Made by a program: the position numbers and the translations under genes
Notes under the pieces: generated by a model
What the model was told of the DNA's origin: nothing
The model's input: the letters and a program-made list of their open reading frames with translations, nothing else
The model's database searches: none
DNA from: Styela clava
Taxonomy: Eukaryota; Chordata; Ascidiacea; Stolidobranchia; Styelidae
Length of the DNA stretch: 64,000 bases
Direction of reading: 5' to 3'
Assembly (NCBI RefSeq): GCF_964204865.1
Contig: NC_135254.1
Coordinates: 14,141,001 to 14,205,000, forward strand
Part shown: in pieces, positions 1-64,000 of the stretch
How the letters are laid out: each line of letters begins with the position of its first letter
How positions within the stretch are numbered: position 1 is the stretch's first letter

Positions 1-79
1 CAACCAACGAACGAGAAGGAATGCGTGAATATGTCAACACGTTGTTGTAAGAAACGTCGGCATTGTGTCGTCATAATTT

Positions 80-347
80 CGGGGCTAGCCCCGATGATTT
101 AGTAAAAGAAACAGAAAACAAACGAGACAAGCGCGGCGAGTGGAAGATAAAAGAGAGAATACGATATACAATGAGCAACCGGGGCAAAATCGGCGTCGCC
201 CCGTCGACGTTCGACGAAGGCCTTGCGAGCGAAAAATGAACCAAGTCGGGAGAATATGGCTAGGGTAGACAGTCTGTGCAACCGATATTGAGGTATTTTT
301 CGAATATTTTTCATTATACCGAAAAAACAACCGGGGCATTGCCCCGG
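80..347. repeat. GC-rich palindrome pair, possible small MITE
   Basis: Two short perfect GC-rich palindromes, CGGGGCTAGCCCCG at 80-93 and CCGGGGCATTGCCCCGG at 331-347, sit about 250 bp apart in otherwise AT-rich sequence. A related GGGGC...GCCCCG stretch lies near 181-207 between them. The arrangement looks like the ends of a small inverted-repeat element, but I see no clear target duplication. The rest of 1-875 shows no gene I can support. Confidence 0.3.
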
Positions 348-875
348 TGGGCTCTATTGGCGCGCCGCCACTGGTTTACTATCTATAACTGTTCTATTCT
401 TAATTATATAGCCAATGCGAGTTCAGAAAAGACTCAGTGAATGATACACACAAGATTTAATACAGCATAACAAAAGACTTAACTATAACAGTATGATCAA
501 AACAAAGCAGTACCGCACGCCAGATAAACATTCGACAAGTGTGCGGGCGGATCGCGTACGAGTCTGGCAGTTGATTACTTTCTCGGGACTTCTCGTTACA
601 TGTAAACAATGGCCAGACGCGTATACAACAATAACCTAACCTGCTGTTCTTTTGTATTTGTCCGTTGTTAAGTCAGTCCATTGTTCCATATTGAATATGG
701 GTGAAGTATTCTGTGGAGTTATTGAAATTGTCATCTGATCTATGGTGACTGAAGATGTGGACAGTTTCCTGATAGCTCTTTCAATCCAATAATATACAGT
801 TCTCCCTTTCAGTGTTGAATTCACCTTAAAAAAATAATCTCCAAGACAGTTACATGTTCAAAGCAGAGAAATTTG

Positions 876-1163
876 CTAATATGATGATAATATATGTTGT
901 TTAAGTTTGGAACAAAATTCTGAGTTTGATTTTGAAATTTTGATGTCCCTAGGCAGGGAATTCCAAGCTTTTGGTCCACTTACTGCAACTGATTCTTGTG
1001 AAATACTTTTACTGACAAATGGAATGAAAATTATAGGCGATGAACAATATCGAATATGGTTTTCTATCAGAGAGTGGTATAGAGATATTAAACAAGATGT
1101 ATTCAAATTGTTGGCTATTTTCGTAATGGCACTGAGAGACGACCTTGTATTCGTTAGAACCAT
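876..1163 (-). pseudogene. Non-LTR retrotransposon reverse transcriptase C-terminal relic
   Basis: The minus-strand reading frame contains two motifs typical of the C-terminal end of LINE-type reverse transcriptases. One is LYHSLIENHIRYC, which matches the thumb motif usually seen as LYYSLIxPxLxYC. The other is SGPKAWNSLPRDIKISKS followed by SKLKQHIL, which matches the SVxGPKLWNSLP...FKxxLKxxLL ending. The segment between the motifs is shorter than in intact elements, so an internal deletion is likely. No endonuclease or catalytic FADD box is visible nearby. This is a dead fragment, not a working gene. Confidence 0.7.
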
Positions 1164-1637
1164 ATTGGTGTGTACTGTACCTTGATTTGTTTTGATAATG
1201 TGAAAATAGACACGTGATTATAACCATGTGATAGAACATGCAAACAAATAACGTGACCTTTACACCTATTGTTGCCTACGGAGTGTGTTTTTCTCTGGAC
1301 TGTACTGACAAATAGGTCTCAGTTGGTCCATAACCAATCAAAAACCGCTCAACTGCTGACGAAAATTTGGGCACAGGTTCCCGATGTTCTGACTCGCAAC
1401 TTTTAGAAGTCTTAAATTGTGGGCTCGACGAATTTGAAATTTCTATCCAAATCCGAGAAATTAAAAAAACGCCTCTAAATCAAATATCAGCATAAATATA
1501 TATATATATTCGGGTTCCACGATCATGGTTTTAGTTAGATGTATGTCTAGTATTTAATGAAACAGCGTCAGCGTGGAAAGAAATTAAACGTTTTAATTTG
1601 AAAATTATTTTTTTAAAAACGATTTCTCAAAACAAGG
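1164..1637. other. No gene seen
   Basis: This stretch is AT-rich and holds no convincing exon. The part from about 1536 belongs to a dispersed repeat also found near 4475-4650: both copies share a GTATGTCTAGTATTTAA block and then the AACAAGGCCTC block. Confidence 0.4.
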
Positions 1638-1963
1638 CCTCACCAGCCCTCACATATAAATGGAGAACAAATGTTGAAAAGTTGCGAGTGAATTACAATG
1701 TATATATAAATGTATTCAATATATCATAACGGAAATTTAGAAATTGCTTAGAAGAGTGAGTATCCTAAGCGATTAAAGAGTCTTGCTGCATACTATATTT
1801 CCTCACCAGCCCTCACATATAAATGGAGAACAAATGTTGAAAAGTTGCGAGTGAATTACAATGTATATATAAATGTATTCAATATATCATAACGGAAATT
1901 TAGAAATTGCTTAGAAGAGTGAGTATCCTAAGCGATTAAAGAGTCTTGCTGCATACTATATTT
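1638..1963. repeat. Exact tandem duplication, 2 x 163 bp
   Basis: Unit 1 (1638-1800) and unit 2 (1801-1963) read identically base for base, each starting CCTCACCAGCCCTCACATAT and ending in TACTATATTT. CCT at 1964-1966 continues the periodicity by three bases. The lack of any difference implies a very recent duplication, a gene-conversion event, or an assembly artefact. A diverged single copy of part of the unit, with its leading flank, occurs near 4475-4650. Confidence 0.95.
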
Positions 1964-1966
1964 CCT

Positions 1967-3490
1967 ATTTACGTGCATAGAAAAGGTTGTAAAGTAGAAA
2001 TATGAATTCTCCAAGCTGCTGCTTAGTTGCCACATGACGCAGGGTGGCAAACGAACAAAAGGGCGTTGTTCGCTAGATTTATAAGCCCTTTTACTTGTTT
2101 CTTCTTCACGTGAATGGATATGCAAAACTCTTGACCTGGTATATCATCATAGTTCTTAGTCCCGCAATTTCTATCCAAAAGATAGTATTTTTATTTTCTC
2201 GGGGCTATTTGGTGTGATGGAAGTTCAGAAAAAAATTTAAACTTGAACTTATTAGATGGGGAAATATGTTTTCTTCGAAGTGGTAAAAAATATACCGATC
2301 ACAGACAATGCAGTCGGCTTGACGGAAATAATATTTTGGTAAGGACAACAATAAGATGATCAAAAGCGGTTATTACAAGAAAACAAAAACCTACTGGAAC
2401 CGTTTCGATCTAATTCACGTTTTTTTTTTATAATCAGGTATAATGTTGAAGATTTTCAAGAATGAATTTATAACTTTCAAATCATGAACTATTTCCGTTA
2501 ACTGAGAATGAAAGTTGCGGATTATAAATTTTAGCTCCCGGCGTAATCAAACTGTATTAAACATCTTAGCAGGTTTGTTGGTCGTATTCATATCAGACGA
2601 AAGCCGACGCTTCGGGCCTTAATAAACATTTCTCAATGTCAATATACATATGCTATCATTTCTAAGGCACAGCGGATTTGAACGTTAATAGCGGACAGGA
2701 GGAGTGATTTAGAAATTATTCAAAATACCGATATTCCACGCAAAAACTAGCAATAAATAAAACAACGCAATAATACATGTCTCACACTGCATGTGCCTTA
2801 GGTTGTTCACGCTAGCCTAATATCGCATTTTTTATGGTCTACTGATTTTGGTCTTGGAATTATGGTCCTACATCCGGGGCTTTGCTCAGCTGCTTTCTAG
2901 GATTTTCGGTGTGAAGTGCGCTTATCTCAGTTTAGGGTTAGTAATGCTAAATTTTGTGGGTTTCTGGCTTATATGGGTTTCATTAGACAAACTTTATAGT
3001 TGTATGATTTTATATTGTTGCAGATTTTGTTGTTCTATGTACGCTGAACGTTGTTAATCGTTTGCTATAATAACTGATATCTCAATTTTGCATTGCCGTT
3101 TGCCATCTTCAATCTTTACAAAGAAAATTACATTGCTGCATTGGTTTTCGTTTCTACAACTTGTGTTCTGTGTGTTTCACTGGATTGGGTCATCGCTGTC
3201 AGTTTTTCAGTTCAAGGTAAACGCATTTCAACCAGCAAACTGGCAAACCAGAGAATTAGGCAACATCAAATCTTAAATTATCAATAGAAAACGCTGGCAC
3301 CTCAAGGGGTCTGGCGTGGGATAGTTCTAAATGATCACTGTCCTGAACATCGTATTTCATATGATTTCAATAATAGACACTATAATAGACTTGAAAAAAA
3401 GCCAAAAAGCCAAACGGAAATTCTGACGCCAAACGCGTTTGAAAAAAGCCAAAAATGGCAAATTTGGCGTTAAAAAAGCCAATATGGCAA
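1967..3490. other. No gene assigned; T-rich stretch and GCCAAA-rich stretch
   Basis: I see no convincing exon. Positions 2830-3280 are unusually T-rich on the plus strand and contain short hydrophobic reading frames (2848-3057 and 3093-3287), one ending in a plausible CAAG|GTAAAC donor, but they match no family I know. Positions 3390-3490 hold repeated GCCAAA/TTTGGC motifs in both orientations next to the palindromic element that follows. Confidence 0.3.
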
Positions 3491-3500
3491 CCCTGGTTTT

Positions 3501-3979
3501 GACCAACGGCCGGCGGGTCTCATGTAGTTTCTTACCTAACATACTTCTAGTGGGTGTAACATGACAATTTTTTTACATATCAATCCTAACCCCCACCTGA
3601 CCACACCATCCAAAAATTACGTCACTACGACGTCACAGTGACGTAATAGAGCCCTTCAAACTATGCGAACTGTCATCCAAGACGCGCAGACGAGAACCCG
3701 AAATCGAACAGCCATTTCTCTCGTTTTCTCGTCGCAACGATCCCGATAGGAGAGAGGTCGTTGACGTCAGTCAGTTCTTTATCGTCGGCGCCGATGCTAT
3801 TTCGGGCGATCGTACGAGTATTTGGCAAGCTCTATGACGTGATTTTGACGTCGTAGTGACGTAATTTTTGGATGGCGTAGTCAGGTGAGGGTTAGGATTG
3901 GCATGTTAAAAAATTGTTATGCTACGCCTACTAGAAGTACGTTAGGTACGAAACTACACGAGACCCCGGCCGGCAACCA
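3501..3979. mobile_element. Foldback (long-TIR) MITE with TGACGT motifs
   Basis: The left arm (about 3501-3653) and right arm (about 3829-3979) are imperfect inverted repeats of about 150 bp each. Matching blocks include GTCTCxTGTAGTTTC, TACCTAAC, TACTTCTAGT, CAATCCTAACC and CCATCCAAAAATTACGTCAC. The arms and the loop carry several TGACGT half-sites and one full TGACGTCA near 3762-3770. No protein is encoded. I see no unambiguous target-site duplication, so the superfamily is not assigned. Confidence 0.75.
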
Positions 3980-4249
3980 ACTTGCCTAATGTTAAGTAAA
4001 CAAGTTCATGGACGCCATCTTGTGCCATATTGGGGAAACGCGAAACAATGGAGTCTTATGGGAAATTTTCGTCGTGTTGTTGTACTGAATCGAATAAGTC
4101 AGCTGTTATAAGGGCTAGAATGAAGTCGAAGGGTGGTTTTTGAACTTTAAGCTATATGCTACCTAAATATATAACGCAATTAAGAATAAAAAACTATTCA
4201 ATGCGTTAAATTTGACTACAAACACAACGTAGAACCATTGTTGTCATTT

Positions 4250-4680
4250 TCCGCAAGAGAGAGAGATTTATTTCCACAAACAATTAAAAAAAATTATATT
4301 AAATAATATCGATAATTTTTATAGAGTTAGACTATAATGAAAACAATGAAAAACAGTATAAAACAATATTGATAATTTTTATAGAAGTAATCCAATTTAC
4401 ACAATGTTTTGTGTTGGCCAGTATGCGAGACTGTTGAAGGTTATCGAGTTTCCTGACCAATTTAACCGTTTTACCTATATGTATGTCTAGTATTTAAATG
4501 AAATAACGTTAGTAATCTGTTGCATGTGTTTTAATTTGAAAACTATTTATTTTATAAACGATTTCTTAAAAACAAGGCCTCTCCCACCCTCACATAAAAA
4601 TGAAAAACCATCGATGGTGAATTACAAAAAGGAAATTTAGAAATTGCTTAGTATTTTGACCATCATCGACGACGCATAAA
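4250..4680. repeat. Dispersed repeats, diverged copies
   Basis: Positions 4250-4455 resemble 56805-56940: both have a TTTCCACAAACAAT block, an AAAACAATATT block, ATTGTTTTGTGT or ATGTTTTGTGT, then GGCCAGTA. Positions 4475-4680 resemble 1536-1745. The surrounding sequence from 3980 to 5147 shows no other feature that I can support. Confidence 0.6.
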
Positions 4681-5147
4681 CTATGCCCCATTCTCAGCTA
4701 TGTAATTTTTGGCAAATATTCACTTTACAAATTAATATATATTCCATTTCGCCTGCACATTATGTCAAATAATTTATAAACGAAAAAATAAATTCATATT
4801 CTTTTGCACCGTACTGTGCAAGTCATCATAATATAACTGTGTTATCTGCAACCCTTTATAATTTGTACACATTACTCATGTGATCCTATCCTAAGTTTAT
4901 AACCAAAAAACAATATTCGGTAGAGCAAACACGGTGTCACAGGACCGGTTAATTATTTCTTCGTATTAACCCCTTCAACACGAGTGAATAACTCAGACGC
5001 CCAGTTGTGAACATCGGATAGCGCTATGTTTGTGATTTTTCTCTGCATTAATTTGCCTTCCTCTCTCTAAATGTTAATTCGTTCTACCTGCTAAGTGGAT
5101 ATAACGACCTGAGCTGCAAAGAATACTCGCATTACTCAAAATACAAA

Positions 5148-8100
5148 ATGCTGAAAATACTTCTGCTCCTCTCTTTGTCAAGCGTTGTTGTGTTCGCTCA
5201 AGAACACCATTGTGGTAAGTAATATATATTTATATATTATTCTTACTCTTATCACGTTAATTAAATACGATACCTAGTTCATAAATCAATTTTGATTGAA
5301 ATAAGATGTATTATCTCAACTCCCAAACCTGCCTGCCACGAAGTGTGCTTATGGATCGTTTTGCCATTATGTTGTTGTTAATGATCTTCACTTATTTTTG
5401 TGAAAATCTATCTTTGACTTCTAGACCAATTGCTTAGAAATTTTCGATGGTTAAAGATTGTGTTTGTCAGGGCTATTACTTTTATTTATTTCGACTCTAT
5501 GGGATTCGTTTTTTGTGTGTGATGACGTCATTGAAAATAAAATTGTACATCGCGCCTGCTGCCTGGTGCCGTGATCGCACCTCAGCGATCTGGTATTAAG
5601 CCTACCGACACTCTAATAGATTTAATTTTACTTAGATTTTGCCTTCGTGTCCTCATCTTCGAGCATTTCTGTTTTGATTTACATACCTAAGTTGTTTTTC
5701 TGACAGTCTGAAATGGTGGAAGGAAGTCTCTTGTAATTTATTTAGTCTTCAAATGCTACGCTCAATTCAATAAGCATTTGAAAAAAAGAGTAAACAACAC
5801 ACCGGCGTTTAGTCACTCGTCCTAATCCCTCTTGAAACAGCGCCTATGTTTTTAATTTAAAAAACACATTTAAATTTAAATTAGTAATCTATAAACAGAA
5901 AAAGTCATTGCATAATACGTTTTTATTTCAGCTGCGCCATCATACTTTGAAGCCACAATACTGCAAGTGAGTATACATTATGTATGTTTATGAAGATTTT
6001 AAAATCGCCACAACACGTGGAGATCACGATTCACGAGCCAAAGTACGATTTTTTGCTAGCAACCGGTACCATTTCCGTGGCTATATATTACTAAATCACA
6101 CTTTTGTATCCGATAGCAACAAACTCCAAAAAATTTTGGCCTGTTTTTAAATTCTGAAGATTGTTGGATTGAGCTCAATTTTTCTCTCATTTCATTATTC
6201 ATTCCAGTATGACCATTACACCAATTACTATCGTCGAGGGAAAATCTTCTACGATGCATTCCGCAAACGTGTGCGTCTGATTGAAAAGACGTCAGAGATG
6301 GGAACCAGACCTACTGTGGATATGCTCCTTCTTTTCGAAGAGGTACAATTATTAAATAACAAAATTTGGACTTCCTGAAGTATGCGCACTAAGATGGCGC
6401 ACAACCTGAACTCAGGTTGTGTACCAGGTTATGCGACATCTTGGTGCGCATACTTCAGGAGAACCCAAAATTTATACGAGCACTCGCAAATACAATTATG
6501 ATCAAAAAATCAATATACTAACAATAAGAAGATTAAATAAAATGAACATATTTGCGAAATATTTACAACGAACAGTTTGGAGTTGACAAATGTTCGTTAC
6601 CATATCAACACGTAGGCTATTTGTATTTGGTCCAACGTCGGTTATTGTTCGGCAAGTTTTAATTTGCGAATAACATGTTTGATGTAAAATGTATCGATAT
6701 TTTTACCAAAGTGTTATTGTTACCATGTAAACAGAAAAAGAACTACACAATAAACATGAAAACTGGAAAGTGCCATCAGTCTCAAACCGAAAGCGAATTT
6801 CATCGCATTGGAATAGAAAAAGGAGATCACTTCGCTCAAGATATGACAATCGGCGTTCTTCCGCATGATGGAGTCGAACTTAGCGTATGGATCAGATATG
6901 AGAATACAACATCTTCGCAAGGTGCGATGTAACGTTTATCGTTGCTTTTTGTCAGAAAAGAGTTTTTTTGCATAACTAAAATTTAAATTACATCTTGATA
7001 ACACTATTCATGCATCGATCTCCTGCCACCTTGTGGCCTTTTCTTTAGCACAAATTCTCGAAATGCCGTTACGTTCTTCCGCCCTGAATTTTATTGTAAA
7101 GTATTCAATAATTGAATTTCATCAATATTTTAGTATACAATCCTTTTCAGGAATGCACATTCACGAATTTACCCACGATCATTGCATACCGTTCTATCAT
7201 TCATTTGAAGGTTCCCATGATGGACATAAGGTACATTATCACAGTAGGTAAGAAATGTCCCAACCATCCTTTATTTCAACATATAGCCCTTTAATTGAGG
7301 AATTTTGTCCTTGTCTTTTATTAATGAAGTTATAAAGGACGATAACTAACATTCATTCAAGCATCGCATTTACTATAAGATCGTCCTATAATGACATTAC
7401 TGAATATCATATAGAGAACAAATGCGTAACTGCATTAAAGAACCGATGAATTATTTAAGTTATTTTAAATCAATTTAATCATTGTCATTTATTATCTCCA
7501 AGTCTGGCAGTAAATTAAGTTGAAACTTATGGATCTATGTCACAGCCTCCTTTATTGAAATTTGTCAAGGTTGGCAACCCCACTTGCACTATGCATTAAA
7601 TAAAATTCTATATATATATATATTACAAATTGATAACGTAAACCTTTCGAAATTCCTAAATTTGAGTTACTGAATTCAAAATCAACCTTAGAGTTCCAGG
7701 GATTTCCAATCACCCCCAAATGACTCGTACCGCCAACACGCCCAGCAATATTCAATGCTAACATTGTTGTTAGAAATGGCAGTACAAGCTGAATACATCA
7801 GTAGATTAACCAAATGTTCATCAATAAAGGTTATACAGTAATGATTAAATCCGTTTGTTCTTCTATCCGACCAATCGTTATATAATTGAAGGCAAAAAGT
7901 AGATTTGTAAAAATTCTATGGTCATTCCCAGTTTCGATTTATTGCCTTGGAGGTTTCACCTAAGTTATTTCTATCTACTGAGAAATGCACAGGGCTGAAT
8001 TAGTAAATTTTGAATTTAAGGGGGCTTGTATGTAACATAACTATTAATAGGACCTATTAACATTCCGTCATATATCCCTGTATAATAATCCTATCCAAGC

Positions 8101-8304
8101 CGAGCTCAGATATATTTGTACAAATTTCATAAATATGCATAACTTTCGAATATTCACGGTTCCAAGTTATTCAAACACCCAATATAATTTTTATTTATTT
8201 TTTGCAGCTATTTCAACGTCGTGACGCAAGTATCTGATCCAGATATATTCATGGTTCCAAAAGAATGTTACGTACGATTTGACGCGCCAATACCGATGCC
8301 GTAG
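5148..8304 (+). CDS. Ependymin-related secreted glycoprotein (EPDR family), six exons
   Basis: Exons 5148-5214, 5932-5966, 6208-6342, 6735-6921, 7151-7247 and 8208-8304 (stop TAG) join in frame at GT-AG borders and give 205 residues, normal for the ependymin family. Residues 1-18 are a signal peptide (MLKILLLLSLSSVVVFAQ), so the product is secreted. Family hallmarks are spaced Cys residues in HHC, TGKCHQ, DHCIPF and PKECYV, the RGKIFYDAFRKRVRLIE strand, and a YENTT segment. NYT and NTT are candidate N-glycosylation sites. Ependymins are calcium-sensitive extracellular proteins first known from fish brain fluid; invertebrate members occur in many tissues and their ligands are poorly known. The start is fixed by the signal peptide. 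Exon 2 is only 35 nt. A foldback MITE lies 25 bp past the exon 3 donor. Confidence 0.9.
6368..6466. mobile_element. Foldback MITE copy 1 (7-bp TSD), in the ependymin-related intron 3
   Basis: The left end TCCTGAAGTATGCGCACTAA and right end TTGGTGCGCATACTTCAGGA are inverted copies of each other. The 99-bp element is flanked by a perfect 7-bp direct repeat AAAATTT (6361-6367 and 6467-6473). It belongs to the family seen at 30458, 43791 and 55119. Confidence 0.85.
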
Positions 8305-8483
8305 CTTCTCTAAATTGTAATAATATTGTTGATGTGTGCAAGATTAAATATGCAAAATCATGAGTTACGTATACCCGAACAATTTGCCATTGAAAATTAT
8401 TTATATCACTTACCTTTGATCATTTCTGTTTTTGGAATAATTACATATGTGCGTGCAAGATATATATACGAGTAGATACTATC

Positions 8484-8489
8484 AATAAA
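8484..8489 (+). promoter_or_regulatory. Poly(A) signal AATAAA of the ependymin-related gene
   Basis: AATAAA lies 180 bp after the TAG stop, in the expected position and strand for 3' end formation of the ependymin-related transcript. Confidence 0.6.
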
Positions 8490-11369
8490 AGTCTAAGTCC
8501 GTAAACACGATGTTTGTTGTTTACTAGTAATGGCTGGTCATTATCGGATCTTGTCTTTCATAAATTACTATTTTAGTAAAAGTTAAAAGTAGTTTTACTT
8601 TCGCCCTTATCGATGAGTCAATTTAATTCTGCGAGAGAAATAAAAAAAATCGTTCACACGTTACACTTTTAATAAATATTTTTTTCTCGACATAAAATTG
8701 TTTTTTCCGGCATATAGACATTTGATACAACTGTTTATTAGAAAGTCGATACATAATATGGAAACTACACTTATCGATTACTAGTGGAAATAAAATAGTT
8801 TCATGTTGTTTCCTCGCCCTACAAAAGAAAAAATTTATTTGGACCGTTATATCTCAACGCAATTCCTGGGTTGCTTTACAAGGGATTCATATATTACAGC
8901 GAAGCAACTTTTGTCAGAATTGCTAAGTTATAAGATCCAGATCTAAAATATGGTAATCCCCATTAGACCAAAAATGAAGCCTACTTATGTGCAAAGATTA
9001 AACTGACATGGTTGATTAGGTAAGAAAAGCTCTTTTCTAACCATCATAAATTTCATAAAAATCAAAAACCACTAAAATCAGCTCTCCAAATACCAGGATA
9101 AGCTCAAATAGCGGAAAACTATGAAGAAGTGGTTTCGTATCGTTAGACTCGGTAGAATTGTGTACACAACGTTTATTGTGTGGTAGATCATGGATGTTTA
9201 AAATTTAACATTTGGTGTTGCTTGACAAATTCCATTTCTCGGGACAGTAAGTAAGATCCGATGTGCAGGGTACATCAGGAACCACAAACATTGAATCTTA
9301 CAGCAGAGCCAGTGAGTTAGTTTCAGATTAGGATTTTGTGTTTATTTAACAAAACAAATATTTTGTCAAAATGCAGGATAGAATATTTACGAGCTAAAAA
9401 TATTTAACGCTGTTTATTTGCTCCATTTATTTCAAATTTGGGACCCAGAAAGATTTTCATATAAGCTTTAAGTTAATGGACAGAAAATTTGTTGGTCCGG
9501 ATACATTTATGAAATATATCACTTTTGTCTGGATCCTACAAAATATATTAGCATAGAAATTGAATATTACATTGGCAAAGATAATAAAGTAAATTAGTAA
9601 TTTATCGACCGTTAAACTTCTTGAACCAGAATACCACAATAAAATATTACAAATCCTAAAGAATTTCCTACCGAAAATAGGATAGAAAATAGCCACAGCA
9701 CATAAAATAGTTTATATTAGTTACACTTATTATCAATTTAAATATAACCAATATTAAATAAACATTTTATTCATGCTTATATATATAGTTTTATATTCAG
9801 CGCTGGCATAAAATGCCGAATTGCTCTACTGCCATACCCGTCCTTGAGGACGTGAAAAATTGTCAATAATAGAATGGTGTCCGTCTATCAAATGATACCT
9901 TTCTAGGATTCCTATCGTTGTCTTATTGAAATGCAAAACTTTATTTCAACTTTACAATACTCAAAATTAGACTTTGTGGCCTTGTAAAATATTTTACCTT
10001 TGTCCAAATGTCACGACTTGGTATTTTATGACATCTTGTCGAGGATTCGTCTACGTCCATATCAACAATATATTCACAGTCACGATTTTTGTTGCAACAG
10101 GTTAGCAAATTTGTAACATAATAGCGAAGTTCAAAATGTCGTTTATGATATGTTTACCATTCTGTCAGATACACTTTTATATGTATTCTACTATTATTGA
10201 AAAACGATCACTCAAAAGTCAGTAATGATGAATGACATCGAAGTTAAATAAATTTCAAAGAAAGGGATTTGCTTTTGTTCGTGCATCTGAAATCTTTACA
10301 TCGGTTAGTCTGTACAAACAGGGTTTTTTCAAAATTTAAAGTTATTTTGCTTCGTGCTTCTGATTCACGCATGGTTATGATTGCCGCAGAGTTTAACAAT
10401 GTTTTTTCGTTAGGGGCTAGACTAATTTGGTGAGTATAATAGTACAGATCTTATATATGGGCCAACTTTGTTTCTATACAGAATTGAAAAAGATTGAATG
10501 TATAAACAAGGTGCTCTGAATGCATGAGTGACTGAGAACAAAAAATTCATCATCTGAGCGCACCTTTTTTAGGAATAGCTCAAATAAATATTTTTGTTTT
10601 CGATTTCCACGAAGCGCTAAGGGGAGCTAATTTCGCTGCAAAGGCATTAGCCGAGCGACTTTAAATTTTTAAAGGGAATTATTTTACAAAATCAAATACC
10701 AAGCCGCTTAAAAAAAGTTGATTTGTGTACAATTATTTATTTATTTATAAAATTTAGAATAGAAGTTTGCAAGTAACTTTAAAAAATCCTAAACCAGAAG
10801 CACTGGTGTTTGACAGTTCATATGGATTTGAATGTGGGTCACTGTGTTTACCCTGATTAAAACAAATTTAAGATTTCAGATGTTAAGCAAAGTGTAACAA
10901 TTACAAGCAAAGTGTAAATTCGGAAGATAAAATTTCAGTCTCAAAACTTATAGTTAGTGTGTATTCTTTATATCATGCTATTCAAGTTCACTATGATATA
11001 CAATTTCTTTGTATCATAATGTAGAAAGCCCAGAAACAACTGAATAACAAATAAGTATTCTCGATGTAAATAAATAAAAGACGTGAGAAAGTTGTGATCA
11101 TATTTCAGAACCATCTTTAGAAAAAATTTGGAGAATACAGAAACAGATCTAACTAAATAATGTTAGGAAATATTTACTTTTGAAAAGTGAGTCAGCAGGT
11201 AAAGGTTTACAATCTTCCCATCATCGACAACAACACGAATTGAAATGCAGTTACAAGAAAAACTTCATAAGGGTAAATAGTAGCGATTCTTCAGCAACAC
11301 GGACTTGACATAATATGATCATTTTGTCTTACATCAGTGCATAATATTCTAATGTAAAACAAGTTAGCT
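8490..11369. other. Intergenic, no gene seen
   Basis: About 2.9 kb of AT-rich sequence between the ependymin-related and transporter genes. Open frames such as the one at 9457-9696 (minus) look random: they have no recognisable domain and no consistent splice sites. I see no element ends here. Confidence 0.4.
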
Positions 11370-14300
11370 ATGTCTAACGAAGCTACTACGTCAGATGTAA
11401 AAGCAGTCGACATTTCGAAACCAATCGTCAGAGAAAAATGGGCAAGAAAAACTGACTTTCTGCTGTCGGTCGCTGGGGGATTCGTCGGGCTTGGAAACGT
11501 CTGGAGGTTTCCCTATTTATGTTACAAAAATGGAGGAGGTGACATATTTTTGTTATTTATTGCAATCAATACAATGGATACACAATACAAAATTTCAGAA
11601 CACCGTCGACGCTTTGTTCAATACTTTATATTTTTTGCGCAATTGTACGTTAGAGATTTTGTATAGCATAGCAAACAACTTAAAAGGAAAAGTCTTATTT
11701 ATGGAGTAAAAATGCTATGGTTTAATACGGAATTAAATCCGCCCGTATCATCTTTGCATATTATCAAAATATTTATACATTTTATTTTCTTAAATTTCTG
11801 TCATCCAGGAGCTTTCCTCATTCCATATTTGATTTTCATGGTGATTGGCGGAATCCCAATATTTTTCTTGGAAGTTGCACTTGGGCAATATACATCAGAG
11901 GGAGGTGTGACCGCATGGAAACTTGTGCCAATTGGCAAAGGTGAACTGAGAATATAATTTGTGTCTTCGAGTATTTCAATTTATTTTTTCTGAAATATCG
12001 AGCATTGTAACAAACTAGATATGCGTAGATTTCTGGAAGAGACGGCCAGCCTCCTTTCTTATCCAGGAGTTTTCCCAATCACTTATCTTTCGTGAAAAAT
12101 AAAAATATAAAGCCATGTTTCTACTATTTTAAAATATTTTATTTTATTTTCGAGTGGATTTTCCAACGGATCATAGTGACTACATAAAATATTTCATAGC
12201 CCCCTTTCAATGCAAAGCAACAAAAGATATATATATTATTGAATCATGTAGGTATACATACACGACCGGCATACATTTGTAATTCTGCTGTGCAATATGG
12301 AGGCAATGAAATTTCGAGTTGTAGCCCAAAATGTATATGTAGCATAACGAAATATGTTGAAATACAGCCGGAATAAAAAGAGAGAAAGGGTGCGGTTTCT
12401 ATCGCAAAAAAAGAAAACATGAAAACATATCACGACTTGCAGCTGGTGCTTTCCTTGTACGCTCCAATTCACCCCAGTTGTTTTTGTGTTGTCAACCCTC
12501 ATACATCTCTTTTTACTTACATTGATTGAAGTTAGTATCCAATCCAATGATGTCTGTTTTGGACTTATATTTTCGAAATAGATATTTTCATACCGGTTGT
12601 GAAAATTTGCGATGTCAATATAATCTTTGTTACCCGTTCCAGTTTGTCACGTTCGTGCCTTCATTCATAACAGCTATTACACTTACTCTTAAAACCCTTC
12701 CAACCCTTCGAGGCATCAAATATTGTTACATGTCGCTGACGAGAGTGCGTCACTTGTTGTTTGTCATAAGGAAAGAAATGTTTGTGACATAGACGGATGA
12801 CGAAAACAACTTAACGGAAAATCTTTTTTTTTAATTCAGGAATCGGATACGCATCTCTGGTTATCGTTACGTTGCTCAACATCTACTACATCATTATTCT
12901 GGCATGGGCAGTTTTCTATCTTTTCCAGAGTTTTACAGCAACCCTTCCCTGGGCTCTTTGTGGGCAATACTGGAACACGGATTGTTGCGTGCAAAATTTC
13001 AAAACCGATTTAAAATACATAAATTACACGGAATATTTGTTACCAAAAGAAGACACCACTACGGCGATGACACCCATTACCACGGCATTGCCTATTACCA
13101 TTAACACAACAGAAATGCCCTATCTCGGTTATTATATAAACTTTACGAAATGTAACGGAAGTTATACAAGACCAGAAACGGAGTATTGGGAGTAAGTATC
13201 AGTCGACGAATACATTATATTTCAAAAATGAGAACGTATATGTTTGAACTGTAAAATGTACTGTTTTTGGCTAAATTACAACACACTGAAAAAAGATTAT
13301 TAATAAATGACATACTATTATAGAATTCCGGATTTTATTTATTCACAACATCGTTTGCTACATTACACATAAAAAACTATTTTTAAAAACTACAACAGAG
13401 CTCAACAAAGAAACTGAGTTGAAATTGGTAAATTAATCTCAAGTTAATAAGAGTTTTAAATTAAGAAATCGAGTGCTGGGATTATCCGGTGGATTAGACG
13501 AAGTTGGATCAATAAGATGGGAACTGGCATTATGTCTCTTGCTTGTTTGGGTTGTTTGCTATTTTTGCATATGGAAAGGCATCAAATCTACTGGAAAAGT
13601 AAGATCTCTACTTCCTCATTATAGAATAAAATTTTGACAATATAAAAATCACATACTAAACTTTCAATCACATTTCAAGCATAAGTGCTAATATAGGCGT
13701 TACTATGCAAACCACAAGTGATTTACTTAAAGCTCAATGGGTAGTTGTTATTTCTACAGTTCATGTACAGAAATGAGACATATATATAACAAAACAGTCA
13801 TGTGATTAACTTGCTTAAATATATTTTCAGGTTGTTTACTTCACAGCTACGTTTCCCTTTCTCATGCTTATAGTGCTTCTAATAAGAGGAGTAACTTTGC
13901 CTGGTGCAGAGTTAGGTATTCGATTCTATCTAACTCCGGATATAGCAAGACTCAGTGATCCCCAGGTACAGCACGCTTACTTTATACCGCCAACTATGCA
14001 GCTTATAGCAAACCTTTGTAAATATTTCTTTGGTGCCTGATAATCTTAGATTCCTGTGAAAGATATCGCGGCCAGAAAGAAACAATAACAAAACGTCTTT
14101 CATTTTTTGACAATCCTACTCAGTTTTCATATTGTGGTTGCTATTTCTTATTCACTTATAACTAGAACTAGGAAGGCTCAATTTGTGCAGTGCCCAGGAG
14201 CCACGATTCAAGTCTCGTTTTCCAAGGACTATAAGAGACTCGATTCACTTGAGCGAAATTTCTCGATCTTGAATGACCAACAGAGGGACTTGAAGCGTGG

Positions 14301-17021
14301 TCGATTCTTTGAAATATCGTAAAAAATCAGGTTAAGAACGATTTACCACTGCAATCAATGTTGTATTGTATTCTTTGAAATACAGAGAAAATCCGGTAAA
14401 GTACGATTTATCACAGCGACTAATGTTATGTTAAAAAACAGAAAATCCACTAGCTGGTTGCGGCAATACTAGCAATAGGCCTTTATAACGATGTAAATGT
14501 CGTCGGATACATGATTAATCATACTTTGATTTTAAAAACAACATATTGCAGTAACGGAGTGCATGAAATCGACTTGACTTGATTCGAAACTCGATGTGAC
14601 AATCACCCTCCATCAACACGACTGATTTCTAACTACAGAGTTTTTCCCATCGCATCGTTAAATAATCTATCTATATTCTATATGATTGATTTACAGGTGT
14701 GGTTGGACGCCGGTACACAAATTTTCTTCTCCTACGCAATTTGTCTTGGTGCTATGGGATCACTTGGCAGCTACAACAAATATCACAATAATTGCTATCT
14801 GGTACGTTTGGTTTTAAGATTATTGAAGACTTCTATTTAAATGTTATTGATTCTCTTGAACTTTATATTCAATACAGGACTGCATTGCACTCAGCCTATT
14901 AAATTCCGGTACAAGTTTCATCAGCGGTTTTGCTATTTTCAGCGTTCTTGGATTTATGGCAACAGAACAAGGGGTTGATATTAAAGATGTTGCTTCATCT
15001 GGTGAGTAGAAGTAAGACAGGATGTACTTATTTATCATTTAAATCTAATTCCCATTTTAAAAAAATTTCAGGTCCTGGTCTAGCCTTCATTGCCTATCCA
15101 AAAGCCGTGACACTAATGCCACTTTCAACTTTGTGGGCAATCTTATTTTTCGTCATGCTCCTGCTTCTTGGACTGGATAGTCAGGTATGTTTAAATATCC
15201 AGTTTATAGGACAAACATCCTTACTACTCGTTGTTCATTGCGATAAACACCGCGAACTACTAAATGAACTATAAAACGGCAACGCACACACCTTTATTAC
15301 TCTGAGATTTAGTGCCGAAAAAAAGGAAAGCCAATTTCGGTACACCCTGAGAGGTATGCTTACAGTAGCTATCTCAGTACATTTTCATTTTCTGTTTATA
15401 TATACATATATATCGTAATCATTTGCTTTAGTTTGTAGAAATGGAAGGTTTTATAACATCCGTCGTCGACCTTTTCCCGGGATTTCTTCGAAAAGGAAAA
15501 AGAAGAGAAATATTCATTGGAATCACCTGCTTGGTTTCATATTTAATCGGACTGTTTATGGTGACCGAGGTAAGAAAAATAATTTCCTACTTGCTGTCAG
15601 TATGGCTCTGAGCTATTCGCAAATTACAACAAAATATTGTTTAGGGTGGAATGTACGTCTTCCAACTATTCGACTATTACGCCGCCAGTGGAGTGTGCTT
15701 ACTTTGGGTGGCATTTTTCGAGTCGGTGACAATCGCATACATTTACGGTGAGTTATGTCGTTCTATTTCAATATACTATTAAATGCTTATTCTCCATGAA
15801 ATTGCAATAAATTTAATGTAATATACAAGGGAACAAAGCTAATATGTAGGCCATTTTCAAGTTGTTGATTTAAAATGACTTTCGATTAATCACTAGCTTT
15901 AGTAACTTGTAATGTAAGTCATAAGTAATGACGCATCATTATGCTACAGGCGCTGAGAAAATGTGGGGAAACATAGCGGACATGATCAGATATCGGCCGA
16001 TACCAATCATCAAATATTTCTGGTTGATATTTACTCCAATCCTGACAACGGTAAGAAGAATAGAGCAATTATATTGCCGTTTACCAAGTACCGTAGTTAT
16101 AAATACCGTGGGAATGTTGGCAAAATATACGTAAATTTGTATAAATATGTGTAGCTTTCATCTTATCTCAAATACAAAAGCCGTAATTACTGACTACAAC
16201 TGAAGTGAGAAATACGATAGTCACAGATAGTAATCTGAGTAATTCTCATATATGGTAAAACTTGAATATTACTTTATTTTTATTTAAAATTATTTCCAGG
16301 GAACTTTCCTCTACGCCATGATCGAGTTCGAACCTTTGGTATACAACAAGACGTACGTCTACCCTCCTTGGGGAGAGGGAATCGGATGGATTTTAGCTCT
16401 CAGTTCCATGATCAACGTACCTGTGTACGCAATTTACATACTGATTAAAACTCCGGGGACTGCACAAGAGGTATGTATGCTATATACAACAAGAAACAAT
16501 GGCTCTTTGAATAGTTTTAATAGGCTTAGTTGTTTTGACAAAACTAATCAACAACCTCATAAGCATCAAATAAATATGTATCGCTAAATTTATTTCTAGT
16601 GATAGTTTACAATCTTTACAATTATCAAATTTTGTCTTTTGCAATGCCTGTGGACCGTAGTATTATTCACATTCAACGATTTGTATCCATCACAATATAA
16701 TGCGTTAAAGTCAATCAATGTATTACGAAGCCCTGTATATACTGTAACTTGAATTCAATTTTCACCCAGCAATTGTAAACTAGCAAATGCAAAAATAATT
16801 TTGAACTTGTAAATAAATATTTTCAGAAATGGATATTCTTGACCACACCCCAGCTGCAGCCAGATCACCCTCATTATGAGAAAAACAAGGAAGAAACAAA
16901 TCAATCGAGACCGCCTTGGTATATAAGGCTGAGGTCCAACTTTACAGGGCCTTCTTTCAGCACGACTTACGGTGTAGATGCAAAAGGTGCTCACGATAAT
17001 CCAACTTTCAGTGAGATGTAG
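11370..17021 (+). CDS. SLC6 sodium/chloride-dependent transporter, taurine transporter-like, 13 exons
   Basis: Exons 11370-11538, 11809-11940, 12840-13191, 13466-13598, 13831-13965, 14697-14801, 14878-15001, 15072-15184, 15432-15569, 15645-15747, 15950-16050, 16300-16470 and 16827-17021 join in frame to 656 residues, typical of SLC6. TM1 has [20 protein letters not shown], a form I associate with taurine carriers; TM6 has [22 protein letters not shown]7 has NSGTSF and TM8 GLDSQFVEMEG, supplying the expected Na+ and Cl- ligands. [16 protein letters not shown] also favours taurine over GABA, betaine or creatine carriers. The second extracellular loop has the conserved Cys pair, several N-glycosylation sites and a Thr-rich stretch. 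It should import taurine or a related amino acid across the plasma membrane, perhaps for osmolyte balance. Substrate assignment is inference from resemblance. Confidence 0.95.
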
Positions 17022-17168
17022 TCTCGGTAGAAAATAGAGGAATGTTATCTGAATATAGTCTAGTATTGTAGTAGCATTGGCATATTATATTGTGTGTTTT
17101 CTACGTTTTCTTGTGTTCTTTATATCATTTAGATATAATAAGCCTGACTAAAGCTAATATGTATTCTC

Positions 17169-17174
17169 AATAAA
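17169..17174 (+). promoter_or_regulatory. Poly(A) signal AATAAA of the SLC6 gene
   Basis: AATAAA about 150 bp after the TAG stop of the transporter, on the same strand. Confidence 0.6.
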
Positions 17175-17974
17175 CATGTACATTGAAATAATTTACTTCA
17201 TTTTTGCAAAGTGCAGAACGAATACAAGTTATTATATATATTATAGAGAACATTTTGATATAAAATAACAAGAGAGCAAAGCTAAATTATGTAGACACGG
17301 AGGTCAAATGTCAAAACAGTGTTCCCATGAATAGAAAAAAAAAATTGATTGAAAGATCGGGCCACTTAAACTTCAGGAAGGAATGTGAAAAATAAGTAAT
17401 GCCCTTCTAACGACTCAACAATCTTCAATTGTGTACATGAAATTTGGATTCAGTTTTTCGCCCCTACATCAAACCCAACCACGACAATATCACTACCCGA
17501 TTATTTTTGAAAACTTCGTGTTGAAGTGAGTTAAAAATAGTATAAAATAGTGCTATCTTAAGAAAATAAATTAAAAATTCAATATATGACAGATTGACTG
17601 TGCACATAGAGGACATAGAATCGGTTCCATATCTTCGCAGTTTAGAGGAGATGAATGTCCCCTTCTTTTACCAAATCTCTTCTGTTACAATTCAACCTGT
17701 TTCTTTAATATAATGTCACCTTTGCCACGTGTAACCGCTTTCTTTGGTATGAAGTTCTTTCAGGGTATGTTAACACCTAACAAAAGTGAGACAAAAAGAT
17801 CTTCCTGATTTCAAACTCGTTTCTTCTGCGCCATTCGGAGGAAACATTCTGGTCTCAGAGCTACCCAACATTGATTTCAAGCTGTATATGCTTGGCCAAT
17901 TATAAAAAGTTACGGGTTTCACTCAAGCCAATTTCAACTAAAAGTAAGACAAATTCCGAAATACATACATTTTT
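17175..17974. other. Intergenic between convergent genes, no gene seen
   Basis: Short AT-rich spacer between the 3' ends of the plus-strand transporter and the minus-strand sushi gene. No exon or element end is evident. Confidence 0.4.
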
Positions 17975-17980
17975 TTTATT
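17975..17980 (-). promoter_or_regulatory. Candidate poly(A) signal of the sushi gene
   Basis: TTTATT on the plus strand reads AATAAA on the minus strand, about 300 bp beyond the stop codon of the minus-strand sushi gene. Confidence 0.4.
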
Positions 17981-18275
17981 GTAAGTCGATTTTAGTTGAG
18001 ACAAAAAAAATGTTGGTGATGAGTTGGAAATTACTAATAGCCGTAATTACTAATCGTTTTGCAGTGAAAAACCAAAAAAAAAATTATTTAGAAATTTTAG
18101 TAAATATAAATCATTTGTTGATTTGTCTTTAAAAAGTTTTTCAACCAAGCATTTTCTCAGTCAGAACCTTCGTTAAGCATGTTCACGTTCAGCATCTAAT
18201 ATTTATAGTGTTTGTTTCGCTCATAAATTTACAAGACTATTTCGAAATTTGTATTCCAAACGATATACATCAGCA

Positions 18276-21200
18276 TTAGCAATCTGTCGGCAAATTTGAA
18301 ACGTCACATGGCTCCGGGTATATTTGTTTCTTCATCATTTGTCTGATTAATTTTGCCACTGCTTTTATGGTGGTTGATTTAGTTGTGATATAGCATTTAG
18401 CAGATTGACCAGTTTCAGCATCGATACATTCAAATATGTCCCTGAAGAATAATCCTTGTGACGAACGACACTGTATTTGATGACCGGCATAATTTATCTA
18501 AAATGAAAAAAGAGCTATATGACCTGCTATACAGGTAATCTATATGAGCATGCCATAAAAATTAACCGTCGATAATTATACCAAGATATCTTATAGTGAC
18601 ATCACTAACATGAACTCTAAATTTACCCTAATTCGAATTGATATCGTAAAAAGTAATAATTGTTCCTGAATTTTCAACGATGAATTTTGTAGAAACAATT
18701 TCACCTACTATACCAATGACTTTTCAGTGGTTAAAGAGTGTTGTTATCGCTCGAACGGTATTACTTTATTCATTTCCAAACATTCTGCGGGTTTCATAAG
18801 ATTCATTTTCACTCTGAAGTTTTGCGTGATAACGTCATCAAAATTAGGCATAGTGGGGCGGTTCCGCGATCGCATTTCATCGATCTGGTGTTCAGCGAAG
18901 CCACGAGTTTATTGATGATGATGACTATCGGTACTCTAAGTCTAAAATATTTTATATATACCGGTACTACTTCGTATTGCTAAGGCTTTATGCTAATTAA
19001 CGTAGAAGATGAACAATTAAAGACCCAGTGTTGATTCCCCGAGAAAAAAAAAACACTGGGAAAGATGGAAACCTAATTGATAGCCGCTTATTATGTTAGT
19101 CAAAATATTTTGAGCCTTTTGAATCGTTTAAATAGTTTTGAAAGTATATAATTACAGACAATATAAAAAAAGACAACGTTCAATTTAACTTCGTGAAATT
19201 GGTATACCCTGGTATGCATGAAATTTGAAATGCTCCGACTCGGGTAACGATAAAGATTACGTTATACTGTGTATTCCAATTTGTACGTTTTATCGTTTTA
19301 TGTATCTTAATAAACACTTCAGAGAATTAATAAAATCTTATTCAAATTCCAGTAATACAGCACTTCCTTACCGACAATCATTCGTTCTCACTTCTTCTTA
19401 TTATCTGTTGTTGTAAAACATTCCAAGATGTTGATGATTCACAATATTCGTCTGTTTTACACTTTTTGCAAACGCAGCTTGGTATATTAGGAGACCAACT
19501 GAAGTTATCTCCACAAACAAAATTAGTTTTTCCCTGTGAAAAGAGATGGACTTGTTTGCTTGATTTCATCACTGCAACTTTATTCGATGTGTCCTAATTT
19601 ACAAGTAATTTATTTTAATTAAGAAGATTTTTAATAATGATCAGATCCTCGGGTAACAAACTAATTCCACGAGAAATTTGGGAACGCCTTTTCAAATTCA
19701 AATTCATTCATAAAAATACTAAAACAATGCCAGGTACTGAGAACGCGCGAAGATAAAATAAAAATAAAATGCACTGAAATGGAATTTTTATTTCTAGCTA
19801 ATACTAGCCAGGATCAGATAACTGTCAATGGTATTTTAACATTTTGCGGTCATCGTTTAAAACCCTTATTTGTACTTTAACTCTTTATATCCATGAATTT
19901 AAAATTGTTAGCTCTTTTTCCATCTATTTTAGAGTCATAGGCTATTGGCATTTCCTTTATTTAAATTCTATGTAAAATCGATCGTAACAGGAATCGAGAT
20001 AATTATTAGTTAATGAGATCTTTTATTTTTGAAAAATCATAAATTTTTTATATTAAAAATGTTCCGTGGACCAAAAAAGTTGAAAATCACTGATGTAGAG
20101 GATATGCACGCATTTCTACAAACAAATTGATCATAATATTCACTAATTCATTGACTATTATCTCAGAAAATAGTTTGTGATTTAGGTAAACAAATTTTTG
20201 TATTTTCTCCTCGCGCACCGCTTAATACATGCTTGATATAGAATAACTAAATTGGAATACATTATGATTGTTTTGAACGGTATATTGATATTGATGAGAG
20301 GCAATAGCTGGCATACCTGAATGACATGGTTCTGCAGACATTCAACTTTACAATAAGACCCTTGGCGATTGGAATGAGTACAACTTATTTCTCCATACGG
20401 AATGCTATTACGTTGTAGAGGTTGACATCCTGAGAAGTTAAATAACATGATATCGTATAAATATAAGATATCTTATAGACCTGAACTGCTTCGAGTCTCT
20501 CTCCAATCGGTATGTGATAACGCCTAATTTATCGCTATATATACATCTTTATACTCCAGATCTTGGCACTTTTTTGGTTGCCTCAACTTCGCTCGGAACC
20601 AGTCTCCTTTGCGTCTTAGTGAGTGCACGTGACCATTCATAGAGCAAAAGTTGTTTTATAAAAAGAAATTTGCATTTTCAAATACGTGATACTAACAATA
20701 TAAGGATAGATCATAATAACTGTTCCGATATCATGGCCGTCTGTCAAAACGTTATTTTATAACGTAATAACGTTGGCAAATAATCCAACGTTTGTTCTTA
20801 AACATGATTTCACAAATAGAAACTATACTTTTCTGATTTTGCAATTCCTTTTCATTGAAATCCATTTTGGTTTCATTTTGAACAATATCATCTTCCTTTT
20901 GAGCTGTTGATGTTTTCTTCAGCAGCTTTATTTCTGTAAATGAATGTAGAGGCATTGATAATGCAGCAAAAGTTCAACATTTGATATATTCTTTGGAATG
21001 AGGAGTTTTTATATCAATGAATCTATAGAGAAAAAGATTAGTTTTTATAAAGCTTGTATATATTTCGTACAAAACAACTCCATCAACAAAAGTCACTTCT
21101 ACGTGATGTCAGTTTCCTTAATTAAATCGGGGATATAAATATCTACTGCTTTATATAGTATTCTATTTCAAAATATGAAAAGTTGCAGACGACAATTTTG

Positions 21201-21810
21201 AGCATAACTTGCCCCTACTTTTACTTCTCTTCATTATATGTCTAATCTAAACACGCTAAGATTCATTCTATAACCTTGCTTTTCGTCTCGGTCATACATT
21301 ATTCTCGACGGTAGCGCACTTAATTTTCACGTTTCATCTCTTGGTCGTTGATTATGAGTGAGTATAACTGATTGGTCGATTAATATTGAACCATTCACTA
21401 TACCCAAATCCGACATGGACTGCCAAACAGTCGAAAGATGCGTTACACCATAAGATTGAACGGTCTTGTTCAATTCTCGACCCTGAGCATTAATTCCTTC
21501 CCCTTCTACAGATAGCAAAAAAATAAAATAACACCTAACCTTTTTCAAATTCAAGCAGTTTCATCTCAAATTCCAATATAGTGTCTTTCATCTGCTTAAT
21601 TTCATCTCTCTCAGCTTCGCAGGTAATGGGAAACTCTTTTTTGCGCAAATATTCGTCAAGGTTAAGTTTCCGATTTGTCCAGTGTACTGGTGATAGATTG
21701 CAGTTCCCGTTTACGCATTCTGGTGGCGGTTTGCACAGGAAAGTTTCCGAATCCACGATAGCAATCATGAAAAATATACTACTTAGTTTAATAACTAAAT
21801 ATATCATCAT
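18276..21810 (-). CDS. Secreted sushi (CCP) domain protein with coiled coil, unknown function
   Basis: Minus-strand exons: 21810-21540 (start; signal peptide MMIYLVIKLSSIFFMIAIVDS, then a Cys-rich patch and a helical segment ending KLLEFEK), 20933-20829 (EIKLLKK..., continues the helix), 20429-20317 and 19533-19392 (together one sushi module: CQPLQRNSIPYGEISC, YCKVEC, FVCGDNFSWSPNIPSC), and 18497-18276 (a Cys-bearing tail ending LPTDC, stop TAA). Phases match from the first exon through 19392. The join to the last exon does not (phase 1 to phase 0), so an exon is missing or another donor is used. A further in-frame exon, 21505-21331, may be alternative: skipping it keeps the coiled coil intact. 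Sushi modules mediate extracellular protein binding, for example in complement factors and selectins. I do not recognise the tail module. Role unknown. Confidence 0.7.
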
Positions 21811-21827
21811 GTTTCCTCAATTGTTGT

Positions 21828-21915
21828 CTGTAACACCAGAAAAATTAATCGTGAATCAGCGCTCTCAACTCTTTCATACCCATAAATGATATATTGGGAT
21901 GATTTTAATACTTAC
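21828..21915 (-). other. 5' UTR intron of the sushi gene
   Basis: On the minus strand AAG|GTAAGT (donor at 21915) and TGTTACAG (acceptor ending at 21828) bound an intron of about 88 bp, just upstream of the ATG at 21810. Its good consensus ends support transcription starting near 22.0 kb. The acceptor could alternatively serve spliced-leader trans-splicing. Confidence 0.5.
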
Positions 21916-22054
21916 CTTAATTATAAAATCTCAGACAAGCAATTCATAGCAATGACAAAAAAGTATTCATAGTTCAAGCGTAGAGAGATAACGAAGTGAA
22001 AAGTTAATTCCCATTAATTTAATAGGTCAAAGAATGACCGATGCAAGTCGATCT

Positions 22055-22064
22055 GGTTTTTATA
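22055..22064 (-). promoter_or_regulatory. TATA box of the sushi gene
   Basis: TATAAAAACC on the minus strand, about 30 bp upstream of where the 5' UTR exon (which ends at 21916) would begin. This is the only TATA box in the window that sits convincingly ahead of a gene model. Confidence 0.5.
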
Positions 22065-22610
22065 TTAATGTAAGAGTAAGATGGTTCAGCCCTTATGTAT
22101 ATCTTAAACTGCAGAGACACTTTCGGGTACTCAGTGGAGGAAATCTTTTTACTATTGATAAATTTGCTGAAAATAAATTACGAAAATTGGAAAAGTGATT
22201 AAAATCCACTCGAAGCATACGACTCAACAAAGCATACAACCTGTAAACCACGGAAGGCTTATGTGCCCGAGGCTATGGTAAAGAGTGAATTACATAAACA
22301 TTCAGCAGTATTTATTAGCAACAGCATTCATTAAGAAATTGAAATGAACATAACCTGAATACAATATCAAGAACTGCATTTTCCGCACATAAAATATCAC
22401 CGCCCCGAGGCATATAATTTCACATCTTTGAATATAAGGTTCGTTCTAGGTTTTACTGCCTGAATCTATTTTTTGCTGTAGCAGCTACCACCAACTACAA
22501 TAGCGGGACAGTTGTTCAAGTAGTGATACCTCGAAGACTTATCGATCGAAAGTTAGGCGATCCCCCAAAACAGCGCTCTTACTCCATAGTGACACCTTGT
22601 GTCTCATCAC

Positions 22611-22805
22611 TAATTAATTAATAACTCGCTAATTATACGACATAATTCATCTAAAATCAATAGGCTTCTGGTACGACATATGATGAATGCACATGCAAAA
22701 TCTGCAGATTCAATCTCGCTTTCGTTAGATATCGCGTGCATCTAACAGACAGACAGACAGACAAATACCTATCAACATACTTAGCGATTAAAATCGATAA
22801 GTAAT
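22611..22805. repeat. Dispersed repeat, copy 1
   Basis: Begins TAATTAATTAATAACTCGC, continues with AATTATACGACATAA and GATATCGCGTGCATCTAACA, then a GACA microsatellite, and ends AAATCGATAAGTAAT. A second copy with the same order of blocks lies at 27492-27723. No coding potential. Ends with a built-in microsatellite suggest a non-autonomous retroelement or MITE, but I see no target duplication. Confidence 0.75.
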
Positions 22806-23567
22806 AACAAAAATAGCGCACATTGTGACGGTTCCGCTTTCGCGTTACTCGTACCGGTGATCTACTGTGATATATTGCATAGTTTGTGCCAATATATTTG
22901 GGCATCGCTCTCTTGTTGAATGACCAATAGGCAGCCAAGTTGCGCGGTTTTGGTTACGTCATCTCACCCGTAGTCGTGCTCGGGTGTTGGAGCAACGAAT
23001 TTCCGTAGGAGCACCACAGCATTTTTAATTGCAATTCTTTGGTTGACTACCGATTCGAGTATCGATGGAGTCGTTTGACTACCACTGCTCATTGTTTCTC
23101 ATGGCCCAATATGATTTAAATGTAGAGTACTAACAGAATGAAAAGTTGTTCACATTTTTAAATGAAGACTTTACAAAATTTTGATGATTTGACTTGGAAA
23201 GAATTGGGCCTATTTAGCCTGGTCCCCGATATTTGTCCCGGGAATGTATATTTTACTTGTTCAAATCGCCTGATTGACGCCTGTTTGGATATAGTATGGA
23301 TCACTGCCATGATCAAGCTGTATCCAAGAGATCACATCAAATATGTTACGAGAACAAAAATATAATAGCAAAACGATCTATATGTACACTTGGTGTCCAA
23401 TATTAGTGTTTTACCGCATTTTTATCGATTGGCGAATTGCTGGCAATGAATGAATGAATATGATTAATTTGCATATTTTTTTTTTGTATTGCACAAAATG
23501 TCGAATGGCTCAAAATTTTAGTAACAGATGAATAAAATTCCCCATGGAAAACAGATATAACATGATT
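22806..23567. other. No gene seen
   Basis: No recognisable exon. The open frame at 23162-23365 (plus) encodes 67 residues with no motif that I recognise and no flanking splice sites, and I do not call it a gene. Confidence 0.3.
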
Positions 23568-23575
23568 ATTTAGGG

Positions 23576-23926
23576 CAGTGTTTTTCAACCTTTTTCGAGC
23601 CAAGGCACACTTTTTTAAGTGGGAAAATCCCGCGGCACACCACCAGCTGAAAATATGGGGAAAAGACCTAATATTCACAATATAAGTGTTATATTGTTAA
23701 AATAATATTTTTAACATTGAAGAAAGATGTTGAATAGGACATCCTGAATAGTAATCAAATAAAAACGAAGACAAAAAAAAATCGCCACCAGATGCTGCCA
23801 CGGTCTGATATAGAACAGTACTACATGATTACTCTGCCGGACGCTACACCGCATGTACACACAACTTGGAGAATTTCCCACGGCACCCCTGACATTATTT
23901 AACGAAACCCCGGTTGAAAAACACTG
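23576..23926. mobile_element. hAT-type non-autonomous element, 351 bp
   Basis: The ends CAGTGTTTTTCAACC and GGTTGAAAAACACTG are perfect inverted repeats. The element is flanked by an exact 8-bp direct repeat ATTTAGGG (23568-23575 and 23927-23934), the hallmark of hAT transposition. No transposase is encoded. Confidence 0.92.
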
Positions 23927-24159
23927 ATTTAGGGGATGTATTGGTACCTTTGCTCAAAGGTGGATTAAATTGAAATTCATATTTTATAAAAAAAATATTC
24001 CATTTTGCTCACTGAGAAATGTTTGAAAAAACTGGTATTTTTGCAAGGAAACTCTATTAGACTGTAATAACTTAAATTGCCTTAATCAATCACTATGGTA
24101 CAGCAGGAAGATTGTTTATAGGAGAAACCTGTTTTTTATTCAATCTTGGTATTCTAGAG

Positions 24160-24999
24160 CAGTGGTCACCAAAGTGTGGGCCCTGACCCCAAGTGGGGTC
24201 GCCGAGTGCCCATCGTTGTCTTTTCTTTTAATATTTTTATTATGTGTGTGACTTCTCGGCTTAACGCTAGATACTTCAAACAAAAGAATGAATAACAAGC
24301 CCGCAGACAGGTAATATCAAGAGCAATTACGATAAATCAATTATATCATCATAATCACAAATTTAGTCCGTGTGAAAAACAGCGTTCTATGACACAAATA
24401 CACAACAGTGTGCAGTCTGCACTGTTAAGTTGAATAACGCTACATAGGCTAACAAGTTTCGACATTTCGAATTGGAGTGACTTCTTTTATAATAAGGCTA
24501 TTGCGTAACGACAGTAATTTATATTTTAAAGTAAATCGTTATTGTGTCTTAATTGTACTCTGTACAGTGGCCGTTGCTTTTACTGCAAATCCTCATTTTC
24601 CAGGCTACCGTCATATTGATAATTACAATTTATTAAATGGCTGATAAACATAAAAGAAAAATATCGTATGATCAATCTTTTTGAAATCTTGACTTTTAGT
24701 GCTATAAGTCTGCTACAATCAAAGCGCCGAAATCGATTAAACGTAGAACACGATTTGCGTTAGAGCTTAAACAACATTAAGACACGAATGCAAGATCTCG
24801 TTGGAAGGAAGCAGTCGCATTCTTCACACTGATTAAATATGGTTGTTGTTGGGTTCTTTTAATAAATTTCCTAATTTGATAAATATTTTTTTCGTGTCTG
24901 TAGGTGAACATACATATATATAACTTGGGGTCGCGAGTGCTTATCATACGTAATAATATTGTAGATGGGGTCGTGTCTCAAAAAGTTTGAAGACCACTG
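24160..24999. mobile_element. hAT-type non-autonomous element, 840 bp
   Basis: The left end CAGTGGTCACCAAAGTGTGG and right end AAGTTTGAAGACCACTG are inverted relatives, with GGGGTCG blocks just inside both ends. An exact 8-bp duplication TTCTAGAG flanks it (24152-24159 and 25000-25007), matching the nTCTAGAn preference known for many hAT transposases. No transposase frame is visible. Confidence 0.92.
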
Positions 25000-25135
25000 T
25001 TCTAGAGGAACTGAAAAATTTAACCATTTAGTAAACGGTAATGACTTATTTACATATTTTGAATTATGTCATAAATATGAAATTGAATATAGTGTGTCAG
25101 AGTATATAGAATAATATAAACTCATTAGTTGTATC

Positions 25136-25396
25136 CAGTGGTGGAATTCGGCCAGTTCGCATCGGTTCTATAGAACCGTCTCGCGGAATTTTAGGAGATC
25201 AGCGAACCGTTAGCATTACTAAAGAAACATATAACAGAACCGGCCGAAAATTCTTCAGTAATTCATTTGTTGAGAGGACCAATTACTATAATAAAGTCGC
25301 TCACAATTATATATTTTCAAGTATTCGAGATTCGATTCGAAAAAATTATCCGATTCGATTCTGAAATCACAAGATATTCGAAAATGCCCAGCCCTA
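25136..25396. mobile_element. Chimeric hAT element: left end of one family, right end of another
   Basis: The left part (25136 to about 25245) begins CAGTGGTGGAATTCGGCC and matches the left end of the element at 50338. The right part (about 25246-25396) matches the inner and terminal part of the TAGGGCTGGGC family (copies at 25874 and 39077) and ends GCCCAGCCCTA. The whole unit is flanked by a perfect 8-bp repeat GTTGTATC (25128-25135 and 25397-25404). The two ends are not inverted repeats of each other. Confidence 0.8.
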
Positions 25397-25873
25397 GTTG
25401 TATCCCAGATGAATGGATCGATAGCCTTAGTAATGGTAATGTCACTTTTCATAACATAGATCAGTATTGACACCGTGGTTTATCGTTGTTGTGGGTAAGG
25501 TAATACGTTTCCTCCCAGTTTACCTCGGTCACCTTTTTTATTACACCCATTGTATGTTGAGATGTTATATATATTTGACTAACTTTATTACTTGTAGAGT
25601 GAGCAGGCCCGGTGCTATCGTCAAAGTTGTGGTGCTATCACCAAGTTGTCTAGGTTGCGATTCCGGACCCAGCTAAAAAAAAATAGATCGCGCGTCGCTA
25701 AGTCAGCTCTGCGGTTCGTTACTGCTGTCACATGGCCAACGCTTAAAAATAGCGGAGTGTTTTACTAAAATGAAGGCACAAAACGTCCCTTTAAATGAGG
25801 GGTTACTTGACGCGAGCTTGAGGCACAAAGTTTAGATAAAAAGCGCGACTCATCTCATCGACTTGGTCCTGTC

Positions 25874-26274
25874 TAGGGCTGGGCATTTTCGAATACCTTG
25901 TGATTTCAGAATCGAATCGAATAATTTTTTCGAGTCGAATCGAATCTCGAATACTTGAAAATATATAATTGTAAGCGACTTTATTATAGTAATTGGTCCT
26001 CTCAACAAATGAATTACTGAAGACATAGAATGATTCACTCAGATAGATTACTGAGCGTTCACACAGAATAACAAACACGTTTTATCAATAACTCACTACA
26101 GAAAATAGTCATATGTTAGAATTCCGTTGAAAAAATATGACTCCAATGAAAAAAAAAATTGGGGAATTCACCTCGACCATTAGCGGAAAGATAAAAACAA
26201 GATGACGGCGATTCGAAATTTAGCTCTGAACCGATTCGAATAATTTACTATTCGATTCGAAATGCCCAGCCCTA
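25874..26274. mobile_element. hAT-type MITE, TAGGGCTGGGC family, 401 bp
   Basis: The ends TAGGGCTGGGCATTTTCGAA and TTCGAAATGCCCAGCCCTA are inverted repeats. An exact 8-bp duplication GTCCTGTC flanks it (25866-25873 and 26275-26282). The interior is rich in ATTCGAATCG runs. It lies in the opposite orientation to the copy at 39077. Confidence 0.92.
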
Positions 26275-26282
26275 GTCCTGTC

Positions 26283-27491
26283 TGCACAAGACAATCCATT
26301 CTATTTGTACAAATCACAGGAGTGTCATCCCCATATATTAACTCAAAAATGTTCTGCCAATGAATACAAATATCTGCCAATCTGTTAAGTGCACGCTAAA
26401 TTGTTCTGCGCGCTGCACGGAACGTGTCTGCGGGCCGTTGCTGGTCGGTTTTATCTATACAAATGTAAAATTGGTAAATTAAGGCCAAAGTTCAATTGAT
26501 TTTTAAAATTTGTTATATATAGAAGAAAATGAAAGAATGATGAAAAAAAAGAATTCCTGACAAAACAACGAAAGCAAGCCTATAATTACAACCATGCTTC
26601 AAAATCTGTGAGTGGGGAAAAGTATCTTGGCGACCCTAATATTTTCAATCATTGAATGCTGATTGTCCGTTATTACTGGAATGAAAAAGGAAGTAGATGG
26701 CTGGGGATACCTATATTGTCATAGTAGCATTATAGTCGATATACATAAAATCAAAATGTATGTATGTGATAGACATTTTCTATTAAAGAATGGAATGTTT
26801 ATCCGCTTTGGGTCTGGAAAATCAAATAATGTTACAAATTCAATTTAGAAAACGTCTGATGCGTCAGGAAAAAAGCTAAATTATAGACATTAAAAATTGG
26901 TTATATATATATATACTTCATACAATTTCTATTTTACTTGCAAACCCCCAAAATCATTTTGCAGACCCCATGGGGATCATTAGACCTCCAGTGAGAAGCT
27001 CTTACTGCTGTGCTAGGTAAGATATTTGGTCTATTTGGGAAACTTTATTCAGTTCAAACAAAAAGTAGGTTCAAACGATATTTAGCTATTTGCTAAGGGC
27101 GCCTGAAAATTAACAGAATTTTCTTAAATATAACTAATATATCATTGAATGTTTTACATAATGTATTTGCCATAAATGTTTTATTGTTTCTTATTCTGAA
27201 TGCTGTGTATATGAATATATCAGAATTATAGGAATATCATAGACGAAAATTAGGTCAAACGAAGAAGTAATGGAAATGGCCGGGTACAAAGGATATCCAA
27301 TCAAAATCATCAGAAAAAGACAACTACAATTTTTTGAGCGCATAAACAGAGCAGATGGGATAGCAAATACTGTGTGGAAAAACTGAGGCACCAAAAGCAG
27401 AGAACGAAAAGGCACAAAATACACGGACAGTCTGAAAAACTAGCCAACGAGAATATCGGTCGGAGACCGAAGACCTGTCGATCTTAGATCG
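26283..27491. other. No gene seen
   Basis: AT-rich sequence with a TA microsatellite near 26900. The short open frames here have no recognisable content. Confidence 0.3.
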
Positions 27492-27723
27492 GTAATTAGT
27501 TAATAACTCGCTAATTATACGACATAAATAACCCAAAATCTATAGGCTTCTGGTCATGATGGTAAGGTAAGATGCATGCACATGCAAAATTTGGAGCAGA
27601 TTCAACCACGCGTTCGCGAGATATCGCGTTCATCTAACAGACACACACACAGACAGACAGACGTACATACATACAGACAAATACCTATCAATATACTTAC
27701 CGATCTTAAGATCGATAAGTAAT
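27492..27723. repeat. Dispersed repeat, copy 2
   Basis: Same block order as 22611-22805: TAATTAGTTAATAACTCGC, AATTATACGACATAA, GATATCGCGTTCATCTAACA, then a CA/GACA/CATA microsatellite, ending AGATCGATAAGTAAT. It is directly preceded by CGATCTTAGATCG, which resembles an inverted copy of its own end. Confidence 0.75.
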
Positions 27724-28089
27724 CAGGAGAACTGACAACAGATTGTAATGGAAGGTCATGATCGCCGATGTCTGCAACGAACTTGACGCACGAAGAAGAA
27801 GTATATGAATCAATTTTACCTTTCTATGTCGCATATCTCTGTTATGTAGTGTCTGCATATATTGTTACGTAACAATACAGGCAGACTCTTTGCTGCGATT
27901 TTGCAGGCTTCAGTTTATTTATCCTACGAACCGGGTTTAGCGAACATTGGTGATTTTAGTTGTTCAAGACAATATCGGGCAGAGATGAGGAAGAAGAGTC
28001 GACCTTTTGTCTTTATTTCTTAGGTATACATGTTTACAAAGTATAAAAGACATACAGTACACATTAACGATCACATGATTTATTCTAGT

Positions 28090-28320
28090 TAAAGGCAGCA
28101 ATTTTTAAGTGTAAGTGAGCCGCGAATATTTTTTTCCGCTTCAAACGCTTTTTGAATGTTCAACGAGTGATACTTTCTAATAGTGTTGAAGTTAAGGCGA
28201 AAAGCTATCCAAACATTTAACGACTGGCCCTTTTCAACTAACAGTATCGAAGTTCGTTGAAATGCTATGTAAACGTTCAACGACTGACGCTTTTAACAGT
28301 ACGTCATTTTAAAAGCGTCC
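28090..28320. repeat. Degenerate repeat array, about 80-90 bp period
   Basis: Blocks recur around GTTCAACGACTGACGCTTTTAA, for example TTCAACGAGTGATACTTT, TTTAACGACTGGCCCTTTTC and GTTCAACGACTGACGCTTTT, separated by GTGTTGAAGTTAAGGCGAAA-like and TCGAAGTTCGTTGAAATGC-like blocks. The same units occur at 44590-44850. Confidence 0.65.
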
Positions 28321-30457
28321 AGCGTAATCCAGGACTTACAAAATTATTAAATTTTTGACATTTGTACTGTTCATTTTAGCTAGTTTACCATTTATAAAGT
28401 GCAATATGTCGAACGATCTTCTTTAAAATATTGTTATATATTAATGGTTGCTTTTAGCCGGCTTTGTTCGGAGCAAAAAGAGTAAGCTTCATATTATGTC
28501 ATAACACAATGAAAAATTTGACCCCCCCCCCTCCCCCTCGCAATTTGGGCTTGCTACGTTCTTGAGCCAAGGCCCTCCCACGCGCTATCGACAAAAATAC
28601 ACAACACAAACAGAATCAGAGACATAAGTCTCCTGAAACGATTTTTACCGGCTTCCAAATTTTGCTCACTTTGAAAATTTACACTACCCCGTGTACTTCC
28701 GACGAGAAAGACGCGGGACTTAGGACTGAGGTTTATACACCTTAATGGGTTAGGCAGCCTGGCACGTTTCCATTGGAGTTGTAGTCCTATTTTAAACTCT
28801 GGAGAGTTTGAAATATTATATTTAAACACCAATAATCGAGGTCAAATTGTTTTTGTGAAATTCTAAAATCCCCATTCACAGAGCGAAATAAAAAATCCTG
28901 CTTACGCCAAGGCTTTTGTTATTAAAATCGAATTGCGCCGGAGTTCCGAGCTGGAGTCAGATTAATATTAGAGCCAATTGAAAATTTTATCGCTTAATAA
29001 CCATCAGTCAGAGTCATATGATGAGGCCACCGTCCACCTTCATATCCACATCTCATGAGCAGTGCTCTCTTGCTGAAAATGGATAATATTGCCCATCAGA
29101 GTCACTTCTTCAAAAAAATGAAAAACCAAATACTTGACGAAAATGCAAAAAATATAATTACAGACGCATTGACACTTGAATCGCAGGCTAATTAATAAAA
29201 TTATTGAAATATTCTAAACAAAATCAATTATTTCCATCAGTAATATAACAATTTTGTAGAAAATTCACATACAATCAAAAGATAGCAATAAAAGCAGAAG
29301 ATATACAAAAAAATGAAAAAACATAGTAATTCAGAAGCATCCATGCAAAATTTTACTTGATTTTTAATTACAATGAGTGCGGCACAATAATCGATTCATT
29401 TCTAAAATGGAGGATTGAAATCATTGAATACAAACTGAATAATCAGAATTTTAGGTTTATTTGGAGATACCCCATAGCTAATATAAGGTTGGAGAAGTGT
29501 TATTTCATGCTGCTTGTGAAAATTCAACAATCACAATGGCCCATACCATGCGTGAAAAAAGAATAATTTTGAAGATTCATGTGAGATAAAGCATTTCCAA
29601 AAAATATTTTTTTTAGATACGCCTGGCCATTGCCTTTTCCTGTGTTCTATATGTTGGTGTATTTTTTCAATAAGAATTTGTGACAATATGATATACAAAA
29701 TTAAGCCTATTTAAATTTTGAAACAGAATTTGAAATACGAAATACCAAAAAAAATTGGTCAACCAATCAATCTAGATCCAATCTAGAGTTCTAGACAGTA
29801 TCATGTTCATCAAAATTTTATGAACTGAACGAGACTCTCCAAAATAACCCACACTCATGCCGCAGAATAGGTCATGTAATATTTAAAATGAAATGCAGAA
29901 AAGAATATCATGTCCATAATATAAATATGAATATTCTAAAGGTGCTCAATAGGAAATTGAGGCAACTGTTGATACATTTTAACTTGTGATTAATTTCATA
30001 AAAACTAAAGCAGACAATGTAATTTAAAATAAAGTTATTCCGTAATGAACATGTCATAATAATGAATGCTGCACCGAAGTGAAATCTAGCTGCAGCTTAT
30101 ATATAGCAAACCTGTAATATGTCAATAAAATCATAGCTGAAATTACTTGCACAAACAATTGAAAATATTCGATAAAGAAGGTGTACCAAAAATCATTGTA
30201 GACAAGGCATCTCGAAATGACAAATAGTAAAAATAGAAAACCAAGAAAGGAATGATAAGTCATGTCACTAATATTACTTTGGATTTAATAAAATTAGGCA
30301 ATAACGGTTTTGCACAATGAAGCAGTTGAATTCTCCCTAATAAATTTTCACAATGAAACCAATCAGTTATCATAATATGGCACAGTAATGACTAAAGATA
30401 TTCCCATAGTTTGATATCACAACAAGATTCCCTAATTCATCTCATGTATTCATTTTT
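28321..30457. other. No gene seen; C-run near 28522
   Basis: About 2.1 kb of AT-rich sequence. Positions 28522-28538 are almost pure C, which reads as a G-run on the minus strand and resembles the G-run repeats at 37878, 45220 and 49936. No supported exon. Confidence 0.35.
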
Positions 30458-30573
30458 CGGAGCTCCAGAAGTACTGTATGTGCACCAAGATGGCACACAA
30501 ACTGAATATAGTATGTGCACAAGATTAGGGTTTAGGTTGTGCGCCACCTTGGAGCACATATTTCAGGAGCGCC
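30458..30573. mobile_element. Foldback MITE copy 2 (7-bp TSD)
   Basis: The ends CGGAGCTCCAGAAGTA and CATATTTCAGGAGCGCC are inverted relatives, with CACCAAGATGGCACACAA inside the left arm and GCGCCACCTTGGAGCACA inside the right arm. An exact 7-bp duplication CATTTTT flanks it (30451-30457 and 30574-30580). Confidence 0.85.
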
Positions 30574-31456
30574 CATTTTTATTAGTTGGGTTCATCAATA
30601 GAGACCCTGTGAATCCCTATATTATATAAAATATTAATATTATTTATATTAAATACAAAACCCTATACTAGGCATTCTTGGTAGAATTTTGGCAATGAGA
30701 CCACACCAATAGATTTGAGTTGAATAGAATTAAGATGACCAATTATATATAACACTAAAAACTAAGGGATGCAAAATGACTGTTCATCAAACACAACATA
30801 ATATAAAAATAAAAAACAAGGTAATGATTAAAAATATTCAGATTCACATGATGTATAGTTATTAACCAGTTCTTGTTCAAAATTCTCAGACAATGATCAT
30901 GGATATCATTATACATAAATGGAATTATAACAATAAATTAACCCTTTTGCTCCAATGCCAAAACCAGACATACTTTAGCAAGTATTTTGTGGTTCTGGTT
31001 CCAAGAACAAAACAAAAAATAAATGAAATTGCAGTAGCATTTCGAACAAGATTGCGGACGGACATGCATGTGTTTAATGTTTATTTGTATTTGCTCATTT
31101 ATTTCTAGAAATTTCTAATTCTCGATAAACAATTCAAATTTAGTGAATTGAAAATTCATTTTCCGATAGAATTTCTCATATTTACGAGGTCGAGTTTTAA
31201 TAAGATCAAGCAAAAATATCCTACAAAAACATAAGAAAACAATAATAAGTATTTGAAGACAAAATCATAAAATAGAATTATTAAACACCAATCATTATAG
31301 ATAGAGGTTTAGACAGCATGCTCCAGAATTGTCCAGAATCCAAATCAATGAGTTGGCTCATCCCGACTTTTCAGTAATGGCCGTACATTCCTTGATATGT
31401 TCAGATTCAGTAAAAAATCTGCTATTTGTAAAATTTTTATTTGTGTGCTATCCCCG

Positions 31457-32122
31457 TAGGGCTGTCCAAGCAAACCAAATACTAGAAATCGAATCAAATC
31501 GCAAATTATTCGAATCGCTTTTCGGCTAATTTTCGAATCGCTAAGATTACGTACATAAAGCGGAAACCACCTTTGCAGGACGTTTTCTGGCAATACCTTC
31601 TTTCAATGGAATTTGTAATTTCTTATAATGGCAATACTGTATTATTTATCTATATACCAAGACAAATAATTGCACTCTTGAATTTAGATGGCTGTTTTAC
31701 ACTGACAATATTATAGTCATCAAACTAGCTTCGAATTTGTTAAATGCAATTTTGAATTTGAGCAACAGTTTTATCTATATTAATGGTTGGTATTATTTTG
31801 CTGAAAATTACACAAAAAAACATAACCCTAGTGAATAGGGTTAAAATAGCATCTACAGGCTTTACATGTCCTATTAAAATTGAACAAAATTCATACAAGC
31901 TTGTGATCTCCTTTCATAAATCTGAAAACATTGTATTGCAAAATACCAGCAGTAAGTAAGATGTATCTGCACATACGTCACCACAACATCGAAGGGCAGG
32001 CGTTTATTGTATAATAGAGACAGATTTTGGATTGCGCAATAATATTCGATTATTCAGTTGGATTCGGCAAAAATATTCGATTCAATTCGAATCAAAAAAT
32101 TATTCGATTTTGGACAGCCCTA
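31457..32122. mobile_element. hAT-like element, TAGGGCTGTCC ends, 666 bp
   Basis: The left end TAGGGCTGTCCAAGCAAA and right end TTTGGACAGCCCTA are inverted. ATTCGAATCG-rich blocks follow inside each end, as in the TAGGGCTGGGC family. The 8-bp flanks (TATCCCCG and GGCTCTGT) do not match, so the insertion is old or rearranged. Confidence 0.7.
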
Positions 32123-32464
32123 GGCTCTGTCATCTGAGATGAATTCATAGTTCGGTCATAAAAGATAAAACTTGAAATGTTCTTAAATAAATATTCACTC
32201 GAAGAATATTCGTAGCGTCAACTCGATCACTGTTCCATATTCCACAAGTTAGCCTTAGATTAGAAAAGCTGAAGTTCAAAAAACAAACCCCAGATAATTT
32301 TGGAGTTGCTAAATATCATTCTACTGTGAACTATTATTAAAAACAAAATAAAAACTGCATTTCCCACACAAGACTACAAAACATTTCGAACCTTTAGCAC
32401 CTTAAGCGTATGAATACGGAGCATTGCTGATGCCCTGTTCTGGCTGTTACCATTATAATTGGTA

Positions 32465-34405
32465 TCACACAATTCGAGAAGGTGGATAGCGGTCATCTTT
32501 TCTATATCGATCATCTTCATATCTATTATAATCTTGTCGGTCATCATAACGATCGTAGCTAGAATCATCATAACGAGGAGGATTTTGATCGTAACTATCA
32601 TAGTTATCGTGTCTAGAATATCTATCTTGATATCTGTCCTGATCATCTCGATATGTATCATGCCCTTGTCTATCGTCATATCCTTGTCTGTTTTCGTCAT
32701 ATCCTTGACGTTGGTCATACGTTCCCTGATCACTGTAATCATATCCTTGTGGTTCCTGTCGTCCATATCCTCCATCTTGATCATCATACCTTCGATTATA
32801 ATCATTGCTTCGAGTTGTGTTGTCATCTATATATGGATAATTCTGATCTGTGTCATTCAGTCTTTCTTGGGAATGATAAAGTTGTTCTCGTGATTTTCTC
32901 AAATTGGAACTTACATCTTGCAACTCGTCTTGTGCATCGTTTAATTGTTGTCTCGATTTTGATAATTGGTCCCAGCTTTTGTTCAATGTTTGAATATGAC
33001 TTGCAACCTGATCTAACTGTTCTCTTGAAGCATGCATGCTTTTTCGGTTATCAGAATATAAATTTTCTCTAGAATGTCTGAGATTCCCACTTGGTATCAA
33101 AGTTACATTCTCCATACTTTTGTTGAAAACACCATCTATAAGAGCTTGTTTGTGTTCATTCACTGGACTCGGAGTTCGTGAGTCAAAACTATCCTCTCTT
33201 CCATCTGGACGTCTGTAATTCAAGTCTACTTGAAGAGATGAAGGAGGTGTATGTGCATAATCCTGTGATTCAACAATTGGCTTTTTGAGTGGTTTTGTGT
33301 ATTTTGCAGTGTGTGCTTTACCAGATGCTTTTTTGCGATGTCTCAAACAACAAACAATAACAACAATGATTAGCACAAAAGCAGCGATTCCGCCAAATAT
33401 TGCTCCCCACACCCACCAATCCAAACCCAACCACCCAGGTTTTCCGTCTGGATATAGAAGATCATCAACCTTCACTCTTGTAGTTGCATTGGGTGGAATA
33501 CCGTTATTGGCAGTGCATTCAAAGTAATCGTATCCTGGTAATTCCCATAAATCCTGAATAAGGAGAGATGGACCTGTGAAGCCATATAATCCACCAGGCA
33601 TTTTCCATGAATAGGAAGGTGCAGGGTAACCTTCAGCTTCACAAAATACATGGAGAGATGTTAAATTTGCCCAGATCCTTATGTTGATGGGATGATACAT
33701 AACAAAAATTGTATAGCTGAGTATCTTATTACCAGTGCCACTTATATGATAGGAAGGATGATCGACAACACATTGAAAAGATCTATTATGGTCAAATCTT
33801 GTAGGGTTAGTAATAACCAAGTCAAGAGCTGCATCAGATAAGGTGCTATCAAATGCATTTTCCTTGTAAACTATATCCATATCTTTACTCATAGGCTGGG
33901 ATCCATTCATCCAAGTTAATCGTGCACCAGGTTTCCCGGCCTGACTTGAGCACCTAGCAACAGTGGTGTTTTGATATTCTGTTAATGTGTTATTACCAAT
34001 AGCAGTAACTTGAGGATCTAAAGGAGTGACATAAACATGAAGTGGGTATTTTCGACTGTATGCTGTCGGAGCAGTTGCTGTAGCTATTTCACACCAATAT
34101 TCGCCTTCGTCCATCACTATAACATCATGAATGATGAAATTTCCAGAAACAAGTTCAGAACGACCTGCTGGAGTGTCGAAAGATCCAAATACTTTAGGAA
34201 TGTATCCTGGAAAAACTTGAGCGGCATCTATTATAAAATCAGTGCCGTTCCTCTGGAATCTCCATTTCAAAAAGGTTGCATCAGTAGGAACTGCACAGGG
34301 CAATTTCACTTCTTTGCCTTTAACAGCAAATTGCATTGGTGCATATTGTTGCTTTTGGCCATATGCGAGTTGCAGCACAGTGCAGATAAATATAAAGAGT
34401 TTCAT
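32465..34405 (-). CDS. Three-Ig-domain single-pass membrane protein (nectin/CADM-like), single exon
   Basis: One uninterrupted frame of 646 residues. Residues 1-16 are a signal peptide. Three Ig domains follow: V-type with Cys37 and Cys105 (DEGEYWCEI), a second with Cys152 and Cys212 (GARLTWMNGS), and a third with Cys255 and Cys297 (YDYFECTAN). Residues about 330-353 are a membrane segment followed by basic RHRKK. The layout matches nectin and nectin-like adhesion receptors. The cytoplasmic tail has a helical SRENL/SREQL/SRQQL repeat region and a C-terminal stretch of about 130 residues rich in Tyr, Asp, Arg and Gln with YDxRQGYDxR-type repeats, ending SRIV, a possible PDZ ligand. It probably mediates cell adhesion or recognition. 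Having no introns is odd for such a receptor in this genome. Assignment to nectins rather than another V-C-C Ig family is tentative. Confidence 0.9.
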   Translation of the reverse strand: MKLFIFICTVLQLAYGQKQQYAPMQFAVKGKEVKLPCAVPTDATFLKWRFQRNGTDFIIDAAQVFPGYIPKVFGSFDTPAGRSELVSGNFIIHDVIVMDEGEYWCEIATATAPTAYSRKYPLHVYVTPLDPQVTAIGNNTLTEYQNTTVARCSSQAGKPGARLTWMNGSQPMSKDMDIVYKENAFDSTLSDAALDLVITNPTRFDHNRSFQCVVDHPSYHISGTGNKILSYTIFVMYHPINIRIWANLTSLHVFCEAEGYPAPSYSWKMPGGLYGFTGPSLLIQDLWELPGYDYFECTANNGIPPNATTRVKVDDLLYPDGKPGWLGLDWWVWGAIFGGIAAFVLIIVVIVCCLRHRKKASGKAHTAKYTKPLKKPIVESQDYAHTPPSSLQVDLNYRRPDGREDSFDSRTPSPVNEHKQALIDGVFNKSMENVTLIPSGNLRHSRENLYSDNRKSMHASREQLDQVASHIQTLNKSWDQLSKSRQQLNDAQDELQDVSSNLRKSREQLYHSQERLNDTDQNYPYIDDNTTRSNDYNRRYDDQDGGYGRQEPQGYDYSDQGTYDQRQGYDENRQGYDDRQGHDTYRDDQDRYQDRYSRHDNYDSYDQNPPRYDDSSYDRYDDRQDYNRYEDDRYRKDDRYPPSRIV

Positions 34406-36900
34406 TTTGAAGAATAAATTGTTCTTTTACTTTCGAAAGATTCAAATGAACATTGTAAATAATAATTTAAAATAATCGTTGTAATTATAAATCCTGTATT
34501 ACGAATAAATTGCTGAAAAGTAAAAAAAATGACAAAAATAATTCCATTAACATATGAAGATCATTTTAAAAATAGATATAAATTTATCTAAATATCTAGA
34601 ATTTTTATTTTACATTATAATTTGATTCTATAGTGTATTGTCTTGACAATCAGGAAACAATTGAATGAAACTACTTCCTGATTACATTACATACAGTCAA
34701 ATTAGGTAAGAAAGTAATTCCAATTTTAAATGAATCATGACGTTATATGTTCATTTGATCTTTTACATAAACAATAGCTTTCCTGTACTAATAAGAAGAA
34801 AAGTGTGTTCATTTTTATTGTAAAAAAAGATTTTGCTGCAAACTAGTGTAAAGTTAGTTCTTTTGTTTAAGAAAGTCAAGGATTAAAATGATGTTTGGTA
34901 TTCTGAATTTTTAATTTGGCATATGAAACAACTTTTATTACCAGTACATTTATGTGTAGGTAATATCATGCACTCATATGAAAATGAATTTTAAGATCCA
35001 TTTTGGTGGCTCAAATTGAAAAACTTTGACTACATGAATAGAAGAGAAAGAATCTGAAAAAAATGACATAACCTGTGATTTATTGGTAATAGATTCTCTA
35101 ATAGCTGGCTTGGCACAGAAAAATCACCATATGTCTTATCAACCTAAGATTGACAATAATGACATATATCTATTCTAACTTTGTGATTTAATTTTAGAGT
35201 AGAACCTTAAAACCTATTTCTATATCTAACATGAACAACAATATCTTAAAATTCTCTCAGATGCTGTGTTACAGTGTCTCAAAGATATCACTTCCATAAA
35301 CCTCGGCATATTTGTTAACAGAAACACAATCTGTTTGCTAAACAGAACAGAAATAATGCTGGATTGCTGGTCATTTACATTTCTCTGCCAACTCGTAATA
35401 TGAAAGAATGAACCTTTCAATAACTCAAATTCAATAGAGTGGCGGAAGACAGCAATGCACTGATTCCGTAGGTCGTCTATTTTTTTCAAGAATGACTCTT
35501 TTCCTCTGTTCTGCTTTTGTATACAAGTCTGTATAAAGCGCATAATTACTTCCGCTAAATATTAAAAATGCAACAGTTGCGCTAGTCCGATATGTTGTTA
35601 GTATACCAGCGCTTAATAAAAAAAATTATGAACAATTCACAAATTATTTCAATACACATAGTCAGAGCAAGACTTATAATTTATATTGTACTTATAACAT
35701 GCATAGCAAGGTTATCAAGATGTTATTGGAAATATAATATAGCACTACCATACTGCCATAAATCTGTAAATGTTTAGAGCTGTGTTCAAATTTAATTTAT
35801 TCAAATTAGCTTAATTTAGCAAATATCATAATATAGGTTGTGAATATTTTGAATATCAATTTTGGTAAAGTCGTGGCCTTGAACCTATGAAAAACCATGG
35901 TTATTTGTCTTAGGACAGGAAAAGTCCATGAGGCAAATATCTGTCTGTCTGTGGACAGATGGGCCAAGAATTTCGTAAACCGTTACCAAAAACAGCTCAA
36001 GTTCACTAAACGCCGTTCCCTTTTAAAATAATATGACAGGAACCAGGTAATTCGAACTGAACATGTAATTATACAAGAAATCTGATTAAAATCGGGAAAC
36101 ACTACCACACTCTGACAATTCGTTTTACCCGTTATCAATTAATTAGCTAACGATGATTGGCACAGAATGCAGCGGCGGATTGTGAATATGGCCCCTAAAA
36201 CCTCCAAAACGCTGTAACACCTCATTATTCAGTTATTGCAGTGTATTGGGCTCCATTTTTAATTATTGTTGTATTGACATTGTGCACAATACCGGTATCC
36301 AGATAGCCTCAGAATTTCCCAAATACTATATTGTACGGTAACATGCGCTTTCTTTTAATTTTTCCCACTACGCTACTAAGCACCGTACCGTACATCGTAT
36401 ATTCATTCAAAATTCTAGAGCAAATTCAGAAAAACTGCCAGAAAGCGAGAAAGACCCTTTTATTCTGTTATTCTAACTTAAAGTCAAAGTAAACAGAATC
36501 ATGTGCAATTTTATTTCAATAGGATTTCATCGTTTTGATTTAAAAAAAAAGAATGTTTAAAACTTAAATCCAAATGCAAAATGTCTGTCCTCGTCAAAAT
36601 CCTAACTACGGAACAAACTAGTATGATGTAAAGGAAAGCTACGCCCACATCTCCCATACAGCCGCCCGTGATGCGCGTAGGCGTCGCACTTTGTTGCCTT
36701 ACGCGATTACGTCACTCCTTTGTCCAATATATTACGTCATAACACAAAGTATGTTTACACAAAAAGATTTTCAAGCAGATAATATAAGGAACGTGTGCTA
36801 ACATCAAAATTATACTATAATACTCTTCTCTTCAATATGCATCCGTAAATAGCGGTTTATTATGCTTAATATAAATTGCTTGCTTCTGTAAACTATAATG
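34406..36900. other. No gene assigned
   Basis: AT-rich. The minus-strand frame at 35226-35543 (105 residues) is relatively long, but no domain, signal peptide or partner exon is visible, so I do not call it. Positions 35930-35970 carry a TGTCTGTCTGTGGACAGA block that looks repeat-derived. Confidence 0.3.
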
Positions 36901-37670
36901 TATTCTCACAAGATGTCGCTAGGGACCAGCTTTTCAAATGGCTTCGCTTGGGACTTTGGCTTGGGGTCCATACGCGAAAACCATTTGCGGGAAACCATTC
37001 ACATGATTCACGCAAAAGTGTAGTTTGGAGAGAATTTTTCGAGATTGTAATCTTGAGTAAATGAATTTTGCTTTTCACTGTCGTAAATCCTCGCTGATCG
37101 TTGATACAGTGCTTTCATGCTTTACCACAAAAAACAATTGAAAGAAATGGCAGCTTCACGTATCTACGTACAAATATTTCTAATGCGGCATTTGGATACT
37201 TTATGTTGTGGTATTCTGCAGTATATTTATATTTTGAAATAAAACCATGATTTTTGTTATCTAAATTTTTCCAAAAATCGTTTGCATAAAATTCGTCCTT
37301 TCCAAATTACATCCGCGCCAACAGTACATTCTCTTAAAACTTCATTCTCGTAAAATACCTTGCGGCAAAACAACATTCATGGAAAACTTAGTCCCACAGG
37401 ACTAATTTCTCCGTGTCTCCAGAATTCGTTCTCGAAAAAGTTCCTTTTCGTGAGAGTTCGTTCTGGTAAATCTACATTCGTCCATTTTTCGTTTTAGAGA
37501 AAGCTGTTCTCACAAGTTTATGATGAAATTTTAGTGGCCTACGTAATACGATTTTCAGCGTCGTATAGCGAAATCAGTGAGCAGTGAGAACTGGACCGCG
37601 ACAATTAATTCTATTTATGTGTGTTATGCTTATACACGTCAGTGGTGTGGTCATATGTTGCACAGTATCC

Positions 37671-37740
37671 GGCAGTATATTCCCTGGCTTTTATTTAGGG
37701 ATCCTAATTTAGGGGGCGGTAGATATTTTGTTATCAGTGA
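37671..37740. repeat. Dispersed repeat shared with 45190-45262
   Basis: GGCAGTATATTCCCTGGCTT, TTAGGG and AATTTAGGGGGCGGTA here parallel GGCAGTATGTTCCCCAGCTT, TTAGGGGGGG and AATTTAGGGGGTGGTA at 45190-45262, in the same order and orientation. Confidence 0.65.
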
Positions 37741-37776
37741 TAAAACTATTTGTAACCCTTTAAAAATGTGTTAAGC

Positions 37777-38413
37777 ATTTAACTAATCATCTTCACCGGT
37801 ATAGCCACTTTCTGAATAATGAAATACATTTTTATTTATAATAAGAATCAAAGTATGATGTCACATTTAAAAATTATGGGAGGGGGGGGGGGGGTGTTCG
37901 AAATTTGTAGGGGTTGTTACTGGTTTTTGGTGACGCGGTCTAAGCCCATTGTGAAAACGAAACAGTAGCATAAAATTATTGATTATTGATTTGCATATGC
38001 TGCATTGATGAATTATGCTTCAATTATCACGTGCATCAGGAATGTGTAGATAGATGTCAATGAAAAGCGTGAAAGTTAAAATTCAGCTAAGTGAGCCAAA
38101 TTGTGTTTTGAAGTACCTCTCAGTTGTATTTAGAATTATGGTAAAACTAAATAATACTTTAGAAACCAATATCTAACACTTTTGAAGATAGTTTCTTCTT
38201 CGTTCCCAAGGCTGTTCCGAGACCTTTCGCCTTGAACCGAGCGTCACACCCAATACAATAGTCTTTATTTAATATAATAGACTGCGAGAAAAACCTAGTG
38301 CAAGCGAAGAATGGCTTTCTGCGCTCGAGCTGTGTAACTGATCATCTTCACTGGCATATGAGCCACTATCTGAACATTCAAATACATTTTTATTTACGTT
38401 GAGAATTGAAGTA
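37777..38413. repeat. Direct repeat pair about 555 bp apart, with G-run
   Basis: Positions 37777-37865 and 38331-38413 share ATCATCTTCAC, GCCACT, TCTGAA and AAATACATTTTTATTTA in the same order, each ending TATGxTGTCACA. Between them lie a G-run (about 37878-37894) followed by TGTTCGAAATTTGTAGGGG, and non-coding sequence. This looks like a segmental duplication of an older repeat. Confidence 0.6.
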
Positions 38414-39076
38414 TGTTGTCACACAGTTCATGCCACAATACACATTTTGTATATCGATAAATATTATCGGACCACAATACAAATGTTTACACGCAACGAA
38501 ATGCATGCTTCGAACAAAATTATGTTGAAAATTGAATTGACAGTTCTCAACAAAGTAGCCTACAGTAAGAATAAGTGAATGCAACATACAGTGCGATTTA
38601 AGTATAAACAGCAAATGTAACGAAATGGAAGTGTCAGGGATATACAAAGCAGTTAAATTTACTTGGCGATAAGGCGCAACCAATTACACCTCCATTTGAA
38701 AATCAATCGCTGAGAATGAAGCAGCTTTTAGTAGTCAGTATTTTACTCAATTGAATTGTAGAAAACAATTTTTACCAATATTATGTATAACATAAATAAT
38801 TTCACATCCAGTATTTCACTCTGGCACTCTGGGCATTTACACACTAGAGCGTCTCAACTCTCAAGTAAACCTTGTCTAAAAAGTCGGTCTGGATATTTTG
38901 ATTCAAAAGGTAAATTATTCGAATCAGTTAAGAAAAAAATTTCGAATCTTTTTTTTTGTCCGCCCAATCAGTATTTCGTGTGGAAGCTTCATTTTGAAAA
39001 GGCAATTCTCTATTTCTATGACTCTATTCCCCCAGTGAATTATTGATGAAGCATGTTTCTTATTGCGTGTGACAAC

Positions 39077-39472
39077 TAGGGCTGGGCATTTCGAATCGAA
39101 TAGTAAATTATTCGAATCGATTCAGAGCTAAATTTCGAATCGCCGCCATCTTGTTTTTATCTTTCCGCTAATGGTCGAGGTGAATTCCCCAATTTTATTT
39201 TCATTGGAGTCATATCTTTTCAACGAAATTCTAACATATGACTATTTTCTGTAGTGAGTTATTGATAAAACGTGTTTGTTATTCTGTGTGAGCGCTCAGT
39301 AATCTATCTGGGTGATTTATTCTATGTCTTCGGTAATTTATTTGTTGAGAGGACCAAATACTATAATAAAATCGCTTACAATTATATATTTTCAAGTATT
39401 CGAGATTCGATTCGAAAAATATTATTCGATTCGATTCTGAAATCACAAGGTATTCGAAAATGCCCAGCCCTA
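39077..39472. mobile_element. hAT-type MITE, TAGGGCTGGGC family, 396 bp
   Basis: The ends TAGGGCTGGGCATTTCGAAT and ATTCGAAAATGCCCAGCCCTA-like sequence are inverted repeats. An exact 8-bp duplication GTGACAAC flanks it (39069-39076 and 39473-39480). Nearly all internal blocks are shared, in reverse orientation, with 25874-26274. Confidence 0.92.
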
Positions 39473-39480
39473 GTGACAAC

Positions 39481-40723
39481 CCAGCGAACTGATTAAGTGA
39501 TGGATTCTGTTTGTTCAGTAATTTATGTATTTGAAGAAACCATTTTAATAAAAAGTCACATACAATTACATATCTTCAAAGTATTCAAGGTTCGATTCCA
39601 AAAAAAAATTCGATTTGATTCCGAAATCATCGGGTATTCGAAAATACCCGAGACCAACTGAAAAAAATTGTTATTACCTGATTCAGAAAGATCCGTTTGG
39701 GAAAAAATGCGCCTGTTAAATACTTATATATCCGATATATATATATATATTATGTTCGACTTCCTGAATAGTAACAGTTTTTGCAAATGCATTTTTTTAT
39801 ATCATATATATTCTTATATAAACGCAATTAATTAATTATCGGTCCACATTTTCAACACTACTCGTGAGTCGCGACAATACTCGAATGTTGTATTCTTATT
39901 TTATCTACTGTTTCGTAACCAACCGTAGAATTTTCAGGACTGAAGAACTTGCGAAAAAGAACGGTTACTTATATCTTTCAGTAATTTGCACTTGTGCTTA
40001 ATCCTCTCACTGGGAAAAAAATATTCGAAAATGTGCGAGAACCACATAAAAGTTTTGCTTGAATGGTGAAACACATTGCTTAATGTGGTTTGTTATTTCA
40101 CTGAAGATTAACAAAAAAATTTACTTATATATGATATACAACATTTAGTAAATATTTCAAAAATCAATATTGCTTCAAAATTAATCATCATTTTGATAGC
40201 TGTATGTCTGCCGTGAAAAAAATCAAATATTTTTTGTCCTTGCCCGTTCAAAACGGTGTCTCCAAAATGGCTAAAAGTGTTAACATTTTTTTTATGTAAC
40301 CACTATTGTCGACATTGAAGTGTGGTGTGAACTAGGTTCGCTGAAAACGCGTAAGGATCAATAGAAAGATAACTATATAATTGTTCTTCACCCACCTTTG
40401 TTTCTGGCGTCCGTTATTGTTATTCAAGGTCAGGTTTAAAATTTAGTACTCATTCATCCTTTTGTGCAGTCAAGAAATTTCAAAGATAGCCAAAGACACC
40501 TTGGCCACCCCTGATTAAGACAAATATATCAGCTTTTCAGCAATTTTGCCCCAGTATTGCGTTAAAAATCAAATGGCTACGGATGATTTCTAATCTCAGA
40601 CGACAATTTCAAGCCGACAGTTGGGGCTGATGAGTAATAATTTATCTATTTCTTTATTTATATAAAAAAACGCGTCCGGGCTCTCAGTCATAAACATCTT
40701 CGCAACGGTAGAAAAAGTAAATT
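39481..40723. other. No gene seen
   Basis: Repeat-like and AT-rich. Positions 39560-39660 carry a degraded ATTCGA-rich remnant that resembles the preceding element. No exon supported. Confidence 0.35.
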
Positions 40724-40729
40724 TTTATT
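40724..40729 (-). promoter_or_regulatory. Candidate poly(A) signal of the YxN-motif gene
   Basis: TTTATT on the plus strand gives AATAAA on the minus strand, about 205 bp past the stop codon at 40933-40935. Confidence 0.5.
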
Positions 40730-40932
40730 CTATCCGACATGTATATTTCTGTAAATCCAATTACTATTTGTACTTTTCTTCCATGTGTGTCTATTTGGGT
40801 CCTCAAAACTACACTATCAAATAAATAAAAGCAAATTTTCATTCCTATTTGCAACGCTTGAAAAAATATATTTCACAAAGTATGACAATGCGAAAATATT
40901 TTGTCAAAATACAAAAATCTCTTCGAAAGTTA

Positions 40933-43349
40933 TCAAAGCCAGTGTTGCTCCTGACAGAGCAAAGGCTGTGGGGGATAAGACACTCCAGGAATGAAATACT
41001 CTCTCCAGTGCGCCATTCCATAATCTGTATCATACGGATCCCACTCCATGGTAACATGAAAAATTCCCTCCGGTCCCCCAACAGTAGCAGGACGTCGATT
41101 ACCAATGGGTTCCCGTAGAATTAAACCATATGATAAACGATCACTAGTATTCATTGGTGGCAGTGCTTGAATTCTGAAATATAACATTTTGTCGTCAATC
41201 AGTAATCGAAAATACTCTATGCATGTCAGACGGCGTACTCAAAAATCTCGTTGGGAGAGTGAATACATTTTATAATTTGGAAGTTAGGGCCCAGACTATC
41301 GACTCAGCGTAATATCAATATACTTTGAGCTAGACAGGCTCTAAAATCTGACGTCATCTTAGTAACACACCCAGCTGAACACTAGGCATTATTTTTCGCA
41401 TGGGTTACATTCACAGTTATGTATATGAAAAACATCCTTCTATTAACAACTGCTAACTTACGCTGGCAATGTTCTTGCTCCCGCTGGATCGTTCCTTGAT
41501 TTCTTTTTTTGCTGATCACGCGAGTTAGCTAAGTCACGATGAGTCATAGCAGAAGTTGTATTTGCTCCAGAAAAATCGGACGACACTATTCGCATTTCGA
41601 TTCCGGCACTTGCTCCAAAGTCACTGTCGAGGCCAGGGCCATCGCTAATTTCAACTGAATTTCTTGTAAAATAGTAATAAATGTTTCATACTGGCGCAAA
41701 ATTGAATCAGAAGAATCTCAAATGAAAAACCCAATTATGATACACTTACCCAACTTTAGAAACTTGTTGCGGTGGGTCTGATTTCACATTAACATATTCT
41801 GGACTGGTTACCATGCTATTGTTATTCAGGTAAACGCGTCCCGTCCCATAGTTTGTATAATATATTTGATCAAGGCAATGTTGTGGCATGTAGGATAGAT
41901 CGCGTTCAAAGACTGAGTCGGCCGTAGCATCGGGGTATTCAACATCTTGGATGCTATCCATCGGGGTGATACCTGTCGTAAGATAATTGTTGAATGTAGA
42001 TGAAGTAAGGATATCGGTTTATAGAAATCCGTAATTCATTTACTTGGTTCCACGAAATGACATACGTCAAACCATGCGGAACGGAAAACTGGCCTGATAT
42101 TCATCAAAATGTGTTTTATACTCCAATTCAAATCACTCATTCCAATACATCTTTACCAGCCTGCTACAGCTTGATGTTTTTTCCATACAACAAATCAACC
42201 CTATAAGACTGAAATAAACCAACTACATTTAGGTCAAAACGCTATGACATGAGGTCCGAAATTATTGGATACGAAATGGACGTATATGCTTGTCGCTCAC
42301 CTGATATGAATTGACTGTTTACGGAATTAGGAGGAACTGTCAATGTACTTGTTGTCATTTCCATAGTGGAAACGTCTCCAACTCCGAGAGGGGTTACTGC
42401 CGTGAATTCATCACCCGTTATGTTGGGAGTCAGAAGCTTTGTCGCGGGTGCTCCTGCTGCAACTCCTCTTCTTGTGTTGAAATGACTTCTTTCCGTAAAT
42501 GCTGATATTGTCGACATGTCAGGACAATGCAATAACTCGATGCTGTTACCGATTTTCTGCAAAATATTGAAGTTGGGATTGAATTCTATGCGTCGAACCC
42601 ACTGTGCACAATATATACGATATTTCTATACAGTGCGCCTTTGGAACATTCAAAGTAGAAATTTTCAAAATATGTATATGTTGAAACACTCTGAAAACGA
42701 CATAACAGTTTAATAAGCAAATTTCGTATTAAATCTTGGAAACATCATTCTCATGAGTGCCTGAAAATGCAAGACCAATCGGCATCAACTCATCCTACCT
42801 CTGACTATGCGTTACCGCCGCGTTTATCTTTAGTTGGCCGTTTACCAGTGATTATTAAACCGTAATGTTTGTAAATACTAGTACATTTTTCTGTTTAAAA
42901 TGCCCAGCTTTGCCTCTGACCCAAAATAAAATTGTTAAATGTACCTTGCTGGTGTCTTGAATCAATTGAGCCGTTAATTTGTTTATTGGAACGGTTAAAG
43001 TGTCCATTTTCGGCTCTGTGGAATTCTCTTCACATTCTGTTATGGGCTCTAGGCGTTGAATTGCTTGTAGTTCTCTTGTTGGCATCAAGACAACTTCTGA
43101 ATGTTGCGACCGTTGACCATCTTCTACTATGATACCTTTGACACTTGTGTCGTGCTGCTGGTTTGTTGAAGCTTCCGGGGCAACCACAGTACTTTTATCA
43201 ACAAAAATCAGGTCGTTTGTCTGTTGGTCAGGTATGGTCGTTTTGGAAGCACGAGATTTCGATCTTTTCGGCTTATTTTTCTTATTAGGCTGCCGAATAT
43301 TACTGTCATTCGCCTTTACACAGCTTAGTCTGCCCAGCTTGCCTCCCAT
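40933..43349 (-). CDS. Unrecognised 441-residue protein with acylation-type start and three YxN motifs
   Basis: Minus-strand exons 43349-42945, 42556-42301, 41972-41750, 41662-41462 and 41173-40933 (stop TGA) have GT-AG borders and fully consistent phases, giving 441 residues. I do not recognise the family. The start MGGKLGRLSC fits N-myristoylation at Gly2 with Cys10 free for palmitoylation, and a basic patch (KKNKPKRSKSR) follows, as in BASP1- or MARCKS-type membrane anchors. There is no signal peptide or membrane segment. Exon 3 holds Y259-T-N, Y268-L-N and Y280-V-N, each fitting the pYxN ligand of the Grb2 SH2 domain. The last exon (SDRLSYGLILREP, GGPEGIFHVTMEWDPYDTDY) looks compact and aromatic, the middle disordered. 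Inference: a membrane-anchored signalling adaptor; no function is established. Confidence 0.75.
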
Positions 43350-43790
43350 ATTTTCAGCCTAAACGTTCATAACAGCCTTCTGCTGGGACGAACTGCCATC
43401 AATCTTAATTAGTAGTTACTTTACTAATCATTATAAAGCATCAGTAATTTGTTTATTTTCGTGCGAAAGGTAGTGAATGGAGTCATTTCACACACCAAAA
43501 AGATTTCCTCTGATCTGCTATAAACATAGTAGTTATTAGTGATATGAACGAATATATTAAAAACAAGGCATTTCCAACTAAAAAGGATCCGGTACATCGG
43601 TGCCACTGTACTACATACCCTGCAGGTTCAAACCCTAAGTTATTCGCGGAAAGATTATCTGACATCCAGCTGTTGCGAGGTGGTTCCTCGAATTGCTGAT
43701 TACGGCTCTCTATTTTCTAGTTCATGTTAGATATAATTGTAAAACCCTGAATGCGCGGGCTGATGAGTGTCCGCATTTATCCCTTTATTG
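43350..43790. other. Upstream region of the YxN-motif gene, nothing else seen
   Basis: Contains the presumed promoter of the minus-strand gene starting at 43349, but I see no TATA box or other recognisable site. Confidence 0.3.
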
Positions 43791-43903
43791 GGTGCTCCCG
43801 AAGTATGTGCACCAAGATGGCTCACAACCTGAACATAGTATGTGTACGAGGTTAAGGTTATCAGGTTGTGCGACAGTTTGGTGCACATACTTCGGGAGCG
43901 CCC
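43791..43903. mobile_element. Foldback MITE copy 3 (7-bp TSD)
   Basis: The ends GGTGCTCCCGAAGTATGTGC and GCACATACTTCGGGAGCGCC are near-perfect inverted repeats, with ACCAAGATGGCTCACAACCT inside. The 7-bp flanks TTTATTG and TTCATTG differ at one position. About 113 bp. Confidence 0.82.
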
Positions 43904-44589
43904 TTCATTGCTTTATTACCATTGCTCGTGCGTAGACATATCCGACATGTATCATCACAATGCTCCCAAGCAGGGCTGGATTAACTATTAAGCAAAATAG
44001 ACACGAGGCAAGTAAAAGGGAGCATCACAGAAATTTTTGAAGTTCAATTGCGCTACAAATAATTAGAGTTGTTCTGACGACTCAAACTTCTGTAAATGTT
44101 TGTAGGCATGATAGTCCAAAAAGTATTATGCAAATTGATCATAATTTGGCTTTCAATCAGTGATGAATAGTTAATTTCAGATAACATGGAACACTAGTTT
44201 CATCATCATACTGTATATTATCAATATTACTTCTTATACATAGGTAACCAAGGTCTTAAGTGCGTAGGGTCTCTAAAACTGTAAAATGCGTGATGTGGCC
44301 CTGGACAGATTATACTAAACTTTTGAATTATATGAACCTTCATTACCGTAGCGTCCAGCCTACAAGTATAGATACTGATAAGTTCATGGAACTAGGCGAA
44401 CTACAGTCGGTGTGTTAGTAACAAGCCTTATTGACACTGTTCTACTTAGCCTTAGAGTGGCTGAGTGAGGTACGGCTACCATACTGGTATTTCGGCATTT
44501 AGCCACTAGGAATATTGAACGTCAATAAGTAGCGGTACACCACTACAGTTCTACATACTGGTATTTATGAAAAACGAAAATATCGAATT

Positions 44590-45000
44590 TAGTGGCGACT
44601 GACGCTTTTTAACTGTATTAAAGTTATGGTAAAATGCTACTTAAAACATATATTGACTGACGTTTTTATTAGTAATACTGTTGAAAAAACCATCCGTTCG
44701 ACATTTAAATGGCATTTCACAGTTACCTCATTGAAGTTACGGTGAAATGCTATTTAAAAATTCAATAACTGACACTTTTTAGTAGTAATACTGTTGAAAA
44801 GAGCCAGTCGTTCAACGTATAAATTGCATTTTACCGTAACTTCAATACTATTAATATTCGAGTTCACTGAAGGTATTAGCTTGGGTTAAAACGCGGGACT
44901 AACTATATTTAGTCTTGCTTTATTATGCATTTCATCGCAACTTCAATACTGTTAATATTAATATTCGATTTCACTGAAGGTATTAGTTTGGGTTACGAGA
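44590..45000. repeat. Degenerate repeat array related to 28090-28320, plus duplicated flank
   Basis: Units contain GACTGACGCTTTTTAACTGT, AAGTTATGGTAAAATGCTA and AGTAATACTGTTGAAAA, and the right part is inverted (GCATTTTACCGTAACTTCAA), giving a foldback. Positions about 44866-44935 and 44950-45015 then repeat TTCACTGAAGGTATTAG, TTGGGTTA and ACTAAxTATATTTAGTCTT. Confidence 0.6.
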
Positions 45001-46534
45001 CTAATTATATTTAGTCTTTGTGCTGACGGATTTGTAGGCGTATAATATTGCAAGGATGCTGAAGTCAGGGCTGATTTACCCTTTAGGCAAAAGAAACGGT
45101 GACCGTACATTTGAACCCACGTACATTTGAACCCATGTGTATATTCGCGGGTTCAATCTATATGCGGGTGCTAAACCCATGGGTTAGGGCAGTATGTTCC
45201 CCAGCTTTTCTTTTTAGGGGGGGTGTTTCAAAATTTAGGGGGTGGTAAATAATTTGCTGTTAGATCAATGACATTAAACAACATGATGCGCAACTCCGGC
45301 ATTTTTGTCCGAAGATCGTATTCGATAGCACGCTTCAATGCACATACTTGACGAGACGAAAACGAGCGGATGTGTGCTGCTTTCAAGGCGTAGCACGAAT
45401 GGTGTTCGTGCCTGCTTTGACAGTTGTTGTCGATTTTAATGATATTTTGAAAAGTTAAGGTAAAAAGAAATCGGAAAAAGGTAAGGTAAATACTATTGTT
45501 GTATATCACACCCGGGCATCGCACTGTTAAGTTCATGTGGGAAAGTCAGCCTTTGTCAAATACTACGAAGTTATTAATTCAGTATGGTACGTGGTTGCCC
45601 ATTTGCCGAAATTACATGTTTACTTACCCCTTATGGTTTCAAATAGTTCATGCACCTCCAGTTAGATTTTTTTAATCAGTGAGGATATATACTCATTGTT
45701 GATTGCTGCTCATTGTAACATACTATTGCGTTTTCACTTTTATTTGCGTATTGAATCAAAGTGTTAACAAGTTCACCTAACATTTCACTCATACCGGTCT
45801 ATATTGTATAGTCTGATCTCTCAAGTATTTGGAGCCACGAATGCTTGTAATTTTCTGACTAAACCCTTTTATTAGTTGGTTTATATACCAAATTCAGTAA
45901 AATATTTTTTACATAAAACATGAGATATTGGATTTATTAGCTTTCCCATTCTAAATTATATAGACTGCTTTATTTATTCTTAACGAAAATTAATAAATCT
46001 CCTCTCTTTCTTCAGATGTGAAAGTTGTGGACAAACCTGTCTAAGCATTGTGAGACTCCTGCAGCACAAGAGGCAATAGCAGAAATAGTAAGTATATCAA
46101 TCAAGAAATTAAGCCGACATAAAGCAAAACTTTCAACTATTCGTCTAATCACAATTTCCTATTATTTATTCACAGGACAACTATAGCAGAAGGGGAGATA
46201 TCAGAAGTCTGGCGACATATCAGTGACATGCAAAGACATTTGACCCTCCGGTAGAGTTGTGTATGGCCCCTACATCCTGCAGGGCTTGAGGAAAATAACT
46301 AAAAATTGCAAAGCGTAAAATTACATACTCGGTCTTATTTGTAGAAAGGCACAAAACACGCCAGACATACTTAAAACAGCTTTGGAAAATGAGGATTACG
46401 GGTAACTCACTGCACCTGTGTTATATTAGGTTCATCAACTTTTGGTAGTACTATAGAAGAAATTCCGGAAGGGATATAATCATCATTCATGATAAAATAC
46501 TATCATATATTTTTTGGACAACTTCAATCTAGAC
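45001..46534. other. Repeat-rich, no gene assigned
   Basis: Positions 45100-45260 contain GTACATTTGAACCCACGTAC and a G-run block shared with 50083-50120 and 49936-49990. Near 46016, TTCTTCAG is followed by a frame reading CESCGQTCL, which hints at a zinc-binding exon but stops at once. I do not call it. Confidence 0.3.
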
Positions 46535-47719
46535 CAGAGATCTCAAACTCGCGGCCCCGGAGAACTTCCAGTGCGGCCCTCGAACGCTTAACAATAATTG
46601 TAATAGTATTTTGAAAGTTTTTTTTTATCTAAATGTAATAGATTTTTCAAACCTTTCAAAGTGAAATTGATTATTCACACAGAAAACAATTTACTGAAAG
46701 TAGTTTTGGAATATTAAATTTTTTTGTCCACATTTTGACCCAATTAAAAATACACATCAAGCTTGCAAATGAATACTTGAATAAACACTTGAGTGATTAA
46801 ATTAAACGCAAAGTACATGAAGAAGGTGGCATTTTCGAAGAAAATGGGAGTTGTAACATTTCTGCTTTTCACAAAATTCTGAAGCACATTGTTTAATTTG
46901 TCATATTTCCATCAATACAATGAAAAAACACAATAAGCCTAGCAGTCACTATGACAAATTCGAAGACCAACTTCGAACAGAAAATTTCCATGTGTTTGTA
47001 TATTAATATAATTATACAACGACTTAGTTACTAAAAATCAATATCAATAATAATTCAAGCAATCCTATGCCACGCAATGTGGTGCGAAATGTCTTGTCGA
47101 AAAAATCTGTCATTTGTTTTTTTACTGATCTATACATGAAATGATAAAAGTAACTTTTTTGCATTACTGGAATTAATTAAACATTCGCAAAGATCCAGAT
47201 TAACCCATGATCATGTGGCCTCGTTAGTTAGAGTTGGTACTATAAAATCATTTCAGCCTGGCCTTAGTATGCTGGTGACACAAAAAAGATGCCAAACGTC
47301 AGGACAAATGTAATTATTAAAACATTGAGTTTATACTGTAGTATTTTTGTTAATTTTAGGTTCATATATTTAGATTAAGTTATTTTTAGTGTATGTATTA
47401 TTCTTTCCTCATTTAAAGCTTGTTCAAAAATGATTTTGATGGTTGTACATAGAATTTTATGATTTTTTATAATAAATACAGTAACTTGCAAATGTTGCAA
47501 TAATAGTGGAATGCAAATATTAATATGTAATTGCATTTGAAATTGAAGAAAATAATACAACTTAATCCAACTGTTTAGTTGCATCACAATATATGTCACA
47601 AACTAAAACTATCTTAGAAATATCTTTTAAGTATACATTATCAAAAACTGTTTGCGGCTCTTTTTACAATTTCCATAATGCAATGCGGCTCTCGAAAACC
47701 CATAAGTTTGACACCACTG
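46535..47719. mobile_element. hAT-type element, about 1.19 kb
   Basis: The left end CAGAGATCTCAAACTCGCGG and right end AAGTTTGACACCACTG are inverted relatives. GCGGCCC lies just inside the left end, and GCGGCTCTC just inside the right end corresponds to it. The 8-bp flanks ATCTAGAC and ATCTATTC match at six of eight positions. No intact transposase frame is visible. Confidence 0.75.
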
Positions 47720-49935
47720 ATCTATTCTAGACGATTCAAGCATTGCTTTGGGAAATAATATCACTTCAATTAAATTGAAATAATCTCGCTATATTAAATA
47801 CAAAATCGTTGCTATCATAAAGGTAAACCAATTCAGCCACTCGAAATATATTGGCCTTCACAAAGCAATGGAGGCAAAATTGAGAGTTCATGAGCTATGA
47901 ACATTTGTTCTTTTCTTTGTCTTGAACTTTTCATACTCCACAGCCCCTATTAATTTTTTTTAATTTTAATTACCATGTGATGGTCATACATATCTTTAAC
48001 TTGTATTTTCTGTCATGATGTATTATCTCAATGTGCCAAACTATTAATTAGTGTGCATATTTTGCTTCCAGAAGACATAAATGTATTGTCTTGTTTATTA
48101 CCTCAGCTTGGAGTATTGACAAGAAAAAGGTACCAGTAAATTAGATAAAAAAATTTTTTAACTCTTTGTTATAACCAGAATTCACAATCATAGGAATTAT
48201 AAACAGCCAACAATCAATGAGAATTATATGCGAAATCCCTCATAATAAATTTGTCTAAAATCGGAGGAAGGCAAAAAATATAGGTAGTTTCCATCCACAC
48301 AAGCATTTCAAGAAGACTTGCTCGAGCCAAACTAAATGAGCATCGTCAGGTGATCGGTAAGGCTGCAAGTTGAATTCAGCCCTGCAACCTACCGCATAGA
48401 AGATAATATTAATTAGTGAGCTATGAGCTAAATTCCTAAATTTAAACAAACCTATCTACGATGCATTATGTACCAGCAATGTTACCTACGATTAACTGAA
48501 TATGTAATATGTCTAATAAATTCACCTACAAAAGCAAGTTCGATAGGTGCAAACTTTGTGTTATGGAATTGTATCACAGCACAGTTTTGTATGACACCCT
48601 CTTTAAATGAAATTTCAATGATTAAGCGCAAACATTTAAATTACTAACTTTGAACTTTGTCATTATCTGCAAAATGTTCCACACAAATCTTTCCGCTATC
48701 GCGTTTGTAATCTTCTCTGATAAAAAAAAACGTCTATGATGTCCAGAATTGCTCTTTACAGCTTTCCAAGTGAGCAAAACTTCTTAGATATAGAGATTAT
48801 TTTGTTTCATTACAGGTGCAAAAAGACAGGTACTACACGTAAAAAAGACGCCGAGTAGCAAAAGCGAGCGGAAAACGGACGCGAAAGGCGACGAGAAATA
48901 TGTGCATTGGAGCGTATCATGAAATACAATCTTTCGCCTGTAGTCTTATGGAGTGACGTCAGAGTTGCCTATCATGTTGTTTAATGTCATTGGTTAGATA
49001 TAAAAATAGGCTATTTGTATTCTTAAAAAAATGGTATGTATTTAAGAAACGATGTAGGCTACATGGGGGCCCCCCCAAGTTGATTGACGCGAGCCGAAAT
49101 CCACAGCAGAATGTAATTGTAGGGCCAGAAAAGGGGAGGGAAGAAAAGTGCGGGACGACACGGCTGGGGTTCAGGGCGCGCTCAAGCGCCCTGAGAAAAA
49201 TTTGAGAAATAGGCACCAAAATAGGCTCTAAGCTTGATTTTAGATACACCTAACATCGCAGTTTGTTATGTGATGAAATCAATAATTATAATATTTAGCT
49301 GATAGAATTCCCGGGGAATAGATAACAAGCACGGCTTTCAACCGTAAATATATACTACTACGTTTCAACAAGTAATTTGCAAGTTGCAACTGATAGTGAC
49401 TAATGAAGTTACTTGCTCATCTGGCATTGTATGAATGGCTACTTATGGCTTGTTTTGTTACACATTTCTAATTTTTTTGAACATGTTTGTTTGACTTTTG
49501 TATGAATTAAATTTGGGAATAAGCTCGTCAACTGATCATAATGTCGCATAATGTTGTATTCCTTCAGAACTGAAATATTTTGTTGGTAAGAAGACAAATC
49601 GCTGAAGTTTGATTCTTTTCAATAAAGAAATAAACAACGCTGTCATTCATCTAAAAAAAGTCTGTTTTCAGTGCCTAGTTTTCGTTTTGTGACATCTTTA
49701 AGCTTTCTTAATATACGGCTGATATCTAAAATACTGCAGTGTGTAATCCTAATAACCATACGTATACATAAGATACCGGAATAATTCAATTGTTACGAAA
49801 TAAACGTGTTTAAACTGTGATAATGATGTAACAATAGACGGTATCTAAAACTCAAAAGGTACCACCACGGGCCGTAATTGGCCCGCAGACTGCGGTTTAG
49901 AACCCCTCAGTGCGGAATCGCACCTCAAAATTAGG
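47720..49935. other. No gene seen
   Basis: AT-rich, with a GC-rich patch at 49060-49200 (GGGGGCCCCCCC and CGCGCTCAAGCGC) whose open frames on both strands look like repeat sequence. Positions 49860-49910 carry GGGCCGTAATTGGCCCGCAG, resembling a hAT terminal remnant. Confidence 0.35.
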
Positions 49936-50120
49936 GGGGGTGTTTGAAATTTTAGGGGGGGTGTTCACCCTCTATAGGGGGGGTGTAGGGAAATCACTGG
50001 GTTAGGGTCAGTAGGGGTTCAAATATCCGTAAAACAACGAAAATTTTCATAGGTGCAATAGTATGCCGGTGCAATCGTCGTGGGTTCAAATGTACGTGGG
50101 TTCAAATGTAATGGAACCAA
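49936..50120. repeat. G-run repeat cluster and GGGTTCAAATGTA repeat
   Basis: Three G-runs of six to seven bases occur within about 50 bp in a TTAGGGGGGGTGTTTGAAAT-type context, a plausible G-quadruplex former. Positions 50083-50113 repeat GTGGGTTCAAATGTA twice; the inverse order appears at 45100-45130. Confidence 0.6.
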
Positions 50121-50337
50121 AAGAAACACGTGCTTACGACACCAAGGAAAAGGGGGACAATAGAAATTTTCATAGCCGAGTGTTCAATAGTGCCTCAGCG
50201 TTCAATGCAATTCAGCCCTCAGTATTATCCCGCTTGAAATAAATATTTTTTTTTTCTAAAGGAACATCCTGTGTTTATAGACATAAAAAATAAAATGTTA
50301 ATTAATTATAATCTGGCCTTCAAACAGTAATTACATT

Positions 50338-50857
50338 CAGTGGTGAGATTCAGCCGGTTCGCACCGGCTCTATAGAATCGTCTCACGGAATTTTATGAAC
50401 TCAGCGAACCGGTTATCATTAGGATAGGATAGGATTTACATATTTACCCCGGGGCAGAGGAAAGCCGATAAGGCGGCTTAATCATATGGCGAACAACGGC
50501 TACTCGTCCGGTTACCAGTCCAGGTCGGGTATGGGATCAGTTAGCCAGTTATATTTGTTTTCGAAAGCATGGACTTGACGGTGGAGGAAGCCGTAACCGA
50601 CCAGCGGTTACGTGAACCCTACGGCGGCGAGGAGTCCAGTAATCCTTTCGCACATGATCATCCCCGCATGAGATTCGAATCTGCGAACCCACAAAGGGTA
50701 ATCAAAGATGCTGTGGCGAGTGTATTCCTAACGCTTAGCACATGCGCCACACCGCCGAGCCCTGGTTACTGTCCATTTTCTGTTTGTTACAGAACCGGCT
50801 GAAAAATATAACTTTTGTGAAAGAACCGGCTGTCAAAAAATTTGAATCCCACCACTG
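50338..50857. mobile_element. hAT-type element carrying a nested SINE, 520 bp
   Basis: The ends CAGTGGTGAGATTCAGCC and TTTGAATCCCACCACTG are inverted relatives. The 8-bp flanks ATTACATT (50330-50337) and GTTACATT (50858-50865) differ at one position. The element is interrupted by a tRNA-derived SINE at about 50421-50763. Its left part matches the left half of the chimera at 25136. Confidence 0.85.
50421..50763 (-). mobile_element. tRNA-derived SINE nested in a hAT element
   Basis: On the minus strand the unit starts CAGGGCTCGGCGGTGTGGCG and contains an A-box-like TGGCGCATGTGCTAAGCG (50732-50750) and a B-box-like AGATTCGAATCTC (50671-50683), the split RNA polymerase III promoter of a tRNA gene. 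It ends in a CCTAT repeat tail, visible on the plus strand as AGGATAGGATAGGAT at 50421-50435. It does not fold as an intact tRNA gene. Confidence 0.7.
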
Positions 50858-50968
50858 GTTACATTCCTATTATTATATTTTATATATAGGGCACCAAAGT
50901 CTTGAGTGTTTGGGGTTCATGATCTGGCACTGCTCCCAAGTTCGAGGTCTAATATGTTGATAGTTGGA

Positions 50969-51292
50969 TCTGAAGCCCGACCCGAAATTCGTGCCGGGTC
51001 GGGCCTGAAATGTCAATAATTACGTTCGGGTCGGGCTTCTATATCGCGGACTTTTTTTTTTAAATGAGACGTTCTGGCCACGAGAGACCGTGGTCTGCAA
51101 AAAAACAGAAGCTGCCTCGTCAACACGACACATACTGTACTAAACTCTTGCAATGACAATTCAAAGAACTCATAAATAAACTATGAAATTTCGTTTGCTT
51201 CGGGCTCGGGCCTGCAAATCCAGTTAATTAGTTGGGCTTGGGTCGGGTCGAGTTTAATACCCACGGGCCTGGGTCGGGCCCGATCTTACCTC
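50969..51292. mobile_element. hAT-type MITE, GGGCCCGACCC ends, 324 bp
   Basis: The left end TCTGAAGCCCGACCCG and right end GGGTCGGGCCCGATCTTACC are inverted relatives, and several CGGGTCGGGC motifs lie inside. The 8-bp flanks TAGTTGGA (50961-50968) and TAGTTGGT (51293-51300) differ only at the last base. Confidence 0.82.
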
Positions 51293-51300
51293 TAGTTGGT

Positions 51301-52585
51301 AGCTCGTCTCGTCGTGTTTTCTCGCTTATGAGATCGCACGATGTCGTACTTCTGTATCTCATGTTTTAAATCCCCAGTTTTGACATTTTCCGTCTTTTCT
51401 TGAACCAATAAGTTCAAAATAAATTCGTATCTAATAATATTCAAACAGATTTATATCCAGACAGACAGAATCATTAGGCAAAAAATATGAGCTACGATGT
51501 ATGTTTGTGAGCGGACGTTGCTGTAGCATGGCCAAAAACGTGTTTTTCTGCTTTTCCATTGTGACGTCACGGACTCGTGAGATTCGATCTTGACCTATTA
51601 CTCGGATTCGTCGAATCTCTGTAATGCCGGACTCGTCCCATCCCTAGTTATTGTACAAGGACATTATTATCCCTCACAACTTTATTCTGGATAGCTATGC
51701 AAATAAGGCACAGAAATGGCAGGTGGTGGTTACTTTCTTCCCACTTCTATTGGTCAGAAGTTTTCTATGTATCTTACAGCTAATGAATATTCAGACTTCA
51801 GGGCAAAAACTTTGGCGAAAATATAAATTCGGTAAAGTTGTACACAAAGTGTGTAAGCTGTCTTTGCATCACAGAGTAGGCTTATTAAAATAAAATCGCA
51901 CCAATGCACCTCATTTCACCATTCTTTATCAAATGCAAAATGCCAAAAACACATTACAAAATCAAGCAAGACAATAATGCAATATTTCTGTGGAAAGTCT
52001 CCATGTTTAAGCAAAGTATTGATATGGCAACAAATTGTGTTTTAAATGTACAGTAATATATTTGCTACAAATACTGAACAGAGACCAATAATAAAGAAAT
52101 CTCATGTTCAAAATACATGAGGATAACTGAATTGTTTTAAAAAAATGTTTTTAACACATACAAAGAATCAAAATTATTACAATGCTGCTAAAAAAATTAC
52201 ATTTCCAAAATAAGATGACACTGGTTAAAAGAAAAAAAGCAACAGTTCACAAAAAATAGAATTCATGAAAAAAACGACCAAAATTGAAAAATTTCAGTTC
52301 TTTGTTGTACTAGTGGCAGAAACAATACCTGTGAAAAGGGACCAACAGCAATAGCTTATAAAAAACATAGAATGCTGCCTGTATTACATCAAACTGTCTG
52401 ATTATGGAGATATAAGCAATGCACAATGCATCAAAATAAAAAATAATGAAAAGTATGATTTAAAAGGTATACAATTTACTGAGTAAGTGAGAAGATGAAA
52501 ATAAAACTGGCATCATGTGACAGTATTTTAAAAGAATGTGATACACGTGAGAAGACTGACATTAGCAATCGATAACGAATTGCAG
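51301..52585. other. No gene assigned
   Basis: Positions 51560-51645 end in GGACTCGTCCCATCCCTA, which looks like one end of a further hAT family whose other end I could not place. The rest is AT-rich and downstream of HTRA2. The plus frame at 51651-51893 has no recognisable content. Confidence 0.35.
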
Positions 52586-52591
52586 TTTATT
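52586..52591 (-). promoter_or_regulatory. Candidate poly(A) signal of HTRA2
   Basis: TTTATT on the plus strand gives AATAAA on the minus strand about 530 bp beyond the HTRA2 stop codon, implying a moderate 3' UTR. Confidence 0.35.
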
Positions 52592-53117
52592 TTGGCCCAC
52601 GATTGGTAATTATCAGCTTTTATTTCAATTCTTGAAAACACCACAAAATGTTTTCCACAAAATGTTTACAATTAATACAATCAGAAAGTATGAACTTCTT
52701 GGAAAAACATACAGTCATATAATGTCAATGTTGAAAAATTACCAATACATTGATCATCCAGAGTCAGTAAAACTCAGCATTTAATCGTAATATACCAATA
52801 TGATGTCTGAGCTATATGACATAGCAAAAATGAAAATACCACAGTGATACCCTAAAAACTCTTTCATAGAATATTACTCTTCTTCTTAGTAAAAAAGCAA
52901 ACAGGGCTGTAACATATATCACTCTTTTGATATTTCTGAAGTGTTTAAGTAGCACATTCATTGCCCATAAAAGTTTGTGACTGTGTCGTGTTACCACAAT
53001 ACTAAAGCAATAAATATCTTTAACATACATATTGCAACTCAACCAGCATATCACAGAGTTTTTTTTTTTCATTTTCGCCTACATCTTTCAAACCCATCTA
53101 AAATATTCAGTCAGATA

Positions 53118-56100
53118 TCACAAAACCTCTTCTGGTTCAATTCGTAGTTTGATGGTTTTATCACCTCTAATAACAGTTAATTGAATGTTAGATTTGCTCA
53201 ATGCTTGAAAAACATCTTGAGTAGAGAAAATATCTTTGTCATCAATTTTTATGATTACATCATTATCTTGAACTCCAGCCCTGAAAAAAAGTTTATGTAA
53301 TTCAACTTTACAGTGAATTGGTGTAGATAAAAGTTACAGATAAATCTTTTAGTAATTATACTGTATATGACATTTAATTGATAAGTATAAAATGATCAAA
53401 AAACAGAACCCATAAATTTCTTTATTACCTCTACGAAAATGAAGAAATTTATTTAACACTTAACTTCCTCTAAAACAGTGAGAGAACAAACTTTTTGAGC
53501 CTCTTTTAGAATTCGTCAAGTCTTGCGCCCCCACCTCAAGAATAACTAGCTAACAATAACAGAGTGAGGCGAAAGTATGTTTCATTCAAAAAACACGATG
53601 AAAATACATGAATGAAACATAAATATTGAAATGAATGAAAAGATTTGAAATGTAAATTTTCAAAATTAGGTGGGCAAAATGCTGAACTGCTGCTACTGCT
53701 AGAATATGTTCTATAACAGTGGTTCCCAAGTGTGGTCCGCGCACCTTTTGGGATCCGTGAAGCACTTTCGGAGAGTCCACGAAAAAAATCTGCTTAAATT
53801 TGCAAAAACGTATTTGTCGCCATTTGCTGATTCACAATCACTGCTGGAATAACTGAATAATCACTTTCTGTTTTGATCAAGCGGTCCCATTGTGATGTCA
53901 CAGAGCGGTGGTCTACTAACTAACTGCAATGGTGTAGCTGACGCTGCTAGGAGGGGGGTTACTTTAAGCAGTTTATGATGTTATGCCAGTTCGCTTACAA
54001 ATGCCGTTTTACAACGAAACAAGTGCACCCTTCTCATTAAACTTCATCATATACTTTTGTTTGTTTTAACGTTTTTCACAATATCGCACATTGAGTTTTG
54101 GTATGATCTTTTATTGCTTTGTTTTGTTACATAAGGTCTGAAATTATTAAAAAAATTGCAAGGGGTTTGTCATAAAATTATTTTCAAAAAGTTTGGAAAC
54201 CACTGTTATAGAATATGTTCCGAATGACCTAGGTTCCGTTTTTTGGGCTCACCCTGTGTAAAAGAAATACAAACATACTTATCGGCTGGAGAGTTGTATT
54301 GTACCCTGTGCACTAGAACTCCTTTCGCAACATTTGGGAAATCTGGGTTTCTTAATCTGAGTTGATCTACAATGTCCTCGGTCAATGTAAGCATAGTTAT
54401 TCCAATATATTTTCTCCTACCAGTGGGGAGCCTGGCATGGCCAGAACTGCTTCTTCTCCTTTCCTTCAAAGCCTAAACATGTTTTAAACAATTTTTAGTA
54501 AATTATTTCTTATTCAGGTCAGGTTTATGCCAGCTGTGCATAAAATTGAACCTAATGAGTTGCGCAAAAGTTGTGAATATGTATTTCATTAAAGCTTGGT
54601 GGTGGAAAAATGAAAGCCACTCAAAATCTTCCAGTGCATGGTAAAAACACCTTTTTCATGAGGATAGCTGTCATATTTGAGATGAGATATATTTTAGTAA
54701 GTAAAAGAAGTTGATGAAGTGTCAGTTCATGGTCCTTATAGCCACTGAGTATTGACCACACAAGTTCAAGTCATAATCTGTCCAATCGGATGGTCATCAA
54801 AACAGTTTACACATAAAAGAGTTAACAATATATTTTCAAGTATATCAAGAATTACCGGTACCTCTTTCAAGCGAGTAAGGAAATCTTTAACATAATCAAC
54901 AGGAATCGCAAATCCAATACCAGCTGATGCCATCATTGAATTAACACCAATCACCTCTCCGTCCAGATTGATCAAAGGTCCACCAGAGTTTCCAAACTAA
55001 AATAGAAACAGAATATTGACGAAAAGTGAACACATTACACGTAAATTTCTAAACCTGATTTAATGATAACAAGGATCAAATATATATAGACACAAAGATT
55101 GTAACATCACATGATATGGGTACTCCCGAAGTATGTGAACCAAGATGGCGGACACCGGAGCGTAGTATGTGTACCAGATTAGAGTTAGGCCATAATTTTA
55201 TTCCAATTTTCCTCACTTTGGTTCTGTTACGAGTTCGGGGACTAGCCAAGTGACTTCCGTAGTATTTGTACCTGAAATTATTGCCTAACCCTAACTTGGT
55301 ACACATACTACGTTCCGGTGTTCGCCATCTTGGTTCACATACTTTGGGAGTTCCCACATATGTGCTATGAGTTCAGTGCTATATCATTTATTTAACAATC
55401 ACAATTCAACTGGATTGAACTTCTCACAAGAAATTATTATTTATTCTCTTACATTAATCATTGCATCAGTTTGTATATATTCCATATCTCTTGTTTCATG
55501 ATCATGAAGCCCCAGTTCCTTTCCTGCCCTGTGAATGTTGCTAACAATTCCCGCAGTTACCGTGTTTTTTAGGTTCAATGGACTCCCCATGGCAACTACC
55601 CACTCCCCCGGCCTGATATCATTAGAGCAACCGAGAGGAAGATAAGGTAGATCCCTGCTTCTGATTTCAACGGCTGCTAAATCAAGACCTTCATCTACGC
55701 CGAGAACCACACCTTCAAACTCTCTTCCATCTTGTAGACGAACCTAATAGTTAAGAAAAATCAGTTTGAAGACTCAAATTTTTTTTGCATTGATAAATAG
55801 GATACAGGGAGATTTTACAGGTTAATTTTTTAAAAACCGATAATCCTACAATGGTGCTGTTTTAATTTTCAATAGGACTGAACACTGATTATTTATATAA
55901 AATAGGTCTTACCCACAACAGGGTGGAACACAACAAACAGCACAATATAGAAACAAAGCAGAATGTTGTTTGCTACCTTTTGCGTTGCTTTCAGGAAAAA
56001 CTGTGAGAAACAATCAAAACAGCTAAAAAATGTTTTTTTTTGTGGTGTTTTCAGCAAGTATTTGAAGTGAGAAAGAATGGCTGATTAAAAAAGTATCATT

Positions 56101-56631
56101 CTTACGAAACATAAGATTATAAATCACCTTCAACTTTGATTGATTGCCCACAACATGAGCATTTGTGATGACAAGTCCTTGTGACTCCACAATAAAACCA
56201 GATCCATGAGAAACTTCAACTTGTTTTCTCATAAATGGAACTTTCGCAAAACGTGCTATAAAAACAACCGCTGATCCACTCATCTCAACTACATCAGCAA
56301 TGAAGTTATTATTGTTCCTTCGAGATGACCCTCCTCCAGCAGCCCTGTCTTCACCTTCCGCAGCATGTAAAATGCTTGGTTGCTGAGAATTCCTTTTTTT
56401 GTTAAGGAGAACTGCACCACTCGATATTCCCAGCATAGCACCAAAAAGTGTTATTGGAATTTTTTTATTCCCATTATTTTGATTGTTCTGGTCAGAACCT
56501 TGAGAATACGGTCTTGCTACAGTTGCCACTTTTGCATTATTACCATGTTGACCTTCTTTGTGACAAATCCTTCTCAACAATACAACAGGATTTCTGTGCT
56601 TCGAAAAATGCACAACATTACCACTCGCCAT
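53118..56631 (-). CDS. HTRA2: HTRA2/Omi mitochondrial serine protease, five exons
   Basis: Minus-strand exons 56631-56128, 55743-55453, 54996-54862, 54472-54279 and 53280-53118 (stop TGA) join in frame to 428 residues (human HTRA2 is about 458). The first 60 residues are basic and look like a mitochondrial presequence, followed by a hydrophobic anchor at about 59-76. The S1 trypsin-like domain has His159 (TNAHVV), Asp189 (GLDLAAVEI) and Ser269 (FGNSGGP), so the catalytic triad is complete; YIQTDA and [12 protein letters not shown] are family signatures. A PDZ domain follows (YIGITMLTL to the C-terminus). HTRA2 acts as a trimer in the intermembrane space in protein quality control. I see no AVPS-type IAP-binding motif after the anchor. 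Intron 4 carries a hAT element and intron 2 a foldback MITE. The short presequence and anchor favour HTRA2 over secreted HTRA1, 3 and 4. Confidence 0.95.
53717..54205. mobile_element. hAT-type element in HTRA2 intron 4, 489 bp
   Basis: The left end CAGTGGTTCCCAAGTGTGG and right end AAGTTTGGAAACCACTG are inverted. The 8-bp flanks TTCTATAA and TTATAGAA are reverse complements of each other rather than direct copies, so the target duplication is unclear. An AGAATATGTTC block also occurs on both sides. Confidence 0.75.
55119..55355. mobile_element. Foldback MITE copy 4, long form, in HTRA2 intron 2
   Basis: The ends GGTACTCCCGAAGTATGTGA and TCACATACTTTGGGAGTTCC are inverted repeats, with ACCAAGATGGCGGACACCGG near the left end and its inverse near the right. 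At 237 bp it is about twice the size of the other copies because the arms are longer and separated by unrelated sequence. The 7-bp flanks TGATATG and ACATATG match at five positions. Confidence 0.75.
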
Positions 56632-57726
56632 TACAAAATTGTAGTGATTTTTACGTAGTTTAGTAGTTCTTAAACTTCCAACGATTTCTATAAAATTGAG
56701 ATGGTATTTTTGAGTAATAGGTTATCAGTAATAGGTTGCGCAAAACAGCACAATGTGCCATGTGATATAAAATTTAAAATATGAATTAAAATAGAGTGAA
56801 AAAGATTTTGTTTCCACAAACAATGTTAATATTACAAAATAATACAAAACAATATTCAGTAATTGCAAAGCAATTTGAACATTGTTTTGTGTAGGCCAGT
56901 ACTGCAGTATGACCATCGAAGGTCACTATGGCTGCTGCGCGTTTATGTGCACTATGAGTAAACTGACAAAATTGGTTGCGACAATATAAATGAAAAGATG
57001 AGAATTTAGGCGGAGATAATTTTTATTCAACCATTTTACATTTTATAACTATGCAGAGATGTACCTAACTCGACTCGGCGTGAAATTTTATCATATTATA
57101 CTGTTATTGTTATATGAATATTTAGTATGTTATTGATCACCATAAAAAACTGAATAACACAAATGACATTGAATTTTTATCAATTTCAGAAGTTAGACAA
57201 TTGTTAACACTTTCAGACTTAACAGTTAATATCCTCCAAGACAAAAACATTCTTTAAACTCATCCAGAGGCTATTATTATATGATATACCTTATATCTGT
57301 ATATACAATCAGAGATCTGGAGATTGAAAATACAATGCCCTACAGTACAAACTGACAAACGAACACCTAATACATATTTCACCTGACAATCAACTGAATA
57401 TACAGAATGCATGTAATAACAGAATGATAATACGCCTTCCCTCAGCAATAAAACTAAAACGCGCGTTATCAACGTCTAAGCCCAGCGAATGACAATTCGG
57501 GAACAACAGCCACGATATCCAATCTTTGTTATCAGGCGGAAATATATTGTGTTGTGATTGCGCAATCGATAAGTTACGTCACAAACAAAATCATTGAAGC
57601 AGAACTATTTTAGACGTGACGTCATTCTCCGACAGTCGAATGTGTCTGATCAATGAAAGCGACGATTCCGTAATGCTGTAATGAGAACCGGAATAAGGAT
57701 TTGGTGATGGTAAGCTGATCTTTAAT
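56632..57726. promoter_or_regulatory. Divergent intergenic region between HTRA2 and APBA
   Basis: About 1.1 kb separates the two start codons, which point away from each other, so both promoters must lie here. I see no TATA box for either gene. Positions 56805-56940 are a copy of the dispersed repeat at 4250-4455. The stretch nearest APBA (57440-57730) is less AT-rich, contains a TGACGTCA site at 57616-57623, and is the likelier promoter area. Confidence 0.45.
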
Positions 57727-59784
57727 ATGAATACGGTTGCGGACGACCAACCAGACCCTGTCGCAGGTGACGAAGAAAGTGTTATCGATCATAATGGAGT
57801 AATTGCGTCTCAAGGGAATTTAATAATACCAGAAGAACTCGAAAAAACAAAAGACGAACCATTTGAGAATAACGTCGAAATTGCTCAGACGAACTCCCAG
57901 ACATTTGAGGAAAGTAAAGTGCGATCGGATATAAATATGACGTTTGTCGCAACAGGTGCTACTAATGCAATTGATTATGAAGATGTTTTGAAATCAGCAT
58001 TAGGAAAAATTTCAGTTCTAGATAATGCATGTGAAGACAATTTACATGGACTTTCTATTGAATCCAGTGCTGAACATGGTACTGCAACAGAAAACGTATC
58101 TTCTCAAAATGTTGAAAATGATGGTAGCTATGATTCAGATACATTAGATGGCAAGACTGATCGGATAAATCCATTCAATTTGGCTGGAAAACAGTCAGTG
58201 GTGCCACAATCCCCAGAACATAATAAATCTATTGGCAAATTTATGCCTTTGGAAAGTTTTGGGAATGATGAAATAGCTGGTAGCTTTATACAACATGGTA
58301 ATGATGCTACTTTTGACCATGCATCGGAAATTGTCAATGCCAAAGACGAGTCTTTTAGTAATCATTCTGAAAATAAAAGTGCTTCATCGAGTCAACACAA
58401 AGAAATGAACCATCCTTCCTATAGTACTCCTCCAATTGCAAGTACTTCTGATCCATGGGTAAAGCTGCCATCTGATCCTGTAACAGAGAATGAATCCTCG
58501 CAAATCTCAGAAAAAGTTTCTGACTCAGAAAATGTTCAAGATTCATTATCATCGAGTCAGAATTCTATCAACAACTCCGATATTGGTTTAAAAAAAGCGC
58601 CAGCGATTGAAAACAGTGTTTCCCTCAATCCCCTTGTTTTAGATATACCTGGACCATGTGAACCAGAAGACTTGATTGAAGGAATCATATTTAGTGCTAA
58701 TTATCTCGGAACAACACAGCTTGCATCAAATCGCAATGCTGCAAAAAACACCAGGATGCTTCAAGCACAAGAAGCTGTAAACAGAATTAAAGCTCCTGAC
58801 GGAGAATCACAACCTACTGTTGAAGTCGATTTGTTCATCTCTACTTCAAAAATTAAAATTTTAAATGCTGATACTCAAGAAACAATGATGGGGCATACGT
58901 TGCGTTCAATCTCATATATTGCCGACGTTGGTGATCTTCTCGTTATTATGGCTAAACGACATTCTTCAAATGATGAAAATCCAGATGACGAAAACGCATC
59001 TCGTAAAGAACCCAATAAACGCCAACGAATTATATGCCATGTTTTGTCATCTTCAGATTCGCATCTCATTGCTGAATCGATTGGTCAGTGCTTTAATGTC
59101 GCTTACCAACAATTCTTACAGAGCAATTGTATCGAACCACAAAATCTAACACAAGCCGATTTTAATAAACTATTAGACACTCAAGAAATGTATCATGACG
59201 ATCTTGTACATTATTCCAAACAAGAAAATGTGAAAGAAATTTGGGTTGAGAAAAAGAAAGGAGAAGCAATGGGAATTGCTATTGTTGAATCAGGTTGGGG
59301 ATCTATAATTCCAACAGTGATTCTAGCAAATTTGCAACACGGAAGTCCGATTGAAAGAAATGGGAAGTTTAGTATTGGAGATCAAATTATGGCTATCAAC
59401 AGCACAAGTTTGGTTGGACTTCCATTACTGACGTGTCACAGCATCATCAAAGGTCTTCGTAATCAAACTCTCGTAAAATTAAATATCGTTTCTTGCCCTC
59501 CCGTTGTATCAGTGTTAATCAAACGTCCAGATTTAAAACATCAACTTGGTTTTTCTGTTGACAACGGAATAATTTGTAGTTTGATGAGGGGTGGTATCGC
59601 AGAACGAGGTGGGGTACGGGTGGGTCATAGAATTATTGAAATCAATAACCAAAGTGTGGTAGCCACTCCCCATGACAAAATCGTACAAATGCTTGTTACT
59701 TCTGTGGGTGAAATACAGATGAAAACAATGCCAGCTGCCATGTATAGACTTCTTACAGGGCAAGAACAGCCTATTTATTTGTAA
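57727..59784 (+). CDS. APBA: X11/Mint adaptor (APBA family), intronless
   Basis: A single 685-residue frame. Residues 1-305 are acidic, Ser/Asn-rich and apparently disordered. A PTB domain spans about 311-465 ([49 protein letters not shown]), followed by PDZ1 at about 501-585 ([20 protein letters not shown]) and PDZ2 at about 593-670 ([21 protein letters not shown]). The C-terminus, [18 protein letters not shown], is the hallmark of X11/Mint proteins, where it can fold back on PDZ1. Family members bind the NPxY motif of amyloid precursor protein, Munc18 and other synaptic and secretory proteins, and act in neuronal trafficking. I cannot recognise the Munc18- or CASK-binding segments of vertebrate paralogues in the N-terminus. 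The gene is divergent from HTRA2, and its lack of introns contrasts with its neighbours. Which vertebrate paralogue it matches best is not resolved. Confidence 0.95.
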
Positions 59785-61604
59785 TATTAATCGATTAAAA
59801 TCTCAATTTGTTCATGTTCATGTAAGCTGCAAATCCTGCCATATTTTTGTATAAATTCTTGTTTTTACAATGCTAAGCAAGAGTCCAAGAGGAATAATAG
59901 ATGCATGAATTGGGGCGTTAGTTTCTGAATGTTGTTTTTATTAAATCTTTGTATTTTACAGTCAAAAGGGTACGTTTTTTTGTTACGGTATGTAGTAGCA
60001 GAGCAGAACACAGAATTCTAGGCATTTAGTACTAAATTGTTTCTTGAGAGCAAATATTTCAACCTGTATTTTGATCTAAATGTTAAAAATGAAAATACCA
60101 AATATTAATATAAATTGTCAGCTTAGTTTATAAGAATCTTTTATCATAAATATCACAGTATTTTGTTGTTGGGAACTTCATAGAATATATTTTTTAATCG
60201 TTACCCATGTAGATCTTTGCTTAACAGAATCTATGGAATTTCTAGTTTCCTTAACAATATTATCACTCTGGATTACTTGAAATTCTATTTATTTTAATTA
60301 TATCGATCAAATCGTTCTAATTGTTTTGTTAATACCATCCATCATTGTGTGCCACTTATATTTTTATTTCAATCAATGGTAAGATTCGAGGAAAGTTCCC
60401 CGTCAAAATACCTGCCAAATATGAACTAGACTTGGTATTCCAGAATTCTACCTTGCAATTAGTTTTGTAAAATATTTTAAATCAATTTGATGCAAAGCAT
60501 GATTCTGCTGCAATCCCACAAATTTTTTCAAAAGCAGAGTAATTTTATTTAGCTCTGTTGTCGAATAGAGCTTCGTTGATTTTTCAAATTTTGATTTTTG
60601 TTTGACCTACCGTAATTTCTAAGTACAGACCCAGGTTCAATCAAGGGAGAAAGGTCTCTTAAAATGAAAATACTAGATGTATTTTTGACTGGAAAAATTT
60701 GCTGATGAGTTTTAAAGCTTTTATTTTAATAAATTAGTTGAAAAATGTTTACTGCAATTGCGTTTGAAGCTTCTCTAATATTCAGTATTATTTTGTGCCA
60801 ACTAATATGCGTTCTCAATAAGGTATGATATTTTTTTCTTTTGATTAGAGCACACCGTGTTTATTTCATGACATAGACCACATTCAATATCTCCATTGCT
60901 TGAAATGCTTGTATGGTACACCTTTTTATTTGTTAAATCTCGATTTTTTGAAGCAAATGTTCAATTAGATTTATTTCAGCTGGACTTTATACAGTAATAT
61001 TCAAATAACACTTTGATATTATATTGTAAACTATAATTGGATATTTTCAAAAACAGAATATTATTTAGATAAAAGTGCTGTTGAGCTATTTCAACAATCT
61101 TGACTTGTTTCAATTCCCAATTGTGTTTAAAATTGATTTGGCGCTCAGTTTCACTTAATGAAATTCAATTTGCATCTTAAATTAATTTACATATAAAACA
61201 TTTTGGAAAATAGACAGATTAAAAATTGTGATCCGGTTTCTGGCTATGTGCAAACCTTGTTACTTAATGTAGATATATTATCTTTGTGTATTGTAATGAA
61301 CATATACTGGTATAAGAATGACTATTATATCATATACTTTATGTGAAAAATAATCCCATACTTCAATAGAAGGGTATTTTTATGTTCTCAACCTGTTTCT
61401 TCTCTTCAAATATGTACTTTACAAGTACAACTTATCAACCAATGAAAATATATATATTGATATTTATTGTAATCTGAAGGATATCGTACGATTCTTGTAT
61501 CTAATGATTGTGATCTAAATATGAACTATTTTTATTGCTGTGCGTAACCACTGCATGTTTATGTTGCATTTTTATGTAGGTTTTAGATATTTAAAATTTT
61601 AAAG
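59785..61604. other. APBA 3' UTR and intergenic region
   Basis: About 1.8 kb of T-rich sequence with no gene. An AATAAA near 60728 is a possible poly(A) site for APBA, which would give a 3' UTR of roughly 950 bp. The SDE2 promoter must lie toward the right end; no TATA box is evident. Confidence 0.4.
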
Positions 61605-63912
61605 ATGGATAAAAAGGTTTTTGTTAGATTGCATGATCAATCTATGAAAACGATTTCTCAGGAAGATATATCATTTGTTGGAGAATTATCGAATCATTTA
61701 CAATTGGATGATTACTATGTGGTGTGTGAAGGAAAAGTTGCTAATGATGGAGATGTTATTATACCAGGGAAATGTTACTCAATTTGCCTACGTTTACGAG
61801 GAGGTAAAGGAGGGTTTGGATCTATGTTGAGAGCGATTGGTGCACAGATTGAAAAGACGACAAACAGGTACTAAATTGTTATTTTTCATATTTGATATCA
61901 TAAATTTTTTGTTCTTTTTAATGTGTATTTTTGAAAGAATGTTTGGATTTTTCATTTCATAATTGAGTGATATTCTAATCCTATCAACACGCTTCATTAG
62001 TACTATATGTCACAAGTTTCCAAGATTGCTTTAATTCATTTCTACATATTTGAAAGGCATTACATTATGCATACCAAATATCTTTTATCTTTGAACATGA
62101 TCATAAAAAATAGCTTCTAGACCAGGGGTTCCCAAACCAGCGGTCGCGACCCAAATTGGGTCGGAGTGATAAGTAGGTGGGGTCGCAAACAGGTCATGAG
62201 GTCGGTGGGGTCGCTGAGGTATGGTGGAGGATGAATGTACAAAACATTTAAGATTTGATAAATCATGTTAAATTTAGCAGCTTGTTCCATGGCTTACTGT
62301 AAAACAGGCCCATAGGCATCGCTATATGCTTATGCTATAGAAAAGGTAGGTGCTTATTGCAACATCACTGTTTGGTTTTAGCTTATTTTACTTAATATCA
62401 CCACATGACCAAACTCAAAGTCCAGTGAAAGAAGCTCCAAAGTTTCATGAAAAATATATATGTTGACCTGGGGTCGCACTGGACACTTGAAAGTTGTTAT
62501 ATGGGTCGTTCTAAAAAAAGCTTGGGAACCCCTGTTCTAGACTAAAGTATAACGATGTAACCACTAGGGCACTGTTGCGACAATTTGACTTATTCAGGAA
62601 TCTTTTATTCGGCAATCCAGAAGTATTTGTACCATTGTACCAATATGGAGGTAACTAATTTTGTTCGCCAACTTTACATCAAGTTGTGTAAAGGGACGGA
62701 AGCTTATGGGCAGGGGGTATATTCAATTGGCTAACACAAACAATCCCCGAACTTGTAATAGAACTAAAATAAGGAAAATCGGAATAACGCTATGGCCTAA
62801 CCTGACCTGGTACACATACTACTGAGTACTCTCTATTCTAATCACTGAAACCACATATTAGATTAACATACAATGATAAAAATATACATTTGTGATATTT
62901 TTCCAGGGAAGCATGTAGAGATTTAAGTGGAAGAAGGATGAGAGATGTCAACAATGAAAAGAAAATGGTGGAATACCTCGAAAAGAAAGCAGAACGAGAA
63001 AGAGATCGCGAGAAGAAACGAATTGAGAAATTGGAAAGACTTACACAACAACCAAAACATTTTTTCAACGATCCAGATTACGAGTCGAAACTACGAGAAG
63101 CAGTGGAAAATGTTGATAACGCGGTTGAGAAAGGGATTATCGCACACACAAAGAAAAGGAAATCCAATCCAAATGAAAAACAGAAGGAACCAAAAATTAA
63201 AAAAGGACTTTGGCTCGGTGAGGAACCGATGAGTGACAGTGACTCAGATAATGACGACATCGATGAATTAAAATCTGCATCGAGACTACAAAGCTCATCC
63301 ACAAAACATGGTTTAGAGTTGGGAGCATCCACAAGCAAAAATAATTCAGTCTTAACGCAAGCACATACATCTGCAAAAAGTAGTTCGGTATCTGGGATAT
63401 CTACAATTGAAAGTGATTCTGTTTCATCTGGCTCAACATCCGCAGCATTACCAACCCCTGAAGATTCCAATAATAAATTACCAGAAACGATAAAAGTTCC
63501 AGATACCTCGGGTTCCAAAACCACCAGCGAGACTAATGAAGAAACCAAAGTTATTGGAAATATTAAAAATGAAAATACTGGCAAAGAAAGTGCCAATGAA
63601 TGTAACAAAATTAACAACAGCCAAAATCAGACTGAAATCGCTGTTATCAATTCAGTTGAAAAAGATGACACTTCCAAAGAACTATTGAATGTGGATGACA
63701 TTGATTTATCTAAATATTCTACGGCAGATGAACTAGAGTCTCTCGGGTTAGAAACTTTGAAATCATTACTAATGAAAAAAGGTGTAAAATGTGGCGGCTC
63801 TCTGGAAGAAAGAGCCTCAAGACTGTTTACAGTGAAGGATTTAGCACCAGAGAAAATTGATCCAAGTCTGCTTGCGACAAAGTCTAAAAAGAGAAACAGA
63901 TCGAAAAAGTGA
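61605..63912 (+). CDS. SDE2: SDE2 replication stress and splicing factor, two exons
   Basis: Exons 61605-61867 and 62907-63912 join in phase (AG|G, Arg) to 422 residues, close to human SDE2 at about 451. Residues 1-65 form the ubiquitin-like fold, ending CLRLRGG, directly followed by [20 protein letters not shown], the cleavage and conserved SDE2 core; [16 protein letters not shown] continues the signature. A charged coiled coil (about 100-145), an acidic Ser-rich middle (SDSDSDNDD) and a C-terminal SAP-like domain ([20 protein letters not shown]) follow, ending in a basic [10 protein letters not shown] tail. In known organisms the UBL is removed after GG, and the rest acts in the nucleus in PCNA-linked fork protection and in intron-specific splicing. 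The single intron contains a hAT element and a decayed foldback element. Confidence 0.97.
62123..62534. mobile_element. hAT-type MITE in the SDE2 intron, 412 bp
   Basis: The ends CAGGGGTTCCCAAACC and GCTTGGGAACCCCTG are inverted repeats, with GGTCGCGACC just inside the left end. An exact 8-bp duplication TTCTAGAC flanks it (62115-62122 and 62535-62542), again fitting the nTCTAGAn target. Confidence 0.92.
62612..62825. repeat. Decayed foldback MITE copy in the SDE2 intron
   Basis: CAGAAGTATTTGTACCATTGTACCAATATGG-like sequence at the left and CCTGACCTGGTACACATACTACTGAGTAC-like sequence at the right resemble degraded arms of the GAAGTATGTGCACCAAGATGG family. GGAATAACGCTATGGCCTAAC before the right arm parallels the interior of the long copy at 55119. 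Confidence 0.5.
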
Positions 63913-64000
63913 TATCTGGTGCCTGCCCTGATGCCAGACTTTAGAAAAGGCTGATCCAATTTTGTAATGACAGTTTATACTTGTTGAATATTTGCGAGAT

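Follow-up and report, generated by a model that had tools for sequence, protein, structure and literature searches.

Genomic context and structure of the chimeric element

The 64,000-nt stretch of Styela clava DNA analysed here (the window) carries genes of animal type, encoding an APBA/X11-like protein with PTB and PDZ domains, SDE2 and part of a sodium:neurotransmitter symporter. It also contains a perfect tandem duplication of 163 bp (1638-1966) and several hAT-like elements. Three of these, at 23576-23926, 24160-24999 and 62123-62534, have exact 8-bp flanks (ATTTAGGG, TTCTAGAG and TTCTAGAC, respectively) and ends that match each other at 12-14 of 14 terminal bases. Four hATs are found within 2.7 kb, including the chimeric element described below and its neighbour at 25874-26274.

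The chimeric element has a length of 261 bp (25136-25396) and joins the start of a hAT MITE of the CAGTGGTG family (referred to as C) to the end of a hAT MITE of the TAGGGCTGGGC family (referred to as T). The left part (25136-25250, plus strand) corresponds to positions 1 to about 115 of the ~168-bp C element, as established by alignment to 29 genomic C copies, and the right part (25252-25396, plus strand) to the last 145 bp of the T element (~396-401 bp), as established by the consensus of 23 aligned rows. The base at 25251 matches neither C nor T. Four GAACCG motifs and no ATTCGA are present in the left part, and five ATTCGA motifs and no GAACCG in the right part; both motifs are putative transposase-binding sites. 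On either side the element is bordered by exact copies of GTTGTATC, at 25128-25135 and 25397-25404. The initial annotation had described a composite with ends from two families and a perfect 8-bp target site duplication (TSD), and both features are real. The join, which it placed near 25246, lies in fact at 25250/25252, and the left end, correctly assigned to the C family, comprises most of a C element and not half of it.

The termini of hAT elements follow the consensus YARNG...CNYTR. The termini of the chimera, CAGTG and CCCTA, agree with this consensus; the C and T ends both fit YARNG and are identical at 7 of their first 14 bases. Judged by its sequence, the chimera would be classified as a short, non-autonomous hAT-type element with termini derived from two MITE families. 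It resembles the MITEs of the hAT superfamily, which are present as thousands of first-look candidates, in its 8-bp TSD, its YARNG ends and its small size, but differs from them in that its two ends originate from different families.

The left part matches the C copy at 50338-50857 (C50, plus strand) at 84.5% over the first 83 bp; with other C copies the match reaches 93% across the full 115 bp. C50 had been put forward as a full copy. It does belong to the C family, but it carries an insert of ~355 bp (about 50432-50786), and its flanks (ATTACATT and GTTACATT) differ at one base. By eye, the insert is similar to a tRNA-derived SINE with a TAGGA-repeat tail; it has no match in Rfam. Compared with the T copy at 25874-26274 (T258, minus strand, TSD GTCCTGTC), the right 145 bp show 3 substitutions and one 5-bp indel; compared with the T copy at 39077-39472 (T390, plus strand, TSD GTGACAAC), they show 7 substitutions and a 1-base gap. 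T390, the younger copy, appears to interrupt an older, diverged T element (38886-39649).

The parent families and the uniqueness of the junction

C copies with readable right ends measure 154-170 bp, T copies mostly about 385-415 bp. When ends were paired on the basis of flanks differing at one base at most, 66 pairs were obtained among the loci that had been fetched for their likeness to the halves of the chimera or to doublet patterns (L001-L008, L029 and L030, which are repeats of other loci, were excluded before the count). Within this fetched set 31 pairs were C/C, 34 were T/T and a single one, the chimera, was C/T; by reading, two of the 66 connect the outer ends of intact doublets.

Over its 145 bp the T part has 3 substitutions relative to the T consensus (0-5 in the other of the 23 aligned rows); L009 has two of these as well, and L015 and L028 have one. 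Relative to the C consensus, the 115 bp of the C part show 6 substitutions and one gap (1-9 substitutions in the 29 other copies). Each half thus resembles its own family and the C half looks slightly older than the T half, a weak indication, since the difference is small and the samples were picked by their similarity to the chimera.

In two cases C or T copies may have been multiplied together with their surroundings. Four T copies are found a few kb apart at C8:22788832-22800131 (L024, L025), and the common flank ACCAAAGC of the two copies that were read suggests a duplication of the surrounding segment. The C copies L050 (C19:1019871) and L051 (C19:957769) share the TSD GGTAGCAC and a right end that reads CCCTA instead of CACTG; they possibly represent one insertion that was duplicated with its environment.

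In the host genome (376.6 Mb, 379 contigs) the junction of the chimera was found once, at the locus itself, in a search that allowed up to 3 mismatches, with indel variants outside its scope; the control gave 0 matches. The initial annotation had considered that the chimera itself might transpose. As the search returned no second junction at this tolerance, nothing indicates that it does, and since the junction is unique in the host genome, the chimera is not an amplified family. Several copies with one junction and different flanks, the mark of a family with mismatched ends, were likewise absent from the 376.6 Mb at this threshold. In this assembly no other recognisable copy of the chimera remains.

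Among the 40 best of 2786 candidates retrieved with the whole chimera, the only full-length match was the chimera; the remaining 39 were confined to the T part. The best 41 of 1242 candidates retrieved with the C part consisted of the chimera itself, 39 copies matching at 87-93% along almost all of the part and a single copy with 79%, which is the second partner of a doublet (see below). The closest T copy, L009, was considered as a second chimera and rejected: its extra length matches neither C50, nor the C part of the chimera, nor the window. The junction and family-end patterns had 0 matches in the collection of viral contigs and 0 in that of genome contigs, and Rfam gave 0 matches at the gathering threshold. 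A literature search with the T terminus as text retrieved no paper on the T family, as far as titles and the openings of abstracts indicate.

The host site before insertion

The left flank of the chimera (25000-25127, plus strand) is a LINE-like fragment that hosts the insertion and continues for ~60 bp to the right of 25404. It is present at five other, paralogous loci, the right flank matching these over ~60 bp; a zf-RVT domain is found around the paralogue L086 and an RVT_1 domain around L088. The empty site can be read in L086, L087 and L088, each of which contains one GTTGTATC running straight into the same right flank. The 8 bp that are exactly repeated on both sides of the chimera, as is characteristic of a hAT insertion, are therefore single in three paralogous empty sites. 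L090 is uninterrupted as well, but reads ATTGTATA at the target.

The fifth paralogue, L089 (C6:7802139-7802389), consists of two inverted LINE fragments close together. One of these stops matching before the target. In the second, a C element that is inverted relative to the chimera stands directly behind GATGTATC; the far end of this C element and the second target copy are missing. The position of the C element, directly at GATGTATC, indicates that C alone struck this target independently in a sister copy. T alone at the GTTGTATC target was not seen in the paralogous loci. Since both halves are absent from the empty sites, these do not separate the arrivals of C and T at the chimera locus.

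Exact flanks, target preference and same-target doublets

The probability of an exact 8-bp match at fixed ends is 3e-5 on the basis of base composition, and pairs 150-1000 bases apart in this window were measured to match at a rate of 4.9e-5. A scan of the window for YARNG ends with exact 8-bp flanks yielded 7 candidates, compared to a mean of 0.83 and a maximum of 4 in 60 simulated windows. One candidate (16945-19574), with just 5 of 14 terminal bases matching, was taken for a chance hit. The ends of the chimera match least well among the remaining six, at 7 of 14 bases versus 12-14 in the others. The exact TSD around the chimera does not prove that the mismatched ends moved together, because two insertions at one target followed by a deletion can yield it too.

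The favoured 8-bp sites are palindrome-like and similar in both families, close to GTTATAAC for C and to GTYRYRAC for T. The resemblance of the TSD of the chimera to a T target, pointed out in the initial annotation, was confirmed, and GTTGTATC fits the target matrix of C even better: both matrices favour it over background, that of C ~120-fold and that of T 29-fold (each built on about 30 sites, the targets of the doublets themselves included). Sites that suit the other family as well as GTTGTATC does amount to 7 of 30 for C sites scored for T and 1 of 32 for T sites scored for C.

When a hAT element inserts into the 8-bp copy beside another hAT element, the arrangement element-8 bp-element with one shared flank results. 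Patterns of two facing ends 8 bp apart, searched in the host genome with up to 3 mismatches, revealed five such doublets (L060-L064), two C/C, two T/T and one decayed C/T, compared to 0 for each of the reversed-pattern controls. The C/C doublet at C14:1096318 has the structure GATATGAC-C168-GATATGAC-C180-GATCTGAC; its copies look like separate insertions, since they match the C part of the chimera at 91% and 79%, respectively. The T/T doublet at C19:15387430 reads GTTGCAAC-T-GTTGTAAC-T-GTTGTAAC. In the second C/C doublet (C3:10029290) and the second T/T doublet (C18:6786790) the first partner has both flanks and the second, judged by eye, leaves the family likeness after ~26 and ~45 bp, respectively, with no far end of it within either locus. 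In the C/T doublet (C19:6262591) the terminal 22 bp of C are followed by GGTATAAC and then by the initial 111 bp of T; the outer flanks of this doublet are beyond checking, because the outer parts of both elements are missing. With these patterns the host genome yielded no intact C-TSD-T doublet that retains the outer target copies on both sides. A literature search for same-target tandem insertions of hAT elements returned none, although such doublets may still have been reported.

The doublets are like the proposed precursor of the chimera in that two elements share one 8-bp target, part of a partner being missing in three of the five. They differ in that the deletion proposed for the chimera would span the middle target copy and leave a single hybrid. 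Rough arithmetic based on 1242 C and 2786 T first-look candidates, or about twice these numbers, and omitting a later deletion step, predicts 0.5-2.0 C/T, 1.4-5.3 T/T and 0.09-0.38 C/C doublets. The observed numbers of C/T (1, or 2 with the chimera) and T/T (2) are of the expected order, and that of C/C (2) exceeds the expectation. One C/T relic is therefore unsurprising, but the arithmetic serves only to show that the idea is not far-fetched.

Origin of the chimeric element

We consider it likely that the chimera represents the remains of two MITEs that were inserted successively at one favoured target and were then joined by a deletion. A C-family MITE would first have inserted at GTTGTATC in the LINE fragment, at a target where C is also found alone in a sister copy. 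A T-family MITE, which has a similar target preference, would later have inserted exactly into one of the 8-bp copies, giving GTTGTATC-C-GTTGTATC-T-GTTGTATC, an arrangement of the kind seen in the doublets. A deletion starting within C, roughly 53 bp before its right end, and reaching across the middle target copy through the left two thirds of T would then have left GTTGTATC-C'/T'-GTTGTATC; partners that are cut short occur in the doublets as well, and the resulting junction is unique. We infer the order, C before T, from the mutation load, and the doublet stage at this locus from the traces listed. This two-step reading is preferred because it relies on kinds of events that are seen in this genome. 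The initial annotation had left the choice between a chimera that transposes and a rearrangement after insertion that kept the original flanks; the latter fits better, in the form of two insertions and a deletion, and the former gains no support from the junction search.

A one-off transposition with mixed ends is unlikely in our view. In that case a hAT transposase, or a complex of two transposases, would have paired the left end of C with the right end of T, either from neighbouring elements or from a pre-formed chimera, and inserted them at GTTGTATC, so that the TSD was made directly. The exact TSD, the fit of both ends to YARNG with 7 of 14 first bases in agreement and the similar 8-bp targets of C and T are in line with this, and Ac can use the termini of separate elements (PMC4270019). 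The composites formed by alternative transposition of Ac/Ds are like the chimera in having hAT termini of two elements, with a TSD in at least one case; they are unlike it in that they have ends of the same family, contain flanking DNA of variable length and arose de novo in maize (PMC4270019). The mixed pair is the only one of 66 in the fetched set and its junction has no second copy at up to 3 mismatches. Furthermore, the ends to be paired carry unlike motifs, GAACCG in the C end and ATTCGA in the T end, an internal deletion would still be required, the two parts differ in mutation load, and few sites of either family suit the other as well as GTTGTATC does (the 7 of 30 and 1 of 32 given above). 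If it did occur, mixed-end transposition would imply that ends are recognised across MITE families despite unlike terminal repeats and subterminal motifs, and would open a way for new non-autonomous families with hybrid ends to arise.

A very improbable origin is ectopic recombination or gene conversion involving dispersed copies of the two families that had inserted independently. These processes are invoked by the authors for the chimeras of Galileo in Drosophila mojavensis (12 among 170 copies), which likewise unite termini of different groups in one element (PMC3573991). The Galileo chimeras belong to the P superfamily and have unlike 7-bp flanks, whereas the flanks of our chimera are exact 8-bp copies (PMC3573991); non-matching flanks, the hallmark of a Galileo-type recombination chimera, are thus not found here. 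With simple recombination between dispersed copies one would expect flanks that differ, and the exact flanks therefore speak against it. In addition, the LINE paralogues pass without a break from the left flank through one GTTGTATC into the right flank, and the sequence that C and T have in common at the junction is not clearly beyond that in shuffled sequence. At the junction the two families agree at 11 of 15 bases (elsewhere at 12 of 15), but with shuffled C between 0 and 24 pairs reach 11 or more, so that no microhomology is claimed. General background is provided in PMC4168063 and PMC3942097.

Least credible of all is an assembly artefact or a chance 8-bp match, which would suit a single copy in one assembly, but is opposed by the chance of 3e-5 for the flank match and by the paralogous LINE copies, which independently place the target exactly there.

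As the probable product of successive insertions of C and T at one target, followed by a deletion, the chimera is a curiosity and not a new kind of mobile element. An exact TSD around a hybrid invites the reading that it moved as a unit, and two insertions and one deletion can give the same signature. The chimera therefore calls for caution when chimeric transposons are annotated, and it illustrates on a small scale how hAT MITEs reuse a target.
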